Origin: Desulfitibacter sp. BRH_c19
GTDB taxonomy: Bacteria > Bacillota > DSM-16504 > Desulfitibacterales > Desulfitibacteraceae
DNA length: 64,000 bases
Assembly: GCA_001515945.1 (NCBI GenBank)
Contig: LOER01000046.1
Location: forward strand, 1-64,000
Direction of reading: 5' to 3'
A model generated the notes under the pieces. That model saw nothing but the letters and a program-made list of their open reading frames with translations. It was not told the origin of the DNA and ran no database searches. Positions 1 to 64,000 of the stretch are shown in pieces. How positions within the stretch are numbered: the stretch's first letter is position 1; the number at the start of each line of letters is the position of its first letter. The translations under genes were made by a program, and so were the position numbers.

Positions 1-70
1 CCGTTCGACTTGCATGTGTTAAGCACGCCGCCAGCGTTCGTCCTGAGCCAGGATCAAACTCTCCAGTTAA
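1..70 (-). rRNA. rrs: 16S rRNA, 5' end only (partial at left edge)
   Basis: The reverse complement of this stretch holds the universal 16S start AGAGTTTGATCCTGGCTCAG followed by the usual helix up to ACATGCAAGTCGAACGG. The gene is transcribed leftwards and the rest lies outside the window. The mature 5' end is estimated at about position 70 by comparison with Bacillus 16S, so it may be off by a few bases. Confidence 0.97.
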
Positions 71-636
71 TATTTGAACTAACTTTCGTTAGTTACTAAC
101 TTTACTAGTTTGATCTAGCTTAGCTTAAATCGGACTTTTTGTTGTCCATTAATTTTATTACTGTTGTTTCAATTAACGGGTCTAATTCTTATCACTGTTC
201 AATTCTCAAAGATCATTGGCCTCATCGGCCGGAACTCTAGTTTAACATTTCTTCGTCCTCTTTGCAACTGGTATTTCTTGGTGATTCTTGCTTTTGTTGC
301 TTTGCCGTTTCGAACGACAATAGTTATATTAACATCTCTTTATATCTTTGTCAACTGCTTTTCGACTTGTTTTTCTTTGTTTTTACCTTGTTTTTACCTT
401 CATGAATATCTTGTAGTAATAAGGAGGTTTATATTATGTTTTATATAATGGTAGTAATATGTTATGATATTTTGTGAATAATATTCTATTTTATGATTCT
501 TTTTGTTGTTTAGTTTAATGATCCTTGCTAAGTGGTAACATACATAACAAAAATGATATACAATTTGTATTGTAATTCGTTAAGTATTACTACATTATAT
601 ATACATTATTAATATTCTTTGAAAGTAGGTTTATAT
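71..636. other. Intergenic region between rrs and spoVB
   Basis: This 566-base stretch separates the leftward rRNA operon from rightward spoVB. It holds the rRNA leader and promoter described separately and is very AT-rich near 430-610. A plus-strand open frame at 164-448 runs through the rRNA leader, has no convincing ribosome binding site and a low-complexity product, so I do not call it a gene. Confidence 0.6.
326..354 (-). promoter_or_regulatory. Probable rRNA operon promoter
   Basis: On the minus strand a consensus -35 (TTGACA, 349-354) is followed after exactly 17 bases by TAATAT (326-331). It points towards the 16S gene about 250 bases downstream, a normal leader length for rRNA operons. 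Further tandem promoters may exist upstream but I could not single one out. Confidence 0.65.
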
Positions 637-2241
637 ATGACTAGTAGGAGTTTCCTTCATGGAGCTTTTATCTTATCCGTAGCAGGCTTGATAGTAAAAG
701 TAATGGGGGCTTTATATAGAATTCCACTAGCTCGTCTAATTGGCGGTGAGGGAATTGGTCTATATCAAATGGCTTATCCCATATATACAATGCTATTGGC
801 ACTATCTACTGCAGGGATTCCTGTTGCTATTTCTATTTTAGTATCTGAAAAGCAGGCTAAAGGTGATGATACAGGAGCTAAAAGAGTATTCTTTGTTTCA
901 TTATCAATTTTAGCCATTGTTGGTTTCGTAATTACATTATTATTAATGCTTAACTCGAGATGGATAGTTAACAACGTTTTATTTGATACAAGAGCATATT
1001 ATGCATTACTAGCGATTTCACCAGCTATTTTTGTAACTGCTATTTCTTCAGCCTTTAGAGGTTATTTTCAAGGGAATCAAACAATGGTTCCTACAGCTTT
1101 ATCCCAAGTATTTGAGCAATTTATCAGAGTTGCTACTGTTTTAGCCCTTGCATATATCCTTATTCCAAGAGGTATTGAATTTGCTGCTGCTGGTGCAGCT
1201 TTTGGAGCAGTAACAGGAAGTATAGCAGCTTTGTTTGTTCTTATAATAGCCTATATTTCTTTTAGGAATAAACATCAAAAAAATAATGCCGTCTCTCTCT
1301 CTGCAATACACGAAGCTGAACCAGTTATAACATTAATGAAAAGAATAACTGCATTAGCCTTACCAATCTCCATTGGCGGACTTGTTGTCCCAATTATGCA
1401 AGTAATAGACGCTACCATAATTCCCACAAGGTTACAGGATGCTGGGCATTCTATTGCAAGAGCAACTGAACTCTTTGGTCAATTTTCTGGAATGGCCAAT
1501 GTTTTAATTAATTTACCCCCCATAATAACTATTTCCGTGGCAATAAGTCTCGTGCCAACAATTTCTGAGGCCCTTGCAAAAAATCAATTAGAGGATGCTA
1601 GGTATAGAATAAATCTAGGTTTATGGGTAACATTTTTAATAGGGCTACCAGCTGCTGCAGGTCTTTTCATACTTGGCACACCTATAGCAGAAATGTTATT
1701 TAAGATACCCGAAGTAGGTAAAAGTATAGCAGTTTTGGCACCTTCAACACTTCTTTTAGGATTATACCAAACTACACGTGGGGCTTTACAAGGAATGGGT
1801 AAAACTTATTTGCCTGTAATAAACCTAACTGTTGGTATTATTATAAAAGGATCCCTTAATTATATTCTTGTAGGTATACCTACACTAGGAATTATTGGTG
1901 CCGGGATTGCCACAGTTACAGGTTTTACAGTTTCAGTACTCCTTAATTATTATCACGTTAAAAAATATACTTCACTAAAAATGAGCTGGAAAAGGAACGT
2001 TACAATCCCTTTAATATGTACTATACTAATGGCAATTGTAGCATTGTTGGTTTATGAATTAACAATCAACTCAATAGGTAATACATTAGCTGTAGTTTTT
2101 GCAATTTCAACTGGGATGATAATCTATTCTTTTAGCCTGTTGCTTCTTGGTGGAGTTAAAGTAAAAGACTTAAATTCAATACCTAGAATTGGGCCTAAAG
2201 TAGCAAGTTTCCTTACTAAGCTAAAAATATTTAAGTCTTAG
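637..2241 (+). CDS. spoVB: Stage V sporulation protein B-like lipid flippase (MOP superfamily)
   Basis: A 534-residue polytopic membrane protein of the MVF/MOP flippase family, related to SpoVB and MurJ. It begins with a segment like the family N-terminus (GAFILSVAGLIVKVMGALYR) and has about 14 hydrophobic helices, including the conserved RGYFQG motif after helix 4. SpoVB-type proteins act in the membrane and are needed for spore cortex formation, presumably by flipping lipid-linked peptidoglycan precursors. I start it at the ATG at 637, preceded by a weak AAAGTAGG; an in-frame TTG at 619 is the alternative. It stands alone, divergent from the rRNA operon, and repeat R1 copy A begins 28 bases past its stop. 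Confidence 0.88.
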   Translation: MTSRSFLHGAFILSVAGLIVKVMGALYRIPLARLIGGEGIGLYQMAYPIYTMLLALSTAGIPVAISILVSEKQAKGDDTGAKRVFFVSLSILAIVGFVITLLLMLNSRWIVNNVLFDTRAYYALLAISPAIFVTAISSAFRGYFQGNQTMVPTALSQVFEQFIRVATVLALAYILIPRGIEFAAAGAAFGAVTGSIAALFVLIIAYISFRNKHQKNNAVSLSAIHEAEPVITLMKRITALALPISIGGLVVPIMQVIDATIIPTRLQDAGHSIARATELFGQFSGMANVLINLPPIITISVAISLVPTISEALAKNQLEDARYRINLGLWVTFLIGLPAAAGLFILGTPIAEMLFKIPEVGKSIAVLAPSTLLLGLYQTTRGALQGMGKTYLPVINLTVGIIIKGSLNYILVGIPTLGIIGAGIATVTGFTVSVLLNYYHVKKYTSLKMSWKRNVTIPLICTILMAIVALLVYELTINSIGNTLAVVFAISTGMIIYSFSLLLLGGVKVKDLNSIPRIGPKVASFLTKLKIFKS

Positions 2242-2269
2242 ACTTATTCTTATTAAATTTCAGGCTATT

Positions 2270-2620
2270 ATTTATCCGATGACTATCACCGCTAGCCTTG
2301 CATGGGTTCAGCTATGCCAACAAGCTGACAAGTTTCACTCCAAGACTCCCATCTTCTAGCTTGTACTGGTATTTCTTGCAAAAATCTCAATGCTAGAACT
2401 ACGGTCGTAGGTGGGAGATAAGCGGTGCTATGTCCCTGGATAACGGTTTCCCCTAAAGGATTAGCTCAGCTAAACATTTAATCTGCTGATTAAATGAAGT
2501 TTCGCTCTATAACCTTTAGATGGAGTAATTCAGTGAAACTTAGTTCAGATGTTTTTCCCTGAACTGTAGTTGAACTAATCCTGTGGGAAACTCTACCTGA
2601 AGTCAAGAATCCTGTTTATC
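2270..2620 (-). repeat. R1 element, copy A (hairpin-rich repeat, 351 bp)
   Basis: Read on the minus strand this is an almost full match to copies B (30676-31074, opposite orientation) and C (59244-59540). It starts GATAAACAGGATTCTTG and ends GTGATAGTCATCGGATAAA, so GATAAA occurs at both ends. There are no terminal inverted repeats and no ORF. Several internal hairpins are kept (AGTTCAG with CTGAACT, CATTTAATC with GATTAAATG, TTCTAGC with GCTAGAA, CTCCCA with TGGGAG). Its first 18 bases form the last codons and stop of the neighbouring F420-ligase-like gene. It carries a 10-base insertion (TAGCTGAGC-like) relative to copy B. It could be a non-autonomous mobile element, a structured RNA gene, or both. 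Confidence 0.85.
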
Positions 2621-3346
2621 TGCCGCAGAGACCTGGGATAGTGCCAGGCTTTCTTCTTTTCCAAGACTTCTAATAATGCCTATAGGTGTTTGTTGTGAAC
2701 CTTGTCCAAGTGGATTGTCCTTTAAAATAGCAGCAACCTCATTTTTTGTAAGGGCAGAATTATCTGATAGCGATATTACTTCACTACCTATGTCATTAAC
2801 ATCCACTATTGCGCAGACAGCCTTAATTCTCTGTGCGATTTCGTTTGCTAGTTGATTGGAGTTTTCAGGACCTAAAACTACGTACTGGTTATATGGAGGT
2901 AATGTATATGGTGTTGGTCCATCTATCATAGCAACTTTTCTTCCTGCGATACGATAGAAATCCCCACTTCTGCCAAATATTTTTCCTATAACACTAACTA
3001 TAGCTGCGAAAATAATTCTTAAGGTACCAACTTCACGAAATGCCATTTCCATAGTTTCTGGCATTCCTAGTCCGATACCGTAACTAACTTTCTTTACATA
3101 CTTTGAAAGAAAGGTTGCTAAGAATCTTGGTTTAATATCCTTTAGTTTAATTGCTCTACCTTGTGTAATAGCTGTTGCTTTTTCGCTTACAAAAACTATA
3201 TCTCCTTCTTGCAAAACAGGGGTAGCATACTTTTGAACAGCATCAATTATACTGTCGTCTTCTGTCAGCACATGTGTCTTAACTGGTATTCTAAGATAGA
3301 ACTGTTTGTCCACTTCTATTAGTGGTTGTTTGTTTTTTTCTGTCAT
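2603..3346 (-). CDS. F420-0:gamma-glutamyl ligase-like protein (CofE family)
   Basis: A 247-residue protein resembling the F420 ligase (CofE) domain seen in many Firmicutes that make no F420. Visible blocks are EGDIVFVSEKATAITQGR near residue 45, the GIGLGMPETMEMA loop, and IDGPTPYTLPPYNQ. True CofE adds glutamate to F420-0 using GTP; no F420 gene lies nearby, so the substrate here is unknown. I choose the ATG at 3346, which has GGGAG eight bases upstream, over an ATG 45 bases earlier without a site. The C-terminus is odd: the final residues D-K-Q-D-S and the stop are encoded by repeat R1 copy A. Without R1 the reading frame would end D-K-stop. Confidence 0.75.
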   Translation of the reverse strand: MTEKNKQPLIEVDKQFYLRIPVKTHVLTEDDSIIDAVQKYATPVLQEGDIVFVSEKATAITQGRAIKLKDIKPRFLATFLSKYVKKVSYGIGLGMPETMEMAFREVGTLRIIFAAIVSVIGKIFGRSGDFYRIAGRKVAMIDGPTPYTLPPYNQYVVLGPENSNQLANEIAQRIKAVCAIVDVNDIGSEVISLSDNSALTKNEVAAILKDNPLGQGSQQTPIGIIRSLGKEESLALSQVSAADKQDS

Positions 3347-3438
3347 AGTTGTATTCTCCCTACAATTGATTAATATACATATTAAGTTCATTGTTCATTG
3401 TAACATATATTATAAAACATGGCCTTTACTAAATCTGG

Positions 3439-3557
3439 TTATCCAAAATATTCTATATGGGTTAAGACCCCCACTTCTATAAGTGGACTCTAAATCAGGT
3501 GGAGTAGAGTCTCCATCTGATTCCCCAATGTTCAGCTTTGGCTGAACGAGTTCACTT
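3439..3557 (-). repeat. R2 element, copy D (IS200/IS605 right-end or omega-RNA-like)
   Basis: On the minus strand this 119-bp stretch matches 30572-30680. It runs from AAGTGAACTCGTTCAGCC to TTTTGGATAA and folds into three hairpins: GTTCAGC with GCTGAAC, AATCAG..TGGAG with CTCCA..CTGATT, and CCACTT with AAGTGG. This layout and the AGAAGTGGGGGTCTTAACCC stretch recall the right ends and omega-RNA scaffolds of TnpB-bearing IS200/IS605 elements, from memory rather than from a search. No transposase or tnpB is present, so it is a solo end or miniature element. It lies between the pabC terminator and the F420-ligase-like gene. Confidence 0.7.
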
Positions 3558-3563
3558 TAAAAC

Positions 3564-3594
3564 TAAAAACAATCCAATATGATAGGTGGATTGT
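3564..3594 (-). terminator. Terminator of the pab operon
   Basis: On the minus strand an 8-bp stem (ACAATCCA with TGGATTGT) is followed by TTTTTAG. It begins just downstream of the pabC stop at 3602, and R2 copy D starts right after it. Confidence 0.7.
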
Positions 3595-3601
3595 CGTATA
3601 T

Positions 3602-4405
3602 CTACAACTGATATGCTTTATACTTTTTAGTTAAATGTGTTGTTATCTCAGCAGGTACTTCAAAGGAATGCTCCTCTATGCGCTGTACTGGCATTATTCC
3701 CATTAAAGAATTAGTTAAAAAAACTTCTTGGCAGCCAACTAAAAAATCAAATGTAAAATCCATCTCCTTTATTTTCATATTGCTACCAGCTGTAAGCTTA
3801 AATACAACATCTCTCATAATTCCAGGTAATATTCCAGCAGTAATTGGTGGTGTATATAATATGGAATCTTGCACACAAAAGATGTTGCTCACACAGCATT
3901 CTGTAACATTTCCTTTTTCATTAACCAAAACAGCATCAAAATACCCTTTTAACCCTTGATCTTTTTTGATTAATAGTTTATTCATATATGAACAGGTTTT
4001 ATGATTTAGTAGCCAGTTACTACTATATACCTCTATTTCTTTCCTGGCAGATAGTAAAACTCCAGTATTATATAAGCTATTATTATAAGGTATTCCTTTT
4101 TTGCATGTCATAAATATGTTTGAACTACCTGATAAGGTTATTCTAATACTTCCATGTTCTATGTTATTAATCTCGATAAGCTTAAAAGCCTCCTGGAGCA
4201 ATTTATCTGATTGAAAAGGTAACTCCATTTTGAACTCTTTTGCAGAATTAACCATTCGCATGATATGTTCCTCCCAAAGTATTGGTCTTCCGTTATCAAT
4301 AAGAAGGGTTTCAAAAAGACCATATCCATATAGAAGGGCATAATCATCTAGGGGTATTAATGGTGTTTTATTATCCTCGATTATTCCATTAAACCAGACT
4401 TTCAT
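3602..4405 (-). CDS. pabC: Aminodeoxychorismate lyase / class IV aminotransferase
   Basis: A 267-residue PLP-dependent fold-type IV protein. It shows the family start (VWFNG, then PLDDYALLYGYGLFETLL), the lysine of the PLP Schiff base in the region SYMNKLLIKK, and the C-terminal VTECCVSNIFCV and EVFLTNSLMGIMPV blocks. PabC releases pyruvate from 4-amino-4-deoxychorismate to give p-aminobenzoate for folate. The related D-amino acid and branched-chain aminotransferases are hard to separate by sequence, but its place 16 bases after pabB makes PabC much the likeliest. It starts with ATG after GGGAAG and is the last gene of the pabA-pabB-pabC operon. Confidence 0.88.
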   Translation of the reverse strand: MKVWFNGIIEDNKTPLIPLDDYALLYGYGLFETLLIDNGRPILWEEHIMRMVNSAKEFKMELPFQSDKLLQEAFKLIEINNIEHGSIRITLSGSSNIFMTCKKGIPYNNSLYNTGVLLSARKEIEVYSSNWLLNHKTCSYMNKLLIKKDQGLKGYFDAVLVNEKGNVTECCVSNIFCVQDSILYTPPITAGILPGIMRDVVFKLTAGSNMKIKEMDFTFDFLVGCQEVFLTNSLMGIMPVQRIEEHSFEVPAEITTHLTKKYKAYQL

Positions 4406-4421
4406 TTTATCAACTTCCCTT

Positions 4422-5843
4422 TTATCTTTGTAGTGCCATTATTAATGCTTTTGCCTTATCTAGAGTTTCCTGATATTCTTCTTCGGGATTGGAGTCTGCT
4501 ACAATCCCGCCTCCAACTTGGAAATAGGTTTTGTCACCTTTAATGATAATTGTCCGGATAACTATATTAAGATCAATATTTCCTGCTAAATTTAAGTAAC
4601 CAATTGACCCAGTATAAATACCTCTTTTTACAGGTTCTAACTCTTCAATTATTTCCATAGCACGTATTTTTGGAGCCCCTGTTATTGACCCGCCGGGAAA
4701 TGTTGATTTTATAACTTCTTTAAAATGATAATTTGGTTTTAGTTTTCCTGTAATAGTTGAAACTAGATGAAAAACAGTAGCATAGGATTCTAATCTAAAC
4801 AATTCTTCTACTTTTACTGAACCAAACTCACAGACTCTACCTAAGTCATTTCTTTCTAAGTCCACTATCATCACTAGTTCTGCTCTATCTTTCTCGCTAT
4901 TTAATAATTCATTTTTCATTTTATCATTAAAATCATTACACTCAGACCTTGGCCTAGTACCCTTTATTGGTCTTGTTTCGATATAATCTCCATCCATTTT
5001 TATAAATCTTTCTGGGGATGCACTTATTACATAACCCTCTTCTAAATCTAGATAAGCAGCAAATGGAGCTGGGTTAATCCTCCGCAATTTACAATAAAGG
5101 TCCCATGGGGAAACTAGGCTTTTTGTTTCAAATCTTTGTGTCATATTAACTTGATATATATCCCCTGCCGCGATGTAATCCTTTACCTTTTGAATTGCTT
5201 CGCAATACTCTTCTCTAGTAAAATGAGATTTTAATTCTAGCGTTTCTGTTTGTAGAAGCTCATTTTTAAGAGGTGTATGTGATTGGTTAAAGAATGAATT
5301 AAGCTTTTTATTCATTTCTTCTAATCTATCTTTTGCTTTATTTTCTGCTGCTTTGCCCTTTAAAGGAAGCCCTGATGAAAAAAGAAAGCAGTTTTTTTCA
5401 AGATGATCGTAAGCAAGTACACAATCATAAAAAGCAAAATATCCTTCAGGCAAATCTATATCATTTTGGGCCATATCAGGAAGAACTTCCATATGCCATC
5501 CTAAATCATATGCTAAATAACCAACTGCTCCATTTTGAAATGGAGGATAAGAGGAATCTAAGGGTAAACATCTATTATCTTTTAAAATAGTATCCAGTAC
5601 GTCAATTGGATTTCCATCTATTTGGGTGACCTTGTTTTTCTCCAAAATGTGTATCTGTTCTTTTCTTGATTTAAAAATCAGATAAGGATTATTTCCCATA
5701 AATGAATATCTGCCGATTTCTGAATGGTATAGACCACTATCTAAAAAAAATGGATGTTCTCCATCCAAAAAGAATGGGAAAATTCTCTCTGGGTCCCATT
5801 CTGCTTTTATTTTCTTTACAAAAACCTTATTTCCTTTTTCCAT
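4422..5843 (-). CDS. pabB: Aminodeoxychorismate synthase component I
   Basis: A 473-residue chorismate-binding enzyme of the TrpE/PabB family. The N-terminal half has the TrpE N domain (FFLDSGLYHSEIGRYSFMG near residue 33). The C-terminal half has the chorismate-utilising core with GDIYQVNMTQRF, ASPERFI, the ETRPIKGTRPR motif, and FPGGSITGAPKIRAMEIIEE. With ammonia supplied by PabA it aminates chorismate to 4-amino-4-deoxychorismate in folate synthesis. TrpE is the main alternative, but the following pabC supports PabB. It begins with ATG after CGGAGG and follows pabA by 22 bases. Confidence 0.92.
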   Translation of the reverse strand: MEKGNKVFVKKIKAEWDPERIFPFFLDGEHPFFLDSGLYHSEIGRYSFMGNNPYLIFKSRKEQIHILEKNKVTQIDGNPIDVLDTILKDNRCLPLDSSYPPFQNGAVGYLAYDLGWHMEVLPDMAQNDIDLPEGYFAFYDCVLAYDHLEKNCFLFSSGLPLKGKAAENKAKDRLEEMNKKLNSFFNQSHTPLKNELLQTETLELKSHFTREEYCEAIQKVKDYIAAGDIYQVNMTQRFETKSLVSPWDLYCKLRRINPAPFAAYLDLEEGYVISASPERFIKMDGDYIETRPIKGTRPRSECNDFNDKMKNELLNSEKDRAELVMIVDLERNDLGRVCEFGSVKVEELFRLESYATVFHLVSTITGKLKPNYHFKEVIKSTFPGGSITGAPKIRAMEIIEELEPVKRGIYTGSIGYLNLAGNIDLNIVIRTIIIKGDKTYFQVGGGIVADSNPEEEYQETLDKAKALIMALQR

Positions 5844-5865
5844 GAAAACCTCCGAGCTACTTAAA

Positions 5866-6450
5866 TTATTTTATATTATCCACATATCTTAATTTTAAGA
5901 AATTTTCTAGCAAATCATACCCCTGTTCTGTAAGAATTGCTTCAGGATGAAACTGAACTCCCTCAATTAAGCAGTCTCTATGACGAAACGCCATGATTTC
6001 TCCTTGATCTGTTTCAGCACTAATTTCCAGACAATCTGGGAGGGTGTCTCTGTTCACAATTAGCGAGTGATAACGAGTAACTGTTAAAGGATTTTTTAAT
6101 CCTTTAAATATAGTTTTCCCATCATGATAAATTTCAGAAGTCTTTCCATGCATTAATCTTTGTGCTCTTACTACTTGCCCACCGTTAACCTGTCCAATTG
6201 TTTGGTGGCCTAAACAAACTCCTAAAATTGGAATTTTATTTGCAAAACTATTTACAACTTCCTGACTAATTCCAGCTTCATTTGGTGTGCATGGCCCTGG
6301 AGATATAATAATGTGTTCAGGATTCATTTCTGCGATTTCTTCGATGGTTATTTTATCATTACGAACAACCTTTATTTCTTCACCTAAATGTCCCAAGTAT
6401 TGATAAAGATTAAACACAAATGAATCATAGTTGTCTATTAGTAAAATCAA
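5866..6450 (-). CDS. pabA: Aminodeoxychorismate synthase component II (glutamine amidotransferase)
   Basis: A 194-residue class I glutamine amidotransferase. It carries [14 protein letters not shown] at the start, the nucleophile elbow [10 protein letters not shown] with its catalytic Cys near residue 79, and the VQFHPEA motif with catalytic His and Glu. It supplies ammonia from glutamine to PabB and may double as TrpG, since no trp genes are in view. I start it at the TTG at 6450, nine bases after AAAAGGAG; the upstream in-frame TTG at 6459 abuts the ribosome binding site and cannot be used. It is the first gene of the pab operon. Confidence 0.9.
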
Positions 6451-6521
6451 TAGTACCAACTCCTTTTACAAAACATTAATATTACTGGAGTTTTAAATTA
6501 GATTTAGCTTGTAATAGCATG

Positions 6522-6546
6522 AAAAAACCAGTACTAAAGTACTGGT
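6522..6546 (-). terminator. Terminator downstream of yunB
   Basis: On the minus strand the stem ACCAGTAC/GTACTGGT with a TTTA loop is followed by six T. It separates yunB from the pab operon. Confidence 0.85.
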
Positions 6547-6592
6547 ATCAGTCATTGCCAATAATACCCGACATATTTATCGATGTCAATGG

Positions 6593-7264
6593 CTATAATT
6601 CAGTTAAATCTGATAGTTTTGCCTGGGCCCCTATATCTAAGAACATATAGGTATCAGGTACTGGACCAACAATGATAGAATCTGCAATAGGAACCTGTGC
6701 TTCTACATTGGTGTCTGTTGCAATTAATGGGAAGGCAATTTTCATATCACTACTAACATTAAGATAAATTTTATGCCGTGTTTGATTAATTCCTGCTTGT
6801 GTAAAGTCATCAGAAATCTGTACCCTAACTGTACCTACAGGTAATAGTTTAAACTTTATCTTAGGTCCGAAGTTTGCTAATAGCTTAATTCCTGTAATTT
6901 GACCTAGGGGAATAGAGAAACTTTCCTCTCTCATTTGTTCTAAATGTTTTTGAACCTTCAATACAGATTCAGATGCAAGCCTATTTACAACTAGTAAATT
7001 GGCCTGCATGAACACTACTCTATCATCCTTATCTTTATGGGGTATAACTAAATCAGTATATTTAATATCTGATGCAATTTCTTCAAGAATAGCTTGATGA
7101 ATGGCTTCAGTAGCGGTCCACTGTGCCTGGGTTTCTGCTAGTGCACTTAATGAAGGCTTTAAAGATACTTCTAGAAATAATACTACCAGTAATATAAATA
7201 ATACCAAAAATATTAAAACTTTGGTAACGGGGTTAATTCTTATTTTTTTTCTTCTTTTATACAA
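6593..7264 (-). CDS. yunB: Sporulation protein YunB
   Basis: A 223-residue protein with a basic N-terminus (KRRKKIRIN), one membrane helix at about residues 14-32, and an extracytoplasmic domain. The domain shows the YunB pattern (AIHQAILEEI, then IPLGQITGIKLLANFGPKI, and IPIADSIIVGPVPDTYM-like ending). YunB is a conserved sporulation protein of unknown biochemical role made in the mother cell. Start is TTG with GGAGGTGA six bases upstream. It stands alone between tyrS and pab, with its own terminator. Confidence 0.85.
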   Translation of the reverse strand: MYKRRKKIRINPVTKVLIFLVLFILLVVLFLEVSLKPSLSALAETQAQWTATEAIHQAILEEIASDIKYTDLVIPHKDKDDRVVFMQANLLVVNRLASESVLKVQKHLEQMREESFSIPLGQITGIKLLANFGPKIKFKLLPVGTVRVQISDDFTQAGINQTRHKIYLNVSSDMKIAFPLIATDTNVEAQVPIADSIIVGPVPDTYMFLDIGAQAKLSDLTEL

Positions 7265-7328
7265 ATGTAATCACCTCCCCCATATCATAAATATATGAAA
7301 TACTTCGGAAAAGGTGCAATAATAATAT

Positions 7329-7356
7329 AAAAAAGCCAGGCTTATTTTCACCTGGC
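7329..7356 (-). terminator. Terminator of tyrS
   Basis: On the minus strand a GCCAGG/CCTGGC stem (loop TGAAAATAAG) leads into TTTTTTATA just past the tyrS stop. Confidence 0.85.
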
Positions 7357-7392
7357 AAATGATTAAGTAATACTATTTGGATTGTTTAAAAA

Positions 7393-8622
7393 TTATTTAA
7401 ATTTTATTTTTAGAAATTTTCTCTTACCAGCTTTAATTACCATATTATCATTTGGTTGAAGCATGTAATCCATCTCGTCTATCCTATTATCATCAATTTT
7501 AACTGCTCCCTGCTTAATTAGCCTTCTAGCTTCACTAGTGCTCGCTATCAAACCACTCTCAACAAGAACTTTAGGAAGCCATACCATGCCATTATCAAGA
7601 ATTTCATCTGTAATTATAAATTCTGGAATATCATCTGGTAAGTCTCTCTTTTGAAATACAGTTTTAAAATGCTCTTCTGCTTTTGCTGCTAAGTCATCTC
7701 CATAATACATGGATACTAAGGTTTTTGCTAATCTCATTTTTGTATCTCTTGGATGAAGTAGACCACTTTCTAACTGCAACTTTAATTGATTTAATTCGTC
7801 TAAAGAAATGTCGGTAACTAACTCAAAATATCGAAGCATTAAATCGTCAGCTATAGACATTGCTTTACCATAGATGTCTTTAGGAGCTTCGCTGATGCCT
7901 ATATAGTTTCCTAGACTTTTGCTCATTTTTTGAACACCATCTAATCCTTCTAGGATAGGCATTGTAATTGCTATTTGAGGTTCTTGATCATATTCTTTTT
8001 GTAGGGTTCGCCCCATTAATAAGTTGAATTTCTGGTCAGTTCCGCCTAATTCAATATCAGCATCAAGATGTACCGAATCATATCCCTGCATTAATGGATA
8101 AAAAAACTCGTGGATGCTAATTGGTTGATTGGTACTGTATCTTTTTGAAAAATCATCTCTTTCAAGCATTCTTGCAACAGTAGTTTTGGCAGCTAGATCA
8201 ACAATTTGTGCAAAATTTAGAGGTGCTAACCAATGGCTATTAAAAACAACTTTTGTCTTTTCTTTATCTAAAATTTTAAAAATTTGTTCTTTATATGTCT
8301 GGGCATTTCTGTTTATTTGAAGATCAGTCAAAGCTTTTCTTGTTTCAGATTTTCCTGTGGGATCTCCAATTTTCCCAGTAAAATCACCAATAATGATGAT
8401 AACCTGGTGGCCAAGTTCTTGAAATTGTCTCATTTTATGTAATACTACTGTATGGCCCAAGTGAATGTCCGGAGCACTCGGGTCAAGACCCAATTTTACT
8501 TTTAAGGGTTTATTACTTTTAATGGAGTTTTCGAGCTTGGTAATTAATTCTGTTTCTGGAATAATTTCAGCTGTGCCCCTTTTAATTATTTCTAGCTGAG
8601 TCTTAAGATCATTTATTAACAA
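7393..8622 (-). CDS. tyrS: Tyrosyl-tRNA synthetase
   Basis: A 409-residue class I aminoacyl-tRNA synthetase. It has the HIGH-type signature HLGHTVVLH near residue 55, the tyrosine-pocket segment [20 protein letters not shown] near residue 233, and a C-terminal S4 RNA-binding domain ([24 protein letters not shown]). It charges tRNA-Tyr in the cytoplasm. The start is TTG eight bases after GGAGGG. The upstream region is only about 200 bases and holds a hairpin rather than a recognisable T-box. It is transcribed alone and divergently from the PBP gene. Confidence 0.95.
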
Positions 8623-8641
8623 TTAATATCCCTCCAACTTT

Positions 8642-8674
8642 AAAAAAAATAATCTTCTTACCTAGGTAAGAAGA
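8642..8674 (-). terminator. Hairpin with U-run in the tyrS leader
   Basis: A 10-bp perfect stem (TCTTCTTACC with GGTAAGAAGA) is followed on the minus strand by ATTATTTTTTTT, 20 bases before the tyrS start codon. It looks like an intrinsic terminator inside the tyrS leader, so it may act as an attenuator, although no T-box core sequence is visible. Confidence 0.5.
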
Positions 8675-8754
8675 ACCGTTTAATTCAGTTATTATATTTT
8701 AGCACAATTAAAGTTTCCTATACAACATAATATTATGATTTTCTCTTGGTTTTC

Positions 8755-8768
8755 ATTTGTGTTATAAT
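8755..8768 (+). promoter_or_regulatory. Extended -10 promoter of the PBP gene
   Basis: The plus strand has TGT followed by TATAAT (8763-8768), an extended -10 box about 58 bases before the start codon. No good -35 is visible at 17 bases, which fits the extended -10 class. Confidence 0.5.
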
Positions 8769-8826
8769 GAACTATGTTAGGCAATGGGTGGATTATTTGT
8801 CATGACATCTCAAGGAGGTAAGCAAA

Positions 8827-11571
8827 ATGTCAAACACAAAAAACAATAAAGGAAAGAAGAAGCGCAAGTTAAATGCAAAGCGTTTTTCTATTTTTCTAAT
8901 ATTATTATTAGTTTTTATTATTGGTGGTGCAGGTATTGGATTTATGGTTGGTGTCGTAAAAAATATGCCTGATTTTGATCTGGAATATAACCCTGATTTA
9001 TCTGCTTTTGTCTATGATAATGATGACCAAATCATTGCACAATTAAGGGGCACAGAAAATAGAATATGGGCGGAATTTGATGAGATTCCAGATACCGTAA
9101 AGAAAGCATTTCTTGCAACAGAAGATGTTCGATTTTATGAGCACTTCGGAGTGGATATAAAATCCATTGGCAGAGCAGTTGTTACTAACCTCCGTCAAGG
9201 TCGTTACGCTGAAGGATCTAGTACTATTACAATGCAGCTTGCCAATAATGCTTTTATTTTTAACAGGGAAAAAAAGATGGAAAGAAAAATTCAGCAAGCA
9301 ATATTGGCTATTCAACTAGAGAGAGTATATACAAAGGATGAAATATTTAATTTATATCTTAATCATATTTATTTTGGTCATGGTGCATCGGGTATTAGAA
9401 CAGCTGCTCAGACCTATTTTGATAAGGAACTTGACGAGTTAACACTTGCCGAATCTGCTCTTCTAGCAGGTATAGTTCAAAGGCCTTCGACGTATTCGCC
9501 ATACAATAATCCGGAGTCAACCATGAATAGACGGAATACTGTTTTGAACATGATGGCAAAGTACGATTTTATTACTGAAGCACAAGCAGAAGAAGCTAAA
9601 CAGGAAGAATTTGTTTTGAATGAAAATAGAACGCAACTTGAAGACAATTATCCATGGTTTACTGATTATGTTATTAAGGAAGCTTCTTCTATATTAGAAG
9701 AGATGGGTATAGAATCGGTACAAATTTTTAAATCAGGTTTAAGCATTTATACTACCATGGATACTAAAGTACAGACAAATCTTGAGAGTGTATATAAAGA
9801 TCCAGCCAACTTCCCGGAGGGAGTAGATGAAATCTTAGTGGAAAGTGCAGCAGTACTTCTAGATCATCGTAATGGAGAAATAATGGCACTTGTTGGCGGT
9901 AGAGAACTTACAACACGCAGAGGTCTTAATCGTGCTACTGATATGAAAAGGCAACCAGGTTCTACTATTAAACCTATAGCCGCTTATGGACCAGCCCTTG
10001 AAGCAGGCTATTCACCTGCGACAGTTTATGATGATGCTCCAGTTGATTTCCCAGGTGGTGCAGGAGGGTCAACCTACTCACCTCACAACTTCGATAGAAG
10101 ATGGAGAGGACTTCTTACAATGAGGGCTGCTATAAAAGATTCTATTAATATTCCTGCCCTTAGAGCATTACAACAGGTGGGTGTTAAACAAGGATTTGAT
10201 TTTGCAAAAAAACTTGGTTTACCCCTTTTGGATACTGATCAAAACCTCAGTTTAGCTCTTGGTGGCTTAACTCAAGGTGTATCACCATTAGATATGGCTG
10301 GTGCCTATGGTGCTTTTGCTAATCAAGGAGTGCTGATAGAACCTCATGCTATCCGTAAAATAGTGGATAAAGATGGCCAGGTTTTGTATGAAGCTAACCC
10401 TAATAAAAGTGTAGTAATGAGTGAACAGACTGCTTACTTAATGACTGATATGCTTGTTACAGTTATTCAAAGTGGTACTGGAACAAGAGCTAATTTAGGT
10501 AGGCCAGCGGCTGGTAAAACTGGTACAACCCAGTTACCACCTTTGCCAGAGTTTGATAACCTGCGTAACAACTTTAGAGATGCATGGTTTGCAGGCTATT
10601 CTCCTGAATATACTAGTGTAGTATGGATGGGATATGACGAGACCACACCTAAGCATTATCTTAAAGCGGTTTATGGTGGTCACATGCCCGCTGCTATCTG
10701 GAAATCTGCAATGCAAGAAGCTTTAAAAGATAAGCCTGTTGAACAGTTTACTAGACCAGCAAACCTAGTATATACTGCCATAGACGCCAAATCCGGTTTG
10801 TTACCAAGTGAACTGACACCTAGTCAATATATAATAAATGAAGTATTTATTCGGGATAATGTTCCTAAAGAGATTTCAGATGTTTGGATAGAAGCGCCAA
10901 TTTGCGCTGAAACTGGCAAGAGACCTTCTGAATATTGTACTGATATAGTTTATGGGGTTTACATGCAAAGACCAGTCCCATATGTTCCACCAGAAACTCG
11001 TCCAGGTGTCTATCCTGAAGACTATGATATGGAGTATCCAACAGAAATTTGTGACATGCATGATGCACAAAGTAAAATAACCGTATATTTTTGTGAAGAT
11101 GAAAAACACAGAGGTTTTCCAGTTTTAGCTCTTAAACCTGAACCAGGGCAAACTGGAGGTTGTCCAGACAATGTAGTAACAGAAAGAAGAATGTCTCTTG
11201 AAGATATTCCAAGTGATTATTGCGATTTAGATGATCACCAACTGTTTGGTAAAGTGTCAGGTTCAGGCCCTGGAAATAATAGCGATAATGATAACGAGAT
11301 TGATCTTGAACCTGGAGAAGTGCCATTAGAGCTAAGTATAGAACTGATAAATGATGGTAATAACCATGGTATACTATTAAGCTGGAATTCCTTAGGTTCA
11401 GATATTACCTATAGTATTCAGCGTTGGGAAAATGGCAATCTGAAGAAACAGCTTGGTTCTACAACTGGAACATCATTTTTAGATGAAGCTATCGAACCCA
11501 ATCAAAATTATAAGTATCAAATTGTAGCTGGAAATCGGCTAAGTGATGTCATAACGGCTAAAACTAGATAA
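8827..11571 (+). CDS. Class A penicillin-binding protein (PBP1A type)
   Basis: A 914-residue bifunctional peptidoglycan synthase. A basic cytoplasmic start (KGKKKRKLNAKRF) precedes one membrane helix at about 22-45. The glycosyltransferase (GT51) domain follows, with catalytic Glu99 in ATEDVRFYEH and the EGSSTITMQL motif. The transpeptidase has SxxK at Ser379-Lys382 (PGSTIKP), SIN at 439-441 and KTGT at Lys564. The C-terminus carries an acidic linker (about 810-825) and a fibronectin III-like domain (about 830-914). It polymerises and cross-links glycan outside the membrane. The start has AAGGAGG six to seven bases upstream. Monocistronic. Confidence 0.95.
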   Translation: MSNTKNNKGKKKRKLNAKRFSIFLILLLVFIIGGAGIGFMVGVVKNMPDFDLEYNPDLSAFVYDNDDQIIAQLRGTENRIWAEFDEIPDTVKKAFLATEDVRFYEHFGVDIKSIGRAVVTNLRQGRYAEGSSTITMQLANNAFIFNREKKMERKIQQAILAIQLERVYTKDEIFNLYLNHIYFGHGASGIRTAAQTYFDKELDELTLAESALLAGIVQRPSTYSPYNNPESTMNRRNTVLNMMAKYDFITEAQAEEAKQEEFVLNENRTQLEDNYPWFTDYVIKEASSILEEMGIESVQIFKSGLSIYTTMDTKVQTNLESVYKDPANFPEGVDEILVESAAVLLDHRNGEIMALVGGRELTTRRGLNRATDMKRQPGSTIKPIAAYGPALEAGYSPATVYDDAPVDFPGGAGGSTYSPHNFDRRWRGLLTMRAAIKDSINIPALRALQQVGVKQGFDFAKKLGLPLLDTDQNLSLALGGLTQGVSPLDMAGAYGAFANQGVLIEPHAIRKIVDKDGQVLYEANPNKSVVMSEQTAYLMTDMLVTVIQSGTGTRANLGRPAAGKTGTTQLPPLPEFDNLRNNFRDAWFAGYSPEYTSVVWMGYDETTPKHYLKAVYGGHMPAAIWKSAMQEALKDKPVEQFTRPANLVYTAIDAKSGLLPSELTPSQYIINEVFIRDNVPKEISDVWIEAPICAETGKRPSEYCTDIVYGVYMQRPVPYVPPETRPGVYPEDYDMEYPTEICDMHDAQSKITVYFCEDEKHRGFPVLALKPEPGQTGGCPDNVVTERRMSLEDIPSDYCDLDDHQLFGKVSGSGPGNNSDNDNEIDLEPGEVPLELSIELINDGNNHGILLSWNSLGSDITYSIQRWENGNLKKQLGSTTGTSFLDEAIEPNQNYKYQIVAGNRLSDVITAKTR

Positions 11572-11576
11572 ATATG

Positions 11577-11616
11577 AAAAGGGAACTTGGACTAAATGAA
11601 ACCAAGTTCCCTTTTA
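11577..11616. terminator. Bidirectional terminator between the PBP gene and mutS2
   Basis: A 14-bp stem, AAAAGGGAACTTGG with CCAAGTTCCCTTTT, has A- and T-rich flanks on both sides, so it can terminate the two converging genes. Confidence 0.9.
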
Positions 11617-11663
11617 TTTGTACTTTTGTTGCTACTATATACACTTATTAGAGATATGTGTAA

Positions 11664-14012
11664 TTATAGCTTGACTATTGTGACTCCATGTCCCCCTTCA
11701 CCATGCTGTCCATATCTGAAGTCTTTTACTTGGGGATGAGTTTTTAAATACCCCTGAACAGCTTTTGCTAAGGCACCAGTACCTTTGCCATGAATTAAAG
11801 ACAACTGCCCTAATCCTACAAGTACAGCGTCATCAATGTACTTTTCAATAGTCTTAATTGCTTCCTCTCCATTATAGCCCCTTAGATCTAACTCAGGTGA
11901 TATGCTTCTACTCTTTTCTATTATCATTGCCGTTATGGGTTTTGACTTTTCCTTTTTAGTTTCATTTTTAGATACTATTCTTAGATCCTTAATATTCACA
12001 TTGATTTTCATTATTCCTGCCTGGACTAATACATCCCTGCCATCTCCAGTCAGCTCTAGCACAGTAGCCTTTTGATTAAGTTTGGGAATATATACTGCAT
12101 CACCTATGTGTAACGCTTTAGGTTTCTCTCCAGCAAATTGATGTTCTTTTTCGGCTTTAACCTTAGAAATTCTATCATCTAAAGACTTCAGACTGTTTTG
12201 GGTTTCCTGGATTTCTTTAGATGTGTGTAAACCTTGAATGATTTCCTTCGCTTCTAGCTTTACTCTCTTAAGAAGTTCACGTGCTTCATCTGCCGCTTTT
12301 TCTAAAATCTGATTTTCTTTATCTTTAAACTTCACATATTTGTTTTTGAAAAGTTGCTTATAATTTTCAGCTTCCTGTTTTTCCCTGAGAATTTCCTGTT
12401 TTTGATATTCTAATTCCTTTCTGCTTTCTTCTAGACTTTGAATTAAATCTCCTACTTCAATCTCATCAGAATTCATAAAATCCCTTGCCCTTTCAATTAC
12501 CGAAAGCTGTAACCCTAGCTTTTTGGAAATTTCAAAGGCATTGCTTTTACCAGGTAAACCCATTAACAGTCGATAAGTTGGTCTTAAAGTTGCTATATCA
12601 AATTCTACACTAGCATTGTCAACCCCAGCAGTATTATAAGCAAAATGTTTCAATGAACCATAATGTGTTGTAGCAACTGTAAGGATATCTCGATCATGTA
12701 GATACTCCAATATAGACATTGCAAGAGCTGCTCCTTCAATGGGATCTGTTCCTGCACCTAGTTCATCTAGTAGTATTAGACTATTATCGGTTGCACTACT
12801 TAAGATATCAATGATATTGGTTAGATGGGATGAAAATGTACTCAATGACTGTTCAAGACTTTGCTCATCCCCAATATCTGCATAAACACTATCTACTAGA
12901 GTTATTTCACTTTCTTCAGCAGCAGGTATAAAAAGACCACTTTGCCCCATTAACGTTAATAGTCCAACGGTTTTTATAGTTACTGTTTTTCCTCCTGTAT
13001 TTGGTCCGGTAATTACAACCATAGTAACATTATCTTCAAGCCAAAAGTCTATTGGTACAACCTCATCTTCCTTAATTAGAGGATGTCTTGCATTTTTTAG
13101 ATTTATATATTTTTTCTGATTTATTATGGGTTTCGTTGCTCTTAATCTATATGCAAGGTTGGCTTTAGCAAAAAAAACATCTAGGCTTGTTAATGCCTCA
13201 ATTAACTCCAATAATGGCACTTCTTCAACTGCCACCATTTGGCTAAGCTCACTTAAAATTCTTTCTTCCTCACTTTTTTTCTGAAGCAATAATTGTTTGA
13301 GTTTGTTATTTAACTCAACTACTACCATTGGCTCAATAAATACCGTAGCACCACTTGCGGATTGGTCATGAACCATTCCAGGAACTTGTGATACATATTC
13401 TTGTTTTACTGGTACTACATATCTACCATTTCTAATTGTAACAATCTGCTCCTGAAGCTTTTTTTGCATGGCAACAGAATGGATTATTCCTTGAAGCTTA
13501 CTTTTTGTTTTTTCTTTAGTATCAATAATTCCTCTGTTTATTTCCTTTAATTTAGGACTGGCATCATCGGCTATTGTGCCTTCCGAAGTAATTATTTTTT
13601 CAATACTGTTTTTTAAATTGGACAAATTCTCAATTCTTTGTACCTGTCGTGAAATTGAAGGATACTTGTTACCCAAATTTTCAAAAAAACGCTTTACTTT
13701 GATACCGCTACCTATGGAGATAGTGATATCTAAAAAGTTATCAGGTTCAATACTTAATCCTAATAACGTTCTTTTGATATATGGTTTAATGTTTCTAAAC
13801 CCACCTATAGAAAACTGGGGATTTAATCTTATTACCTCACTTGCCTCACTAGTTTCCTGTAGAAGGATTTTGATTTCCTGTAAATTATGCGAAGGCTTTA
13901 TCTGTTCAATTTTTTCTACTCCTAGATTAGAACTGGCTTCTCTTGCAAGAAGTTGAATAATCTTGTTATATTCTAGTTTTTCTAAAACCTTCTTTCTGCC
14001 ATCCATTATCAC
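11664..14012 (-). CDS. mutS2: MutS2 family ATPase/endonuclease
   Basis: A 782-residue MutS2. The N-terminal core domain begins VLEKLEYNKIIQLL. The ABC-type ATPase has Walker A GPNTGGKT near residue 337, Walker B LILLDELGAGTDP and the ATTHYGSLK switch. A long coiled coil (about 510-620) leads to a KOW-like segment and a C-terminal Smr nuclease domain (LDLRGYNGEEA, HGKGTGAL, HGEGGHGVTIVKL). MutS2 binds branched DNA and, in Bacillus, also rescues collided ribosomes. The GTG start at 14012 lies seven bases after GGGGAG and overlaps the last base of the upstream stop, so it is co-translated with the U32 gene. Confidence 0.95.
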   Translation of the reverse strand: MIMDGRKKVLEKLEYNKIIQLLAREASSNLGVEKIEQIKPSHNLQEIKILLQETSEASEVIRLNPQFSIGGFRNIKPYIKRTLLGLSIEPDNFLDITISIGSGIKVKRFFENLGNKYPSISRQVQRIENLSNLKNSIEKIITSEGTIADDASPKLKEINRGIIDTKEKTKSKLQGIIHSVAMQKKLQEQIVTIRNGRYVVPVKQEYVSQVPGMVHDQSASGATVFIEPMVVVELNNKLKQLLLQKKSEEERILSELSQMVAVEEVPLLELIEALTSLDVFFAKANLAYRLRATKPIINQKKYINLKNARHPLIKEDEVVPIDFWLEDNVTMVVITGPNTGGKTVTIKTVGLLTLMGQSGLFIPAAEESEITLVDSVYADIGDEQSLEQSLSTFSSHLTNIIDILSSATDNSLILLDELGAGTDPIEGAALAMSILEYLHDRDILTVATTHYGSLKHFAYNTAGVDNASVEFDIATLRPTYRLLMGLPGKSNAFEISKKLGLQLSVIERARDFMNSDEIEVGDLIQSLEESRKELEYQKQEILREKQEAENYKQLFKNKYVKFKDKENQILEKAADEARELLKRVKLEAKEIIQGLHTSKEIQETQNSLKSLDDRISKVKAEKEHQFAGEKPKALHIGDAVYIPKLNQKATVLELTGDGRDVLVQAGIMKINVNIKDLRIVSKNETKKEKSKPITAMIIEKSRSISPELDLRGYNGEEAIKTIEKYIDDAVLVGLGQLSLIHGKGTGALAKAVQGYLKTHPQVKDFRYGQHGEGGHGVTIVKL

Positions 14013-16528
14013 TATTCCACTCCCCTAAAATAATGCCCTTTAGTTACTCCTCCCGGATACAGTTTCTTAATCAGATCCATCCTATCCAAAGTTTCATTTT
14101 CTAATGCGTCTCTATAATATCCTAGTACCTTTAACACCTGTCTTTCATCTTCTTGCTCCATCTCTAATCTGATTCCCCCTATGCCAAAATCCTTAAACCT
14201 TTGCAAACTATCAATTAAGGATAAAACATTGGCATTATAAAGATGCATTGAGCAGTGATAATCCATCTCAATCGGGAATACATAGTCTTTTCTATCTTTA
14301 AGGCCAAGCTGCCTGTTACAAGCAAGATTATCTTGTGAAGATCTGTCACAACCGCCACCAAGGGCAGCTACTGGACAATAACGTGATACCATCAAAGGTA
14401 AATAACCATGAACTAAACACTCAGACATCTCCAGTATTTCATTAGGAAATCTTTCTAATTGAGTAAAGTTTAATTCAGGTGATAAACACAAACTTACTAT
14501 CTTTTCTCTTAAAAGTAACTTAGCAGCTGCCCAATTTAATACATTTAAGAAATAGTCGCCATATATAGGTATTTCAGGTGCTATTTCTTGTATTAATTGA
14601 ATTAAACCTAGGTTACCTACTAAAATACCTTCAGGTGCCGCCTGTCTAATATAATCTAATGCTTTTATTATATCATTTATCTTATCTGAATGAACAATTC
14701 TTGGGAGATAGGGGATTACTTTGATCCCCTTATTTTTTCCACTTATAATAGAAGTTTTTGCCTGTTTAACTGTAAACTGTTTATTTTTTAAAGGAAATAA
14801 TGGAATATAGATTGCATTTACATTTTGGGATAATGCTTCAACACAGGAAGCGTAGTCACCCACTTTGACATTAAGCTTGAGTCGGTGTTTCTTTCGCCGT
14901 TTCTGTGTACTTTGAGCTTTATTTAAAAACACTTTTTTGTTTTTTAGAAACTCCTGATGGCTAAGTCCAGAAATACTTTCTCCTTTGTGTTTTTCTAGCT
15001 TATCTACAATTATCCTTCTAACTTTATTAAGCTCACTTAATGGAAGCATTATTTGACCTTGTAATTCAAGCGACAAAGTTCCTAATTCATACTCTGAATC
15101 TCCTAATCTTCCGAGTTGTTTAATAAGTACATTTTCTGTTAAGGAATGCTTTATAGCTTCCTGACAGGCAATCTCTGATGATGCGTGAACACTATTTCCT
15201 TTTTCATCCTGAGCATATACTTCTAATGGTTTTCCCACTTGACCTTTTACTGTAAGATTTAATTGAACCTTTGATATCTTGGTCTCATAAGCATAGGTCT
15301 TTTCTGCTTTTTCCATCAATTGATGGTCATATGTCTTAAAAAGCCTGTCACCCTTTCTGATTCCCTTTGGTAAATCTAACCCCACTACAGATCCTTTAGA
15401 TGCCATTTCTACCCGTTGCCCATTCTGGGATATACTATTTATTGTTTCTCCCTTGCGTCCTCCAATAGATACCCACGCCTGAATTCCGTCACCAATCGAT
15501 AAATCCTCTTCAAGTTTTACAAGAGCCTGCCCATTTTCAAAGTCTACCACTCTTCCAAGAAACAGGCCTCTATTATTGGGCTTTGTAAAACTCATTAAAT
15601 CTGCTTTAGGATCTCCCTTTAAATATGCTTGTGTGAAATCCCTGTTAAATACCTGTTCAAGTGCATTTAAATCTTCTTGGGAAACAAAATAATGGTCTGA
15701 GTTACTATAATATCTATCAAGTGCTGCTCTATATATTCTAATTACTGTAGCCACATATTCTGGTCTTTTCATACGTCCTTCAAATTTAAAGGAAGTTGCT
15801 CCTGACTCTATAAGTTCTGGTAGTATTTCTATTGTATTTAGGTCCCGAGTACTTAAAATGAATTCTCCAGGAGCAGAAAACTCATTGACTATTTTACTAT
15901 CTTTGGTTTCTACTAATTTATATGGAAGTCTACAGGGTTGAGCACATTTTCCCCTGTTTCCGCTGCGACCCCCTATCATACTACTAAATAGACATTGCCC
16001 AGAATAACTAATACATAAAGCTCCATGGACAAAAATCTCTAATTCAATTTTACTTTTATTGTGAATCGTGCTTATATCACTTATAGACAGTTCTCTAGCA
16101 AGTACTACCCTTTCCACGCCCCTGTTCCATAAAAAATTTGCTCCATATTGATTATGTATTGTCATCTGAGTGCTTGCGTGAACAGCCAGTCCTGGTAAGA
16201 CTTCTTTTATAAGTAGTAACAAACCAGCATCTTGAATAATTACTGCATCGACTCCACTTGTATATAAGAAATACAGATAGTCTGTTACCTCATTAAGTTC
16301 ATGGTTAAATATGAGGGTATTAACAGTTACATATACTTTTACTCCCTTTCCATGACAGTAAAAAATTGCTTTTTTAAGTTCTTCATCTGAAAAATTAGCT
16401 GCAAACTGACGAGCATTAAAAAGACCTCCGCCTAGATAAACTGCGTCTGCACCATTTTCAACACCTGCCATAAGAGCTTCAAACCCTCCAGCAGGTGCCA
16501 ATATCTCCATTTTTCTTTTCCTATCCAT
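14012..16528 (-). CDS. Peptidase U32 family protein with DUF3656-type domain
   Basis: An 838-residue member of the U32 collagenase-like family. The N-terminal part has MEILAPAGGFEALMAGVENGADAVYLGG split over the first 35 residues, the EIFVHGALCISYSGQC motif, and the GNRGKCAQPCRLPY cysteine motif. A central domain (about 390-520) and a second barrel-like half with a CPVAALGGGC cluster follow, which is the long DUF3656 architecture. Related proteins (RlhA, TrhP) hydroxylate 23S rRNA or tRNA, so an RNA modification role is as likely as proteolysis. The ATG at 16528 follows AAGGTGA by eight bases; an upstream GTG at 16546 is less likely. Confidence 0.88.
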   Translation of the reverse strand: MDRKRKMEILAPAGGFEALMAGVENGADAVYLGGGLFNARQFAANFSDEELKKAIFYCHGKGVKVYVTVNTLIFNHELNEVTDYLYFLYTSGVDAVIIQDAGLLLLIKEVLPGLAVHASTQMTIHNQYGANFLWNRGVERVVLARELSISDISTIHNKSKIELEIFVHGALCISYSGQCLFSSMIGGRSGNRGKCAQPCRLPYKLVETKDSKIVNEFSAPGEFILSTRDLNTIEILPELIESGATSFKFEGRMKRPEYVATVIRIYRAALDRYYSNSDHYFVSQEDLNALEQVFNRDFTQAYLKGDPKADLMSFTKPNNRGLFLGRVVDFENGQALVKLEEDLSIGDGIQAWVSIGGRKGETINSISQNGQRVEMASKGSVVGLDLPKGIRKGDRLFKTYDHQLMEKAEKTYAYETKISKVQLNLTVKGQVGKPLEVYAQDEKGNSVHASSEIACQEAIKHSLTENVLIKQLGRLGDSEYELGTLSLELQGQIMLPLSELNKVRRIIVDKLEKHKGESISGLSHQEFLKNKKVFLNKAQSTQKRRKKHRLKLNVKVGDYASCVEALSQNVNAIYIPLFPLKNKQFTVKQAKTSIISGKNKGIKVIPYLPRIVHSDKINDIIKALDYIRQAAPEGILVGNLGLIQLIQEIAPEIPIYGDYFLNVLNWAAAKLLLREKIVSLCLSPELNFTQLERFPNEILEMSECLVHGYLPLMVSRYCPVAALGGGCDRSSQDNLACNRQLGLKDRKDYVFPIEMDYHCSMHLYNANVLSLIDSLQRFKDFGIGGIRLEMEQEDERQVLKVLGYYRDALENETLDRMDLIKKLYPGGVTKGHYFRGVE

Positions 16529-16576
16529 ATGCTTAATCACCTTCACCTGTTTTCTAAAAAAATAACCACAAGGAAA

Positions 16577-16595
16577 CAGCGGCTTATATGCCGCT
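16577..16595 (-). terminator. Hairpin after the NIF3-like gene
   Basis: A CAGCGGC/GCCGCTG stem with a short ATATA loop, followed on the minus strand by TTTCCTTG. The U-run is weak, so termination is probably partial and the U32 and mutS2 genes may be read through. Confidence 0.4.
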
Positions 16596-16601
16596 GAAAT
16601 G

Positions 16602-17555
16602 TCAATTCCGACTAACCCTTATTAAGCCTGAGCAAGTTATAATTTTTATATCTTTTTCCTCTATCTTGTCAAGGAGAAGATTCATTCCCAATGAATCGCT
16701 TGCCATATGACCTGCTACAATAACATTCATATTATTTTTTTCTGCTAACTTGCGGTGTTTTTCCCCCATATGCATTACTATTAATGTACTTATGCCAGCT
16801 TGGCTAAGCTTTGCAAAGGCATCTTCTGAACCACTTGTACCTCCAGTCATTTCGACGATTGTTTTACCTGCTCTTCTTTTTTCTGTTCCTAGTAAAATCT
16901 TTGGCCCTGCATTTGTTTGGATTGCCTGTGCAAATTCAGGAATTTCCTTTAGTGTCTCCACTACTCCTTTAAGTGTCTCTGGTTTTGCCTTGTCCAGATA
17001 GTTTTGTAGGAAAGTTGTTACCAAATTATCTGCTGGCGTATGAGTACACATAAAAGCAAATCCTAATAGTTTAGCAGCATCTATAGTTCTGTTATGATTT
17101 ATGGGCCAGAGCCCTTGATCAACTTCTTTGATTCTTTTAGTCATAATACCTTCTGCTACAGATATGGGGACTCCCCATTTATTTAAAAGGTCTTCCTGAA
17201 GTTTCATGACCTCTGATAATCTGGCAAGAGCTTTGCCTTCAGGATGATGTGATAAAATAAGATCAATCTTTTGACCCTTTTCATTAAGCCTGTCAGCCAG
17301 TAAAACTTCTCCTACTTCCATATCGATACCAGTAAGAATACACTTAATCTCCTGGTCACTCTCTCCTGCAAGTATACGAGTATCTGCATATGGATTATCG
17401 AGCTTATCCTGGTCAAAGTCCTTTTTCTTATCATACTTAAGCTCTGCAAATTCTTCTTTTGCAAGTCTTAATACTCTTTCAACCATTTCGCTATCTCTTG
17501 GGTCATTTTCAATTCCAAGTTGAATAGCCAACTGATAAATGTCCTTAAGTTTCAC
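16602..17555 (-). CDS. NIF3 family (GTP cyclohydrolase 1 type 2-like) protein
   Basis: A 317-residue NIF3/DUF34-like protein. Metal-site motifs are visible: ILSHHPEG near residue 105, MCTHTPADN, and GHMASDSLGMN near the C-terminus. NIF3 proteins are widespread di-metal proteins with no settled reaction; they have been proposed as metal-dependent hydrolases or metal insertion factors. The start is the GTG at 17555, eight bases after AAGGAG; the GTG at 17564 overlaps that ribosome binding site. It sits between mpg and the U32 gene on the same strand. Confidence 0.8.
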   Translation of the reverse strand: MKLKDIYQLAIQLGIENDPRDSEMVERVLRLAKEEFAELKYDKKKDFDQDKLDNPYADTRILAGESDQEIKCILTGIDMEVGEVLLADRLNEKGQKIDLILSHHPEGKALARLSEVMKLQEDLLNKWGVPISVAEGIMTKRIKEVDQGLWPINHNRTIDAAKLLGFAFMCTHTPADNLVTTFLQNYLDKAKPETLKGVVETLKEIPEFAQAIQTNAGPKILLGTEKRRAGKTIVEMTGGTSGSEDAFAKLSQAGISTLIVMHMGEKHRKLAEKNNMNVIVAGHMASDSLGMNLLLDKIEEKDIKIITCSGLIRVSRN

Positions 17556-17623
17556 AACTTTCACTCCTTATCTTATTGAAGATAGATTTATTATTCTAGC
17601 TCATCCTAATAATATGTAATTCT

Positions 17624-18208
17624 TTATCTTTTTGAGATAAATGGATTGTTTCTTATGTAAAAACGCAAAGGCAAATCTGCAGCTTGAGATAAACCAACTC
17701 TTGTTGTCTTCACTATTTGCTTTTGTAAAATATCTTTTCCTACTTTTATAGCAACCTTTTCTCCAACTTTAGTTCCATTTAGTTTCAAATCAACTTCAAG
17801 CGCTTGTGCTAATTTACCTGGACCACTACAAAGGTCTTTTTCTCCAATCCTATTACGATTGCTCTGCATTGTTTCAATTCCGGTAAGAGGTTCAATGGCC
17901 CTTATTAGAACTGCCTCCGGTTTGTCATCAGATGCAGTTGTAAAGTTTAAACAATAATAAAGACCGTATATTAAATATACATAAACTAGACCAGATCCTA
18001 AAAACATTACTTCATTTCTTTTTGTTGCACCTCTACATGAATGACAAGCTGGATCATCATATCCTAGGTAGGCTTCAGTTTCAACTATATATCCCCCAAT
18101 AGGGCCTTTTGGTGTGTTATGGATTAGCAAACACCCTAATAGTTCTTCAGCAACCGTTACTGTATCCCTTTCAAAAAAAAATCCAGTTATTTCTTTTTCC
18201 TTAACCAT
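17624..18208 (-). CDS. 3-methyladenine DNA glycosylase (AAG/MPG family)
   Basis: A 194-residue DNA glycosylase of the mammalian AAG type. Its motifs are AEELLGCLLIHN, the catalytic VETEAYLGYDDPACHS, VYLIYGLYYCLNF with the base-flipping Tyr, and LCSGPGKLAQAL. It removes alkylated bases such as 3-methyladenine to start base excision repair. The ATG at 18208, after AGAGGAA, overlaps the end of the upstream PolX-like gene by 22 bases, so the two are translationally coupled. An in-frame TTG at 18232 would overlap more and has no better site. Confidence 0.9.
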   Translation of the reverse strand: MVKEKEITGFFFERDTVTVAEELLGCLLIHNTPKGPIGGYIVETEAYLGYDDPACHSCRGATKRNEVMFLGSGLVYVYLIYGLYYCLNFTTASDDKPEAVLIRAIEPLTGIETMQSNRNRIGEKDLCSGPGKLAQALEVDLKLNGTKVGEKVAIKVGKDILQKQIVKTTRVGLSQAADLPLRFYIRNNPFISKR

Positions 18209-19866
18209 CTTTTCAATTCCTCTTTCGACCAAGTATTAATAACAGATTGTTTTTCAAGCAACCCCCTTTTTGCTGTTTTAATACCGAACTCTATGTCTTG
18301 AAGAGATTTAATGCTGTGAGCATCAGTATTAATTGCAATAGGTATCTCATATTTTTGCGAAAGCTTTACATTTTCTGAATTTAAATCAAGTCGATCAGGT
18401 GATGAGTTTATTTCTAATGCGGTACCAGTTTTTTCTGCAAGTGAAAATATTCTTTCTAGGTTAATAAGGGTACTGTTTCTTCTTCCTAATATCCTGCCAG
18501 TAGGGTGAGCAAGAATGTCTACATTGGGATTTTTTATTGCATTCTCTACCCTTACAGTTATAGTTTCTTCATCTTGCCGTAAATTATTATGTACTGAAGC
18601 TATTATCAGATCTGTATTTTCTAATATTTGATCTGGATAATCCAAGTCTCCCGCTTTCAAAATATCTACCTCTATGCCTGTGAAAACATTAAAATCCTTT
18701 AAGTTTTTATTAATTTCAGAAACGATTTGGTGTTGCTTATGTATTTGTTCAATTGAAAGACCACTTGCGACCGTCAAGGTTCTAGAATGGTCTGTAATAG
18801 CCATGTATTCATAACCCTTTTTTTGGCCTGCTTCAACCATTTCTTCGATGGTGTTGACACCATCGCTCCAATTGCTATGAATATGCAGGTCACCTTTTAT
18901 ATCTTCTAATTCAATTAATTCTGGAATACTTCGTTCCTTTGACCACTCTAGCACTTCGCTACTTTCCCTAATTTCTGGACTTATGAACTGGATATTTGCT
19001 CTAATAAAGATATCCTCTTCAGAGTCAAGATTAGTCAAATTAAGATTAGCAGTATCTAGCTTTTTGAAAAATGCATCAAGATATTTTTTACTGCCTGTAT
19101 AATGGTGCAAACAAAAAAAGAAATTATCTCTACAAAAATTGATTTCTATTGGTAAGTTTATCTTTGTAAGTAACCCAATCATTTGACTGTTACTTTGTAA
19201 TACCTTACTGACAAGTGGGTGTTTTCCAAGAACCCTTGCAGTTAATTCTTTATCTTCACATTTTACTACTAAGATTATTTTTTCAATCATCTCTTGTGCT
19301 CTTCGCACTTCCCCGGCTATTGATGCATTTTTTACATTTGAAAGGTTAGTGAGAATATGCAAAAAATCTTTGGCAATATATGTTGCCATACCCAGCGGGA
19401 AAATATTTCGAGGATTATTCAGGAGGTCAATACCCCTAATAAGAGATAATTCAGTTTTGCTACCCATTCCTGGCAGTTGACGAATTCGCTTCTCTTTGGC
19501 AGCTTTTTCTAGGCCGTGAAGATTAGTGATATTCAATGTATTATATATTTGTTTAATTACTTTAGTTTCTATACCAGGGATATCTAAAAGCCCCTGCACA
19601 TTCCTGGGAATTTTCTGCTTCAAATAGAATAACCTTTTACTTTTTCTTGTTTTTAAAATTTCCTGGATATCTTTGATTACGTCAATGTGAAAAGTGTGTT
19701 TTCTTTTTGAAGAGTATTCTTTAATGAATTCATAACCACTACCATTATATTTTTTAAGTAATTTAGAAGCTTTCCGATAGTCATTTGTTTTTAAGGTGTT
19801 TTCATTTAATAATTCCATATAATCGGATATTTGCTGTAAAATCCAAGCTATTTCAATACTTGTCAT
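18187..19866 (-). CDS. polX: PolX-like protein: degenerate family X polymerase plus PHP domain
   Basis: A 559-residue protein in the PolX layout: N-terminal 8-kDa-like helices, two helix-hairpin-helix motifs (LLDIPGIETK near 93, LPGMGSKTEL near 129), a polymerase X core and a C-terminal PHP domain. The PHP metal sites look complete (DLHIHSNWSDG near 322, ITDHS, ASVHNN, LAHPTGR, INTDAHS). The polymerase catalytic site is not: where the family has a GSxRR then DxD, this protein has GEVRR followed by EKIILVV, and the third Asp position reads IEINF. DNA synthesis is therefore doubtful while the PHP exonuclease may work. Start is ATG. Confidence 0.85.
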   Translation of the reverse strand: MTSIEIAWILQQISDYMELLNENTLKTNDYRKASKLLKKYNGSGYEFIKEYSSKRKHTFHIDVIKDIQEILKTRKSKRLFYLKQKIPRNVQGLLDIPGIETKVIKQIYNTLNITNLHGLEKAAKEKRIRQLPGMGSKTELSLIRGIDLLNNPRNIFPLGMATYIAKDFLHILTNLSNVKNASIAGEVRRAQEMIEKIILVVKCEDKELTARVLGKHPLVSKVLQSNSQMIGLLTKINLPIEINFCRDNFFFCLHHYTGSKKYLDAFFKKLDTANLNLTNLDSEEDIFIRANIQFISPEIRESSEVLEWSKERSIPELIELEDIKGDLHIHSNWSDGVNTIEEMVEAGQKKGYEYMAITDHSRTLTVASGLSIEQIHKQHQIVSEINKNLKDFNVFTGIEVDILKAGDLDYPDQILENTDLIIASVHNNLRQDEETITVRVENAIKNPNVDILAHPTGRILGRRNSTLINLERIFSLAEKTGTALEINSSPDRLDLNSENVKLSQKYEIPIAINTDAHSIKSLQDIEFGIKTAKRGLLEKQSVINTWSKEELKRWLRKKK

Positions 19867-19893
19867 TTAATCACCTTAATATAATAATTTTAA

Positions 19894-19924
19894 GAATAAC
19901 CCGGTGTATAATGCCGGGTTATTC
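19894..19924 (-). terminator. Hairpin between zapA and the PolX-like gene
   Basis: A GAATAACCCGG/CCGGGTTATTC stem, 11 bp, lies in the 68-base gap. On the minus strand it is followed by TTAAAATTATTATA, an imperfect U-run, so it may be a terminator or a processing hairpin. Confidence 0.55.
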
Positions 19925-19934
19925 TATTTCTTTG

Positions 19935-20207
19935 TTACTTTGTTGCTTTTTTCTCATCTTCTATTAAATCTAAAAGCCATGTATAGTCGTCCCTAGTTTT
20001 AGTTAATTCATCTGCAAGATTTAAGGCTGTCAAGACTGCAATTTTTACTTGAGGCATATGGGGGTTATTCTGATGAATTTTATTCATCAAATCATTAACT
20101 TCTCCAGCTACCTTTAGAATATGCTCTGATGATTTATCTCCTATTATAATGTATTCTTGTCCAAGTAAATCAACTTTAACCCTAACCTTTTCCGCATTAT
20201 TCGTCAT
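19935..20207 (-). CDS. zapA: Cell division protein ZapA
   Basis: A 90-residue ZapA-like protein. The N-terminal VRVKVDLLGQEYIIIGDKSS-type strand and the later IAVLTALNLADELTKTRDDY helix are typical. ZapA tetramers cross-link FtsZ filaments at midcell. It lies 75 bases downstream of pheT on the same strand, the usual Firmicutes order, and starts with ATG after GAGGTGGC. Confidence 0.9.
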   Translation of the reverse strand: MTNNAEKVRVKVDLLGQEYIIIGDKSSEHILKVAGEVNDLMNKIHQNNPHMPQVKIAVLTALNLADELTKTRDDYTWLLDLIEDEKKATK

Positions 20208-20282
20208 AATGCCACCTCATTTTACAAAATCGTATTTTCTTAGCCTAATATTACCATTTCTTTTAATATTATAAAAGGAAAA

Positions 20283-22700
20283 TTATCTAAGTTGCGCACC
20301 AATATCACTTGAAAGGTTCTTTTGTATATTTTCGTGGACCTCGTTCACTTCAACATCTGTTAGTGTTTTTTCCATTGATTGATATATTAGTGAAAAAGCA
20401 AGACTTTTGTAACCGTCAGGAACCTGTTTTCCTCTATAAACATCAAACAAATGAAAGTCTTTAAGAAGGCTTCCTCCAAATTTTTTAATCACAAATTCCA
20501 CTTCTTTGACATTAATATCCTCTTTGATTAAGATAGCTAAATCCCTTTCAACTGTTGGATATTTTCCTATTTCCTTATAGATAGTATCGGATACGTAGAA
20601 ATCAGCCAATTTATCAAGATCAAATTCTAATAAATATACTGGGTTTTCTATTTCATAGTTTTCCATAACTAATGGATTAAGTTGCCCAATGCTACCCACA
20701 CCTATTCCTTGCACCTTGACAAGAGCTGTTCTTCCTGGATGTAAATATGGAATTTCAGTTAATGGTTCAAATTCAAGTTCTATATTAAGATTTTCCGCTA
20801 ATTGTTCAGCCATACCTTTAAGAAAGTAAAAATCCATATCTAGACTACCCCAACCCCAGCCCTTCCATGTTTTACCAGAAACAAGTATTCCTAGCTTCTT
20901 GGTTTCTTTTGGCAATAAATCAGAAGTTGAATAGTATACTCTTCCCAATTCAAAAATATTAACATCTTCTATTCTACGACTTTTATTTTTTACATAAACG
21001 TCAAGAAGATTGGAAATAAGGGTAGTTCTCATTATTGCTCCATCTTCACTTAATGGGTTACAGATTTTTACTGAATCCCTTAGCATGTGATCTTCTGAAA
21101 TATTTAATTTGTTATACACATTCTCATTGATAAAACTATATGTGATTACTTCCATGGAACCACAGGATACTAATGAGTTTCTAATAATTTCTTCAATAGA
21201 CTGCATTTTAGATTTTACCGTTCTTTCAATCGTTCCAAAGGGCATGGTAGTTGGTATATTATCTAAGCCGTAAAGCCTTGAAACCTCTTCTATTAGATCT
21301 ATTTCTCCTGTAACGTCTCCTCGATAGCTAGGGATAGATACAGTCATAGCATCTTGATTATTGATCTCTACCTGAAGTTCTATCCTTTCAAGTAATTCCT
21401 TTATTTCTTTTAATGAAAGATTAACACCAATGGTAGCATTTACTTTGCTTCTTCTAAGAACTATAGTTATAGGAGAATATTTTACAGGATACTCATCTAC
21501 AAATTCTTTTACTACTTTTCCCCCAGCTAGATCTCCAAGTAGCTGACATGCTCTATTTGCTGCCGTCTCTGTACGCACCTTATCCATACCCTTTTCAAAC
21601 CGCAAAGAGGCTTCCGATCGAAGATTAAGTTCTCGGGATGTTTTACGTACAGATATAGGATGAAAATGGGCTGACTCTATAATTATATTCTTGGTTCTAT
21701 CTGTAACCTCTGTATCATAGCCTCCCATAACTCCTGCAATTGCTATTGCTTTTTCAGGATCGGCAATAACAAGCATCTCATCATGTAACTTTCTGTCCTT
21801 TTCATCAAGAGTTTTGATAACTTCTGCATTTTCTGCACGCCTAACAATTATTTTTTGCTCTGAAACTAGGTCATGGTCAAATGCGTGTAGTGGCTGACCC
21901 ATTTCTAGCATAACGTAGTTGGTAATATCTACCACATTGTTTATGGGACGTACTCCAACTGCCTGAAGTCTTTTTTGCATCCACAGGGGAGATGGCATTA
22001 TTTTAACATCTCTAACAACCCTAGCTACGTATCTTTCACATAAGTCTGGACTAATAATCTCAACAGATACAGAATTTACGGTGCTTTCATCTAACGACAT
22101 TATTATTTCTGGAAACTTGACTTTTCCACCTGTTACGGCAGCTACTTCTTTAGCAATATTGATTATGCTTAAGCAGTCTGATCTATTTGGTGTTAAATCT
22201 AAAACAAGAACTACATCATCTAATCCTAAAACCTTTTTAGCGTCAGACCCTAAAGGAACACTTGCATCTAAAACTAGTATTCCATTTTTTTGTTCCTCCG
22301 GGATTAAGTTTTCATCTATTCCTAGTTCTTGCCCAGAACAGATCATTCCGCAGGACTCAATTCCCCTTATTTTAGCTTTACGTATTTTAATATCGTTTGG
22401 AAGCTTTGCTCCTGGTACAGCTACAACTACCTTTTGTCCCTTTTTAACATTGGGAGCTCCACAAATGATTTGTAAATCTTTATTTTCCTCATTTACATCT
22501 ACCACGCAAAGAGAGAGCTTATCAGCATTAGGATGTTGACCTGCTTCTTTTACCTCTCCCACATATATCTCTGATATTTCTTGCCCTAAGTATTCAATTG
22601 TATCAACAGCATTACCAGCGCTTGTTAATCTTTCAGCTAGTTCCTCAGGGCTAATATTGAACTTTACATATTCCCTTAACCAATTTAAAGAAACTCTCAC
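20283..22700 (-). CDS. pheT: Phenylalanyl-tRNA synthetase beta subunit
   Basis: An 805-residue PheT with all domains: the EMAP/OB tRNA-binding domain (about 40-150), the B3/B4 editing region with RPINNVVDITNYVMLEMGQPLHAFD near 250-275, the B5 domain, the catalytic-like core and the C-terminal anticodon-binding FDX-ACB domain (YPTVERDLAILI onwards). With PheS it forms the alpha2beta2 enzyme that charges tRNA-Phe and edits Tyr-tRNA-Phe. It starts 18 bases after pheS with AGGAGG upstream, and is under the same T-box. Confidence 0.96.
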   Translation of the reverse strand: MRVSLNWLREYVKFNISPEELAERLTSAGNAVDTIEYLGQEISEIYVGEVKEAGQHPNADKLSLCVVDVNEENKDLQIICGAPNVKKGQKVVVAVPGAKLPNDIKIRKAKIRGIESCGMICSGQELGIDENLIPEEQKNGILVLDASVPLGSDAKKVLGLDDVVLVLDLTPNRSDCLSIINIAKEVAAVTGGKVKFPEIIMSLDESTVNSVSVEIISPDLCERYVARVVRDVKIMPSPLWMQKRLQAVGVRPINNVVDITNYVMLEMGQPLHAFDHDLVSEQKIIVRRAENAEVIKTLDEKDRKLHDEMLVIADPEKAIAIAGVMGGYDTEVTDRTKNIIIESAHFHPISVRKTSRELNLRSEASLRFEKGMDKVRTETAANRACQLLGDLAGGKVVKEFVDEYPVKYSPITIVLRRSKVNATIGVNLSLKEIKELLERIELQVEINNQDAMTVSIPSYRGDVTGEIDLIEEVSRLYGLDNIPTTMPFGTIERTVKSKMQSIEEIIRNSLVSCGSMEVITYSFINENVYNKLNISEDHMLRDSVKICNPLSEDGAIMRTTLISNLLDVYVKNKSRRIEDVNIFELGRVYYSTSDLLPKETKKLGILVSGKTWKGWGWGSLDMDFYFLKGMAEQLAENLNIELEFEPLTEIPYLHPGRTALVKVQGIGVGSIGQLNPLVMENYEIENPVYLLEFDLDKLADFYVSDTIYKEIGKYPTVERDLAILIKEDINVKEVEFVIKKFGGSLLKDFHLFDVYRGKQVPDGYKSLAFSLIYQSMEKTLTDVEVNEVHENIQKNLSSDIGAQLR

Positions 22701-22718
22701 ACCTAATTCCTCCTATCT

Positions 22719-23744
22719 CTATTTAAACTGTTCTAAAAATCTAATGTCATTATCAAAAAATAATCGCAAATCATTAATGCCATATTTTAACATAGCTATT
22801 CTCTCTACACCCATACCAAAGGCAAATCCTCTTACCTCTTCAGGGTCATAGCCTGACATCTCCAATACTCTAGGATGCACCATACCACTACCTAAAATCT
22901 CCAGCCAACCAGTACCTGAACATACTCTGCAGCCAGAACCATGACACATTACACATGAGATATCAACTTCAGCACTTGGTTCGGTAAATGGAAAATAACT
23001 TGGTCTTAAACGGATCTCCACCCCTTCGCCGAACATTGCCTTTGCAAACGCCAATAGCGTCCCTTTTAAATCTCCTAAAGTAACCTCTCTATCAATCAAC
23101 AATCCTTCAACCTGGTGAAACATAGGTGAGTGGGTTGCGTCATCATCTCTTCTAAATACCTTTCCTGGTGCAATTATTCTTACAGGTAACTTTGGAGCAA
23201 TTTTTTCCATTACTCTTACCTGGACTGGCGACGTATGGGTTCTTAATAATACTTCTGATGTAATATAAAAAGAATCTTGCATATCTCTTGCTGGATGGTC
23301 TTTTGGTAAATTTAAGGCTTCAAAATTGTAATAATCGCTTTCTATTTCAGGTCCTTCGGCTATTGAATACCCTAAACCTTGAAAAATATCTTGGATTTCA
23401 TTTAAAACTTGACTAATTGGATGAATTCTTCCTACTCCTATTTTGTATCCAGGAAGTGTTACATCCTGCTGTTCCTGCTTCAATTTAGCTTCAGTCTCTT
23501 TAACTTTTAAGTCCTCAAGTTTTTGATCTAGTAATTTTTGAATACTATCTCTAACTTCATTGGCAATTTTTCCAACTTTAGGCCTTTCCTCTGAGGTGAG
23601 TTGCCCCATACCTCTTAATAATGATGTTAGTTCTCCTTTTTTGCCTAGGAATTTGATTTTTATTCCTTCTAAGTTAGACATATCTTGACAGTCTGTTATT
23701 TCACTATAAGCCTGATCTCTAATTATATTTAGCTTATCTATCAT
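22719..23744 (-). CDS. pheS: Phenylalanyl-tRNA synthetase alpha subunit
   Basis: A 341-residue class II synthetase subunit. An N-terminal coiled coil (about 1-90) is followed by the catalytic core with [14 protein letters not shown], motif 2 [18 protein letters not shown], and motif 3 [17 protein letters not shown]. It is the aminoacylating subunit of PheRS. The start follows GGGAGG by eleven bases, and the gene is preceded by a T-box leader with a Phe specifier. Confidence 0.97.
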
Positions 23745-23789
23745 ATAAATCTTTAACCTCCCTACGTTTAGTTAATAATCGGGGATACA

Positions 23790-24045
23790 CCGAAATGTCC
23801 CCAAAATAAAAATGCTCTCTTCCCCAAGGGACGAAAGCATATTCGTGGTACCACCCTATTTAATCTATGAACAAATGAATTCATAAGATTATCTCATGAT
23901 TTGATAACGGTGTATTCACCGGCCTTCCCTACTGAGGTTTCAAAAAGGCAGCTCTTGGGTGAATTTCATTATTTTTATCTCTGGTAAAGCTTTCAATCAA
24001 GACTCTACCTCCCTGAAGAGATTTGAAAATAATTACTTATCCCAT
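23790..24045 (-). promoter_or_regulatory. T-box riboswitch, Phe specifier, controlling pheS-pheT
   Basis: The minus strand has the T-box core AGGGTGGTACCACG (about 23842-23855). It is followed by a terminator (ATGCTTTCGTCCC pairing with GGGGAAGAGAGCAT, then TTTTTATTTT). Upstream is stem I starting GGGATAAGTA, and the specifier loop GAAATTCACC with the codon TTC (23961-23963), which matches Phe. Uncharged tRNA-Phe should pair with the specifier and T-box and allow read-through into pheS. The specifier assignment is by sequence context and fits the downstream gene. Confidence 0.92.
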
Positions 24046-24229
24046 TCATAGCTATTTCTACCCTGATATTCTACTGTACAATCAACTTTTTGTACATAAT
24101 ATAGGCTCTTATTGATCCAGTTTTTTCAAAAATCCTCCAAAAAATTTCAGCAGGTAGAAACACAGGGCATACACCAACCTTTCCAGTTTTGGATTACAGT
24201 AGTATTATATCATATTTTTAAAACCATAA

Positions 24230-25030
24230 TCAAGAAAGGTGGCCATGATTTAAGTACCTTTGACGAACAACATCATAAATAATTATGCCTGCTGCTACAG
24301 CTGCATTTAAGGATTCTGTGCTACCTAAGATTGGTATTTTAATCTTTTTATTACTTGCTTCCTTCCACTTGTGAGAAGGTCCTTTGTTTTCATTACCTAT
24401 AATTATTGCTACTGGTTCTTTTAGATTAACAGAGAAATAATATTCATTAGTATCTAAATCAGCTACTAAGATATCTACTTTATTATATTTTAACCAGTTA
24501 ATGGCTTCACTATCTTTTAATTCAGTAATAATAGGAATTTGAAACAATGCTCCCATTGTGGCCCTTATAACTTTAGAATTATATAAATCTACAGTTCCTT
24601 CAGTCAATAAAACAGCACTCGCATTTGCTGCGGCACTTGTCCTTATAATGGTCCCAAGATTTCCTGGATCCTGTATTCCATTTAATACTATGAATAAAGG
24701 GCTTTGGTCAATTATAAGATCTGCAAGTGAGTGTCTAATTTGTTTCGCTACAGCTATTACACCCTGTGGAGATACTGTATCAGAAATCTCTCTAAACATT
24801 TTATTGTTAAACCTTAATACTTGACAATCATCACAATTAGCTGGTAATTTATCAATCATTTCACCAACAATCAGGTGCTCGATTATTACTCCATGAGCAA
24901 TAGCTTCCTCTATCAGTCTTGTACCTTCTAACAGAAATAAGCCACTATCATGTCTATTTTTTTTCTGGCTCAAAGATTTTGTTAATTTAAATACAGAATT
25001 ATCTTTGGAAGTAATATCTTTAAAATGCAT
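24230..25030 (-). CDS. SpoU/TrmH family RNA 2'-O-methyltransferase
   Basis: A 266-residue SPOUT methyltransferase. The N-terminal substrate-binding part has KNRHDSGLFLLEGTRLIEEA. The C-terminal knot shows LNGIQDPGNLGTIIRTSAA (motif 1 with the catalytic Arg), IIGNENKGPS (motif 2) and IPILGSTESLNAAVAAGIIIYD (motif 3). It uses S-adenosylmethionine to methylate a ribose 2'-OH, probably of 23S rRNA (RlmB/TsnR-like), though the exact base cannot be read from sequence. It lies between rplT and pheS, its common place in Clostridia. Confidence 0.9.
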   Translation of the reverse strand: MHFKDITSKDNSVFKLTKSLSQKKNRHDSGLFLLEGTRLIEEAIAHGVIIEHLIVGEMIDKLPANCDDCQVLRFNNKMFREISDTVSPQGVIAVAKQIRHSLADLIIDQSPLFIVLNGIQDPGNLGTIIRTSAAANASAVLLTEGTVDLYNSKVIRATMGALFQIPIITELKDSEAINWLKYNKVDILVADLDTNEYYFSVNLKEPVAIIIGNENKGPSHKWKEASNKKIKIPILGSTESLNAAVAAGIIIYDVVRQRYLNHGHLS

Positions 25031-25077
25031 TAAACGTAATACCCCTCTATGTATTGATATTAAAATTCATCCTATAG

Positions 25078-25112
25078 TAAAAAACGGCCTTTGTATTGTC
25101 AAAAGCCGTTTA
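25078..25112 (-). terminator. Terminator of infC-rpmI-rplT
   Basis: On the minus strand AAACGGCTTT pairs with AAAGGCCGTTT across a short loop and is followed by TTTTAC, nine bases after the rplT stop. Confidence 0.85.
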
Positions 25113-25120
25113 AGTTAAGA

Positions 25121-25474
25121 TTAGTTATTTTCTTTTGCAATACTAGCTAACTTTTCAAAAGCTTTAGCATCACTAACTGCTAATTCAGCTAGGATTTTTC
25201 TGTTAATATCAACACCAGCATTTTTCAATCCTCTTATAAAACGGTTATAGGATAGACCATTTATTCTAGCTGCTGCGTTAATTCTAGAAATCCATAATTT
25301 TCTAAAATCGCCTTTTCTTTTCTTACGATGTGCATAGGCATATGATAAAGACTTTAATACCTGCTGGTTAGCCGGTCTAAAAATCTTAGATTTTGCGCCA
25401 AAATAACCTTTTGCTAGTTTAAGAATCTTTTTATGTCTTTTACGAGCGGTTACACCCCTTTTAACTCTTGCCAT
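25121..25474 (-). CDS. rplT: 50S ribosomal protein L20
   Basis: A 117-residue, highly basic L20 ([19 protein letters not shown] at the start, [20 protein letters not shown] in the middle, [19 protein letters not shown]). It binds 23S rRNA early in 50S assembly and in Firmicutes represses its own operon through the leader. Last gene of infC-rpmI-rplT, with AGGAGG upstream of ATG. Confidence 0.98.
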
Positions 25475-25497
25475 ATATAGTTCCTCCTTTGCTATAA

Positions 25498-25692
25498 TTA
25501 TCTAGGAATAAGTTGATCCATTCTTTTTTGATCTCCTGCAGTAACTATGGTGCCTTTACGTAAATTTCTTTTTCTCTTGGCTGATTTTCTACCAAGCATA
25601 TGGCTTGTATAAGCTTTAGACCTTTTTATCTTGCCAGATGCAGTACGCTTAAATCTTTTGGCTGCTCCCCTATGGGTTTTCATTTTAGGCAT
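25498..25692 (-). CDS. rpmI: 50S ribosomal protein L35
   Basis: A 64-residue basic protein with the L35 signature [17 protein letters not shown] and the [18 protein letters not shown] stretch. It lies 23 bases after infC and 23 before rplT, the standard cluster. Confidence 0.98.
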
Positions 25693-25715
25693 ATTTGCTT
25701 CCTCCCTTAATCTAT

Positions 25716-26228
25716 TTACTCTGCCTTTGGAACTAGGATCATTGTCATGTTTTTACCTTCTAATTTTGGAGGTTTCTCAACATTTGTTATTTCTTCTAAT
25801 TGTTTGGCTAGCTTAAGGCAAATAGCTCTACCTAATTCAGAGTGGGTAACTTCTCTACCTCTGAACATGATTGTTACCTTAACCTTATCACCATTTTCAA
25901 TAAACTTTATTGCATTTCTGGCTTTAGTTTGAAAATCATGCTCCTCAATACCTACTCTAAATTTAACCTCTTTTACATTGATAGTTTTCTGTTTTTTGCG
26001 AGATTCTCTTTCCTTTTTGCTTAGCTCAAACATATACTTGCCGTAATCCATGATACGACAGACAGGTGGTTTAGCTCCCGGTGAAATTTCTACTAAATCC
26101 ATTCCCTTTTCCATAGCAATTTGTAGTCCCTCTTTCGGAGACACTATCCCCAACTGTTCTCCAGTTTCACTAATAAGGCGAACCTCTCTTGTACGAATAG
26201 CCTCATTAATCCTTAATTCTTTACTAAT
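25716..26228 (-). CDS. infC: Translation initiation factor IF-3, AUU start
   Basis: A 170-residue IF-3 if begun at the ATT codon at 26228, which lies eight bases after GGAGGT. That start gives the family N-terminus ([18 protein letters not shown]) that would be lost if translation began at the TTG at 26153. The body has [19 protein letters not shown], the linker, and the C-terminal domain with [14 protein letters not shown]-3 prevents wrong initiation and is known to police its own AUU start in other bacteria, which gives autoregulation. First gene of the operon, after an L20-type leader and terminator. Confidence 0.95.
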
Positions 26229-26263
26229 ATTTTGTCACCTCCATGAATTTTGCCCAATAGCAA

Positions 26264-26400
26264 CAAAAAAACGGACATACTATGCCCGTTTAAAATGCTA
26301 ATCAGTAACTAAAAATATACTGACAACGCAACCCTATAAGCGTTAGCCATAGGGTGAGAAGCTTCGGGCCTCTTCTTAAATATTAAATATGAAATTATAT
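26264..26400 (-). promoter_or_regulatory. L20-type leader with attenuator upstream of infC
   Basis: The minus strand between thrS and infC has GAAGCTTCTCACCCTATGG and AACGCTTATAGGGTTGCG, which can form the CCCTAT/ATAGGG stem of an L20 leader. It ends in a strong terminator (AAACGGGCATAGTATGTCCGTTTTTTT, 26264-26293, given here as its two arms and U-run). Firmicutes L20 binds such leaders to cause premature termination. The assignment rests on position and these motifs. Confidence 0.7.
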
Positions 26401-26449
26401 TTAATTCTCTAGTTGTGAATTATATCATGAGTTTAAGTATCCTGTCAAA

Positions 26450-28369
26450 TTATTTAGTGCTCTTTGGCATTTCACTTTCTTTTACTATTTCCTCAATAAA
26501 AATGTCTAACGGTTGGCCACCTAGGTCACCTGCATTTCTTTTTCTAACAGATACTTCCCTATTTTCAACTTCTTTATCCCCTATAATTAACATATAAGGA
26601 ACCTTTTGAAGCTGGGCCTCTCTAATCTTATAACCAATTTTTTCATTACGGTAATCTACTTCTGCACGAATACCCTTATTATCTAACTTTTTCAATACCA
26701 TTGCGGCATATTCGCCATGAGTATCTGCGATTGGTAATATTTTAGCCTGTACAGGGGAAAGCCACAAAGGAAAGGCACCTGCATAGTGTTCAATTAAAAT
26801 TCCTATAAACCTTTCTATGCTACCGAGTACTACTCTATGGATCATAACAGGACTATGTTTTCCACCATCTTCTCCAATGTAGTAAAGGTCAAATTTTTCT
26901 GGCATTAAAAAGTCAAGTTGTATTGTACCACACTGCCAGGTCCTTCCTATGGAATCCTTTAAGTGAAAATCAATTTTGGGACCATAAAAAGCTCCATCTC
27001 CCTCATTGATTTTATAGGCAATTTCCTTTTCTTCTAATGCTATTTTTAATGCCTTAATAGCTTTCTCCCAAGTTTCATCTGAACCCATTGCTTTTTCAGG
27101 CTTTGTTGAAAGTTCTACTGTATATTCAAAACCAAAAGTATTGTAGAAATAATCAACAAGATCAATTACATTTTTTATCTCATCGGTAATTTGAGAAGGC
27201 AACATAAAGATATGTGAATCATCTTGAGTAAATGCTCTTACCCTCATTAAACCATGAAGCACACCTGATTTTTCATGCCTATGGACTAAACCCATTTCAG
27301 CTAATCTAATTGGAAATTCTCTATAGCTATGCTGCTCAGATTTATAAACAAGCATTGCACCTGGACAATTCATAGGTTTTACACAAAAATCATTTTCATC
27401 TATATTTGTGTAGTACATATTCTCTCTATAATTCTCCCAGTGTCCTGATCTTTCCCAAAGCACTTTATTTAAAATAACGGGACTTTTAATTTCCTGGTAG
27501 CCCCACTTTTTATGTTCCCTTCTCCAAAAATCCTCCAATTGATTTCTTAACACCATTCCCTTTGGATGAAAAAATGGAAATCCCGGCCCTTCCTCTTGCA
27601 TACTAAAAAGACCTAACTGGGCTCCAAGACGACGATGGTCTCTCTTTTTTGCTTCCTCTATAAATTCAAGGTACTCATCTAATGACTTTTTCTTTGGAAA
27701 GGCTGTACCATAAACCCTTTGGAGCATTGGATTTTTCTCGGATCCTCGCCAATAAGCTCCTGCTAAGGATAATAGTTTTATTGCTTTTATATCACCAGTA
27801 TTAGCAACATGAGGTCCAGCACATAAATCAAGCCACTGGCCATTTTCATAGAGAGATATTGCTGTATCCTCTGGAAGATCATTAATCAGTTCAATTTTAT
27901 AGTCTTCTCCCCGTTCTTTAAAAAGCTTTATCGCATCTGCCCTTGATATTTCTCTTTTTTTAAAATCTTCTTTTTCCTTGATTATTTTTTGCATTTCATT
28001 TTCTATTTTTTCTAAATCCTCGGGAGTAAACTTATGTTCTGAATCGAAATCATAATAGAATCCATCCTCAATGGCTGGACCAATACCAAGCTTGGTCCCA
28101 GGAAATAATCGTTGAACTGCCTCTGCTAAAATATGTGATGCACTATGTCTATAACAATTCTTGCCTTCATCTGTTTCAAAAGTATGTATTTCAAGTTCTC
28201 CGTCCTCCTGCAATGGCTTGTCCAATCCAACGATAGCTCCATTAAATTTTGCTACTACAGCTTCTTTAGCAAGTCTCTTGCTTATAATTTCTGCAATTTG
28301 AAATGGTGTTGTTCCCTTTGGATATTCAGTCTGACTACCATCCTTAAGAGTAATAGTTATTCCAGACAT
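26450..28369 (-). CDS. thrS: Threonyl-tRNA synthetase
   Basis: A 639-residue class II synthetase. It has an N-terminal TGS domain (1-61), the editing domain with HSASHILAEAVQRLFP and the HxxxC-type site ending DLCAGPHV, the catalytic core with MNCPGAMLVYK, RVRAFTQDDSHIF, and QLDFLMPEKF, and a C-terminal anticodon-binding domain (HGEYAAMVLKKLDNKGIRAEVD). It charges tRNA-Thr. It starts with ATG after AGGAGG. Only about 150 bases lie upstream and I see no T-box there. Confidence 0.97.
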   Translation of the reverse strand: MSGITITLKDGSQTEYPKGTTPFQIAEIISKRLAKEAVVAKFNGAIVGLDKPLQEDGELEIHTFETDEGKNCYRHSASHILAEAVQRLFPGTKLGIGPAIEDGFYYDFDSEHKFTPEDLEKIENEMQKIIKEKEDFKKREISRADAIKLFKERGEDYKIELINDLPEDTAISLYENGQWLDLCAGPHVANTGDIKAIKLLSLAGAYWRGSEKNPMLQRVYGTAFPKKKSLDEYLEFIEEAKKRDHRRLGAQLGLFSMQEEGPGFPFFHPKGMVLRNQLEDFWRREHKKWGYQEIKSPVILNKVLWERSGHWENYRENMYYTNIDENDFCVKPMNCPGAMLVYKSEQHSYREFPIRLAEMGLVHRHEKSGVLHGLMRVRAFTQDDSHIFMLPSQITDEIKNVIDLVDYFYNTFGFEYTVELSTKPEKAMGSDETWEKAIKALKIALEEKEIAYKINEGDGAFYGPKIDFHLKDSIGRTWQCGTIQLDFLMPEKFDLYYIGEDGGKHSPVMIHRVVLGSIERFIGILIEHYAGAFPLWLSPVQAKILPIADTHGEYAAMVLKKLDNKGIRAEVDYRNEKIGYKIREAQLQKVPYMLIIGDKEVENREVSVRKRNAGDLGGQPLDIFIEEIVKESEMPKSTK

Positions 28370-28525
28370 AAAATTACCTCCTGTGCTAAATAAATTTGCT
28401 TATATATTAATAGTGAAATCAAAAGCCATCCCTGAAATAAATGGACATATATCACCATTTTAAATATAATCTTTGAAAAGAATTATAACGGTATTTAAGT
28501 ATTTTTGTCAAACCAATCTTAAATG

Positions 28526-29128
28526 TTACATTAATAAAGTAATTAACAGTAGCTGTAATAATCCAATTAAAAATCCAAGTACGCCACCTAGATATTCGAT
28601 ATGTTTTAATTCTTTTTTAGTTATTTTAATTAGCATTTCTTCAAACTCAAATAACTCTAAATTATTAATTTTTTCTTCGACAATACTGCTAATATCTATA
28701 TTGTCCCCTAAGTTTTCCAGGCCATGTTTTGCTAGGTTAGGAAGAACTTTTGGTAGCTCCTTTAGTAGGATGTCTTCAATCAAATTGCCTGCAGTTTCCT
28801 TAAGTTTTGAAGGGAAAAAAGCAGGACACCTATTAAGCAAATCAGCCTTAATAATACTGGATATATTTTTGATAAAATGTGTGTCATTTATACCGCTTTC
28901 AAATATAGGCAGTATATCTTGTACTGATAGAAGCTCCTTTTCAACTACTTTGCCAATATTAACCGAAATCTCATAGCGCCTTTTTGGAATAATACCCTGT
29001 ATAGAATAATTGAATAATGGAATCGTTATAGGATAATATGGACGAAATATTAGTTTAATTGCTAATAGATTGGTTATCCAACCTATTAGTGCTCCCAAGA
29101 TAGGGATTACTATGAATTTTAGTTCCAT
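28526..29128 (-). CDS. DUF445 family membrane protein
   Basis: A 200-residue DUF445 protein. The N-terminus has the family pattern IPILGALIGWITNLLAIKLIFRP and then the QGIIPKRRYEISVNIGKVV loop; a second hydrophobic helix lies at the C-terminus. This is about half the length of Bacillus YheB, so it is the short form. Function is unknown; the helices place it in the membrane. It lies between ytxC and thrS on the same strand. Confidence 0.8.
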   Translation of the reverse strand: MELKFIVIPILGALIGWITNLLAIKLIFRPYYPITIPLFNYSIQGIIPKRRYEISVNIGKVVEKELLSVQDILPIFESGINDTHFIKNISSIIKADLLNRCPAFFPSKLKETAGNLIEDILLKELPKVLPNLAKHGLENLGDNIDISSIVEEKINNLELFEFEEMLIKITKKELKHIEYLGGVLGFLIGLLQLLLITLLM

Positions 29129-29192
29129 AAAGTTTCATCCTTAGCTAGATCCTTATTTTACTTATAAGTGATAATTGCTCTATTTAGTTTGT

Positions 29193-30068
29193 TCAGTTAT
29201 TTTCTGAATATGAATTACTACATTTACTACAGCCTTTACATTTTATCACATTTTTTTCACCAAAAACTTTTTTTAAAGTAGTAATCAATGTGTGGTAATC
29301 TGTTAGTTTAAAGTTATGAAGTATTAAGTTTTTTGGAGCAAAAGTTACTAAAGAACTTATAAGTACATCTTCGTAGTTTATGTGTTCGTCCATTAAGTTA
29401 ATCCCGTAATTATAAAATTGTATTCCCTGCATATCTTCATCATAAAGCTTAAAGCTACCTGAGCTAGTAAAAAATATATGGACATTTTCAAATTTCGATT
29501 TTGTAATATTTATTAGATGCTTTAGCAAATCTACAAATTCGTCATATTCTTTCTCAAGAATATAATCTTCTACAGAATCTTCTACAGCTAATTGTATCTC
29601 ATTACAGAAATCTTTCAACCTAAAGTTTACAAAGCCATCGATTATCAAATTATTATTAGTTTCTAGGTGCTTAATAATTCTTTTAGAAACTCTTTTTTTC
29701 CATTCCTTATGGTATTGCATTTCAGGTATATCCTGTAAATAAATTGCTGTTTTTTCACCAATAGCTTTTCTTTCCTCTATATTAAAATAATAATAGTGAT
29801 TCTTTATTGTTTGGTAAATCACAATATCCTTATATTTATCAACTATTAAGTTAGTTAAAGCAGAAGTTAGTGAAGTAATACAATACCTTCGGGATTTACT
29901 ATTATAATCATCTGGCAGAATTAATTCATAAAAATAGTATTTACCGATTGTTTTCATTGTTTTGTCCATTATTAAGCCTTGTTCTTTCATACTACTGATT
30001 TGAGTTTCCAATTCTTTATTCATTAATTCGTTTCCATTTTTGGTGCCAATTGAGTATACTAAACCCAT
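29193..30068 (-). CDS. ytxC: Sporulation protein YtxC
   Basis: A 291-residue YtxC-like protein with the family core KRIIKHLETNNNLIIDGFVNFRLKDF and the later YEDVLISSLVTFAPKNLILHN. It ends in a CxxC-x-x-C type motif (KCKGCSKCSN), which could bind metal. YtxC is conserved in spore-formers next to thrS; its action is unknown. ATG start after GGGGAG. Confidence 0.85.
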   Translation of the reverse strand: MGLVYSIGTKNGNELMNKELETQISSMKEQGLIMDKTMKTIGKYYFYELILPDDYNSKSRRYCITSLTSALTNLIVDKYKDIVIYQTIKNHYYYFNIEERKAIGEKTAIYLQDIPEMQYHKEWKKRVSKRIIKHLETNNNLIIDGFVNFRLKDFCNEIQLAVEDSVEDYILEKEYDEFVDLLKHLINITKSKFENVHIFFTSSGSFKLYDEDMQGIQFYNYGINLMDEHINYEDVLISSLVTFAPKNLILHNFKLTDYHTLITTLKKVFGEKNVIKCKGCSKCSNSYSENN

Positions 30069-30276
30069 TTTTAATCACTCCCCTTTCCTCTATCAATATA
30101 TGTAGATTGTTTTTAATGTATTCAATTAGTAAACTAATAAGCTACCACACTTAACAATATACTTTTTTAATATATTTTATTTGAAAACAAGGTAATATTA
30201 TCTATAAAAATCATACATCCTATATAATGGGTAAAAAAAATTATTTCGGAGATAATAGATAATGGAGGTGAATATA

Positions 30277-30519
30277 ATGGCTGAATTAGAATTTCCAAAG
30301 GAATTAGCAGAAAAGATAAGAGAAGGTCAAAAACACGGAGTTTCTGAAGAGAATATGGTAAAAGGTGTTGTTTCTTTAGGTAATCTTCTAGAAAAATTTA
30401 CAAAACCTGATACTAGTGAAGAAGCTTTAATGAAATCCATGTGGGACAATGCAACAAATGAGGAAAAGTATACAATAGCTAATCTTTTAGTAAGAATTGG
30501 TAAGCAAAATATTCACTAA
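30277..30519 (+). CDS. Small DUF3243-like protein
   Basis: An 80-residue soluble protein. The C-terminal half (MKSMWDNATNEEKYTIANLLVRIG) resembles the DUF3243/YmfJ family of small Firmicutes proteins, where the same WxxAxxEE..xIANxxV pattern occurs; the function is unknown. The ATG at 30277 follows GGAGGTG by six bases and is better than the upstream ATG at 30262, which overlaps the site. Monocistronic, with a 20-bp hairpin just after the stop. Confidence 0.75.
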   Translation: MAELEFPKELAEKIREGQKHGVSEENMVKGVVSLGNLLEKFTKPDTSEEALMKSMWDNATNEEKYTIANLLVRIGKQNIH

Positions 30520-30524
30520 TACTA

Positions 30525-30568
30525 TTAAACTATTAAATGGAACCATCAGGTTCCATTTAATAGTTTAA
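30525..30568 (+). terminator. 20-bp perfect hairpin after the DUF3243-like gene
   Basis: Two 20-base arms (first arm ending AAATGGAACC, second beginning GGTTCCATTT) pair perfectly around a loop ATCA. It starts five bases after the stop codon. The A/T-rich base of the stem can supply a U-run in either direction. Its 3' edge touches the R2 element, so it may be either the gene's terminator or the boundary of an insertion. Confidence 0.65.
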
Positions 30569-30571
30569 CTC

Positions 30572-30680
30572 AAGTGAACTCTTTCAGCCAAAGCTGAACA
30601 TCAGGTAATCATACTCCACCTGTTTTAGAGCTCACTTATAGAAGTGGGGGGTCTTAACCCATATAGAATATTTTGGATAA
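30572..30680 (+). repeat. R2 element, copy in front of R1 copy B
   Basis: A 109-bp match to the reverse complement of 3439-3557, again running from AAGTGAACTC to TTTTGGATAA with the TTCAGCCAAAGCTGAA hairpin, the CACTT/AAGTG hairpin and the GGGGTCTTAACCC stretch. It is ten bases shorter in the middle. Its terminal GGATAA supplies the GATAAA hexamer at which R1 copy B begins. No transposase or tnpB is present. Confidence 0.72.
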
Positions 30681-31074
30681 ACAGGATTCTTGGCTTCAGG
30701 TGGGGTTTCCCACAGGATTAGTTCAACTACAGTTCAGGGAAAAACATCTGAACTAAGTTTCACTGAATTACTCCATCTGAAGGTTATAGAGCGAAACTTC
30801 ATTTAATCAGCAGATTAAATGTTAATCCTTTAGGGGAAACCGTTATCCAGGGACATAGCACCGCTTATCTCCCACCTACGACCGTAGTTCTAGCATTGTG
30901 TTTTAGCAATGCGTAGAAATACTAGTGCAGAGCCGCCAGTAGTTCTAGCATTGTGATTTTTGCAACGTAGAAATACCAGTGCAAAGCTAGAAGATGGGAG
31001 TCTTGGAGTGAAACTTGTCAACTTGTTGGCATAGCTGAACCCATGCAAGGCTAGCGGTGATAGTCATCGGATAA
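30676..31074 (+). repeat. R1 element, copy B (399 bp)
   Basis: The longest R1 copy, inverted relative to copy A and nearly identical to it. Predicted pairings include CTTCAGGTGG (30694-30703) with CCATCTGAAG (30773-30782) enclosing two hairpins at 30700-30713 and 30731-30754, then CATTTAATC/GATTAAATG at 30800-30821. GCATAGCTGAACCCATGC and GGTGATAGTCATC hairpins lie at the 3' end. It carries an extra imperfect tandem duplication of about 55 bases (30884-30938 and 30939-30990). Both ends carry GATAAA. No ORF. It sits between the DUF3243-like gene and the tRNA-Val terminator. Confidence 0.85.
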
Positions 31075-31096
31075 ATTATACTTAGATGAATGCAAT

Positions 31097-31122
31097 AAAA
31101 AACAGCCCAAAACGGACTGTCT
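31097..31122 (-). terminator. Terminator of tRNA-Val
   Basis: On the minus strand ACAGTCC and GGGCTGT pair around GTTTT and are followed by TTTTTTATT, about 20 bases past the tRNA 3' end. Confidence 0.85.
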
Positions 31123-31143
31123 ATCTACTACTGCAAAATAAAT

Positions 31144-31218
31144 TGGTGGGCAATGAGGGACTTGAACCCACGACTTCTACCACGTCAAGGTAGCACTCTA
31201 CCACTGAGTTAATTGCCC
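31144..31218 (-). tRNA. tRNA-Val (anticodon GAC)
   Basis: A 75-base cloverleaf with acceptor stem GGGCAAT/ATTGCCC, anticodon stem CTACC/GGTAG around loop TTGACGT (anticodon GAC), T-loop GTTCAAGTC, and an encoded CCA end. It follows dapL by 44 bases on the same strand and has its own terminator, so it may be cut from the operon transcript or have its own promoter. Confidence 0.95.
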
Positions 31219-31262
31219 TTTAACCTAACATATTATACACTCTTTATCCGTTTTTTGCAATG

Positions 31263-32426
31263 CTACCAATTTACTTTTTTCATTCTTTCAAGAGCTTCAG
31301 TTAACCGCTTTGGTTCTATTGTCAATGAAATTCTGAAGTAACCCTCTCCATATTCACCATATCCATTTCCAGGTGTGATTATTACATTTGCTTTATCAAG
31401 AATTAATTCGCAAAATTCTGTAGAAGTATATCCTTTAGGTACTGGAATCCAAATATAGAAACTTCCTATAGGCTTTTTAAGCTTCCATCCCATTGTGTTT
31501 AATCCATCAATTACAATGTCTCTTCTTTCTTGATATGTTCTACGCATATCTTCTAGACAGTCTAATGGTCCTGTCAAAGCCTTTACTGCGGCAACCTGAA
31601 CAGCTTGAAATGCACCTGAATCTATGTTGGATTTGATTCTTCCTAAAGCTTCTATAACTTCTCGTTTTCCAACTGCCCAACCTATTCTCCAGCCTGTCAT
31701 ATTAAAAGGTTTGGAAAGAGAATTAAATTCTATACCAACATCTTTTGCCCCGGGGATCTCCATAAAGCTTAAAGGCCTTTGCCCGTCAAAGAAAACTTCA
31801 GAGTATGCAGCATCATGGCATACTATAATATCATATTTCTTCCCAAAAGCTACAACCCTTTCAAAAAACTCTCTATTAGCAACGGCTCCTGTTGGGTTAT
31901 TTGGATAATTGATAAACATCAACTTTGCTTTTTGGGCTACATCTGCAGGTATGGATTCTAAATCAACAAGAAAGCTATTCTCCTCTTTGAGAGGTAATAG
32001 GTAAGGAGTGCCTCCTGCAAGGATAGTTCCTATTCCGTAAACTGGATAACCAGGATCAGGAACAAGATTTATATCTCCTGGATTTACATAACAAAATGAT
32101 ATATGACCTATCCCTTCCTTTGAACCAATTAGTGAAACCACTTCAGTTTTAGGATCCAATGATACCCCGTGCTGTCTTTCATACCAATTGTTAACAGCCT
32201 TCCTATATTCAAGCATTCCTACTGAGCTTGGATACTGGTGATTTGCTGTCTTCTTAGAAGCAACGTTTAATTCATCTACAATATAATCAGGAGTTGGTTG
32301 ATCGGGATCTCCAATTCCTAAGCTAATTATATCAATCCCCTTCTCTTTAGCTTCATCAATTTTTTGTTCTATGCGTGCAAACAAATATGGTGGAAGTTTT
32401 GCAATTCTTTCAGCTTGTTTAATCAT
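31263..32426 (-). CDS. dapL: LL-diaminopimelate aminotransferase
   Basis: A 387-residue fold-type I PLP aminotransferase. It has [17 protein letters not shown] near residue 38, [30 protein letters not shown], and the Schiff-base Lys in [15 protein letters not shown] near residue 235. DapL converts tetrahydrodipicolinate directly to LL-diaminopimelate. The pairing with dapF 20 bases upstream supports DapL over other aminotransferases. End of the glutamate synthase-dap operon; the aminotransfer uses glutamate, which the upstream genes make. Confidence 0.92.
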
Positions 32427-32445
32427 TAGTTCACCTCTTTAGATA

Positions 32446-33285
32446 TTATATTATCAAATTTCCTTCAAATACATACTGGGCAGTACCAGTCATATAGACT
32501 AGATCGTCCTGATTATTCCACTGGATTTCAAGTATTCCTCCTGGGAGCTGAACCTTTACTTCTCGTTTATTCTTTCCATTTAATACTCCTGCAACTGCTA
32601 CAGCACATGCACCTGTTCCGCAGGCCATTGTTGGGCCAGCACCTCTCTCCCATACCCTAACCTTTACATTTGCATCATCAACAACTTCTACAAACTCTAC
32701 ATTTGTGTACGCTGGAAATACCTCCGCCTTTTCTAGCAATGGACCCCATTTTTGTAAAGGTACATCTTCTATCTTGTCAACATATATAATACAATGGGGA
32801 TTTCCCATGGAGACACATGTTAGATTAAAATGCTGGTCATTTATGCTTAGTGGCTGGTTAACGACCTCTGGATTTCCTTCTAGCGTTGTGGGTATTTGCT
32901 CAGGCTTTAGACGCGGAGCTCCCATGTTCACCTTGACAGTTTCAACCTTTTCACCTTTTGTCTTGATTTCAGTTATGATTGGACCAGCTAATGTGCTAAT
33001 TTTAATTATCTCATCCTTAATTATTCCTTTTTCATATACATACTTTGCTACACATCTAGTTGCATTACCACACATTTCAGCTTCAGACCCATCAGGATTA
33101 AAAATCCTCATAGTAAGATGAGCTGTTTCTGAAGGCAATAATACCACTAGTCCATCAGCACCCACACCAAATTGTCTATGACAAATATTCATAGCCGTAC
33201 GAGCATAATCCATAGATACACTATTATCTATGTTGTTTACAATTACAAAATCATTACCTAAACCATGCATCTTTACAAACTTCAT
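32446..33285 (-). CDS. dapF: Diaminopimelate epimerase
   Basis: A 279-residue DapF. The two catalytic cysteines lie in MCGNATRCVAKYV near residue 73 and GAGPTMACGTGACAVA near residue 219. The family start FVKMHGLGNDFVIVNN is intact. It interconverts LL- and meso-diaminopimelate for lysine and peptidoglycan. It begins four bases after the glutamate synthase gene, so it belongs to that operon. Confidence 0.97.
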   Translation of the reverse strand: MKFVKMHGLGNDFVIVNNIDNSVSMDYARTAMNICHRQFGVGADGLVVLLPSETAHLTMRIFNPDGSEAEMCGNATRCVAKYVYEKGIIKDEIIKISTLAGPIITEIKTKGEKVETVKVNMGAPRLKPEQIPTTLEGNPEVVNQPLSINDQHFNLTCVSMGNPHCIIYVDKIEDVPLQKWGPLLEKAEVFPAYTNVEFVEVVDDANVKVRVWERGAGPTMACGTGACAVAVAGVLNGKNKREVKVQLPGGILEIQWNNQDDLVYMTGTAQYVFEGNLII

Positions 33286-33289
33286 TTTT

Positions 33290-35485
33290 TTATCCCCTCT
33301 CTATCATTTGTATAACTGAACCCTTACATGCAGCTGCACAAGTACCACAGCCCCCACATTTTTGCAAATCCACATGAAAAGTTTGATCCTCTCTGATAAT
33401 TGCTCCTCTAGGACAAGCTTCTACACATTCATCGCATTGAATACATACACCGCAATGCAGACAACGCTCATGTTCTTCAATAGCACTATTATGGTCTAGG
33501 GGAGAGCATTTATAAGGTTCTAGAGGAAAATTATTACTTTTTATATTAATACTATACTGATATTCAATACCCTGCAAATCTGCATGAATTTCATGTGCAC
33601 ATTTTTTTGCATAAGATATGTTTTCTGCAACAATCTTTAAGCCACTTACATCACCAACACAATAGATTTTTGAATTCTCTATTCTAGATCTTTTCTCAGA
33701 AACTGGTTTCATAAATCCTCTCGTATCAGTTTGCTCTTTTAAATCCTTTGGCAAAAAGTCCAAAACTGGTACCTCGCTTGTAAAGACGAGAATACTATTA
33801 GCAGTATAGTTCAAAATGTTTCCCATCTGATCCTTTGCCACTACACTTCCTTCTTGGGTGATCTCTTCTACAAAGACTGGATACTTAAAGTTTATTCCTT
33901 TTCCTCTTAATTTATTAATTTCCTCTTTATTTCCTGATGGAGTTTTAATATCTAGTACAGTTAGATTCTCTCCTTGAACACCCATTTCTATTGCTGCTTC
34001 TAGACCATCAATGGCTGCATCACCAGCTCCTAAAACTATTACTTTTTCCCCTAGTTTAGGTGCTTTTCCTCTATTATAGTCTTTGAGAAAATCTATGCCA
34101 GGTGTTGCTACCTCAATACCTTGAATGGGAGGAAACATTCCTTTATGTGCACCCACCGCTATTACAACACTATCATGCTTATCAGCTATTTCTTGGAATT
34201 TTTTTGCATCTACTGGTGAATTAACTTCTACCTCCACACCCATTTCTAGAATTCTCTTTAGATCATGTTCTAATTCCTCAAGAGGTAATCTTTGCCTTGA
34301 GATTACTTGAAACATTTTTCCCCCTAGTTTCTCATCACCTTCATATATTTTTACTTTATAGCCTAAACGGGCCAAGAAATAGGCTGTTGTGAGACCAGCA
34401 GGTCCTCCTCCAATTATGCCAATAGATCCTTTAAATTTTCCTATTGTGCCAGATACCGCATTACTTTTATAAGTCTTTGCCAGTTTACTACTTTGTATTG
34501 GAAAATCCAAGTAGCCTCTTGTACATCCATCCATACATAGGTGCGGACATATATGCCCACAGCAACTATTTCTAAATGGAGTATATTCATCTAACAATTC
34601 TATTGCTTTTTTCGTATCATTATTTCTGATATATTTTAGAAATCTTCCTGTAGGAATACCAACAGGACAGGAGCTTTCACATGGGGATTTTCTTTCTTTA
34701 TGAACTGGCTGTAAACCTGTATTAACAGGATAAGCAGGAAAATAGAAACTGCTAAAGGGCCTGTTACCTATAGGTGTAATTTTGATAATATTTCTCTTAA
34801 GCAATGATTCAGGTTCAAAACTAAACTCATCACAAAACTCTTCAACTAATGGGATAATTCTTTCCATGTCTTCCTTGGATATTTCAGAAAAAGCAGCTCC
34901 AATCCCTAGTTGATAATCCTCGATCTGACTGCCAAAAATAAAAATTTCTCCTCCATGAATACCTGTTGCAAGAGTATTACTAGCTTTTCCTACTACTCCA
35001 CTATTAATATTATGCTTATTCAGAACAATAATAGTTCCTCCAGCCATATATTCACCAAGAAAATCTCCTGTTGTACCACCTATCACTAAAGTAGGCACTT
35101 TTTCCTTGTAAGACTTCATATGGATACCTACTCTATAACCAACGTCATCTCTTACAAAGATTTTTCCTCCCCGCATTCCATAGGCAAGGGCATCGCCTGC
35201 TAAACCATGAACAGCAATCTTACCACTATCCATTGTATTGCCTATAGAATTTTGGGCATGACCTTTTACTACTATTTTGCTTCCTTCTAAAGCAAAACCA
35301 AGATCTTCCCCAGGAATACCCTCAATTTCTATTACCGCTCCAGCATCAGCTATTCCTGTACCAATATATCGTTGACCTAAAACATTTCGTAGGAGAATGT
35401 TTTTGTGGCCTTCCTTTAAAGCAACTCTTATTTTACGGTTAAGGTCTTTATAATAAAGCTCTTTAGCATCTATAACATATGACAT
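33290..35485 (-). CDS. Glutamate synthase: GXGXG domain fused to small subunit and ferredoxin
   Basis: A 731-residue fusion. Residues about 1-230 are the GXGXG beta-helix domain normally at the C-terminus of GltB (repeats such as GGKIFVRDDVGYRVG, GGTTGDFLGEYMAGG, GGEIFIFG). Residues about 255-640 are the GltA/DPD-type FAD-NAD(P)H part with a Cys-rich CCGHICPHLCMDGCTRG, the FAD motif GGGPAGLTTAYFLARLG and NAD motif GAGDAAIDG. The end has two 4Fe-4S motifs (CIQCDECVEACPRG, CGGCGTCAAACKG). It feeds electrons to the FMN subunit. The ATG at 35485 follows AGAGGTGAT. Second-last enzyme set before dapF. Confidence 0.87.
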   Translation of the reverse strand: MSYVIDAKELYYKDLNRKIRVALKEGHKNILLRNVLGQRYIGTGIADAGAVIEIEGIPGEDLGFALEGSKIVVKGHAQNSIGNTMDSGKIAVHGLAGDALAYGMRGGKIFVRDDVGYRVGIHMKSYKEKVPTLVIGGTTGDFLGEYMAGGTIIVLNKHNINSGVVGKASNTLATGIHGGEIFIFGSQIEDYQLGIGAAFSEISKEDMERIIPLVEEFCDEFSFEPESLLKRNIIKITPIGNRPFSSFYFPAYPVNTGLQPVHKERKSPCESSCPVGIPTGRFLKYIRNNDTKKAIELLDEYTPFRNSCCGHICPHLCMDGCTRGYLDFPIQSSKLAKTYKSNAVSGTIGKFKGSIGIIGGGPAGLTTAYFLARLGYKVKIYEGDEKLGGKMFQVISRQRLPLEELEHDLKRILEMGVEVEVNSPVDAKKFQEIADKHDSVVIAVGAHKGMFPPIQGIEVATPGIDFLKDYNRGKAPKLGEKVIVLGAGDAAIDGLEAAIEMGVQGENLTVLDIKTPSGNKEEINKLRGKGINFKYPVFVEEITQEGSVVAKDQMGNILNYTANSILVFTSEVPVLDFLPKDLKEQTDTRGFMKPVSEKRSRIENSKIYCVGDVSGLKIVAENISYAKKCAHEIHADLQGIEYQYSINIKSNNFPLEPYKCSPLDHNSAIEEHERCLHCGVCIQCDECVEACPRGAIIREDQTFHVDLQKCGGCGTCAAACKGSVIQMIERG

Positions 35486-35495
35486 GGTATCACCT

Positions 35496-36995
35496 CTATT
35501 CTCCCGCATGTTGAATACCTAATACTTCTAATTCCTTTGCATTTAAACCGAGACCTCTTAATAGCAATCTATTACCCCTAAAGCTCCCGATATCGTATAT
35601 TCCATTAAGACCCATAATTTCTTGCATTTCATGATGCCAACCCTCAATAAGATTGGCAAGTCTTTCTTCAGCCCAATCTACATCTAAACGTTTCATAAGA
35701 TCTTCTTCATTGGTAGTTAATCCCCAAGGACATTTTCCAGAATGGCACCTTTGACACATGTGACATCCACACGCAATTAATGCGGCAGTTCCAATAGCTA
35801 CAGCATCTGCTCCTAAAGCTATACATTTCATCACATCAGCACTATTTCTTACTCCACCAGCCGCAATTATAGAAGCTTTGTGCCTGATACCTTCTTTTCG
35901 CAGTCTTTCATCAACCACAGCCAATGCCAGCTCTATAGGTATCCCTACATTGTCTCTTACAATTGAAGGCGTAGCCCCTGAGCCACCCCTAAACCCATCT
36001 ATATAGATCATATCTGCACCTGCATGGACAACTCCTGTAGCAATGGCTGCAACATTATGAACTGCTGCAATCTTTACACATACCGGTTTATAATCATTTG
36101 CTTCTTTAATGGCATAAATCAAAAGTCTAAGATCCTCAATAGAATAAATATCGTGTTGTGGTGCAGGTGATATAGCATCGCTATGGAGGGGTATCATTCT
36201 TGTTTCGGAAATTCCAGGTAAAACCTTTTCTCCTGGCAAATGCCCACCTATCCCAGGCTTTGCTCCCTGCCCAATCTTTATCTGATATGCTGAGCCAACT
36301 CTGAGATACTCGGGACTTACTCCAAAACGTCCTGACGCTATCTGTAATACAGCTCGTGGTGCATAGTCATATAAATCTCTATGGAGTCCACCCTCTCCTG
36401 AATACCACAACATCTGCTTTTTTGTAGCAACTCTTGCTAGTGCTTTTTGTAGATTTAAACTGATGCTACCATAAGACATGGGGCCAAAGACTAGTGGAAG
36501 GTCAATCTCCAACAGTTTATTAGCCTTATGGTCTTTTCCATAAGAAACTTCCTTTCTGCCTAGATAAGTGAATGTTTCCATGGGTTCTCGCTGTGGATCT
36601 ATAGATGGATTAGTTACCTGACAGGCATTAAAGGTAATTCTATCAAAATACATGGGGAGATTATTGTCAGATCCCATGCCAGTTAAAACAACTGCTCCTG
36701 ATGATGCCTGTAAGTGAATCCTATTAACATTTCTATAGTCCCATGATTTATTAACTCTAAGTGGTGATGGTCTATCAACTATTGTGATAGCCCCTCTAGG
36801 ACAAGTCAGTTCACAACGATGACATGCCCCGCAGGATTTTTGGTTGGCTACTGGTAGCTTCTTACCATCTTTGAGATTAATTTTTATCTCATTGAATGAA
36901 CACTCTTTAGCACACTCAGCACATCCGTCACACAATTCATAATTAAACTCCGGCTTATATAAGGATTTTAGACCAATATCGTAAAACTTCTGCAT
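35496..36995 (-). CDS. gltB: Glutamate synthase FMN-binding (central/synthase) subunit
   Basis: A 499-residue archaeal-type GltB core. Two 4Fe-4S motifs come first (CDGCAECAKECSFNEI, CGACHRCELTCPRG), then the FMN/2-oxoglutarate barrel with FGPMSYGSISL, WYSGEGGLHRDLYD, IGQGAKPGIGGHLPG, GGSGATPSIVRDN, and a CGCHMCQRCHSGKCPWGL cluster for the 3Fe-4S centre. It condenses ammonia with 2-oxoglutarate to glutamate. The ATG at 36995 is eight bases after GGGAG. It follows the amidotransferase gene by 45 bases and precedes the GXGXG-small subunit fusion by ten. Confidence 0.92.
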   Translation of the reverse strand: MQKFYDIGLKSLYKPEFNYELCDGCAECAKECSFNEIKINLKDGKKLPVANQKSCGACHRCELTCPRGAITIVDRPSPLRVNKSWDYRNVNRIHLQASSGAVVLTGMGSDNNLPMYFDRITFNACQVTNPSIDPQREPMETFTYLGRKEVSYGKDHKANKLLEIDLPLVFGPMSYGSISLNLQKALARVATKKQMLWYSGEGGLHRDLYDYAPRAVLQIASGRFGVSPEYLRVGSAYQIKIGQGAKPGIGGHLPGEKVLPGISETRMIPLHSDAISPAPQHDIYSIEDLRLLIYAIKEANDYKPVCVKIAAVHNVAAIATGVVHAGADMIYIDGFRGGSGATPSIVRDNVGIPIELALAVVDERLRKEGIRHKASIIAAGGVRNSADVMKCIALGADAVAIGTAALIACGCHMCQRCHSGKCPWGLTTNEEDLMKRLDVDWAEERLANLIEGWHHEMQEIMGLNGIYDIGSFRGNRLLLRGLGLNAKELEVLGIQHAGE

Positions 36996-37040
36996 TTTAA
37001 CCACTCCCTGTTTTATTGCTTTTCTACCTGTTAAGTCAGA

Positions 37041-38138
37041 TCAGGAAGCATGTTTTTGGAGCATGCTTTCCTCCTTTTGGTAGGATGCTATTACAGGCTC
37101 TCCTGCTCTTGGAGTGAATATTTCATTGATACTGTTTTCCATCTCAAAAAGAGCCGATAATTCACTACTGAAATAATTGTAACCTTTATTAACTCCCACA
37201 GACATGGGACGAAGCTTTGTATTGTCTGTCAGACTAAAGAGTCCATTATCATGACCACATAAAATAGCAAATGGCCCATTTAACATGGCTGATTCATATA
37301 CTGTCTTTAATCCTATTAACCTTGCCTTTTCTGAAGTATTTAGCATTCTTTTAATCTCAGACCAATATGGTGGAGCTAAGACCTTAGTAGCATCTTCAAT
37401 GCTTAGACCGTGCTGGCGAATTAATAAATCTAGTAAATATGCTACAACTTCACTATCTGTTTGAAGATTGCATTGGTAGTCAAAGGTCTCCAAATATCTT
37501 CTATTTATTCCATAGGAGGATATTTCTCCATTATGAACTATTGACCATCCTAGAAGACTCAGGGGATGGGCACCACCCCACCAGCCTGGGGTATTTGTTG
37601 GAAATCTATTATGTGCTATCCAGCAGTATCCTTCATATTCATCTAAACGATAGAAATCATATATTTCTTCAGGAGTACCAACACCTTTGAATACACCCAT
37701 GTTTTTGCCACTAGAGAAAACATAGGCACCATCAATTGACGAATTAATTTGCATTACATGGGAGATCACATAATCATCAAATCTTACTCTTTCTTCTTCA
37801 TCTACCATAGTGAATGGAATTTGTTCGACCTTTGGCTCAAGGAAAAATCTATAGATAATTGGATAGTCTTTAATTTTCTTACCCCAAACCTCAACCTTTT
37901 CCTTATGATGTACATTAAAGTAATTACTTAAATATGAGTAAACCTCTTCCTGTTGTCTGTTTTCGTTAAAAGATACTTGGAATGCATAAAGATCTTTGTA
38001 CTCCGGAAAAATTCCATAAGCCCCATACCCAGCACCTAGTCCATTTCCCCTATCATTTTGCAACACTATTGCTTTACGTATTCTTTTCCCATTTTCTCTA
38101 ACTTTCTCCTGGCTTATAAGTCCTGCTATACCACACAT
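37041..38138 (-). CDS. Glutamate synthase glutamine amidotransferase subunit (class II)
   Basis: A 365-residue class II (Ntn) amidotransferase. Cys2 follows the initiator Met (MCGIAGL), as needed for the catalytic N-terminal Cys. Other marks are WIAHNRFPTNTPGWWGGAHPL and WSIVHNGEISSYG, with the NGE motif. It hydrolyses glutamine and passes ammonia to the FMN subunit. In most bacteria this domain is the N-terminus of one large GltB; here it is a separate gene, as in archaea and Thermotogae. First gene of the operon, after a leader with two terminators. Confidence 0.9.
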   Translation of the reverse strand: MCGIAGLISQEKVRENGKRIRKAIVLQNDRGNGLGAGYGAYGIFPEYKDLYAFQVSFNENRQQEEVYSYLSNYFNVHHKEKVEVWGKKIKDYPIIYRFFLEPKVEQIPFTMVDEEERVRFDDYVISHVMQINSSIDGAYVFSSGKNMGVFKGVGTPEEIYDFYRLDEYEGYCWIAHNRFPTNTPGWWGGAHPLSLLGWSIVHNGEISSYGINRRYLETFDYQCNLQTDSEVVAYLLDLLIRQHGLSIEDATKVLAPPYWSEIKRMLNTSEKARLIGLKTVYESAMLNGPFAILCGHDNGLFSLTDNTKLRPMSVGVNKGYNYFSSELSALFEMENSINEIFTPRAGEPVIASYQKEESMLQKHAS

Positions 38139-38212
38139 CTATATCATCCTCCCTTTTTACTTAAAAAATTAGCCTAGTAAATGCAGTTTATTAATCATCT
38201 TAAGTTGAAATA

Positions 38213-38324
38213 AAAAAGCCTCTTTACACCCAATTCCAAGATTGGGCATAAAGACGCCATTGCCTTTACATTAAAAAACGTCTTTGCACCAGAGTAATTC
38301 TGGTAACAAAGACGCCATTGCCTT
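38213..38324 (-). promoter_or_regulatory. ANTAR-type antitermination leader of the glutamate synthase operon (tandem)
   Basis: The minus-strand leader has two similar units. Each has a short hairpin with hexaloop AATGGC (AAGGC/GTCTT at 38309-38324; AAAGGC/GTCTTT at 38250-38267). Its 3' arm is also the 5' arm of an intrinsic terminator: CGTCTTTG..CAAAGACG then TTTTTT at 38273-38314, and a CCCAAT/ATTGGG-topped stem then TTTTTT at 38213-38255. The hairpin and the terminator are mutually exclusive. Loops with A at position 1 and G at position 4 are the known signature of ANTAR protein targets, and two ANTAR genes lie 4 kb away. The layout is tandem units rather than the usual close pair. Confidence 0.72.
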
Positions 38325-38348
38325 ATTTATTATTCATTTGTGCTCATT

Positions 38349-38377
38349 ATTATAAAGTATATCTATGTTAATTTCAA
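38349..38377 (-). promoter_or_regulatory. Promoter of the glutamate synthase operon
   Basis: On the minus strand TTGAAA (38372-38377) and TATAAT (38349-38354) are separated by exactly 17 bases. The start would be near 38342, about 18 bases before the first hexaloop hairpin. Confidence 0.8.
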
Positions 38378-38399
38378 TACCTTTTCTTGAGTGTATACT

Positions 38400-39281
38400 T
38401 TATACTTGAGTTTTATTTTTATTAAGGACCTTTTCAGAAAAATCGGCCGCATTAAAGGAACTACGTACAAATGGAGATGCAGCCACATGTTTAAATTCCA
38501 TTTCTTCGCCCAAAGCTTTATACTTTTCAAAAACATCTGGGTGCACATATTCTTTAACTACTAGATGCTCTTTAGATGGCGCAAGGTACTGACCTATGGT
38601 TACTATATCACAACCTACTACCTTTAAATCATATAGAACCTGTTTTACCTGCTCAAAGGTTTCTCCTAAGCCTACCATGATCCCTGATTTTGTATAAACA
38701 GCCTTATCGATTGATTTTACTAATTTTAATACATTAAGGCTTCTTTTGTAATCTGCTTCTGGCCTGACAGTACTATAAAGCTCAGAAACTGTTTCTAGAT
38801 TATGATTATATATGTCTGGCTTTGCAGATGTAACAGTTTTAATAGCTGATGAGGAACCAGCAAAATCGGGAGTTAAAACTTCAACAATTAAATCTTTATT
38901 AAAAGCTTTTAATTTCCTTATCACTTCACTAAATTGTTCTGCCCCACCATCTGGCAAATCATCTCTAGTAACGGATGTTATTACTACATGTTTAAGGCCA
39001 AGGAGGCCTACAGCCTCAACAATTTTATCAGGTTCTTCATAATCAACAGGTTGGGGTTTATCACCAGGAACTGCACAGAACCTACAATTACGTGAACATA
39101 CATTTCCTAAGATCATGAAGGTTGCTGTTTTTTTACTAAAGCATTCGCCTCTATTAGGACATATTGCACTTTCGCAAACAGTATTTAGATTTAATTTTTT
39201 TAATATTTCATTTGTTTGGGAAATATTTGCTGATGCTGGTATTCTTCTTTTTAACCATTCTGGAAATCTTGCCCTTTTCAT
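38400..39281 (-). CDS. lipA: Lipoyl synthase
   Basis: A 293-residue radical SAM enzyme. It has the auxiliary-cluster motif CESAICPNRGEC near residue 35, the radical SAM motif CSRNCRFC near residue 62, and the C-terminal RSSFNA motif that carries the serine ligand. It inserts two sulfurs into octanoyl groups on lipoyl carrier proteins. It starts 16 bases after lpdA, so the two form a lipoate unit. No H-protein or E2 subunit is in the window. Confidence 0.96.
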   Translation of the reverse strand: MKRARFPEWLKRRIPASANISQTNEILKKLNLNTVCESAICPNRGECFSKKTATFMILGNVCSRNCRFCAVPGDKPQPVDYEEPDKIVEAVGLLGLKHVVITSVTRDDLPDGGAEQFSEVIRKLKAFNKDLIVEVLTPDFAGSSSAIKTVTSAKPDIYNHNLETVSELYSTVRPEADYKRSLNVLKLVKSIDKAVYTKSGIMVGLGETFEQVKQVLYDLKVVGCDIVTIGQYLAPSKEHLVVKEYVHPDVFEKYKALGEEMEFKHVAASPFVRSSFNAADFSEKVLNKNKTQV

Positions 39282-39297
39282 GGGGTCCTCCTTCTAC

Positions 39298-40668
39298 TTA
39301 GCTGTGAATTGCCTTGCCTAACCCTTGTTCGGCAGCTTCCATTACTGCTTCCGATAAAGTAGGATGTGCATGTATTATTTCTGCTAAGTCCTCTAATGTT
39401 AGCTTACTATGAATAGCTACTGATGCTTCAGAAATTAGATCTGCAGCGTGGGGACCTATGATGTGAACCCCCAATATTGTATTGTCGTCTTCTCTAGCAA
39501 TAATTTTGACCATTCCATCAGTTTCTCCCATTGCTACAGCCTTTCCGATGGCTATAAAATTAAATTTGCCTACCTTTATAGCTATATTTTCAGTTGTACA
39601 TTCATCACTTGTTAAGCCTACAGATGCTACCTCAGGCTTGGTAAATATACAGTTTGGAACAACCTTATAATCCATTGTTTTTTCCTTACCCATTATACTT
39701 TCTGACGCAGTAATTCCTTGAGCGGAAGCTACATGGGCAAGTAGTACTTTATTAGTTACATCACCTATTGCATAAATATGGGGAATGTTGGTCTGCATCT
39801 TTTCATTGACGAGAATTTCTCCCCTACTACCAATTTCAACTCCCGTATTTTCCATGCCAAATCCCTGAGAACTAACCTTTCTTCCTACAGATACGAGAAC
39901 TTTTTGGGCTATTATATCACCACCATCAATCACAGCCTTTACTTGACCTTCTGTAGCTATTAGTTCCTTGATCATGGTCTTTGTTTTAATGGTAATTCCT
40001 TTTTTCTTTAAAAAGCTTTGTAATCGCATTGCAATATCCTTATCCACCATGGGTAATACCCGGGGTAAGGCTTCAACGATGGTTACTTTAGTACCTAAGG
40101 CTGCATAAATAGTAGCAAATTCACATCCTATTACTCCTCCACCTACAATTAGTAAGCTTTCAGGAACCTCTTGTAATTCAAGGGCCTCGTCACTAGTTAT
40201 GATATTAACACCGTCATAATTAAATGAATCAAATACTAAGGGTTCTGAACCAGTAGCTATAATAATGTTCTTTCCTGATATTTTTTGAGAACCGTCCTCT
40301 GATTTTACTTCTAATTCATTATCATTAAGAAGAAATCCATAGCCTTTAAAATGATCAATCTTATTTTTTTTAACTAAAAAATGTACGCCCTTTACAAGCT
40401 GGGCTACAACCTGATTTTTTCTTTCTTGAAGTTTTTGAAAGTTTACCTTATATCCGTCAACCTCTATTCCAAAATCCCCAGCTTCTTTTACTGCCTCAAG
40501 TTTGTCGACACTTGCTATCATTGCCTTTGTTGGTATACATCCTCTATTTAGGCAGGTACCACCAAGCTCGCTAGCTTCAATTAAGGCAACCTTGGCACCT
40601 AGTTGAGCTCCACGAATAGCTGCTACATACCCTCCTGGTCCTCCACCTACGACAACTATATCATACAT
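39298..40668 (-). CDS. lpdA: Dihydrolipoyl dehydrogenase
   Basis: A 456-residue flavoprotein disulfide reductase. It has the FAD motif VVGGGPGGYVAAIRGAQLG, the redox-active pair GGTCLNRGCIPTKA near residue 40, the NAD motif GGGVIGCEFA, YAIGDVTNK, and the C-terminal HAHPTLSEA with the catalytic His. It reoxidises lipoyl groups of the glycine cleavage or 2-oxoacid dehydrogenase systems. The ATG at 40668 follows GGAGGTG; an earlier ORF start at 40689 lacks a site. Confidence 0.95.
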   Translation of the reverse strand: MYDIVVVGGGPGGYVAAIRGAQLGAKVALIEASELGGTCLNRGCIPTKAMIASVDKLEAVKEAGDFGIEVDGYKVNFQKLQERKNQVVAQLVKGVHFLVKKNKIDHFKGYGFLLNDNELEVKSEDGSQKISGKNIIIATGSEPLVFDSFNYDGVNIITSDEALELQEVPESLLIVGGGVIGCEFATIYAALGTKVTIVEALPRVLPMVDKDIAMRLQSFLKKKGITIKTKTMIKELIATEGQVKAVIDGGDIIAQKVLVSVGRKVSSQGFGMENTGVEIGSRGEILVNEKMQTNIPHIYAIGDVTNKVLLAHVASAQGITASESIMGKEKTMDYKVVPNCIFTKPEVASVGLTSDECTTENIAIKVGKFNFIAIGKAVAMGETDGMVKIIAREDDNTILGVHIIGPHAADLISEASVAIHSKLTLEDLAEIIHAHPTLSEAVMEAAEQGLGKAIHS

Positions 40669-40845
40669 ATAGACACCTCCATTTTTCACTAAGAATTAAC
40701 AAAAATAAAAACACATATCCACCACTATTTAGTATACTATTTTATTGTATTCTACACAAACAATGACTAACCTTCCATTTCTAACAGATTGTTGTAAAAC
40801 AAAACTTGGCTTACACCATAACTTTAAAGCAGTGATAGTGCAAAG

Positions 40846-40881
40846 AAAAAACTGCCTAAAACTATAAGCAGTTAGGCAGTC
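40846..40881 (-). terminator. Terminator of glnA
   Basis: On the minus strand GACTGCCTAA pairs with TTAGGCAGTT (given with its TTTTTTC tail), some 47 bases past the glnA stop. Confidence 0.85.
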
Positions 40882-40928
40882 TTTACTTTTGATGGTAGTT
40901 TTTATTTATGGTGTAAAATAGTAAGGTT

Positions 40929-42260
40929 TTAGAAGCGTGATAAATATTGCTCAACTTCCCATGGTGTAACCTGAATTTTATAGGATTCCCACTCTTTAAC
41001 TTTTGCTTCTTTAAATTTAGTAACTACATGCTCACCTAAAGCTTCTTTTACTACTTGATCTTTCTCAAGCTCAGCTACTGCATCCATAATAGTTGGTGGT
41101 AAACTTTCAATTCCTCTAGCATCCTTTTCTTCATCGGTCATTGTATAGATATTCACATCTGTTGGAGCTGCTGGATCTAATCCTCGATTAATCCCGTCTA
41201 AACCAGCTTTTAACATTACTGCTAAAGATAAATATGGGTTACAAGCTGGATCTGGGTTCCTCATTTCTACTCTTGTTGATAGCCCTCTTTTAGCAGGAAT
41301 TCTAATTAACGGGCTTCTATTTCTATGGGACCATGCAATATATATAGGTGCTTCATAACCAGGAACTAGCCTCTTATATGAGTTAATGGTAGGGTTTGTA
41401 ATAGCACATATGGCTTTTGCGTGATGAAGTAATCCTCCAATATAGTTATATGCTATTTGACTTAAGCCATAATTTCTTGATGGATCATCAAAAGCATTTG
41501 TTCCATCTTTAAACAAGGATTGGTTTGTGTGCATGCCAGAACCATTGATGCCAACTATTGGCTTTGGCATAAATGTAGCATGTAAACCATGTTGCTGTGC
41601 AACTGTTCTTACTACAAACTTAAATGTTACTATCATATCGGCTGTTGTAACTGCATCAGCATATTTGAAGTCAATTTCATGCTGTCCTGGAGCTACCTCA
41701 TGGTGTGAAGCCTCAATTTCAAAACCCATTTGTTGCAACATAACACACATGTCTCTTCTAGCATTTTCACCTAAATCTACAGGAGCTAGATCAAAATACC
41801 CTGCATTATCATGAGTTTCCAAAGTAGGATGACCTTTCTCATCAGTATGGAATAAGAAGAATTCACATTCTGGACCAACATACATTGTATAACCTAGTTT
41901 TTCCGCTTCGGCTACTGCTCTTTTAAGAGTTACGCGTGGACATCCTTCAAAAGGTGTTCCATCAGGATTATATATATCACAAATTAATCTCGCTACCCTA
42001 CCATTTTGTGGTCTCCAAGGGAAAACAACAAATGTGTCAGGGTCTGGTCTTAAGTACATATCAGATTCTTCTATACGAACAAAACCATCTACTGAAGAAC
42101 CGTCAAACATCAATTCGTCATCTAAGGCCTTTTCTAGCTGTTCAATTGTAATTGCAACATTTTTAAGTACTCCTGTAATGTCGGAAAACTGTAGTCGAAT
42201 AAATTTTACGTCATTCTCTTTTGCTTTCTCCATAATTTCTTTTTTTCTTAACTCATCCAT
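40929..42260 (-). CDS. glnA: Glutamine synthetase, type I
   Basis: A 443-residue GSI-alpha enzyme. All main motifs are standard: [10 protein letters not shown] (Asp of the subunit-shared site), [21 protein letters not shown] (two metal Glu), [10 protein letters not shown] (ATP/glutamate His), VPGYEAP (flap Glu), [13 protein letters not shown], and [13 protein letters not shown]. It makes glutamine from glutamate, ammonia and ATP and supplies the glutamate synthase operon. It has its own promoter and a leader with dual hexaloop hairpins and a terminator. ATG start after AGGAGG. Confidence 0.96.
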
Positions 42261-42287
42261 TTTTTTTGCCTCCTAAATTTGTAAAAT

Positions 42288-42372
42288 AAAAAATGCCCTC
42301 AGATGCACATACCTAAAGTATGTTACACATGAGAGCGTCTTTGCTCTTTGAATAATAGGCTCCATCGCCTAT
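42288..42372 (-). promoter_or_regulatory. ANTAR-type dual-hairpin antiterminator in front of glnA
   Basis: On the minus strand P1 is ATAGGC-GATGGA-GCCTAT (42355-42372) and P2 is AGAGC-AAAGAC-GCTCT (42332-42347), both with six-base loops and a seven-base linker. The 3' arm of P2 is also the 5' arm of a terminator (GCTCTCA with TGAGGGC, topped by CATAC/GTATG, then ATTTTTT, 42288-42336). This is the layout known for ANTAR targets such as the eut leaders: protein binding holds P1-P2 and blocks the terminator. The P2 loop fits A1/G4; the P1 loop keeps G4 only. Confidence 0.82.
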
Positions 42373-42390
42373 CACTTTTAACCTGCCTAT

Positions 42391-42419
42391 ACTATATCAC
42401 TTTTCTTTTAACTTGACAA
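42391..42419 (-). promoter_or_regulatory. Promoter of glnA
   Basis: On the minus strand TTGTCA (42414-42419) and TATAGT (42391-42396) are spaced by 17 bases. Transcription would start near 42384, about 12 bases before the P1 hairpin. Confidence 0.65.
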
Positions 42420-42433
42420 TATCCTTAATAAAA

Positions 42434-43006
42434 TTATTTGAATAATTGATAGCTATTTATAATGGCTTCTGCAACTGCTTTCATAGACATTGATTGATTC
42501 ATGCTTTGTTTTTGTATCTTTTTAAATGCTTCATCTTCCGAAATACTAAGGGTTTTCATTAGTATTCCCTTTGCCTTTTCAACAGTTTTCCTTGCTTCCA
42601 TTTTCATTTTCAATGTATCTATTTCAGACTTAAGCAGTTTTATTTTGTGAGCTACAGCTAGGACAGACTCTACCACAGGTATAAGGTTATTTTCAGTAAT
42701 TGGTTTAACAACTATAGAATTGACCTGACCAGCCTTTGTAAGCTCAGAAAAATTAGTTTGCCACCCATTTACAAGCAGAACTACTGGGATGTCCTCTATT
42801 TCCATTATATTAATCATGTCCAAGGCAGAAAAACCTGGTAGAGAATAATCCATAATGGCCAACTGAAATCTTCTTTGTCTTACATCTCTTACTACCTGAA
42901 CGGCAGATGCAGCTCTTTCTGTTATTTGGTAACCATTTCTAGCCATTATTTTTTGAACTAATTGATGAAGCTTTTTATCTTCAGTAGCTAAATAAATGTT
43001 ATTCAT
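42434..43006 (-). CDS. ANTAR-domain response regulator (RNA-binding antiterminator) B
   Basis: A 190-residue protein: a receiver domain (about 1-120), a coiled-coil linker (HKIKLLKSEIDTLKMKMEARK) and a C-terminal ANTAR domain (VEKAKGILMKTLSISEDEAFKKIQK onward, split over residues 139-163). The receiver keeps an Asp in AIMDYSLPG and a Lys in VVKPI, so it could be phosphorylated. ANTAR proteins bind dual hexaloop hairpins and prevent termination. The ATG at 43006 follows GGGGGTGA by eight bases. It follows the second glnA by 20 bases and precedes the glnA leader that it may bind. Confidence 0.88.
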   Translation of the reverse strand: MNNIYLATEDKKLHQLVQKIMARNGYQITERAASAVQVVRDVRQRRFQLAIMDYSLPGFSALDMINIMEIEDIPVVLLVNGWQTNFSELTKAGQVNSIVVKPITENNLIPVVESVLAVAHKIKLLKSEIDTLKMKMEARKTVEKAKGILMKTLSISEDEAFKKIQKQSMNQSMSMKAVAEAIINSYQLFK

Positions 43007-43026
43007 CTCTGCTTTCACCCCCACCA

Positions 43027-44370
43027 TTACACGTGGATGAGATATTCATCTAACTCCCAAGGATGAATAAATGAGTTAAACTTCTCCCACTCTTTTCCCT
43101 TAGCATCTAGATATAATTTTACAAATTTTTCTCCTAATGTATCTTTCAATAGAGAATCGTTCCTTAATATTTGTAAAGCTCTATCTAGGTTACGAGGTAA
43201 AATACAATCTCTATGTTCCTCGAGTATATCTATATTACTGTAGAATTTAAAGTCTACATTTTCATTGGGCTCAGGTAGACTACTTTTTTCTGTATATTCT
43301 TTTATACCCATTAAACCAGCTCTAATGCTTGTGGCTAATACAGTATATGGATTACATGCAGGATCGGGACTCCTTAATTCAATGCGACAACCTGTATCTC
43401 TCTGGGAGGGTACTCTTACCATGGTATTCCTATTTGTTTGAGACCACCCCAAATAAAAAGGTGCAACGTAACTTGGTGACAAGCGTTTATAAGAATTAAT
43501 TATTGGATTTGCAATAGCAGTAATACCCCCAGCGTGTTCCAAAGTGCCTTTTATATACGCTAGTGCCTTTTGACTTAATTGCCACTTGGCATTATTATCA
43601 AAAAATATATTGTTTCCATTTTCGTATATTGAATAATGTAAGTGTAAAGCGGATCCGTTTGTATCAATAAGTGGTTTAGGCATAAAGGAAGCATGTAACC
43701 CATGTCTTTGGGCAATGGTTCTTACTACAAATTTAAACGTTGCTATTTTATCTGCAGCATCTATAGGGTCATCAGGTTTAAGTACTATCTCATTTTGCCC
43801 CGGAGAGTTTTCATGATGGGATGACCCTATTTCAAAATTCATTTCCTCAAGGGTAAGAACCATGTCTCTTCGTGCATTCTCACCTAAATCTACAGGACTT
43901 AAATCACAATAACTTGCTTGATCATGAGCTTTTATTGTTGGAGTACCATCAGCTGTTGTGTGAAATAAGAAAAACTCTATTTCAGATCCAATTTGGACAT
44001 CAAATCCCATTTGATAAGTATCCTTAACAACCTTTTTTAATATTGATCGAGAGCAAAATTCAAAAATACTGCCGTCTGGATTATAAACATCACACAGCAT
44101 CCTGGCAACGGCTCCCTCTCTGGGTCTCCATGGAAATATTACTAAACTATCTGGATCAGGAATTAGGACGATATCTGCCTCTCGGTTCTCAGTTATCCCA
44201 ATTACAGCAGATGAATCAAACCTTTTTTGTCCGCTTAAAACTTTCTCCAGTTCCTCAACTGTTACAGCAATATTCTTCAATCTACCGAAAACATCCGTAA
44301 ACTGAAGTCTGATAAACTTTATATTATTTTCTTTTACTTTCTCTAATACTTGATAGGAGTCATGCTTCAT
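43027..44370 (-). CDS. Glutamine synthetase paralogue with altered flap
   Basis: A 447-residue GSI homologue. Metal-site and ATP residues are kept ([41 protein letters not shown]). Two conserved blocks differ from the canonical copy at 40929-42260: the shared-site loop reads FDSSAVIG instead of FDGSSVDG, and the flap reads SPSYVAP instead of VPGYEAP, so the flap Glu (Glu304 of B. subtilis GS) is Val. The first Arg of the HRNRS motif is Thr. Activity or glutamine feedback is probably changed. It lies between two ANTAR genes. The ATG at 44370 follows GGGGTGA and begins three bases past the ANTAR A stop region. Confidence 0.9.
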   Translation of the reverse strand: MKHDSYQVLEKVKENNIKFIRLQFTDVFGRLKNIAVTVEELEKVLSGQKRFDSSAVIGITENREADIVLIPDPDSLVIFPWRPREGAVARMLCDVYNPDGSIFEFCSRSILKKVVKDTYQMGFDVQIGSEIEFFLFHTTADGTPTIKAHDQASYCDLSPVDLGENARRDMVLTLEEMNFEIGSSHHENSPGQNEIVLKPDDPIDAADKIATFKFVVRTIAQRHGLHASFMPKPLIDTNGSALHLHYSIYENGNNIFFDNNAKWQLSQKALAYIKGTLEHAGGITAIANPIINSYKRLSPSYVAPFYLGWSQTNRNTMVRVPSQRDTGCRIELRSPDPACNPYTVLATSIRAGLMGIKEYTEKSSLPEPNENVDFKFYSNIDILEEHRDCILPRNLDRALQILRNDSLLKDTLGEKFVKLYLDAKGKEWEKFNSFIHPWELDEYLIHV

Positions 44371-44375
44371 TATTT

Positions 44376-44948
44376 TCACCCCAATTTTTTTATAATGGCC
44401 TTTGCGACTCTCTGCATTGATAGGCATTGGTCCATGCTAATCTTTCTCATCATTTTATAAGCCTCATCCTCAGACAAACCCTTTCTCTGCATTAACATTC
44501 CCTTTGCCTTTTCTATTAAGACTCTACTTTCTATTTGTTTTTCGTACTCTTTTACTTTCTTTTCTAAATCATTTATTTGTTGAAACTTACTAATTGAAAA
44601 TTCTAAAATAGATATAAAATTATCCCTAGTAATAGGAGTAATGATATAGTTAAAAACGTCTGTCTTCATATATGAGGTAAGTTTACTGGTTTCCAATTGA
44701 TTTGCAATTAATATAATAGGTGCAACATTTTGCTCTGAGATATTTTTACACAATTCTATAATGTTATTTGTTTGTATTGTAGCGTTAATAATTATAATAT
44801 CAGGTCTTATGTTAATTACTGACTGTAATAAAGACCGAGCATTTTTAGGTTTAGCAACGACTAAATGACCTTCTAAAGTAATATATTCCTCAATAGAATA
44901 TGGAAAATTTATTTCATCGCCGCCAATTATGCACCTCAACTCATTCAT
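44376..44948 (-). CDS. ANTAR-domain regulator A with degenerate receiver
   Basis: A 190-residue protein of the same layout as ANTAR B: receiver-like domain, coiled coil (LEKKVKEYEKQIESR) and ANTAR domain (LIEKAKGMLMQRKGLSEDEA, then MDQCLSMQRVAKAI). The phospho-acceptor position reads IIIINATIQ instead of xxxxDxxMP, so the Asp is gone and phosphorylation is unlikely; control may come from ligand or protein contact. It is the first gene of the ANTAR A-GS paralogue-ANTAR B unit. Its own leader is only 64 bases and holds no hexaloop hairpin. Confidence 0.87.
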   Translation of the reverse strand: MNELRCIIGGDEINFPYSIEEYITLEGHLVVAKPKNARSLLQSVINIRPDIIIINATIQTNNIIELCKNISEQNVAPIILIANQLETSKLTSYMKTDVFNYIITPITRDNFISILEFSISKFQQINDLEKKVKEYEKQIESRVLIEKAKGMLMQRKGLSEDEAYKMMRKISMDQCLSMQRVAKAIIKKLG

Positions 44949-45012
44949 TAAACCACATCTTCCTTGGATTGATCTTATAAGAAACTTATTAATAATATTA
45001 TACTATCACATC

Positions 45013-45666
45013 TCACACTTTAGTTTTCTCTAATTTCACTAAAGCTTCTATAGCAATCTGTCCTATTGTTAAGACATGCTTTTTTCCATCTATATATATT
45101 TCAATTAATTTATCATTTTTTACCATTGTCTGCAATATCGGTCCTGCCTTTTTTATACCGCTATTACCTAATGCCCTTGCTGCTAATCCTTTTATCTCAG
45201 GATTATCACAATGCAAAAACTCTATAATTTCATTTTCAAATTTTATAACCTCATTAGGTATTACTTCTCCGAACCTAGCAATTGCCCACAGCATCCCTTT
45301 CTGGAAAATCTTTTCGTCTATAGCTGCAGTAATCATTACTGGTGCTAGATATCCGAATAGCCCTGGTTGATTATATACAATCTCTCCAATAGCTTCAGGA
45401 GCGCTCCAATTGCTATTGCCTCCTTCTTCGTTCATCATCCAGATAAATCTTCTTAGAATTTCTCTGAAAAACTCCGTATCAGACTCTCCAAGCTCCTTGG
45501 CTAAATACCCAAAAGCATCAATACCATTCCATTTGTTACTAGCATTAGGTTCATACAAAACTGAATAGATATATTTTACAGCTCGTTTATTATTATTGAC
45601 CAATATAGCTAGTTCATGAAAATCTCTCTGTTCAACAAGATCTAATGTTCTTGCCTTAAGATTCAT
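45013..45666 (-). CDS. HEAT-repeat protein (DVU0298-like)
   Basis: A 217-residue all-helical protein with HEAT-like repeats (KGMLWAIARFG, IKGLAARALGNSG) and the NWSAPEAIGEIV segment that I associate with the DVU0298 family found in anaerobes. Function unknown; such repeats usually mediate protein contacts. It starts with ATG and lies 64 bases upstream of ANTAR A on the same strand, downstream of the histidine kinase gene. Confidence 0.6.
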   Translation of the reverse strand: MNLKARTLDLVEQRDFHELAILVNNNKRAVKYIYSVLYEPNASNKWNGIDAFGYLAKELGESDTEFFREILRRFIWMMNEEGGNSNWSAPEAIGEIVYNQPGLFGYLAPVMITAAIDEKIFQKGMLWAIARFGEVIPNEVIKFENEIIEFLHCDNPEIKGLAARALGNSGIKKAGPILQTMVKNDKLIEIYIDGKKHVLTIGQIAIEALVKLEKTKV

Positions 45667-45729
45667 ATATATACCTCTTTTGTCTATATTTCTCCTAAAT
45701 ACCCACCATATATAAAACCTTACTTTTAT

Positions 45730-47472
45730 TTAAACTATAGGAAACTCTATTTTAAACATACTGCCTTCTCCTTCAACACTTCTTACACCCACAACTCCCC
45801 CGTGGGCTTCTATAATGTTTTTAACAATTGCAAGTCCCAGCCCAGAGCCTGCTTTCTCTCTTGTTCTTGCTTTATCAACTTTAAAGAATCTGTCCCAAAT
45901 GAAGTGTATCTCATCTTGAGGTATTCCTTCACCGTTGTCAGTAACTTGGACAATAATTTTTTGATCTTCACAATACGAAGATATAATAATTCTGCCGTCA
46001 CTTGGAGTGTGTTTTATGGCATTTTCAAGTAGATTAATTAGTGCCTGTTCTATTCTTCTTTCATCACCATAAACTAATGGTAAATCTGGCTGTAAAGTTA
46101 GTTCTAAGGATATTGCAGTTTCTGCTATAAAAGAAGAATATTTTGTATTTACTCTTTCTATTAATCTTCTTATGTCATAGTAATCTTTTTTTAGAGCAAA
46201 ATTGCCTGTTTCCATTTTGTTTATATCTAATAAATCATTTACCAAAACCTTTAACCTTAAAATTTCATCCTTTATAATTAACAAATAGGTATTTTGGTCT
46301 TCAGGGTTAGTGGCCATGCCATCTATAAGTGCTTCTGTATAACCTTGCATGATACTTAGTGGAGTCCTTATTTCATGGGAAACACTTGCCAAAAATTCTT
46401 TTCTAATTTGATTAATTCTTTTTTGAACAGTCACATCTTGGATTACAATAACTGCACCTATTATTTCACCTATCTTGCTATCTTTTAACGGATTAGCCTT
46501 TAATGATACTATTCTGCTATTTATTTCTATTTCTCTTTCTACTAACATTCTTCTCTTAATAGATTTATATACAAGGGCAGCAATAAGTTTGCCCTCTTTG
46601 CTATTAGTAATTCCTTCTCTATCAATATCATTACCTAAAACAATTTTGGTTTGTGGATTGACCAACGTAAGGTTCCGATCCTTATCGAAGGTAAGTACTC
46701 CTTCATTTATACTTTCTATAACACTTACCAACTTATCTTTTTCTTGAGATAATGCTCCTACTGACTTTTCTAACTCCTCTGAAAGTGAATTAAAACATTT
46801 TGCAAGATCACCAAGTTCATCATTTGTTCTAGCAGAGACTCTTCCTGAAAAGTCCCCTAACAGCATGTTTTGTGCTACCTCTCTGATTTGAGAAAGAGGC
46901 TTAATAAACCTATTAGACACAATAGGTGCAATGATTAAAGTTAATACTATTGCCACAAAACCAACAATTAGTATAATTTGACGAAAATCCTTTAGTATTG
47001 TTGTAAAAGACTCCTCGGATTTACTTAATAGAAGTGCACCCCTTATTGTATCTCCTTGATAAATTGGAACGGCAACTGAAATTCTTGGATTCTCAAAACC
47101 AAAATGTTCCCCTTGATCTATATAGGCATTTCCTTGAAAAACTTCATTTACTTCTTCCGACTCCATATACATTCCAACATTAAGATGAATGTTTTCTGTG
47201 GTAGCAATAATTTTCCTGTCACGATCAATTACTATAATATCTGTACTAATATAATCGCTTAAAAAGACTATTTCATTTCCATAATCATTTAAGTTCTCAC
47301 TAACTCCAAGCTTTGTTGCTAGGGTTACCCCGTTTTCCAGTAGGCTTTCTGCTTGCTGATTAGAGTAATATTTTTGAATAGAAGAATTAAGAAATATACA
47401 TACAAAAAGGAGGATAATTACAACTAGAAAAACTAATAAAATGCGTATTTTAAGGTTTATACCAAACCTCAT
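45730..47472 (-). CDS. Membrane sensor histidine kinase (HAMP-PAS-HisKA)
   Basis: A 580-residue kinase with a membrane helix at about 8-28, an extracytoplasmic sensor domain (30-165), a second helix (166-188), HAMP (189-240), a PAS domain (about 250-345), HisKA with SHEIRTPLS (His366), and an ATPase with NLLENAIKHTPSDG, VTDNGEGIP and GSGLGLAIVKNII. The layout is like PhoR/WalK/ResE. It phosphorylates the response regulator encoded just upstream, whose last four bases it overlaps. The stimulus is unknown. Confidence 0.93.
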   Translation of the reverse strand: MRFGINLKIRILLVFLVVIILLFVCIFLNSSIQKYYSNQQAESLLENGVTLATKLGVSENLNDYGNEIVFLSDYISTDIIVIDRDRKIIATTENIHLNVGMYMESEEVNEVFQGNAYIDQGEHFGFENPRISVAVPIYQGDTIRGALLLSKSEESFTTILKDFRQIILIVGFVAIVLTLIIAPIVSNRFIKPLSQIREVAQNMLLGDFSGRVSARTNDELGDLAKCFNSLSEELEKSVGALSQEKDKLVSVIESINEGVLTFDKDRNLTLVNPQTKIVLGNDIDREGITNSKEGKLIAALVYKSIKRRMLVEREIEINSRIVSLKANPLKDSKIGEIIGAVIVIQDVTVQKRINQIRKEFLASVSHEIRTPLSIMQGYTEALIDGMATNPEDQNTYLLIIKDEILRLKVLVNDLLDINKMETGNFALKKDYYDIRRLIERVNTKYSSFIAETAISLELTLQPDLPLVYGDERRIEQALINLLENAIKHTPSDGRIIISSYCEDQKIIVQVTDNGEGIPQDEIHFIWDRFFKVDKARTREKAGSGLGLAIVKNIIEAHGGVVGVRSVEGEGSMFKIEFPIV

Positions 47473-48158
47473 GGATGTACCTCAAATTTATATCCCACTC
47501 CCCATACTGTGTGTATATATTTCTGACCAGCCTTATTCCCAATCTTCTCTCTTAAGTTCTTAATATGAGTATCAACAGTTCTGAAATCACCGAAAAAATC
47601 ATAATTCCAAACAGCTTGCATTATTTGTTCCCTATTAAAAACCTGTCCTGGTGAGCTAGTCAAGTATAGGAGTAGTTCATACTCTTTAGGAGTCAATACA
47701 GCTTCGTGCCCTTCAACGAGAACCTTTCTAGTGTTCTTGTTTATTGATAAGCCATCAAAATTAAGTTCAGTAGAAGTATCAAATTGATTATTGTTAGATC
47801 TTCTAAGCAAAGCCTTTACACGACCAACAAGCTCTCTAGGGCTGAATGGTTTGACAACATAGTCATCAGCTCCCATTTCAAACCCTAAAACTCTATCAAA
47901 TTCCTCACCTCTAGCAGTTAGCATAATTACCGGTACATCACCTATTTTTCTAATCTCTTTAAATAATGTAAATCCATCTATTCCTGGTAGCATCAAGTCT
48001 AAAATAATTAAGGCATATTCGGATTCCTGAATCTTTTCTAATGCTATAATACCATTTTCAGCTTCATCCACTCGGAAATCCTCTTTTAAAAGATACATTT
48101 TAACTAGATCTCTTATTCTTTTTTCATCATCAATAACTAATATTGTTCCAATACTCAT
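47469..48158 (-). CDS. OmpR/PhoB family response regulator
   Basis: A 229-residue regulator. The receiver has the acidic pair ILVIDDEKR, phospho-acceptor Asp in ALIILDLMLPGIDG near residue 53, TARGEE and VKPFSPREL. The C-terminal winged helix has LTPKEYELLLYLTSSPGQVFNREQ split over 155-180 and DTHIKNLREKIG. It controls transcription when phosphorylated by the adjacent kinase. The ATG at 48158 follows GGGGGGTAG. Overlap with the kinase gene shows co-translation. Confidence 0.95.
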   Translation of the reverse strand: MSIGTILVIDDEKRIRDLVKMYLLKEDFRVDEAENGIIALEKIQESEYALIILDLMLPGIDGFTLFKEIRKIGDVPVIMLTARGEEFDRVLGFEMGADDYVVKPFSPRELVGRVKALLRRSNNNQFDTSTELNFDGLSINKNTRKVLVEGHEAVLTPKEYELLLYLTSSPGQVFNREQIMQAVWNYDFFGDFRTVDTHIKNLREKIGNKAGQKYIHTVWGVGYKFEVHP

Positions 48159-48394
48159 AAATCTACCCCCCACATTATTCTGTTTTATGCTGATTCTTTT
48201 TAATATATCTGGGATTTAAATAATTCTCCTATAATACCTCACATTTATGCTTTTTTTTCAAATTCTCTATAATAACTTACTTTCCTTCTTTTTAACTACT
48301 AAAAAGAGCAGGAAATTCCTACCCTTCAATGTTGTATTCAGTTTATATTGGTTTATCTGTACCATTAATTTATTGATATAACAAAACCTAGCGT

Positions 48395-48484
48395 TTATTT
48401 TAAATATTTTTTTATTAATACAAAACCGAACAAGGTAACTAATAATACCGGTAAAACTAGTTTAAATAATACTTCTAATACCAA
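48395..48484 (-). CDS. Small single-helix membrane protein (29 residues)
   Basis: Starting at the TTG at 48484, eight bases after AAGGGGG, this gives a 29-residue peptide: one hydrophobic helix (FKLVLPVLLVTLFGFVLI) and a basic tail KKYLK. A GTG at 48490 is a possible start but is too near the ribosome binding site. That site lies inside the last codons of the preceding small ORF, so the two are probably coupled. I do not recognise the family. Confidence 0.5.
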   Translation of the reverse strand: MVLEVLFKLVLPVLLVTLFGFVLIKKYLK

Positions 48485-48486
48485 TT

Positions 48487-48616
48487 TCACCACCCCCTTT
48501 TGTATCTTTCATAATCACTATGAATAAACCAATATAGTATTATTGGCATTATTACAAAAATGAATCCAACGCCGATAACACATCTAGTAAAAGAAACCTA
48601 ATGAGTATTTTCCCAT
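48487..48616 (-). pseudogene. Small membrane protein ORF with apparent frameshift
   Basis: An ATG at 48616 follows CAGGAGG well and codes for MGKYSLGFFY before a TAG. One base fewer in the TTTT run just before that stop would join it to a membrane segment (VIGVGFIFVIMPIILYWF) ending HSDYERYKRGW and a TGA at 48487, about 42 residues in all. The good ribosome binding site, promoter and coupled next ORF suggest a real gene with a frameshift, an assembly error, or programmed slippage on the T run. Confidence 0.45.
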
Positions 48617-48696
48617 TTAGTAACCTCCTGCGACATATGGCGAAATGATCCATTAAAAAGTATTACTGAAAGTGTAACGTTTTTGACTATCTAACA

Positions 48697-48725
48697 GTAT
48701 TATATTACAAATTGTAAGGTGTCAA
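48697..48725 (-). promoter_or_regulatory. Promoter for the small membrane ORFs
   Basis: On the minus strand a consensus -35 TTGACA (48720-48725) is followed by TAATAC at 17 bases or TATAAT at 15 bases. The start would be about 80 bases before the small ORF at 48616. Confidence 0.6.
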
Positions 48726-48757
48726 TAATTTAAAATTTTAGGACAGGAGGAACAAAT

Positions 48758-49864
48758 ATGAGTAATGGAACTACAAGAAATTTTTTCCCTGGCGGAAATA
48801 CCTGCTTAGGCTTTTACTCTCTATATGACAACATTATACAACAAAATGATGCATCAAGAATATTTGTTATTAAAGGAGGTCCTGGAGTAGGCAAGTCAAC
48901 CTTTATGAAAAGTATAGGCAATACAATGGTAGAAAATGGATATGATATAGAGCAACATTGGTGTTCAAGTGATAATGGTTCTCTTGATGGAATAGTCATT
49001 CCTACCTTAGGTGTATGCTTGCTAGATGGTACTGCTCCCCACGTGGTAGACCCTAAAACTCCTGGCGCTGTTGATGAGATTATACATCTTGGGGATCATT
49101 GGAATGAAAACATGTTAATAGAGAATAAGGCAGATATTCTTGAAACTTCTCAGAGAGTCAGCCGGAGTTTTAAAACAGCGTATGCTTCTCTTAAAGAAGC
49201 CAAAGTTATCCATGAAGAGTGGATTAGCTATATTACTGAATGTGTAGATTTTACAAAGGCAAATCAAATTACTCAAAAAATCATCGGAAATATTTTTGAT
49301 AATCTAGAACCTCAATATCAATCCTTCCCAAGGTCTAGAGAACTGTTTGCTAGTGCCACAACTCCTATGGGACTAGTAAATGAATGGCCTTCTATATTGC
49401 AGAACTGCCAGAATATATTTATCCTTAGAGGTAAACCTGGAACGGGTAAATCAACTGTGGTAGAAAGAGTACTTAATAGAGCTAAAAGCTACGGTTTATA
49501 TACAGAAGTATTCAGGTCATCTTTTGACCCTCTGAAATTTTCAGGAGTTTACATTCCCACTCTTCAAGTTGCAGTAATTAACCCTTTTCCTAATGATTAT
49601 ACTCTTGACGGCTTTGAAACTAGAATTGCAGAAGTTGATCTAAATATTGGATTAATGGCCAACAAGGTTTCAGTTTATGAGCGAGAAATTAGTGAATGTA
49701 GAGAGCGCTTTTGGAACTCAATTAATAGAACAATCAACTATGTTGCAAAGGCAAAGAGAGTGCATGATGAGCTTGAAGCATTTTATGTACCTGCTATGGA
49801 TTTTTCTAAGATTAATCAGGTCAAAGTAAAAACACTTCAAAGAATCTTAACATTAAGGAAATAG
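48758..49864 (+). CDS. Double P-loop ATPase (PRK06851-type)
   Basis: A 368-residue protein with two halves that each carry a Walker A: GGPGVGKST near residue 44 and GKPGTGKST near residue 230. Each half continues with similar segments (QHWCSSDNGSLDGIVIPTLG and FRSSFDPLKFSGVYIPTLQ) and ends with the helical DFTKANQ or DFSKINQ element, so it arose by internal duplication. Such proteins are common in spore-formers; the role is unknown. ATG start after AGGAGG. Monocistronic with its own terminator. Confidence 0.8.
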   Translation: MSNGTTRNFFPGGNTCLGFYSLYDNIIQQNDASRIFVIKGGPGVGKSTFMKSIGNTMVENGYDIEQHWCSSDNGSLDGIVIPTLGVCLLDGTAPHVVDPKTPGAVDEIIHLGDHWNENMLIENKADILETSQRVSRSFKTAYASLKEAKVIHEEWISYITECVDFTKANQITQKIIGNIFDNLEPQYQSFPRSRELFASATTPMGLVNEWPSILQNCQNIFILRGKPGTGKSTVVERVLNRAKSYGLYTEVFRSSFDPLKFSGVYIPTLQVAVINPFPNDYTLDGFETRIAEVDLNIGLMANKVSVYEREISECRERFWNSINRTINYVAKAKRVHDELEAFYVPAMDFSKINQVKVKTLQRILTLRK

Positions 49865-49871
49865 ACAGTTC

Positions 49872-49899
49872 AAAGTGCATGGTTTAGGCCATGCACTTT
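49872..49899. terminator. Terminator between the ATPase and IscU-like genes
   Basis: An 11-bp stem AAAGTGCATGG/CCATGCACTTT with loop TTTAGG serves the two converging genes. Confidence 0.8.
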
Positions 49900-49929
49900 C
49901 ATTACATACTATCAATCAAATAAGCCACT

Positions 49930-50298
49930 CTATTTTTTATTCTGTGTGAATTCTTCAATTGCTTCTTTTAACGCCTGAACACTTACTGTGGAACACTCCA
50001 TTTTTCTTTCGGGTAATCCTCCTAATGCTTCTGCAACCATTTCTTTCGTAACCGTTAAAGCTTCTTTCAAGTTCTTTCCTTTAACTAGTTCCGTTAGCAT
50101 TGATGCAGTAGCAATAGCTGCAGGACATCCAAATATCTCATATTTAATATCAGTAATAATATCCTTATCTATCTTTAGGTATAGTGTTATTGAATCTCCT
50201 AGGTTTTCATTACTGACCTCTCCTACTGCATCAGGGTCATCAATAAAACCTTGATTCCGGGGATTTTGAAAATGTTCATTTACTAGCTCTGTATACAT
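49930..50298 (-). CDS. IscU/NifU-like iron-sulfur scaffold protein lacking the first Cys
   Basis: A 122-residue protein of the IscU/NifU N-terminal fold. It has YTELVNEHFQNPRNQG, FGCPAAIATASMLTELVKGK with the second ligand Cys, LGGLPERKMECSTVSVQAL with the third. At the first ligand (usually CGD) it reads NLGDSI, so Cys is replaced by Leu while the Asp is kept. No cysteine desulfurase is adjacent. It may not hold a normal cluster or may act in another carrier role. ATG start after GGAGC. Confidence 0.82.
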   Translation of the reverse strand: MYTELVNEHFQNPRNQGFIDDPDAVGEVSNENLGDSITLYLKIDKDIITDIKYEIFGCPAAIATASMLTELVKGKNLKEALTVTKEMVAEALGGLPERKMECSTVSVQALKEAIEEFTQNKK

Positions 50299-50333
50299 TG
50301 TATGCAGCTCCTATCCTATTTTAAATAAAGTTC

Positions 50334-50723
50334 CTACATCCTGCGAGCTACGTCTATATCCTGGTATATTTTATCAAGCTCCCTTTGTGCTTTTCTAACT
50401 TCACATATAAGCTCATGTTTACTACGCTGCATTTCGATTACTTTTTCATGTCCTGATGCTAATGCCTTCTCAATTTCATCTTTTTCTTCTTGATACCCTT
50501 CTATTTCTTGTTTCATGATGTCCAATTGACATAAAAGGGCAGCCTTTTCTTGGTTTAAACCATGTATTTTATCTACCATATCCTGATAATATTCTTCTAA
50601 ACCCTTTAAAGATTTTACTACTAAATCACTATTTTCACTAGTTTCATCAGCTACCTTCTTCAGCTTATTGATATTGTTAAATAGCAATTCTAATAAATCT
50701 AGTGAAGATTGATTATTATCCAT
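50334..50723 (-). CDS. Coiled-coil protein of unknown function
   Basis: A 129-residue acidic protein that is almost all coiled coil (heptads from about 20 to 125, for example LNQEKAALLCQLDIMKQEIE). I recognise no family. It lies between the IscU-like gene and the chemoreceptor gene on the same strand, 35 and 51 bases away, so it may be co-transcribed with the receptor and could be an accessory coiled coil for it. That link is inference. Confidence 0.6.
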   Translation of the reverse strand: MDNNQSSLDLLELLFNNINKLKKVADETSENSDLVVKSLKGLEEYYQDMVDKIHGLNQEKAALLCQLDIMKQEIEGYQEEKDEIEKALASGHEKVIEMQRSKHELICEVRKAQRELDKIYQDIDVARRM

Positions 50724-50774
50724 TTATTTACACTTCCATTTCATTAAAATCTATATGTGTACATAAATTATATT

Positions 50775-52760
50775 CTATTTTTTAATGAAATTGGGATTTT
50801 GTTCGAGAAATAATCGAGCAGCATCATCTGGACTATAGCCATCATTCATAAATTTCATAACCTTAGTAACATCTTCTAATGACCATTGGAAGCGTTGCAT
50901 TGCTTCGTACAATACTGGATAATCTTTATCTAATCCTAGGCGAGCAATATTGAGAATTTTCTTATCTCCACCGAAAGAACCCTTTGGATCTTCAAGGAAT
51001 TTAAGGGGCCATCTTCCAAACATTACTTCGGGTATCCAGCCAGTTACCACTATCCATCTTTTCTCCTTAATTGCCTGATCAATTGCACTACAAACAGAAT
51101 TGTTATCTCCAAATTGAATATTAAAATCTAAAGAATATTTCGTTATAGAATCAACCGCTTGTTTACTAACTCCCGCTTCTTTCTCTATAGCATACATATT
51201 GTTATCAAACTTCTCTTTATGTAGATTTAATTCAGATATACTGTCTATTGTTACATAATCAGGAACCACTAATCCTGTTTTTGCACCCTCTAAATTGGCT
51301 CCAAGTATACTAAGCTTTTCTTTATTAACGTTCACATAGACATCATGCATATCGGGTGTCCAGCATGATACTGTTGAATCAAATTCACCAGTAGCTAAGG
51401 CAGAATACATCTCACTTATTGCATTGCCTTCTACTTCCACTAATATAACATCAAAACCCTTTGTTTTTTGAAGCCAATGTTTAAAAACATATGCACTAGC
51501 AATTTCACTAGTCCAATTTAAGTATCCTACTTTAGGTATTTTAAATTTATCTGTATGGCTTTTTAAACTTTCCACTAGTCTAGCAAGATTTGATGAAGCT
51601 TCTGCAATTTCTGCTGCGTTGTCTGTTTGTTGTATTGCATTGGCATTAACCTCTTGAGATGTTGCTGCAGTCTGTTGTGTAGTATTAAGAACCTGATCCA
51701 TAGCATTTCCTATTCTAGTTAAAGCATCATTCAACGATTTGTTTCCTAAAATAATATCATTTACACTATTAAAAGTTTCCTCTGTATGTTTGAATATGTT
51801 TCCAAATATTATATTAACTTCTTCTGCACAATTCTTTTGAACTTCAATTGAATTTTCACTTGCATCTGTCTTTTCCTGTACGTTAGCTACTAGGTGATTT
51901 ATTTCTTTTAGTAATTTGCGTATTTCATCAGCAGCCTTATTAGAGTTTTCTGCTAACTTTCCAACTTCATTTGCAACCACGGAAAATCCTCTGCCGGCCT
52001 CACCAGCTCTGGCAGCCTCAATTGATGCATTTAAAGCAAGAAGGGTTGTCTGTTCGGCAACATTTGTTATAGTGTTAACTATGGAAACTATTTGTTTAGA
52101 ATAATCCGCTAACTGTTGAACAGATTCCTTAGCATCTTGATTGGCTATTACATTTTCTTTTAGACTTGAATCATATTCAGTTAAAGCGTCTCTACCTTCT
52201 TTCACAGCAGACTGGCTATCTAATGCGTGATTCTTCAGGTCTTGACCAACTTCAGCTACACTTCTCATCTGTGTTTCGATTGTTTTAAGCTGCGTATAAG
52301 TATCTTCAACATTTTTTACAACCATATTATTTCCTTCAGCTATCTCTCCAATAGCAAGTGCCACTTGTTCTACTGACTGTTTGACAGTTTCTGCGCTTTT
52401 AGCAAGCTGTCTTGCAGAAAAAATCATTGTTTGCCCAGTACCAGATGTTCCAGCAAGCAAACTTTTTAGTTCTGAAAGCAATCTAAAAAATAAATCTGAC
52501 ATCAAAGATGCAATACCTTTACTTAAATTAGGCTTTTCAATTGTTAAATCCCCGGATATTATCTTGTTTTGGAGTTCTAATACTTGTAAAGTTGGTTTGA
52601 TAAAATGTAACCAGAAAATGATTCCTGATAAAATAACTGCAACTAAAACTCCCAAAAGGGCCATTTCCCAGCTTTGGGGGCGTATAAACAATATTATCAC
52701 ACCAGTAGGTAATTGAGCCAGTATAATACCAATTACAATATGACTCCTTGACACAAACAT
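50775..52760 (-). CDS. Chemoreceptor fused to a cytoplasmic glycine betaine/choline-binding (OpuAC) domain
   Basis: A 661-residue protein. Two membrane helices (about 8-27 and 33-52) are joined by only a few residues, so there is no outside sensor domain. A HAMP-like region, the methyl-accepting signalling domain (hairpin tip near [21 protein letters not shown]) and then, from about residue 410, an OpuAC-type substrate-binding domain follow ([46 protein letters not shown]). The binding domain is after the signalling domain and must face the cytoplasm. It probably senses internal betaine, carnitine or choline. Confidence 0.88.
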
Positions 52761-53024
52761 CCCTCCAAATCTATACAGTTAAATATAATATATATTTCTG
52801 TTTATTTATCTGAATATTCTATAGTTTTTTGTTTTTTCCTCTTTATATTCCAACTTTCTACAAAATATTACCTTTATTTATAAACTATTTTCCATAATGC
52901 TCTATAATTTCTTAAAATACCAGTTATAACTAGAAAGAATTTATGTTACCTGATAATATAGAGTTATAAAATATGAAACTCTTATGTTCAGAAAATATAC
53001 TAAGAGACTATAAGGAGAGAAACA

Positions 53025-54206
53025 ATGGAAAACAAGATTAGGTTAATTACTGTTGGAAGTACTGAAACTGTTGCCCAAGAGCTATTAACTGTGGTAAAAG
53101 AGATTTTTCCTAATGAGGTAGAATCCAAGGCCATGGCTTTAAGATCTGTACCTAATGAATCTGTTGCAGATCTATTTGTTGCTTTACCTACAAGAGTCGA
53201 AGAAGCTGCCCAAAAACTACCCAGAAAAAAGATAGTTAGTTTGGAATTGGTTCCTGATGCCTATTTCTATGTTCAAGTTGCAAAAATCCCTGCTGGTGAA
53301 GATGTTATTGTTTTCAATAATAATACTGCTCAGGGGGAAAAGATTGTTATATATTGTAAGAAAAATAATTTAGCCCATATAAAGTACAAGGTAATAGCAT
53401 ACAATGAACTTCCAAATGATCAAATTATTGAACATATTTCTAAAGCAAAATATATATTAGGACCAGATACTATTGTTGGTTCTGGTGGATATTTACTTAA
53501 CAAATTCACTTCTTATATACAAAAGACTACAACTATAATACCTGCAAAGAGGGTTGCTACATTTGAAAGCACGAAAACGATTATGAAAGCCGTGTACCAT
53601 ATAAACTATCAATCTCTTTCTAGTGAGGTTTCCCAAATATCACAACACCTTAATACTGAAATTGAACAAATAGTAGCCGTTACCCAAGAAATGAATGCAT
53701 CTATCGAAACAACATCTTGTACTGTAAGTTCTGTAAGCGAGAAAATGAATACAGAATTTACTAAAGTTGCCTCCATTGTAGATATTTCAAAAATATTATC
53801 TCAAGCCACTAATAACATTGGAGACGTTGTAGAAACGATAAAGAAGATTTCAGATCAAACAAACTTACTTGCTTTAAATGCAGCTATTGAAGCAGCTCGT
53901 GCAGGGGAGCAGGGTAGAGGTTTTGGAGTAGTTGCACAAGAAGTCAGAAAGTTAGCAAACGGAAGCCACTCTTCTGTTGATAAAATAAAGGATCATATAG
54001 AAAACATTCAGAACGTTGTTCAAGATATTGTTCCTTCTTTAGAAGAACTTTCTAATGGAATAAGACATAATAAGGAAAATATTGAGAATATAGCTTCTTC
54101 CTCGAAAGAGGAAAAAATATCAATGGCTGAAATTGGTGAAGCTATTAATAATATCAAATATACTAGTGACCAATTGGTTTACTGTTGCTCAAAGCTTTTA
54201 AAATAA
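53025..54206 (+). CDS. Soluble chemoreceptor with unrecognised N-terminal sensor
   Basis: A 393-residue protein with no membrane helix. The C-terminal half is a short methyl-accepting signalling domain ([23 protein letters not shown], core split over 286-308). The N-terminal 190 residues ([21 protein letters not shown], later [21 protein letters not shown]) form an alpha/beta domain that loosely recalls PrpR-N type sensor domains; I am not sure of this. It probably signals to CheA from the cytoplasm. ATG start after AAGGAGAG; divergent from the OpuAC-type receptor. Confidence 0.8.
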
Positions 54207-54238
54207 CTTATTTAGTATTTATTTCATTTATGTAAGGC

Positions 54239-54310
54239 AAAGAACCTTCAAGTTTTAATATGTACCCTATATAAGGTACATATTATGTTTACAGACTTGA
54301 AGGTTCTTTT
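54239..54310. terminator. Long bidirectional terminator
   Basis: An outer stem AAAGAACCTTCAAGT/ACTTGAAGGTTCTTT holds an inner stem ATATGTACC/GGTACATAT. It separates the rightward receptor gene from the leftward gntR gene, and T-rich flanks occur on both strands. Confidence 0.85.
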
Positions 54311-54327
54311 ATAAGTTAAAATTTTTT

Positions 54328-55101
54328 TTAGCTTTGTGTATTTAAAACAATGCCGCCATTTTTAGGTTGATTTCTATTTAATACTAAACGGTACCTGTAA
54401 CTATCAGCACGATATACATTAAGAGAAAGCTCAATTGGTTTTCCTTGTGCATAAGCAACTCTCTCCATTAACAGAACTGGTGACTTCTTTGGGACTTCAA
54501 GGGCTTCAGATTCGTGGTCATTAGCAATTTTTGCACTTATCATTTGTTCTGCCTTTTCAAGTGAAATTCCTAATTCAACTTCTAGTATCTCATACATCCC
54601 CCTTGATGAAAGATCAAATTCTGGAATTTTTTTACCGATATTATCAGGCCAATAACTTTTTAAATAAGTTACTGGATTACCATCAATTCTATGGACTTTT
54701 TCAATTACAAACACTTTGGTATCTCTAAAAATCTGGAGTTCCGGAACATCATCGCAGATTTTCTCATCAACATAAATAGATGTCATACTAAGAATATCAG
54801 CGCTAGGATTCTTGCCTTTTGCCTTAACTTCCTCAAAAAAACCTCTTAATCCATCATCTACTGTTTCGACAAACTCCTTAGTAATAAAGGTTCCTTTACC
54901 AGGCTGCCTTCTAATCCAGCCTTCATTAACCAACTCTGAAACAGCTCGTCTAATTGTGGTGCTACTAACTCCATACTGTTCCATTAATTCCTTATCCGTG
55001 GGAAATAGGTCACCCACAATCCAGTAACCTTCTCTTATTTTGTTTCTTAAATCCATTGTAATTTGATAGTGTAATGGAAGGGGCTGTGTCTTATCAATCA
55101 T
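54328..55101 (-). CDS. GntR family regulator (HutC/UTRA type)
   Basis: A 257-residue regulator. The N-terminal winged helix has PLHYQITMDLRNKIREGYW, FPTDKELMEQYGVSSTTIRRAV and GKGTFIT. The C-terminal UTRA ligand domain runs from about 85 to 245 and has the usual PVTYLKSYWP and LLMERVAYAQGKPIELSLNVYRADSYRY-like features. It is the last gene of the ferredoxin-AOR-PFK unit and probably controls it, perhaps in response to a phosphorylated sugar. The inverted repeats at 56419-56455 and 58793-58870 are candidate sites. Confidence 0.9.
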   Translation of the reverse strand: MIDKTQPLPLHYQITMDLRNKIREGYWIVGDLFPTDKELMEQYGVSSTTIRRAVSELVNEGWIRRQPGKGTFITKEFVETVDDGLRGFFEEVKAKGKNPSADILSMTSIYVDEKICDDVPELQIFRDTKVFVIEKVHRIDGNPVTYLKSYWPDNIGKKIPEFDLSSRGMYEILEVELGISLEKAEQMISAKIANDHESEALEVPKKSPVLLMERVAYAQGKPIELSLNVYRADSYRYRLVLNRNQPKNGGIVLNTQS

Positions 55102-55176
55102 TCTTTTATCTCCTCGACAATTTATCGTCTATTTCTTATCTATTTTATCTATAAATAATACTTATGTCAAAGTATA

Positions 55177-56373
55177 TTAAACTAATCTTACATACTTTGG
55201 TATATTTTTCCCTGCCAAGGGTAAACAATACGTAAAAAATTCTTGAGTTACAAAATTCCCTTGTTGGTTAATATATTCTTTAGGCACAAAGTGCTCCACA
55301 TTAGCAACTTTGCTTAAAGAAACTGCTCCAGCACAACACTTGTAAGGATCATTACTAGTTCTTTCTAAAGTAATCATCAAGCCTGTTTTACCTTCAGCAG
55401 CATGTTTTACTGCTGTGACTCCTACTAAATATGCTTCTTCATAGTCTATATTAGAAACACATTCAGAAAATGATCTCTGGATAGTACCACAACGACTATA
55501 GCGAGCTTGTAAACCAAGATTTTCTTTTATGGTTTTTGAAAGATATGATGCAGGACCATTTCCCAAAGCAATTGCTTTATGTCCAAAGGCATCAACTACA
55601 GTTTCAGCTTGATTTTCACCGATAAATTCACCAGAAGAATTTTTGATTCCTTCCCCTATGGATACAAAAACATATCCAAGTTCCTTGTGAATTGATTTTA
55701 CATCTTCTAAGAACTTTTCAACAGAGAAAGCTCTTTCAGGAAGGTAGACTAAATGGGGTGCGTCTTTAAAGTCATTCTTAGCTAATACTGAAGCTGCTGC
55801 CAACCAACCTGCATGACGACCCATAATCTCATTAATTGCAACATCATCAAAGCTTTTCATTGCCTCCAAATCTTTGCCTGCACTAGCAGTACTAATAGCT
55901 GTGAAACGCGCAGCACTACCAAAGCCTGGGCAGTGATCCGTAATTGGCAAATCATTATCAATAGTTTTTGGTATTCCTAATACCTGCATTTCATAACCTT
56001 CTTTTTCAGCAAGAATGCTTATCTTATTGCAGGTATCCATTGAATCATTACCACCAATATAAAAAAAGTATCTAATATTCTTCTCTTTTAAAATTTCTAG
56101 TATTTGCGAGTAGTCATCATCCTTGACTTTGTAACGACATCCTCCTAATGCTGATGCTGGTGTGACACGAAGGCCGTTTATGATATTCAATGAACAATCA
56201 GTTAAATCAAGGAAATTTTTTTTTAATAAACCTTCAATACCATGCTGCATTCCATAAATTTTTTGGATTTTTTCGTGGTTTTTTGCTTCCGCAATAACCC
56301 CAGCAAGGCTTCCATTAATAACTGTAGTAGGTCCCCCTGACTGGCCCACAATAAGGTTACCTTTAATAGTCAT
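55177..56373 (-). CDS. 6-phosphofructokinase, pyrophosphate-dependent type
   Basis: A 398-residue phosphofructokinase. It has GQSGGPTTVINGSLAG at the start, GGNDSMDT with Asp where ATP enzymes have Gly, and PKTIDND with Lys where ATP enzymes have Gly; both are marks of PPi use. Other sites are GFGSAARF, MGRHAGWLAA and the SIGEGIK loop. It phosphorylates fructose 6-phosphate reversibly in glycolysis. The ATG at 56373 follows AAAGGAG by eight bases. It lies 95 bases after the AOR gene with a large inverted repeat in the gap. Confidence 0.9.
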   Translation of the reverse strand: MTIKGNLIVGQSGGPTTVINGSLAGVIAEAKNHEKIQKIYGMQHGIEGLLKKNFLDLTDCSLNIINGLRVTPASALGGCRYKVKDDDYSQILEILKEKNIRYFFYIGGNDSMDTCNKISILAEKEGYEMQVLGIPKTIDNDLPITDHCPGFGSAARFTAISTASAGKDLEAMKSFDDVAINEIMGRHAGWLAAASVLAKNDFKDAPHLVYLPERAFSVEKFLEDVKSIHKELGYVFVSIGEGIKNSSGEFIGENQAETVVDAFGHKAIALGNGPASYLSKTIKENLGLQARYSRCGTIQRSFSECVSNIDYEEAYLVGVTAVKHAAEGKTGLMITLERTSNDPYKCCAGAVSLSKVANVEHFVPKEYINQQGNFVTQEFFTYCLPLAGKNIPKYVRLV

Positions 56374-56418
56374 ATAAGTCACTCCTTTATGCTTAAAACT
56401 GCTCTATATTTTTAAATT

Positions 56419-56455
56419 GTCATAACCGTTTACTCTATGTGTAAACAGTTATGAC
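56419..56455. promoter_or_regulatory. Inverted repeat between the AOR and PFK genes
   Basis: GTCATAACCGTTTAC and GTAAACAGTTATGAC form 15-base arms with one mismatch around a 7-base centre. Without a U-run it is unlikely to be a terminator. The GTTTAC/GTAAAC core could be a GntR-type operator or an mRNA-stabilising hairpin. Confidence 0.55.
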
Positions 56456-56467
56456 ATAGGGAGGAGG

Positions 56468-58294
56468 TTACTCTTTCAAATTAGTAATCTCGGAAATATC
56501 TAATTCAATTAACTTACTTTCACTTGGGATACCGTTGCTATCCCATCCCATTACTTGATAGTATTCATCAAGCATCTTTTTTAAGTCTATTGTGTGTCCT
56601 GCGCTTAGACCCTCTTTAAAGCTTTCCTTTAAGAATCTATTTGGCAGGGTATCATCTTTGCGATCAAAACCCTCTTGAATATTAAACAGTCTTTCAAGAT
56701 TCAATATTCTCTCACCAATCTTAAGAATTTCTTCCTTAGATAATTCCATTCCTGATGCATGTTCTAAAAGTTGTTGTTGTCTACCCACATCTAGAACAAA
56801 TCTCATTGTGGAACAAAGACCTAGAGAATCAACCAAAGCCATTTCTATTTGTGTGTCTTTCACAAGACCTGCTTTATCTTCTTCTGCAAATCTATCTCCT
56901 GGGATTTCAGCTCCCATAGTTGGTGATATCATATGATGGGCTCCTTTTGAAGATGTTGCGTAGGTTAAAGCCATACCTTTACATCCCCTTGGATCATAAG
57001 TTGCCAAGGGCAATCCTTTGCTATGCATGGCATATTTCTGGGCACCTAGTTTTTCTGATGCAGTTTTTACACCTTCGGCAAGTAAATCTCCAAGCCCATC
57101 TCTCTTGGCTATTTTATCTACTAGTGAAACAAGTTCATCACCGTTCCCAAATCTTAATTCCAGATTATCTGTATCTGATAGGTTAATGATTCCATTTTCA
57201 AAGCACTCCATAGCAAAGGATACAGTTGCTCCTATAGCCATAGTATCCATACCATAATAATCACATATTTCTGTTGCCTTAAGAATACTTTCCCAATCAT
57301 TCACTCCACAATTTGCTCCCAGAAGTCCAACTGTTTCAAACTCAGGACCTTCGATATGCACTTTAGATCCTTTATAAAAGACTTTGGTATTTTTTCCGCA
57401 ACCAATTGGACATGAATAACAGGATGCATCACCAACTACTATTTCATCTCGCATTTTATGCCCAACTAATTTATCTCCACCTTCAAAGTATCCTTGGGAA
57501 AAATTACGGGTCGACCAAAAACCCAATTTATTAATTCCGTCAAGCATTTCTACAGTACCATATCTGGTTCTTGCCTTTGCTTTTGGATGGATTTTAAACT
57601 CCTGGTAAAGATTTTTAACTAAGGATGCCATTTTTCCTTTTTGGGAAATCTCTATTTCACCAGTACCTCTAATTGCAATTGCCTTTAGGTTTTTTGACCC
57701 CATCACAGCTCCAGCTCCACCTCGTCCGAACTCACGGTGCCTGTCTGCTGTGATACAGGCCATTTTATTAAGTTTCTCACCTGCAGGCCCTATACATGCA
57801 ACACGAACTGTATCATCATTACCTAATTCTTTTCTAATTTCATCACTTGTCTTAGGTATTAATTTGCCCCATAGATGATCTGCAGTTCTGATGGAAACTT
57901 CTCCATTATCAATCCATAAGTATACAGGTTCTGCAGATTTGCCTTCAACTATAAGTCCATCATAACCAGCAAACTTTAATTCAGGTCCCCAAAAGCCTCC
58001 ACATAAAGACATGGAATAGGTATTTGTTAAAGGTGACTTGAAAGTAACTGATACCTTATTGCTTCCTGGAGCAATAGTTCCAATAACAGGGCCAGTAAAA
58101 AAGATAAGTTTATTATCCTCACCTAGGGGGTCTATTCCCCTGTCCAGTTCCTTGGCTAAATAGTAAGCACCAGCACCTCTTCCACCTAAATAATCCTTAT
58201 ATAAATGAAAGGGGATATTTTCTTCCTTAATATTTTTTGAAGTAAGATTAACTCTCAATAGTTTTCCAGTTACACTAACAGGAATTTTGGTCAT
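56468..58294 (-). CDS. aor: Aldehyde:ferredoxin oxidoreductase (tungstopterin)
   Basis: A 608-residue AOR family enzyme. The N-terminal domain has GGRGAGAYYLAKEL near 33 and FTGPVIGTIAPGSNKVSVTFKSP over 64-86. The 4Fe-4S ligands lie in CYSCPIGC and the late GLCSTMRF, and bis-pterin contacts in DPRGCKGMALTYA. It oxidises aldehydes to acids with ferredoxin, or reduces acids in reverse. The ATG at 58294 follows GGGGAAGGAAG and overlaps the ferredoxin gene by 20 bases. The exact aldehyde cannot be read from sequence. No tungsten cofactor genes are in view. Confidence 0.92.
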   Translation of the reverse strand: MTKIPVSVTGKLLRVNLTSKNIKEENIPFHLYKDYLGGRGAGAYYLAKELDRGIDPLGEDNKLIFFTGPVIGTIAPGSNKVSVTFKSPLTNTYSMSLCGGFWGPELKFAGYDGLIVEGKSAEPVYLWIDNGEVSIRTADHLWGKLIPKTSDEIRKELGNDDTVRVACIGPAGEKLNKMACITADRHREFGRGGAGAVMGSKNLKAIAIRGTGEIEISQKGKMASLVKNLYQEFKIHPKAKARTRYGTVEMLDGINKLGFWSTRNFSQGYFEGGDKLVGHKMRDEIVVGDASCYSCPIGCGKNTKVFYKGSKVHIEGPEFETVGLLGANCGVNDWESILKATEICDYYGMDTMAIGATVSFAMECFENGIINLSDTDNLELRFGNGDELVSLVDKIAKRDGLGDLLAEGVKTASEKLGAQKYAMHSKGLPLATYDPRGCKGMALTYATSSKGAHHMISPTMGAEIPGDRFAEEDKAGLVKDTQIEMALVDSLGLCSTMRFVLDVGRQQQLLEHASGMELSKEEILKIGERILNLERLFNIQEGFDRKDDTLPNRFLKESFKEGLSAGHTIDLKKMLDEYYQVMGWDSNGIPSESKLIELDISEITNLKE

Positions 58295-58778
58295 TACTTC
58301 CTTCCCCCTTTTCTGTAGCACGTGCAATTCTGCTTCTTCTTTCTCTTCCAACTATTTCAGGTAAAATATACATTAATGCGTTTGTAGGACACTGATCAAC
58401 ACATTGTGGTTTGCCTTTACATAAATCACAGATCAGTACTGAATCCCCTGTAGTGTCTAATGATATGACACCATTAGGGCAAGCTATAATACATTTCCTA
58501 CAAGCTACACAACGATTCGTATCAACTCTAATAGCACCTGTTTTCTCATCCTTTGATAAAGCATTTTCTGGACAAACAGAAATACATGGGGCAGGACTGC
58601 ATTGTGTACATATTATGGGTATATTAACTCCGGTTTCTTCATTTTTATTAATATTAACCCTTGTCTTAGCTGGGCTAATGACCCCGTGATGACTCAAGCT
58701 ACACCACTGCTCACATATACGACAACCTATACATTTCTGGTAATCTACTGCTAAAACCTTATGATGTGTCACTAGCAT
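58275..58778 (-). CDS. 4Fe-4S ferredoxin-type electron transfer subunit of AOR
   Basis: A 167-residue protein with four Cys clusters: CIGCRICEQWC, CTQCSPAPCISVC, CVACRKCIIAC and CDLCKGKPQCVDQC, the HycB/AorB arrangement for four 4Fe-4S centres. It probably carries electrons from AOR to a downstream acceptor. First gene of the operon, with a consensus promoter upstream; start ATG after GAGGTGG. Confidence 0.9.
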   Translation of the reverse strand: MLVTHHKVLAVDYQKCIGCRICEQWCSLSHHGVISPAKTRVNINKNEETGVNIPIICTQCSPAPCISVCPENALSKDEKTGAIRVDTNRCVACRKCIIACPNGVISLDTTGDSVLICDLCKGKPQCVDQCPTNALMYILPEIVGRERRSRIARATEKGEGSNDQNSC

Positions 58779-58792
58779 CCACCTCTAATCAT

Positions 58793-58870
58793 ATATTGTA
58801 TTATTACATATTTACAATATAATTATATTTTGCAATAGGTTAAATGTCAATAAATATTGTTATGCAATAT
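58793..58870 (-). promoter_or_regulatory. Promoter with flanking inverted repeats for the ferredoxin-AOR-PFK-gntR operon
   Basis: On the minus strand TTGACA (58845-58850) and TATAAT (58822-58827) are 17 bases apart. A repeat ATATTGTA/TACAATAT (58793-58800 and 58813-58820) covers the start site, and a second, ATATTG-TTATG-CAATAT (58854-58870), lies just upstream of -35. Both look like regulator sites around a strong promoter. The GntR protein at the end of the operon is one candidate binder. Confidence 0.72.
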
Positions 58871-58878
58871 CTAAGATA

Positions 58879-58986
58879 CTATGTTTTGCAGCCTGACTTG
58901 TATCTTTCTTTCCTTTTAGTTCTGATTAAATGCCATATCTCTGTACTAACTAATATCATTCCTTGTATTTGAATTAATTGAATCAT
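58879..58986 (-). pseudogene. Remnant of a DMT transporter C-terminus (1)
   Basis: A 35-codon minus-strand frame contains IQIQGMILVST, nearly the same as IQIQGMLLVST near the end of the intact DMT gene at 59737-60687, followed by a degenerate tail rich in Lys and Arg. It suggests a decayed second copy of that gene end. Too short to function. Confidence 0.5.
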
Positions 58987-59099
58987 TCATTTAAATTCTT
59001 TCTTAATTCAAAACATAGTGCCTTTCTAGTAAATTCAATAGAATTACCATGGAACTCGTAGTCCTCTGATCTAATGCCAAAAGATAATTTGCCCGCTAA
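58983..59099 (-). pseudogene. Unrecognised C-terminal gene fragment
   Basis: A 38-codon open stretch, preceded by an in-frame TAG, encodes GKLSFGIRSEDYEFHGNS then IEFTRKALCFELRKN and a stop. Its composition looks protein-like but it has no start or ribosome binding site. I do not recognise it. It may be the tail of a lost gene in this decayed region. Confidence 0.3.
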
Positions 59100-59161
59100 C
59101 TATGGTTTATCTCACCCTGAATAATAAACTTGTTTCAGCTAACTTACATCCTTTTCTCCCT

Positions 59162-59230
59162 TTAATTTATAATTATACTAAAACACCAAACTCCTGTGCT
59201 GCCTAGGATCAGACTTTGGATTAAGTTAGC
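59162..59230 (-). pseudogene. Remnant of a DMT transporter C-terminus (2)
   Basis: A minus-strand frame reads NLIQSLILGSTGV then SIIIN-stop-REKR. This parallels the intact gene's SSIQIQGMLLVSTGV..S..KIKGEKD ending but is more decayed than remnant 1. It ends 14 bases from R1 copy C. The match is short and could be chance on its own; together with remnant 1 it suggests repeated duplication of this gene end. Confidence 0.35.
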
Positions 59231-59243
59231 TGTTTCCTCTTTT

Positions 59244-59540
59244 GATAAACAGGATTCTTGACTTCAAGTGGAGTTAACTTAATGAGCATCTGCTTTTTTT
59301 GCAGATGTACAGTTACTGCTAAATTCACTTTGCTAATTAATCAGAACTAGCATGAAAGTTATAGACCGAAACTTCATTTAATCGTTAGATTAAATAGTAA
59401 TTGAACATAATTTTCATAGGTAGATGGTATTAACTCGACTAAGGCTTCCACCCTAAATAATAGCTTTGGCGTAAACTAAGTTTTGTTTTATGGGCATAGC
59501 TGAACCCATGCAAGGCCAGTGGTGATAGTCATCAGATAAA
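59244..59540 (+). repeat. R1 element, copy C (diverged, 297 bp)
   Basis: The oldest-looking R1 copy. It keeps the 5' block GATAAACAGGATTCTTGACT, a central block (AGTTATAGACCGAAACTTC then ATTTAATC/GATTAAAT with a changed loop, GTTA for AGCA), and a 50-base 3' block (GGCATAGCTGAACCCATGC onwards to GTCATCAGATAAA). Elsewhere the primary sequence has drifted, and one region now has a different hairpin, GCATCTGC/GCAGATG. GATAAA occurs at both ends. It lies antisense to the flanking genes. 59541-59736 holds nothing I can name. Confidence 0.78.
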
Positions 59541-59736
59541 ATATTAAATACAGTACTTATAAAAGAATATATAGTAATTAACTGAAACATTGATAGGGTA
59601 AGGTTTTTACTAAATAAAAAATGGCTCCTCTAAAATACAGAAACCATCTGATTATTGAACTCATTAATACCATTTCTTACAAGCACAGACAAATTAATCT
59701 ACTTCTTATCAGTTCATCATATAACGAATGTGATAA

Positions 59737-60687
59737 TTATCTATATTCTAATTCCCGTGCATCTTTCTCTCCCTTTATTTTTTGATGATATGATAAAAGC
59801 AAAACCCCGGTACTTACCAATAGCATTCCTTGTATTTGAATTGAAGAAATTCTTTCTCCCATAATTAAAAAACTGCTAATTGAGCTTGTGAGAAGCATTA
59901 CCAAGAAAACTGATCTTACTGTCCAAGTTTCTAGCATTTGCAATCCATAATAATAGGTTGGGTATTGAAATAATTGGAGTAATATACATATAATTATAGG
60001 AATTTTAAATTCCGCAAGACCTACTAGTTGATTGGTTTGCCCTGTAAAAAGGATAGCTGTTAAATAGATAATACCACATAAGCAGGCATTAAAGCATGCC
60101 TTAATTGTTGCTGGTACATAACAAAGCTTATATCGTATTATTTGTGCATTAACTACTACTAAAAAAGTATGCAAAATAAAAAATATATCCCCTTGATTGA
60201 CCGATAACTGACTCAAATCGATTTGTAATATTCTTAATGATCCCAGCATAAGTACGACTACAGCTACCCAATCTAAACCTTTCAACTTTTCCCCAAAAAA
60301 TATACCGCCCAATAAAGCGGCAAACAAAACGTCTAGCCTGGTTATTATGGCAGAATTAACAGCTGAACTCAACTGAAGTCCCCAAAATAAAAGGAAATTC
60401 AAAATTGAAGCATTTATCCCCATGATTATCAAAAAGCCCAAATTGGCTTTAATTGCAGTTGCAAACTCATCAAGACCGTATCTGTAAATATTATATCCAC
60501 CAAGAAGTATTCCCACAGTACTCAAAACCACAAATCCAAACACTATTGGTGTAGTGCTTAGTAATACAGATCTATTTAGAGTTAAATAAATTCCATTACT
60601 AAATGCTGATAGAAAAGTACTTAAAAGTCCAGACAAAGCCATCCCTTCTTTGGTGTTTATTAAACTGTCATGTTTATAAAAGAGCAT
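59737..60687 (-). CDS. DMT superfamily (EamA-like) transporter
   Basis: A 316-residue membrane protein with about ten hydrophobic helices in two EamA-like halves. Marks are the NSAIITRLDVLFAALLGGIFFGEKL block at the end of the first half and SISSFLIMGERISSIQIQGM at the end of the second. It probably exports a metabolite or amino acid. The start is uncertain: ATG at 60687 has no clear site, while an in-frame ATG at 60642 sits directly against AAAGAAGGG. Last gene of the operon that enters from the right edge. Confidence 0.8.
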   Translation of the reverse strand: MLFYKHDSLINTKEGMALSGLLSTFLSAFSNGIYLTLNRSVLLSTTPIVFGFVVLSTVGILLGGYNIYRYGLDEFATAIKANLGFLIIMGINASILNFLLFWGLQLSSAVNSAIITRLDVLFAALLGGIFFGEKLKGLDWVAVVVLMLGSLRILQIDLSQLSVNQGDIFFILHTFLVVVNAQIIRYKLCYVPATIKACFNACLCGIIYLTAILFTGQTNQLVGLAEFKIPIIICILLQLFQYPTYYYGLQMLETWTVRSVFLVMLLTSSISSFLIMGERISSIQIQGMLLVSTGVLLLSYHQKIKGEKDARELEYR

Positions 60688-60733
60688 GGTATCTTAGTGC
60701 ATTTTAATAAAAAACAAAACAAAAACACTAAAG

Positions 60734-61849
60734 TCAAAATTCTAGTATAAGAGGCCTAACTATTTTTTTCCCTGCAATATCAATTTTAGTAGTTGGCCAC
60801 CATTTGGGTACATAATCCAAAACTTGTTGAACTCCCTTTTCATCTACTAGTATAGTGCCCTCACTCTTTGTTCCTTTAAATGTTGGATTCCATCCAAACA
60901 TTTGGTTAACCTGGACCTTTTCGACTCTTTCGCCAGCCCTGAATTCTCTAGGTGCATAGCCAATGGCCCCTCCCTGATGATGACCCTTCCATTCGTCAGG
61001 GTAACCTATACTAGCAAACTCCCTTTGACAGGCTTGAAATGCCAGATCACTAGCCTCACCAAGAATTGTATTTGCAATCATTGCTGCATCTATTTGGCAT
61101 ACTTTTAACTGCCTACTCTTTATATCTTCCGGAAGCTCACCAAGATAAAAAGCCCTGGTCAAGGTTATGTGTAAACCCCATTTTTCCCCCACTAAACTAA
61201 TTAACCCATATTTCTCGAGTTTTTTTTCTGTAGGAACTGGGTGCCTGCATGTAAATAATCTTTCGTCTGTTCCCACTAATAAAACTGCTGGTTTAACCCC
61301 TTTTTGGAGTAATTCAAAACTAATACGAGCAGCTATCTCCTGCTCAGTTGTACCACTTTTAGTATCTACGCATATACTAGCTAGCTTTTCTGAGCAGATG
61401 AAGGCCACTTCTTTTGTCTTGTGTACCTCTGTTTCTGTCAAAGAAAAACGCATCCTATCTATATCATAACTTACCATTTCAAACCCTGGAACAGGAACAT
61501 CACTTCCAACCCTTAAATCCTTTATTTTATCTTTAAGTACTTCAATTGGGTTGTTGTACCAATCATAGATTACTGCTTCATACTCATTAAATGGTATCTG
61601 CTCATTAGTTATCCTTTCAATTTCATTACAAGGAGCAAATACATATATTTTTCCTCTAAGGTATAGGATAAAAGAGCAGCCTCTTTCTGAGCCAGTAACA
61701 ACTCTATTTGAACCTCCAGCTGTGAACCAGGAAAAATTCATGAATTTAAAAAAGCATAATCCATCTAACTTTAATTCTAAGCAAAGCTTTCTAATTCGCT
61801 CTTCTTTTATCCTTAACTCATCCTGAACTAATTGTGGTTGTATACTCAT
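60734..61849 (-). CDS. M24 (pita-bread) family protein, likely not a metallopeptidase
   Basis: A 371-residue protein with a creatinase-like N-terminal domain (about 1-140) and a pita-bread C-terminal domain. The His region (GHHQGGAIGY) is kept, as is the last Glu (SEGTILVDEKG). The two metal Asp positions read ISLVGEKWG and HITLTRAF instead of IDLG and SDITRTF, and the first Glu position reads GWNPTF. It therefore probably lacks the di-metal site and may act as a hydrolase of small molecules or a binding protein. Within the sugar-related operon; ATG start, 12 bases after the isomerase-like gene. Confidence 0.82.
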   Translation of the reverse strand: MSIQPQLVQDELRIKEERIRKLCLELKLDGLCFFKFMNFSWFTAGGSNRVVTGSERGCSFILYLRGKIYVFAPCNEIERITNEQIPFNEYEAVIYDWYNNPIEVLKDKIKDLRVGSDVPVPGFEMVSYDIDRMRFSLTETEVHKTKEVAFICSEKLASICVDTKSGTTEQEIAARISFELLQKGVKPAVLLVGTDERLFTCRHPVPTEKKLEKYGLISLVGEKWGLHITLTRAFYLGELPEDIKSRQLKVCQIDAAMIANTILGEASDLAFQACQREFASIGYPDEWKGHHQGGAIGYAPREFRAGERVEKVQVNQMFGWNPTFKGTKSEGTILVDEKGVQQVLDYVPKWWPTTKIDIAGKKIVRPLILEF

Positions 61850-61860
61850 CTTAACACCTC

Positions 61861-63198
61861 TTAGTATTCTATAACATCAATATTTAAAAGCTTTCCTAAT
61901 ACTATAATCTCTTCTCTGACGTCACCATAACCAATAGCAAAATGAGGTTCCCATCCTGCTTGAACTGCACTATTAATAATCTGTGAAGCATTATTATCAG
62001 TCTTAATAACTACTGAAGTTCCTAGGAATTGCTTTGGTTCATCAAGTGCTTCTCCACCCATAAGAAAAATACGGAAGGTTCCATCTTCACTACGACCTAA
62101 GCGCATCACAGTTACTCTTCCAGGTCGTAATCCAAATTCCATTGTAGGACCTATCTTTCTATTTGGATGTACTCCAGCTCTAGCCCCAGTATCTGTTCTA
62201 GCTAAAGAACATGCCCCTGCACCACAGTGCCAAAAGGTTATGGTATTCTTTGTTTCATCTATGGATACTGGATCCCCAAAATAGGAAGAAATGGATGTAA
62301 GCTCCTTTAATATATACATGGAAACTGCACCATATACATCACCTTCACAGGAAGATACAACACCTTTATCTGTTAAACTTGACAAAACACCACAAACTGG
62401 TGCCTCGTATTCAACAAAGAAATCTGGCCAACACCTTGAAGCCAAGACATTTATTCCGTTATCTTCAACAAACCGAGTATAGGCCACCGATAGCCTTGCA
62501 TATCTTTCTATATTTTCATTGGGTATCACTTCAATATTTTTTAATGTATTTTTTAATTCATCAATGTGACCTTGAAATTCTTCTTCTTTTAGAGCCTTAG
62601 CTTTGTTTATTATTTCTCTAGCTTCTATGTTCTCTAATCTAGCACCTATTACTCTTAATATATCTGTGTCAAGAGCATTAGCGAAATAAAAGCCCCCTGG
62701 AGCTGTTCCAACCACTCCAACTGTTATCTCACGTAAGCTATTCTTTAATTTAATAGCACTTACTACTACCTTAATCTTTTTTGCCACCTTTTCCTCACCT
62801 GGTGCACCAAGAATATAATCAAACTTTCTGCCCTGGCCCAAAAAAAGATTTCCTGCAGAAAAAGCACCCGTTAATGAGTTAAGGCGCAACCTGCCACCAT
62901 CTATTACTGGTTCCATTACAGTCCATAATAATATGTGACAATCAAGCCTTCTCACCACTTCTGCTGCAAAGGCTGAATCTGCAAAAGTAGTGTTTTGAAA
63001 GATTACTAAGTCTGGCTTATGAGTGCTTTCAATATATTGACTTAGCACTTCAGGTGACGTAAGCACGTCTTTTGGCATCTGTATATCTGCAAAGATTTCC
63101 TTTAACATATTGCATGATTTTTGAAAAACATCTGAGGCACTTTCCATATGAAAACTAACCCTTCCTATGGGCAAATACGCTACTTTTATTTTAGTCAT
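61861..63198 (-). CDS. L-fucose/L-arabinose isomerase-like protein
   Basis: A 445-residue protein of the fucose/arabinose isomerase fold. Visible parts are VAYLPIGRVSFHMESA at the start, the LLWTVMEPVIDGGRLRLNSL stretch, and the C-terminal catalytic region SSCEGDVYGAVSMYIL with the metal Glu and Asp, then FWHCGAGACSLA and GRVTVMRLG. Isomerases of this group convert aldoses and ketoses, but many members of this subgroup have unknown substrates. It is flanked by a Gfo/Idh-type oxidoreductase gene and the M24-like gene. Confidence 0.8.
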   Translation of the reverse strand: MTKIKVAYLPIGRVSFHMESASDVFQKSCNMLKEIFADIQMPKDVLTSPEVLSQYIESTHKPDLVIFQNTTFADSAFAAEVVRRLDCHILLWTVMEPVIDGGRLRLNSLTGAFSAGNLFLGQGRKFDYILGAPGEEKVAKKIKVVVSAIKLKNSLREITVGVVGTAPGGFYFANALDTDILRVIGARLENIEAREIINKAKALKEEEFQGHIDELKNTLKNIEVIPNENIERYARLSVAYTRFVEDNGINVLASRCWPDFFVEYEAPVCGVLSSLTDKGVVSSCEGDVYGAVSMYILKELTSISSYFGDPVSIDETKNTITFWHCGAGACSLARTDTGARAGVHPNRKIGPTMEFGLRPGRVTVMRLGRSEDGTFRIFLMGGEALDEPKQFLGTSVVIKTDNNASQIINSAVQAGWEPHFAIGYGDVREEIIVLGKLLNIDVIEY

Positions 63199-63287
63199 TT
63201 AAAAACACACTCCGCTTTTTAAATTTGATAAGAGGCAACTTCCTATCACCTTTTAGTCTCATGTTTAAGGTCAAATTTACTTAATTC

Positions 63288-64000
63288 TTACAGTATTTCC
63301 CCACATTCATCTTTCATATAATCATCAATACTGACTACTTTTCCAGTTGCAGCAGAGTGGTTACATGCCAGTACGGCTATTGTAGTTTTAACTGCATCTC
63401 GAATATTTGATTTAATTAAGCTTCTATCATTACTTCTAATGGCTGCGATAAAATCCTCATTTATTTCCCCTGATTTATCTTCAATAGTTTTTACTTCGCC
63501 ACTAGAATATAGCTGAATATGACTTGGAGTAAAACGGCCTAAAAAGTCCTTAGCAATAATATCTAAAGCACAATTTTCAAGTAAACTTTGTTCCTTAATA
63601 CTGTCATATAAAGCTAAAGTACCAGATATATTTCCAACAGTACCGTTCTTAAATGTTAAATTTATTGCATAACCATCCCAGTTATTAAAGTCTTCATCAA
63701 CCCGGCAGTTACATGTATAGCTAGCTTTTACAGTATTAATCTCTCCTGCAAATAATCGTGCTAAATCTATTAAATGAATAAGCTGATCAACTACTGGACC
63801 ACCACCCATATCTTTGTTAGCTATATGACTAATAGGGGGAATAGTCCAATACCAATGCCCATTAATTAAAGCTATAGGTTTATTTGTAAAAATATCTTTC
63901 AGTTTTTTTACTGTATTTTTATATCGAAACATATGTCCAGATGTACATATTATTCCCGAGTCTTCTATGGTCTTTAATACCTCATAGGCCTCTTTAACAG
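63288..64000 (-). CDS. Gfo/Idh/MocA family oxidoreductase (5' end cut by window edge)
   Basis: The frame is open to the right edge, so only the C-terminal 236 or so residues are present. The edge part (EAYEVLKTIEDSGIICTSGHMFRY) matches the end of the Rossmann domain, and the substrate domain has MGGGPVVDQLIHLIDLARLFAG with the HLID catalytic-region histidine. These enzymes oxidise or reduce sugars and inositols with NAD(P). The internal ATG at 63932 is not the start. First visible gene of the operon. Confidence 0.88.
   Translation of the reverse strand, partial: VKEAYEVLKTIEDSGIICTSGHMFRYKNTVKKLKDIFTNKPIALINGHWYWTIPPISHIANKDMGGGPVVDQLIHLIDLARLFAGEINTVKASYTCNCRVDEDFNNWDGYAINLTFKNGTVGNISGTLALYDSIKEQSLLENCALDIIAKDFLGRFTPSHIQLYSSGEVKTIEDKSGEINEDFIAAIRSNDRSLIKSNIRDAVKTTIAVLACNHSAATGKVVSIDDYMKDECGEIL

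What the first reader, a model, noticed from the sequence alone, without database searches (positions are those of the whole stretch)
43027..44370. Glutamine synthetase paralogue with the flap glutamate replaced, encoded between two ANTAR regulators
Seen: the flap reads SPSYVAP where the canonical copy has VPGYEAP, the shared-site loop reads FDSSAVIG for FDGSSVDG, and an Arg in HRNRS is Thr, while metal ligands are kept. Known: in B. subtilis GS the flap Glu (Glu304) is key to glutamine feedback, and feedback-inhibited GS signals nitrogen state to regulators. Inference: this GS may be a sensor or a feedback-resistant enzyme that controls the neighbouring ANTAR proteins.
Basis: partly seen in the sequence, partly recalled or inferred. 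Interest (0 to 1): 0.7.

Follow-up and report, generated by a model that had tools for sequence, protein, structure and literature searches.

The report
Dead glutamine synthetase pairs with RNA antiterminator
A copy of the nitrogen-assimilating enzyme glutamine synthetase appears to have been turned into a nitrogen sensor: it has lost parts of its catalytic site, keeps a pocket known to bind 2-oxoglutarate, and is inherited together with an RNA-binding regulator whose apparent targets are the genes for the real glutamine synthetase, glutamate synthase and ammonium uptake.

Summary
One detail is meaningless: the Arg-to-Thr site is variable in ordinary GS and is Gln in B. subtilis. The real losses are flap Glu304, Arg62 and Ser56. 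GSx is not a local oddity. It belongs to one clade found across Peptococcaceae-like Bacillota, co-inherited with one ANTAR clade. In a 149-genome sample, 18 genomes carry it and 17 have an ANTAR gene immediately upstream. Two thirds of members have also lost metal ligands that ordinary GS never loses, and one genus keeps only a ~350-aa remnant without an active site, still beside its ANTAR. By contrast, the seven residues that bind 2-oxoglutarate in archaeal GS are invariant in all 39 GSx sequences and in the remnant. This genome has only two ANTAR proteins. Typical ANTAR hairpin leaders sit upstream of the canonical glnA and, outside the window, amtB-glnK, with related single-hairpin attenuators before glutamate synthase. 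Best reading: GSx is a non-biosynthetic, 2-oxoglutarate-sensing partner of ANTAR1, working like AmiC-AmiR or NasS-NasT but built from GS. Pairing and targets are well supported; ligand, contact and sign are inferred. I found no earlier description in the papers searched.

The parts
44376..44948 (-). ANTAR1: degenerate receiver plus ANTAR RNA-binding domain, co-inherited partner of GSx
   Evidence: Pfam ANTAR 5.9e-20 and Response_reg; phospho-acceptor Asp replaced by Asn and the conserved Lys by Thr; PDB relatives Rv1626, EutV-type, NasR, AmiR; member of the GSx-adjacent ANTAR clade, SH-aLRT 99
43027..44370 (-). GSx: glutamine synthetase paralogue, probable non-biosynthetic sensor; E304V, R62E, S56A; complete 2-oxoglutarate pocket motif F-R-A-R-R-R-S
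   Evidence: clade of GSx SH-aLRT 100, and 98 with functional columns removed
42434..43027 (-). ANTAR2: second ANTAR protein, receiver Asp and Lys kept; start codon overlaps the GSx stop (TAATG)
42391..42419 (-). Promoter-like site of the canonical glnA leader (TTGTCA-17-TATAGT with TG)
   Evidence: one of many consensus matches, but placed directly before the leader
42332..42371 (-). Dual-hexaloop ANTAR target: P1 ATAGGC(GATGGA)GCCTAT, P2 AGAGC(AAAGAC)GCTCT
   Evidence: covariance model hit E 5.5e-5 in the whole genome (this sequence was in the seed); conserved with changed pairs in G001 and G002
42288..42336 (-). Intrinsic terminator GCTCTCA...TGAGGGC-T6 that shares its 5' arm with P2, so the two are mutually exclusive
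   Evidence: fold and sequence
40929..42260 (-). GS1: canonical type I-alpha glutamine synthetase, ANTAR-controlled gene
   Evidence: TIGR00653 592.9 bits against cut-off 429; all catalytic residues present
38212..38324 (-). Leader of the glutamate synthase operon: two tandem single hairpins with AATGGC hexaloops, each sharing an arm with a terminator
   Evidence: only a weak hit to the dual-hairpin model (12.7 bits); conserved in G002
33290..38138 (-). Split glutamate synthase genes (amidotransferase 37041-38138, FMN domain 35496-37004, GXGXG/GltD-like 33290-35509), probable targets

Best explanation
GSx is a duplicated glutamine synthetase that became a metabolite sensor for an RNA antiterminator. 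Proposed working: (1) GSx and ANTAR1 are made from adjacent, translationally close genes and form a complex. (2) GSx keeps the intersubunit 2-oxoglutarate pocket of GS but has lost the flap Glu304 and the Arg62 glutamine lock. 2-oxoglutarate, which rises in nitrogen shortage, therefore changes its conformation or assembly without catalysis. (3) This frees or activates ANTAR1, whose receiver in this organism lacks the phospho-acceptor Asp. (4) ANTAR1, alone or with ANTAR2, binds hexaloop hairpins in the leaders of the canonical glnA and amtB-glnK, and probably those of the glutamate synthase operon, blocks the overlapping terminators, and switches on nitrogen assimilation. Shown by sequence: the paired clades, adjacency, decay of catalytic residues, intact pocket residues, leaders with overlapping terminators, and that this genome has only these two ANTAR proteins. 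Inferred: physical contact, the ligand, the sign of control, and which ANTAR binds which leader.
For: Pairing: GSx forms one clade (31 rows, SH-aLRT 100; 40 rows including the shrunken form, 98, with all functional columns removed). ANTARs next to GSx form one clade (34 rows, SH-aLRT 99). In 149 sampled genomes, 18 carry GSx and 17 have an ANTAR gene immediately upstream on the same strand. Distances of GSx and ANTAR1 correlate after controlling for canonical GS (partial r 0.59, 0 of 5000 permutations). Loss of catalysis: metal-ligand changes in 51 of 234 cells of GSx against 0 of 222 in canonical GS of the same loci; Glu304 lost in all 39. In one genus (L048, L152, L153) a ~350-aa remnant has lost the Asp50 loop, nearly all metal ligands and the flap, yet still follows an ANTAR gene. 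Ligand pocket: the seven residues matching the MtGS 2-oxoglutarate site (PMC10799026; register checked against 8ool) are unchanged in 273 of 273 GSx cells and 7 of 7 in the remnant, but deviate in 23 of 259 cells of canonical GS from the same loci. Of 198 positions that vary in those canonical GS, only 19 are invariant in GSx; these include A36 and R83 of the pocket, V89 (MtGS Val94) and several residues of the helix carrying R169/R170. Targets: the genome has exactly two ANTAR proteins. A covariance model of glnA-type leaders finds two significant sites in 3.85 Mb, glnA and amtB-glnK; amtB was not in the seed and is found again in G002. In other loci hits lie before canonical GS, ANTAR2-type and glutamate synthase genes, and none at E<0.01 before ANTAR1-GSx.
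Against: No physical, binding or expression data exist. The window's own GSx keeps all six metal ligands and the substrate arginines, so residual or altered activity is possible. The 2-oxoglutarate pocket is also complete in most canonical GS of this group (79 of 119), so its presence is ancestral; only its tighter retention is informative, and for the remnant alone the chance level is only about 3% because its whole N-terminal half is better kept. 14 of 30 GSx-linked ANTARs still have the receiver Asp. Two genomes keep an ANTAR1-type gene with no GSx beside it (L089, L097). 11 of 39 GSx keep Arg62. Correlated rates could come from lineage effects or hitch-hiking in one operon.
Confidence: 0.62

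Rival explanations
1. GSx is a regulatory partner of ANTAR1 but senses glutamine, glutamate or ATP in the old active site rather than 2-oxoglutarate.
For: The amino-acid and nucleotide-site residues R298, R316, G241 and E189 are kept in all full-length GSx, and R321 and R335 nearly so.
Against: Glu304 is lost in all and Arg62 in most, so the glutamine lock described in PMC9249791 cannot form. The remnant in genus g49 has lost the active site and keeps the ANTAR linkage.
Confidence: 0.17
2. GSx is a regulatory subunit that co-assembles with canonical GS1 in mixed dodecamers and changes its activity or feedback; the ANTAR linkage only reflects shared regulation.
For: 50% identity to GS1, conserved ring-forming N-domain, and the active site of GS is shared between subunits (PMC9249791).
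Against: It does not explain why GSx is linked specifically to the ANTAR1 clade, nor persistence of a remnant missing most of the catalytic domain features.
Confidence: 0.1
3. GSx is an active ligase with another amine or glutamate-like substrate, such as gamma-glutamyl-amine synthetases, or a feedback-resistant glutamine synthetase.
For: The window protein keeps all six metal ligands and the ATP and glutamate arginines; strong purifying selection.
Against: 26 of 39 family members lost at least one metal ligand. Curated models for gamma-glutamylputrescine synthetase and GSIII score far below cut-off (263 against 650; 305 against 470), and TIGR00653 falls just short (420.3 against 429.15). No amine-catabolism genes lie in the operon.
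Confidence: 0.08
4. GSx is a decaying duplicate without function, carried along in the operon.
For: Progressive loss of catalytic residues across the family and truncation in one genus.
Against: dN/dS about 0.06 between species of the genus, lower than most measurable neighbours and second to canonical GS; open frames in all genomes; 84 invariant positions and a fully invariant pocket across the clade.
Confidence: 0.03

Closest known systems
AmiC-AmiR (Pseudomonas aeruginosa) and NasS-NasT (Paracoccus denitrificans)
   Same: A ligand sensor encoded beside an ANTAR antiterminator with a receiver-like domain that need not be phosphorylated; targets are nitrogen genes with terminator leaders (PMC3369931, PMC3795266).
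   Different: Their sensors are derived from periplasmic-binding-type proteins and bind amides or nitrate; here the sensor is a glutamine synthetase homologue and the likely ligand is 2-oxoglutarate.
Feedback-inhibited GS with GlnR/TnrA (Bacillus and relatives)
   Same: A GS protein reports nitrogen state to a regulator encoded in the same operon (PMC9249791).
   Different: There an active GS signals glutamine excess through Glu304 and Arg62 to a DNA-binding MerR-type protein. Here the GS is a separate paralogue that lost both residues, and the regulator binds RNA.
2-oxoglutarate-activated GSI-alpha of methanogens (MtGS, M. mazei GlnA1)
   Same: Identical set of 2-oxoglutarate-binding residues at the subunit interface (PMC10799026, PMC11957540).
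   Different: Those are active enzymes switched on by 2-oxoglutarate; GSx lost the flap Glu and, in most lineages, metal ligands.
ANTAR RNA regulons of Desulfotomaculum (Ramesh et al. 2012)
   Same: Dual-hexaloop leaders before glutamate synthase, ammonium transporter and glutamine synthetase genes were predicted there (PMC3369931).
   Different: A text search of that paper finds no mention of glutamine synthetase as a sensor or of the GSx gene; the signal input was unknown.

Membership tests
Type I glutamine synthetase enzyme (GlnA) | Score above the curated TIGR00653 cut-off | tested here: not met
   420.3 bits against 429.15; canonical GS1 592.9
Type I glutamine synthetase enzyme (GlnA) | Flap Glu304 and Ser56 of the shared site | tested here: not met
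   Val and Ala in the window protein; Glu304 absent in 39 of 39 GSx, present in 120 of 120 canonical
Type I glutamine synthetase enzyme (GlnA) | Six metal ligands | tested here: met
   All kept in the window protein; lost in part in 26 of 39 members of its clade
Type I glutamine synthetase enzyme (GlnA) | Biosynthetic activity | not testable with these tools
   Needs enzyme assay
Feedback-inhibited GS signalling (GlnR/TnrA type) | Glu304-Arg62 glutamine lock | tested here: not met
   Val304 and Glu62
Ligand-sensor/ANTAR pair (AmiC-AmiR, NasS-NasT kind) | Sensor gene adjacent to and co-inherited with an ANTAR gene | tested here: met
   17 of 18 genomes; paired clades; partial r 0.59
Ligand-sensor/ANTAR pair (AmiC-AmiR, NasS-NasT kind) | ANTAR protein with a receiver not controlled by phosphorylation | tested here: inconclusive
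   Phospho-acceptor Asp lost in the window and in 16 of 30 GSx-linked ANTARs, kept in 14
Ligand-sensor/ANTAR pair (AmiC-AmiR, NasS-NasT kind) | Binding-protein-type sensor fold | tested here: not met
   GS fold by Pfam and PDB sequence comparison
Ligand-sensor/ANTAR pair (AmiC-AmiR, NasS-NasT kind) | Ligand-dependent release of the ANTAR protein | not testable with these tools
   Needs pull-down or gel filtration
2-oxoglutarate-responsive GSI-alpha | Residues Phe18, Arg20, Ala34, Arg88, Arg174, Arg175, Ser191 (MtGS) | tested here: met
   All present in GSx and invariant in the clade
2-oxoglutarate-responsive GSI-alpha | 2-oxoglutarate binding | not testable with these tools
   Needs calorimetry or structure
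ANTAR-controlled leader RNA | Two hexaloop hairpins (A1, G4) with P2 overlapping a terminator | tested here: met
   glnA leader (P1 loop has G1 in this species, A1 in G001 and G002) and amtB leader. The glutamate synthase leaders are single hairpins and meet this only in part

The most novel reading that the evidence does not exclude
A new class of 2-oxoglutarate receptor: a catalytically dead glutamine synthetase whose intersubunit 2-oxoglutarate pocket directly controls an RNA-binding antiterminator. It would run nitrogen assimilation in Peptococcaceae-like bacteria through a route separate from PII, NtrC and GlnR/TnrA.
Probability: 0.45. Interest if true: 0.9.

Novelty: new variant of a known kind. 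Interest (0 to 1): 0.78.

Why it matters
ANTAR antiterminators control nitrogen genes in many Clostridia-like bacteria, but their signal input is known in only a few cases. This work offers a concrete, testable input for a large group: a GS-derived sensor with a named ligand pocket. It would be a clear example of GS turned from enzyme into receptor, with intermediate stages still visible (all metal ligands kept; some lost; active site deleted). It would also add a third kind of sensor to the AmiC-AmiR and NasS-NasT logic. It warns against annotating these genes as glnA and counting them as biosynthetic isozymes.

Tried and rejected
Reading the 'HRNRS' Arg to Thr change as functional: rejected, the site is variable in ordinary GS.

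Glutamine-feedback sensor of the B. subtilis type: rejected as main model, both lock residues are lost.

Known gamma-glutamyl-amine ligases: rejected on curated cut-offs.

Rfam search for a described leader RNA at the GS genes: none at gathering score; only a T-box, a tRNA and an rRNA end.

A strict dual-hairpin scan of the window missed the glnA leader because its first loop begins with G in this species; comparison with G001 and G002 resolved it.

First DNA alignment of the leaders put P1 on P2 and was discarded; replaced by A3. Pair counts on A3 are partly circular because most rows were found by pairing.

Weak model hits in the genome at E 0.1-0.8: the two inspected lie in or at coding sequence and were dropped.

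One Syntrophomonadaceae GS without flap Glu (L108) falls outside the GSx clade and was left out.

Full report
OBSERVATION. The gene (here GSx) runs on the minus strand from 44370 to 43027; the + strand reading has stops throughout. The operon order is ANTAR1, GSx, ANTAR2, canonical GS1, lpdA, lipA, split glutamate synthase. ANTAR1 ends 5 nt before the GSx start and the GSx stop overlaps the ANTAR2 start (TAATG). In B. subtilis numbering GSx has E304V, R62E, S56A, G54S and keeps all six metal ligands and R298, R316, R321, R335.

A WIDESPREAD CLADE. The genome has three GS genes. GSx orthologues occur in the two other species of the genus (84%) with the same operon. A scan of named genomes and a 149-genome sample of the phylum show the same paralogue in Desulfoscipio, Desulfotruncus, Pelotomaculum, Desulfofundulus, Desulfotomaculum, Desulforudis-like, Thermincola-like and other lineages. 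It forms a single clade (SH-aLRT 100), which stands at 98 when the 2-oxoglutarate, flap, metal and substrate columns are all removed. The 39 sequences used below include three contigs held twice in different collections, so about 36 genomes.

LINKED TO ONE ANTAR CLADE. In the sample, 18 genomes carry GSx; 17 have an ANTAR gene immediately upstream on the same strand and the other has one 1.6 kb upstream. ANTARs beside GSx form one clade distinct from those beside canonical GS (SH-aLRT 99). Distances of the two proteins correlate beyond canonical GS (partial r 0.59, 0 of 5000 permutations). Exceptions: L089 (Desulfocucumis) and L097 keep the ANTAR without a GSx beside it.

CATALYSIS IS NOT WHAT IS KEPT. 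Outside the window's genus, metal ligands are replaced: E333 by Ile/Val/Thr, E132 by Gln, H245 by Asn/Lys/Tyr. In all, 51 of 234 cells deviate, against 0 of 222 in canonical GS of the same loci. In three species of one genus the protein is a ~350-aa remnant that lost the Asp50 loop, nearly all metal ligands and the flap, but still follows its ANTAR gene. Yet GSx is under purifying selection (dN/dS about 0.06, with dS near saturation).

WHAT IS KEPT. The 2-oxoglutarate site of Methanothermococcus GS is Phe18, Arg20, Arg88, Arg174, Arg175 and Ser191, with a small residue at 34; B. subtilis has Tyr20, Glu36 and no Arg88 (PMC10799026). M. mazei uses the equivalent residues (PMC11957540). Register was checked against the solved MtGS chain (query 1-89 to chain 15-110, which places GSx F19, R21, A35, R82 on F18, R20, A34, R88). 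All seven are unchanged in all 39 GSx and in the remnant. In canonical GS of the same loci 23 of 259 cells deviate, mainly at A36 and R83. Of 198 positions variable in those canonical GS, only 19 are invariant in GSx. They include A36, R83, P84 and V89 (equivalent to Val94, whose substitution blocks 2-oxoglutarate) and N167, M172, V173, T175, M179 on the helix that carries the two arginines. Constraint has moved from the active site to this pocket. The pocket is ancestral in this GS group, so this is evidence of retention, not of invention.

THE TARGETS. The genome encodes exactly two ANTAR proteins, ANTAR1 and ANTAR2. The canonical glnA leader has a promoter, two hexaloop hairpins, and a terminator sharing an arm with the second hairpin; it is conserved with changed base pairs in both sister species. 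The glutamate synthase leader has two tandem single hairpin-terminator modules of related sequence; these match the dual-hairpin model only weakly, so they are called probable targets. A covariance model built from 14 such leaders finds two significant sites in 3.85 Mb: glnA, and a leader 86 bases upstream of amtB-glnK that was not in the seed. The second is found again before amtB in G002. Elsewhere hits precede canonical GS, ANTAR2-type and glutamate synthase genes, never (E<0.01) ANTAR1-GSx. Nitrogen-gene ANTAR leaders of this kind were predicted before (PMC3369931); their signal was not known.

MECHANISM AND COMPARISON. In AmiC-AmiR and NasS-NasT, a ligand-free sensor holds the ANTAR protein and ligand releases it (PMC3369931, PMC3795266). 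GSx-ANTAR1 has the same genetic layout, and in this organism the receiver lacks its Asp and Lys. Since 2-oxoglutarate signals nitrogen shortage, the simplest model is that 2-oxoglutarate-bound GSx lets ANTAR1 read through into glnA, amtB-glnK and probably glutamate synthase. It works like those pairs but is not a member by sensor fold. It is also unlike B. subtilis GS-GlnR, because both residues of the glutamine lock are gone. Physical contact, ligand and direction remain untested.

VERDICT. Confidence: regulatory partner of ANTAR1 about 0.8; 2-oxoglutarate as ligand about 0.5; whole model 0.62.

Noticed in passing
L048:13063-14205, L152:9936-11078, L153:6861-8003: Shrunken GS-like proteins of ~350 aa in one genus, without an active site but with the 2-oxoglutarate residues, beside an ANTAR gene in three species.
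   Followed up: partly
L054:10289-11881, L040:10606-12186, L089:5440-7020 and others: A conserved ~530-aa protein (weakly like the FMN domain of glutamate synthase) often lies between GSx and the next ANTAR gene; its role is unknown.
   Followed up: no
L108:5736-7166: A Syntrophomonadaceae GS with Tyr in place of the flap Glu that is not in the GSx clade, followed directly by an ANTAR gene: possibly an independent origin of the same trick.
   Followed up: no
L089:4466-5062, L097:4771-5499: ANTAR1-type genes without a neighbouring GSx; either the sensor was lost or lies elsewhere in the genome.
   Followed up: partly
window 33290-38138: Glutamate synthase is split into separate amidotransferase, FMN and GXGXG genes, the last fused to a GltD/ferredoxin-like part.
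   Followed up: no
window 45013-45666: A DVU0298-family HEAT-like protein of unknown function is kept directly upstream of ANTAR1 in all three species of the genus.
   Followed up: no
window 23824-24058: T-box leader on the minus strand directly upstream of a phenylalanyl-tRNA synthetase alpha-like gene (22719-23744).
   Followed up: partly
G000:C16:54691-55995 (L002): A third, canonical GS gene elsewhere in the genome, 58% identical to GS1.
   Followed up: no
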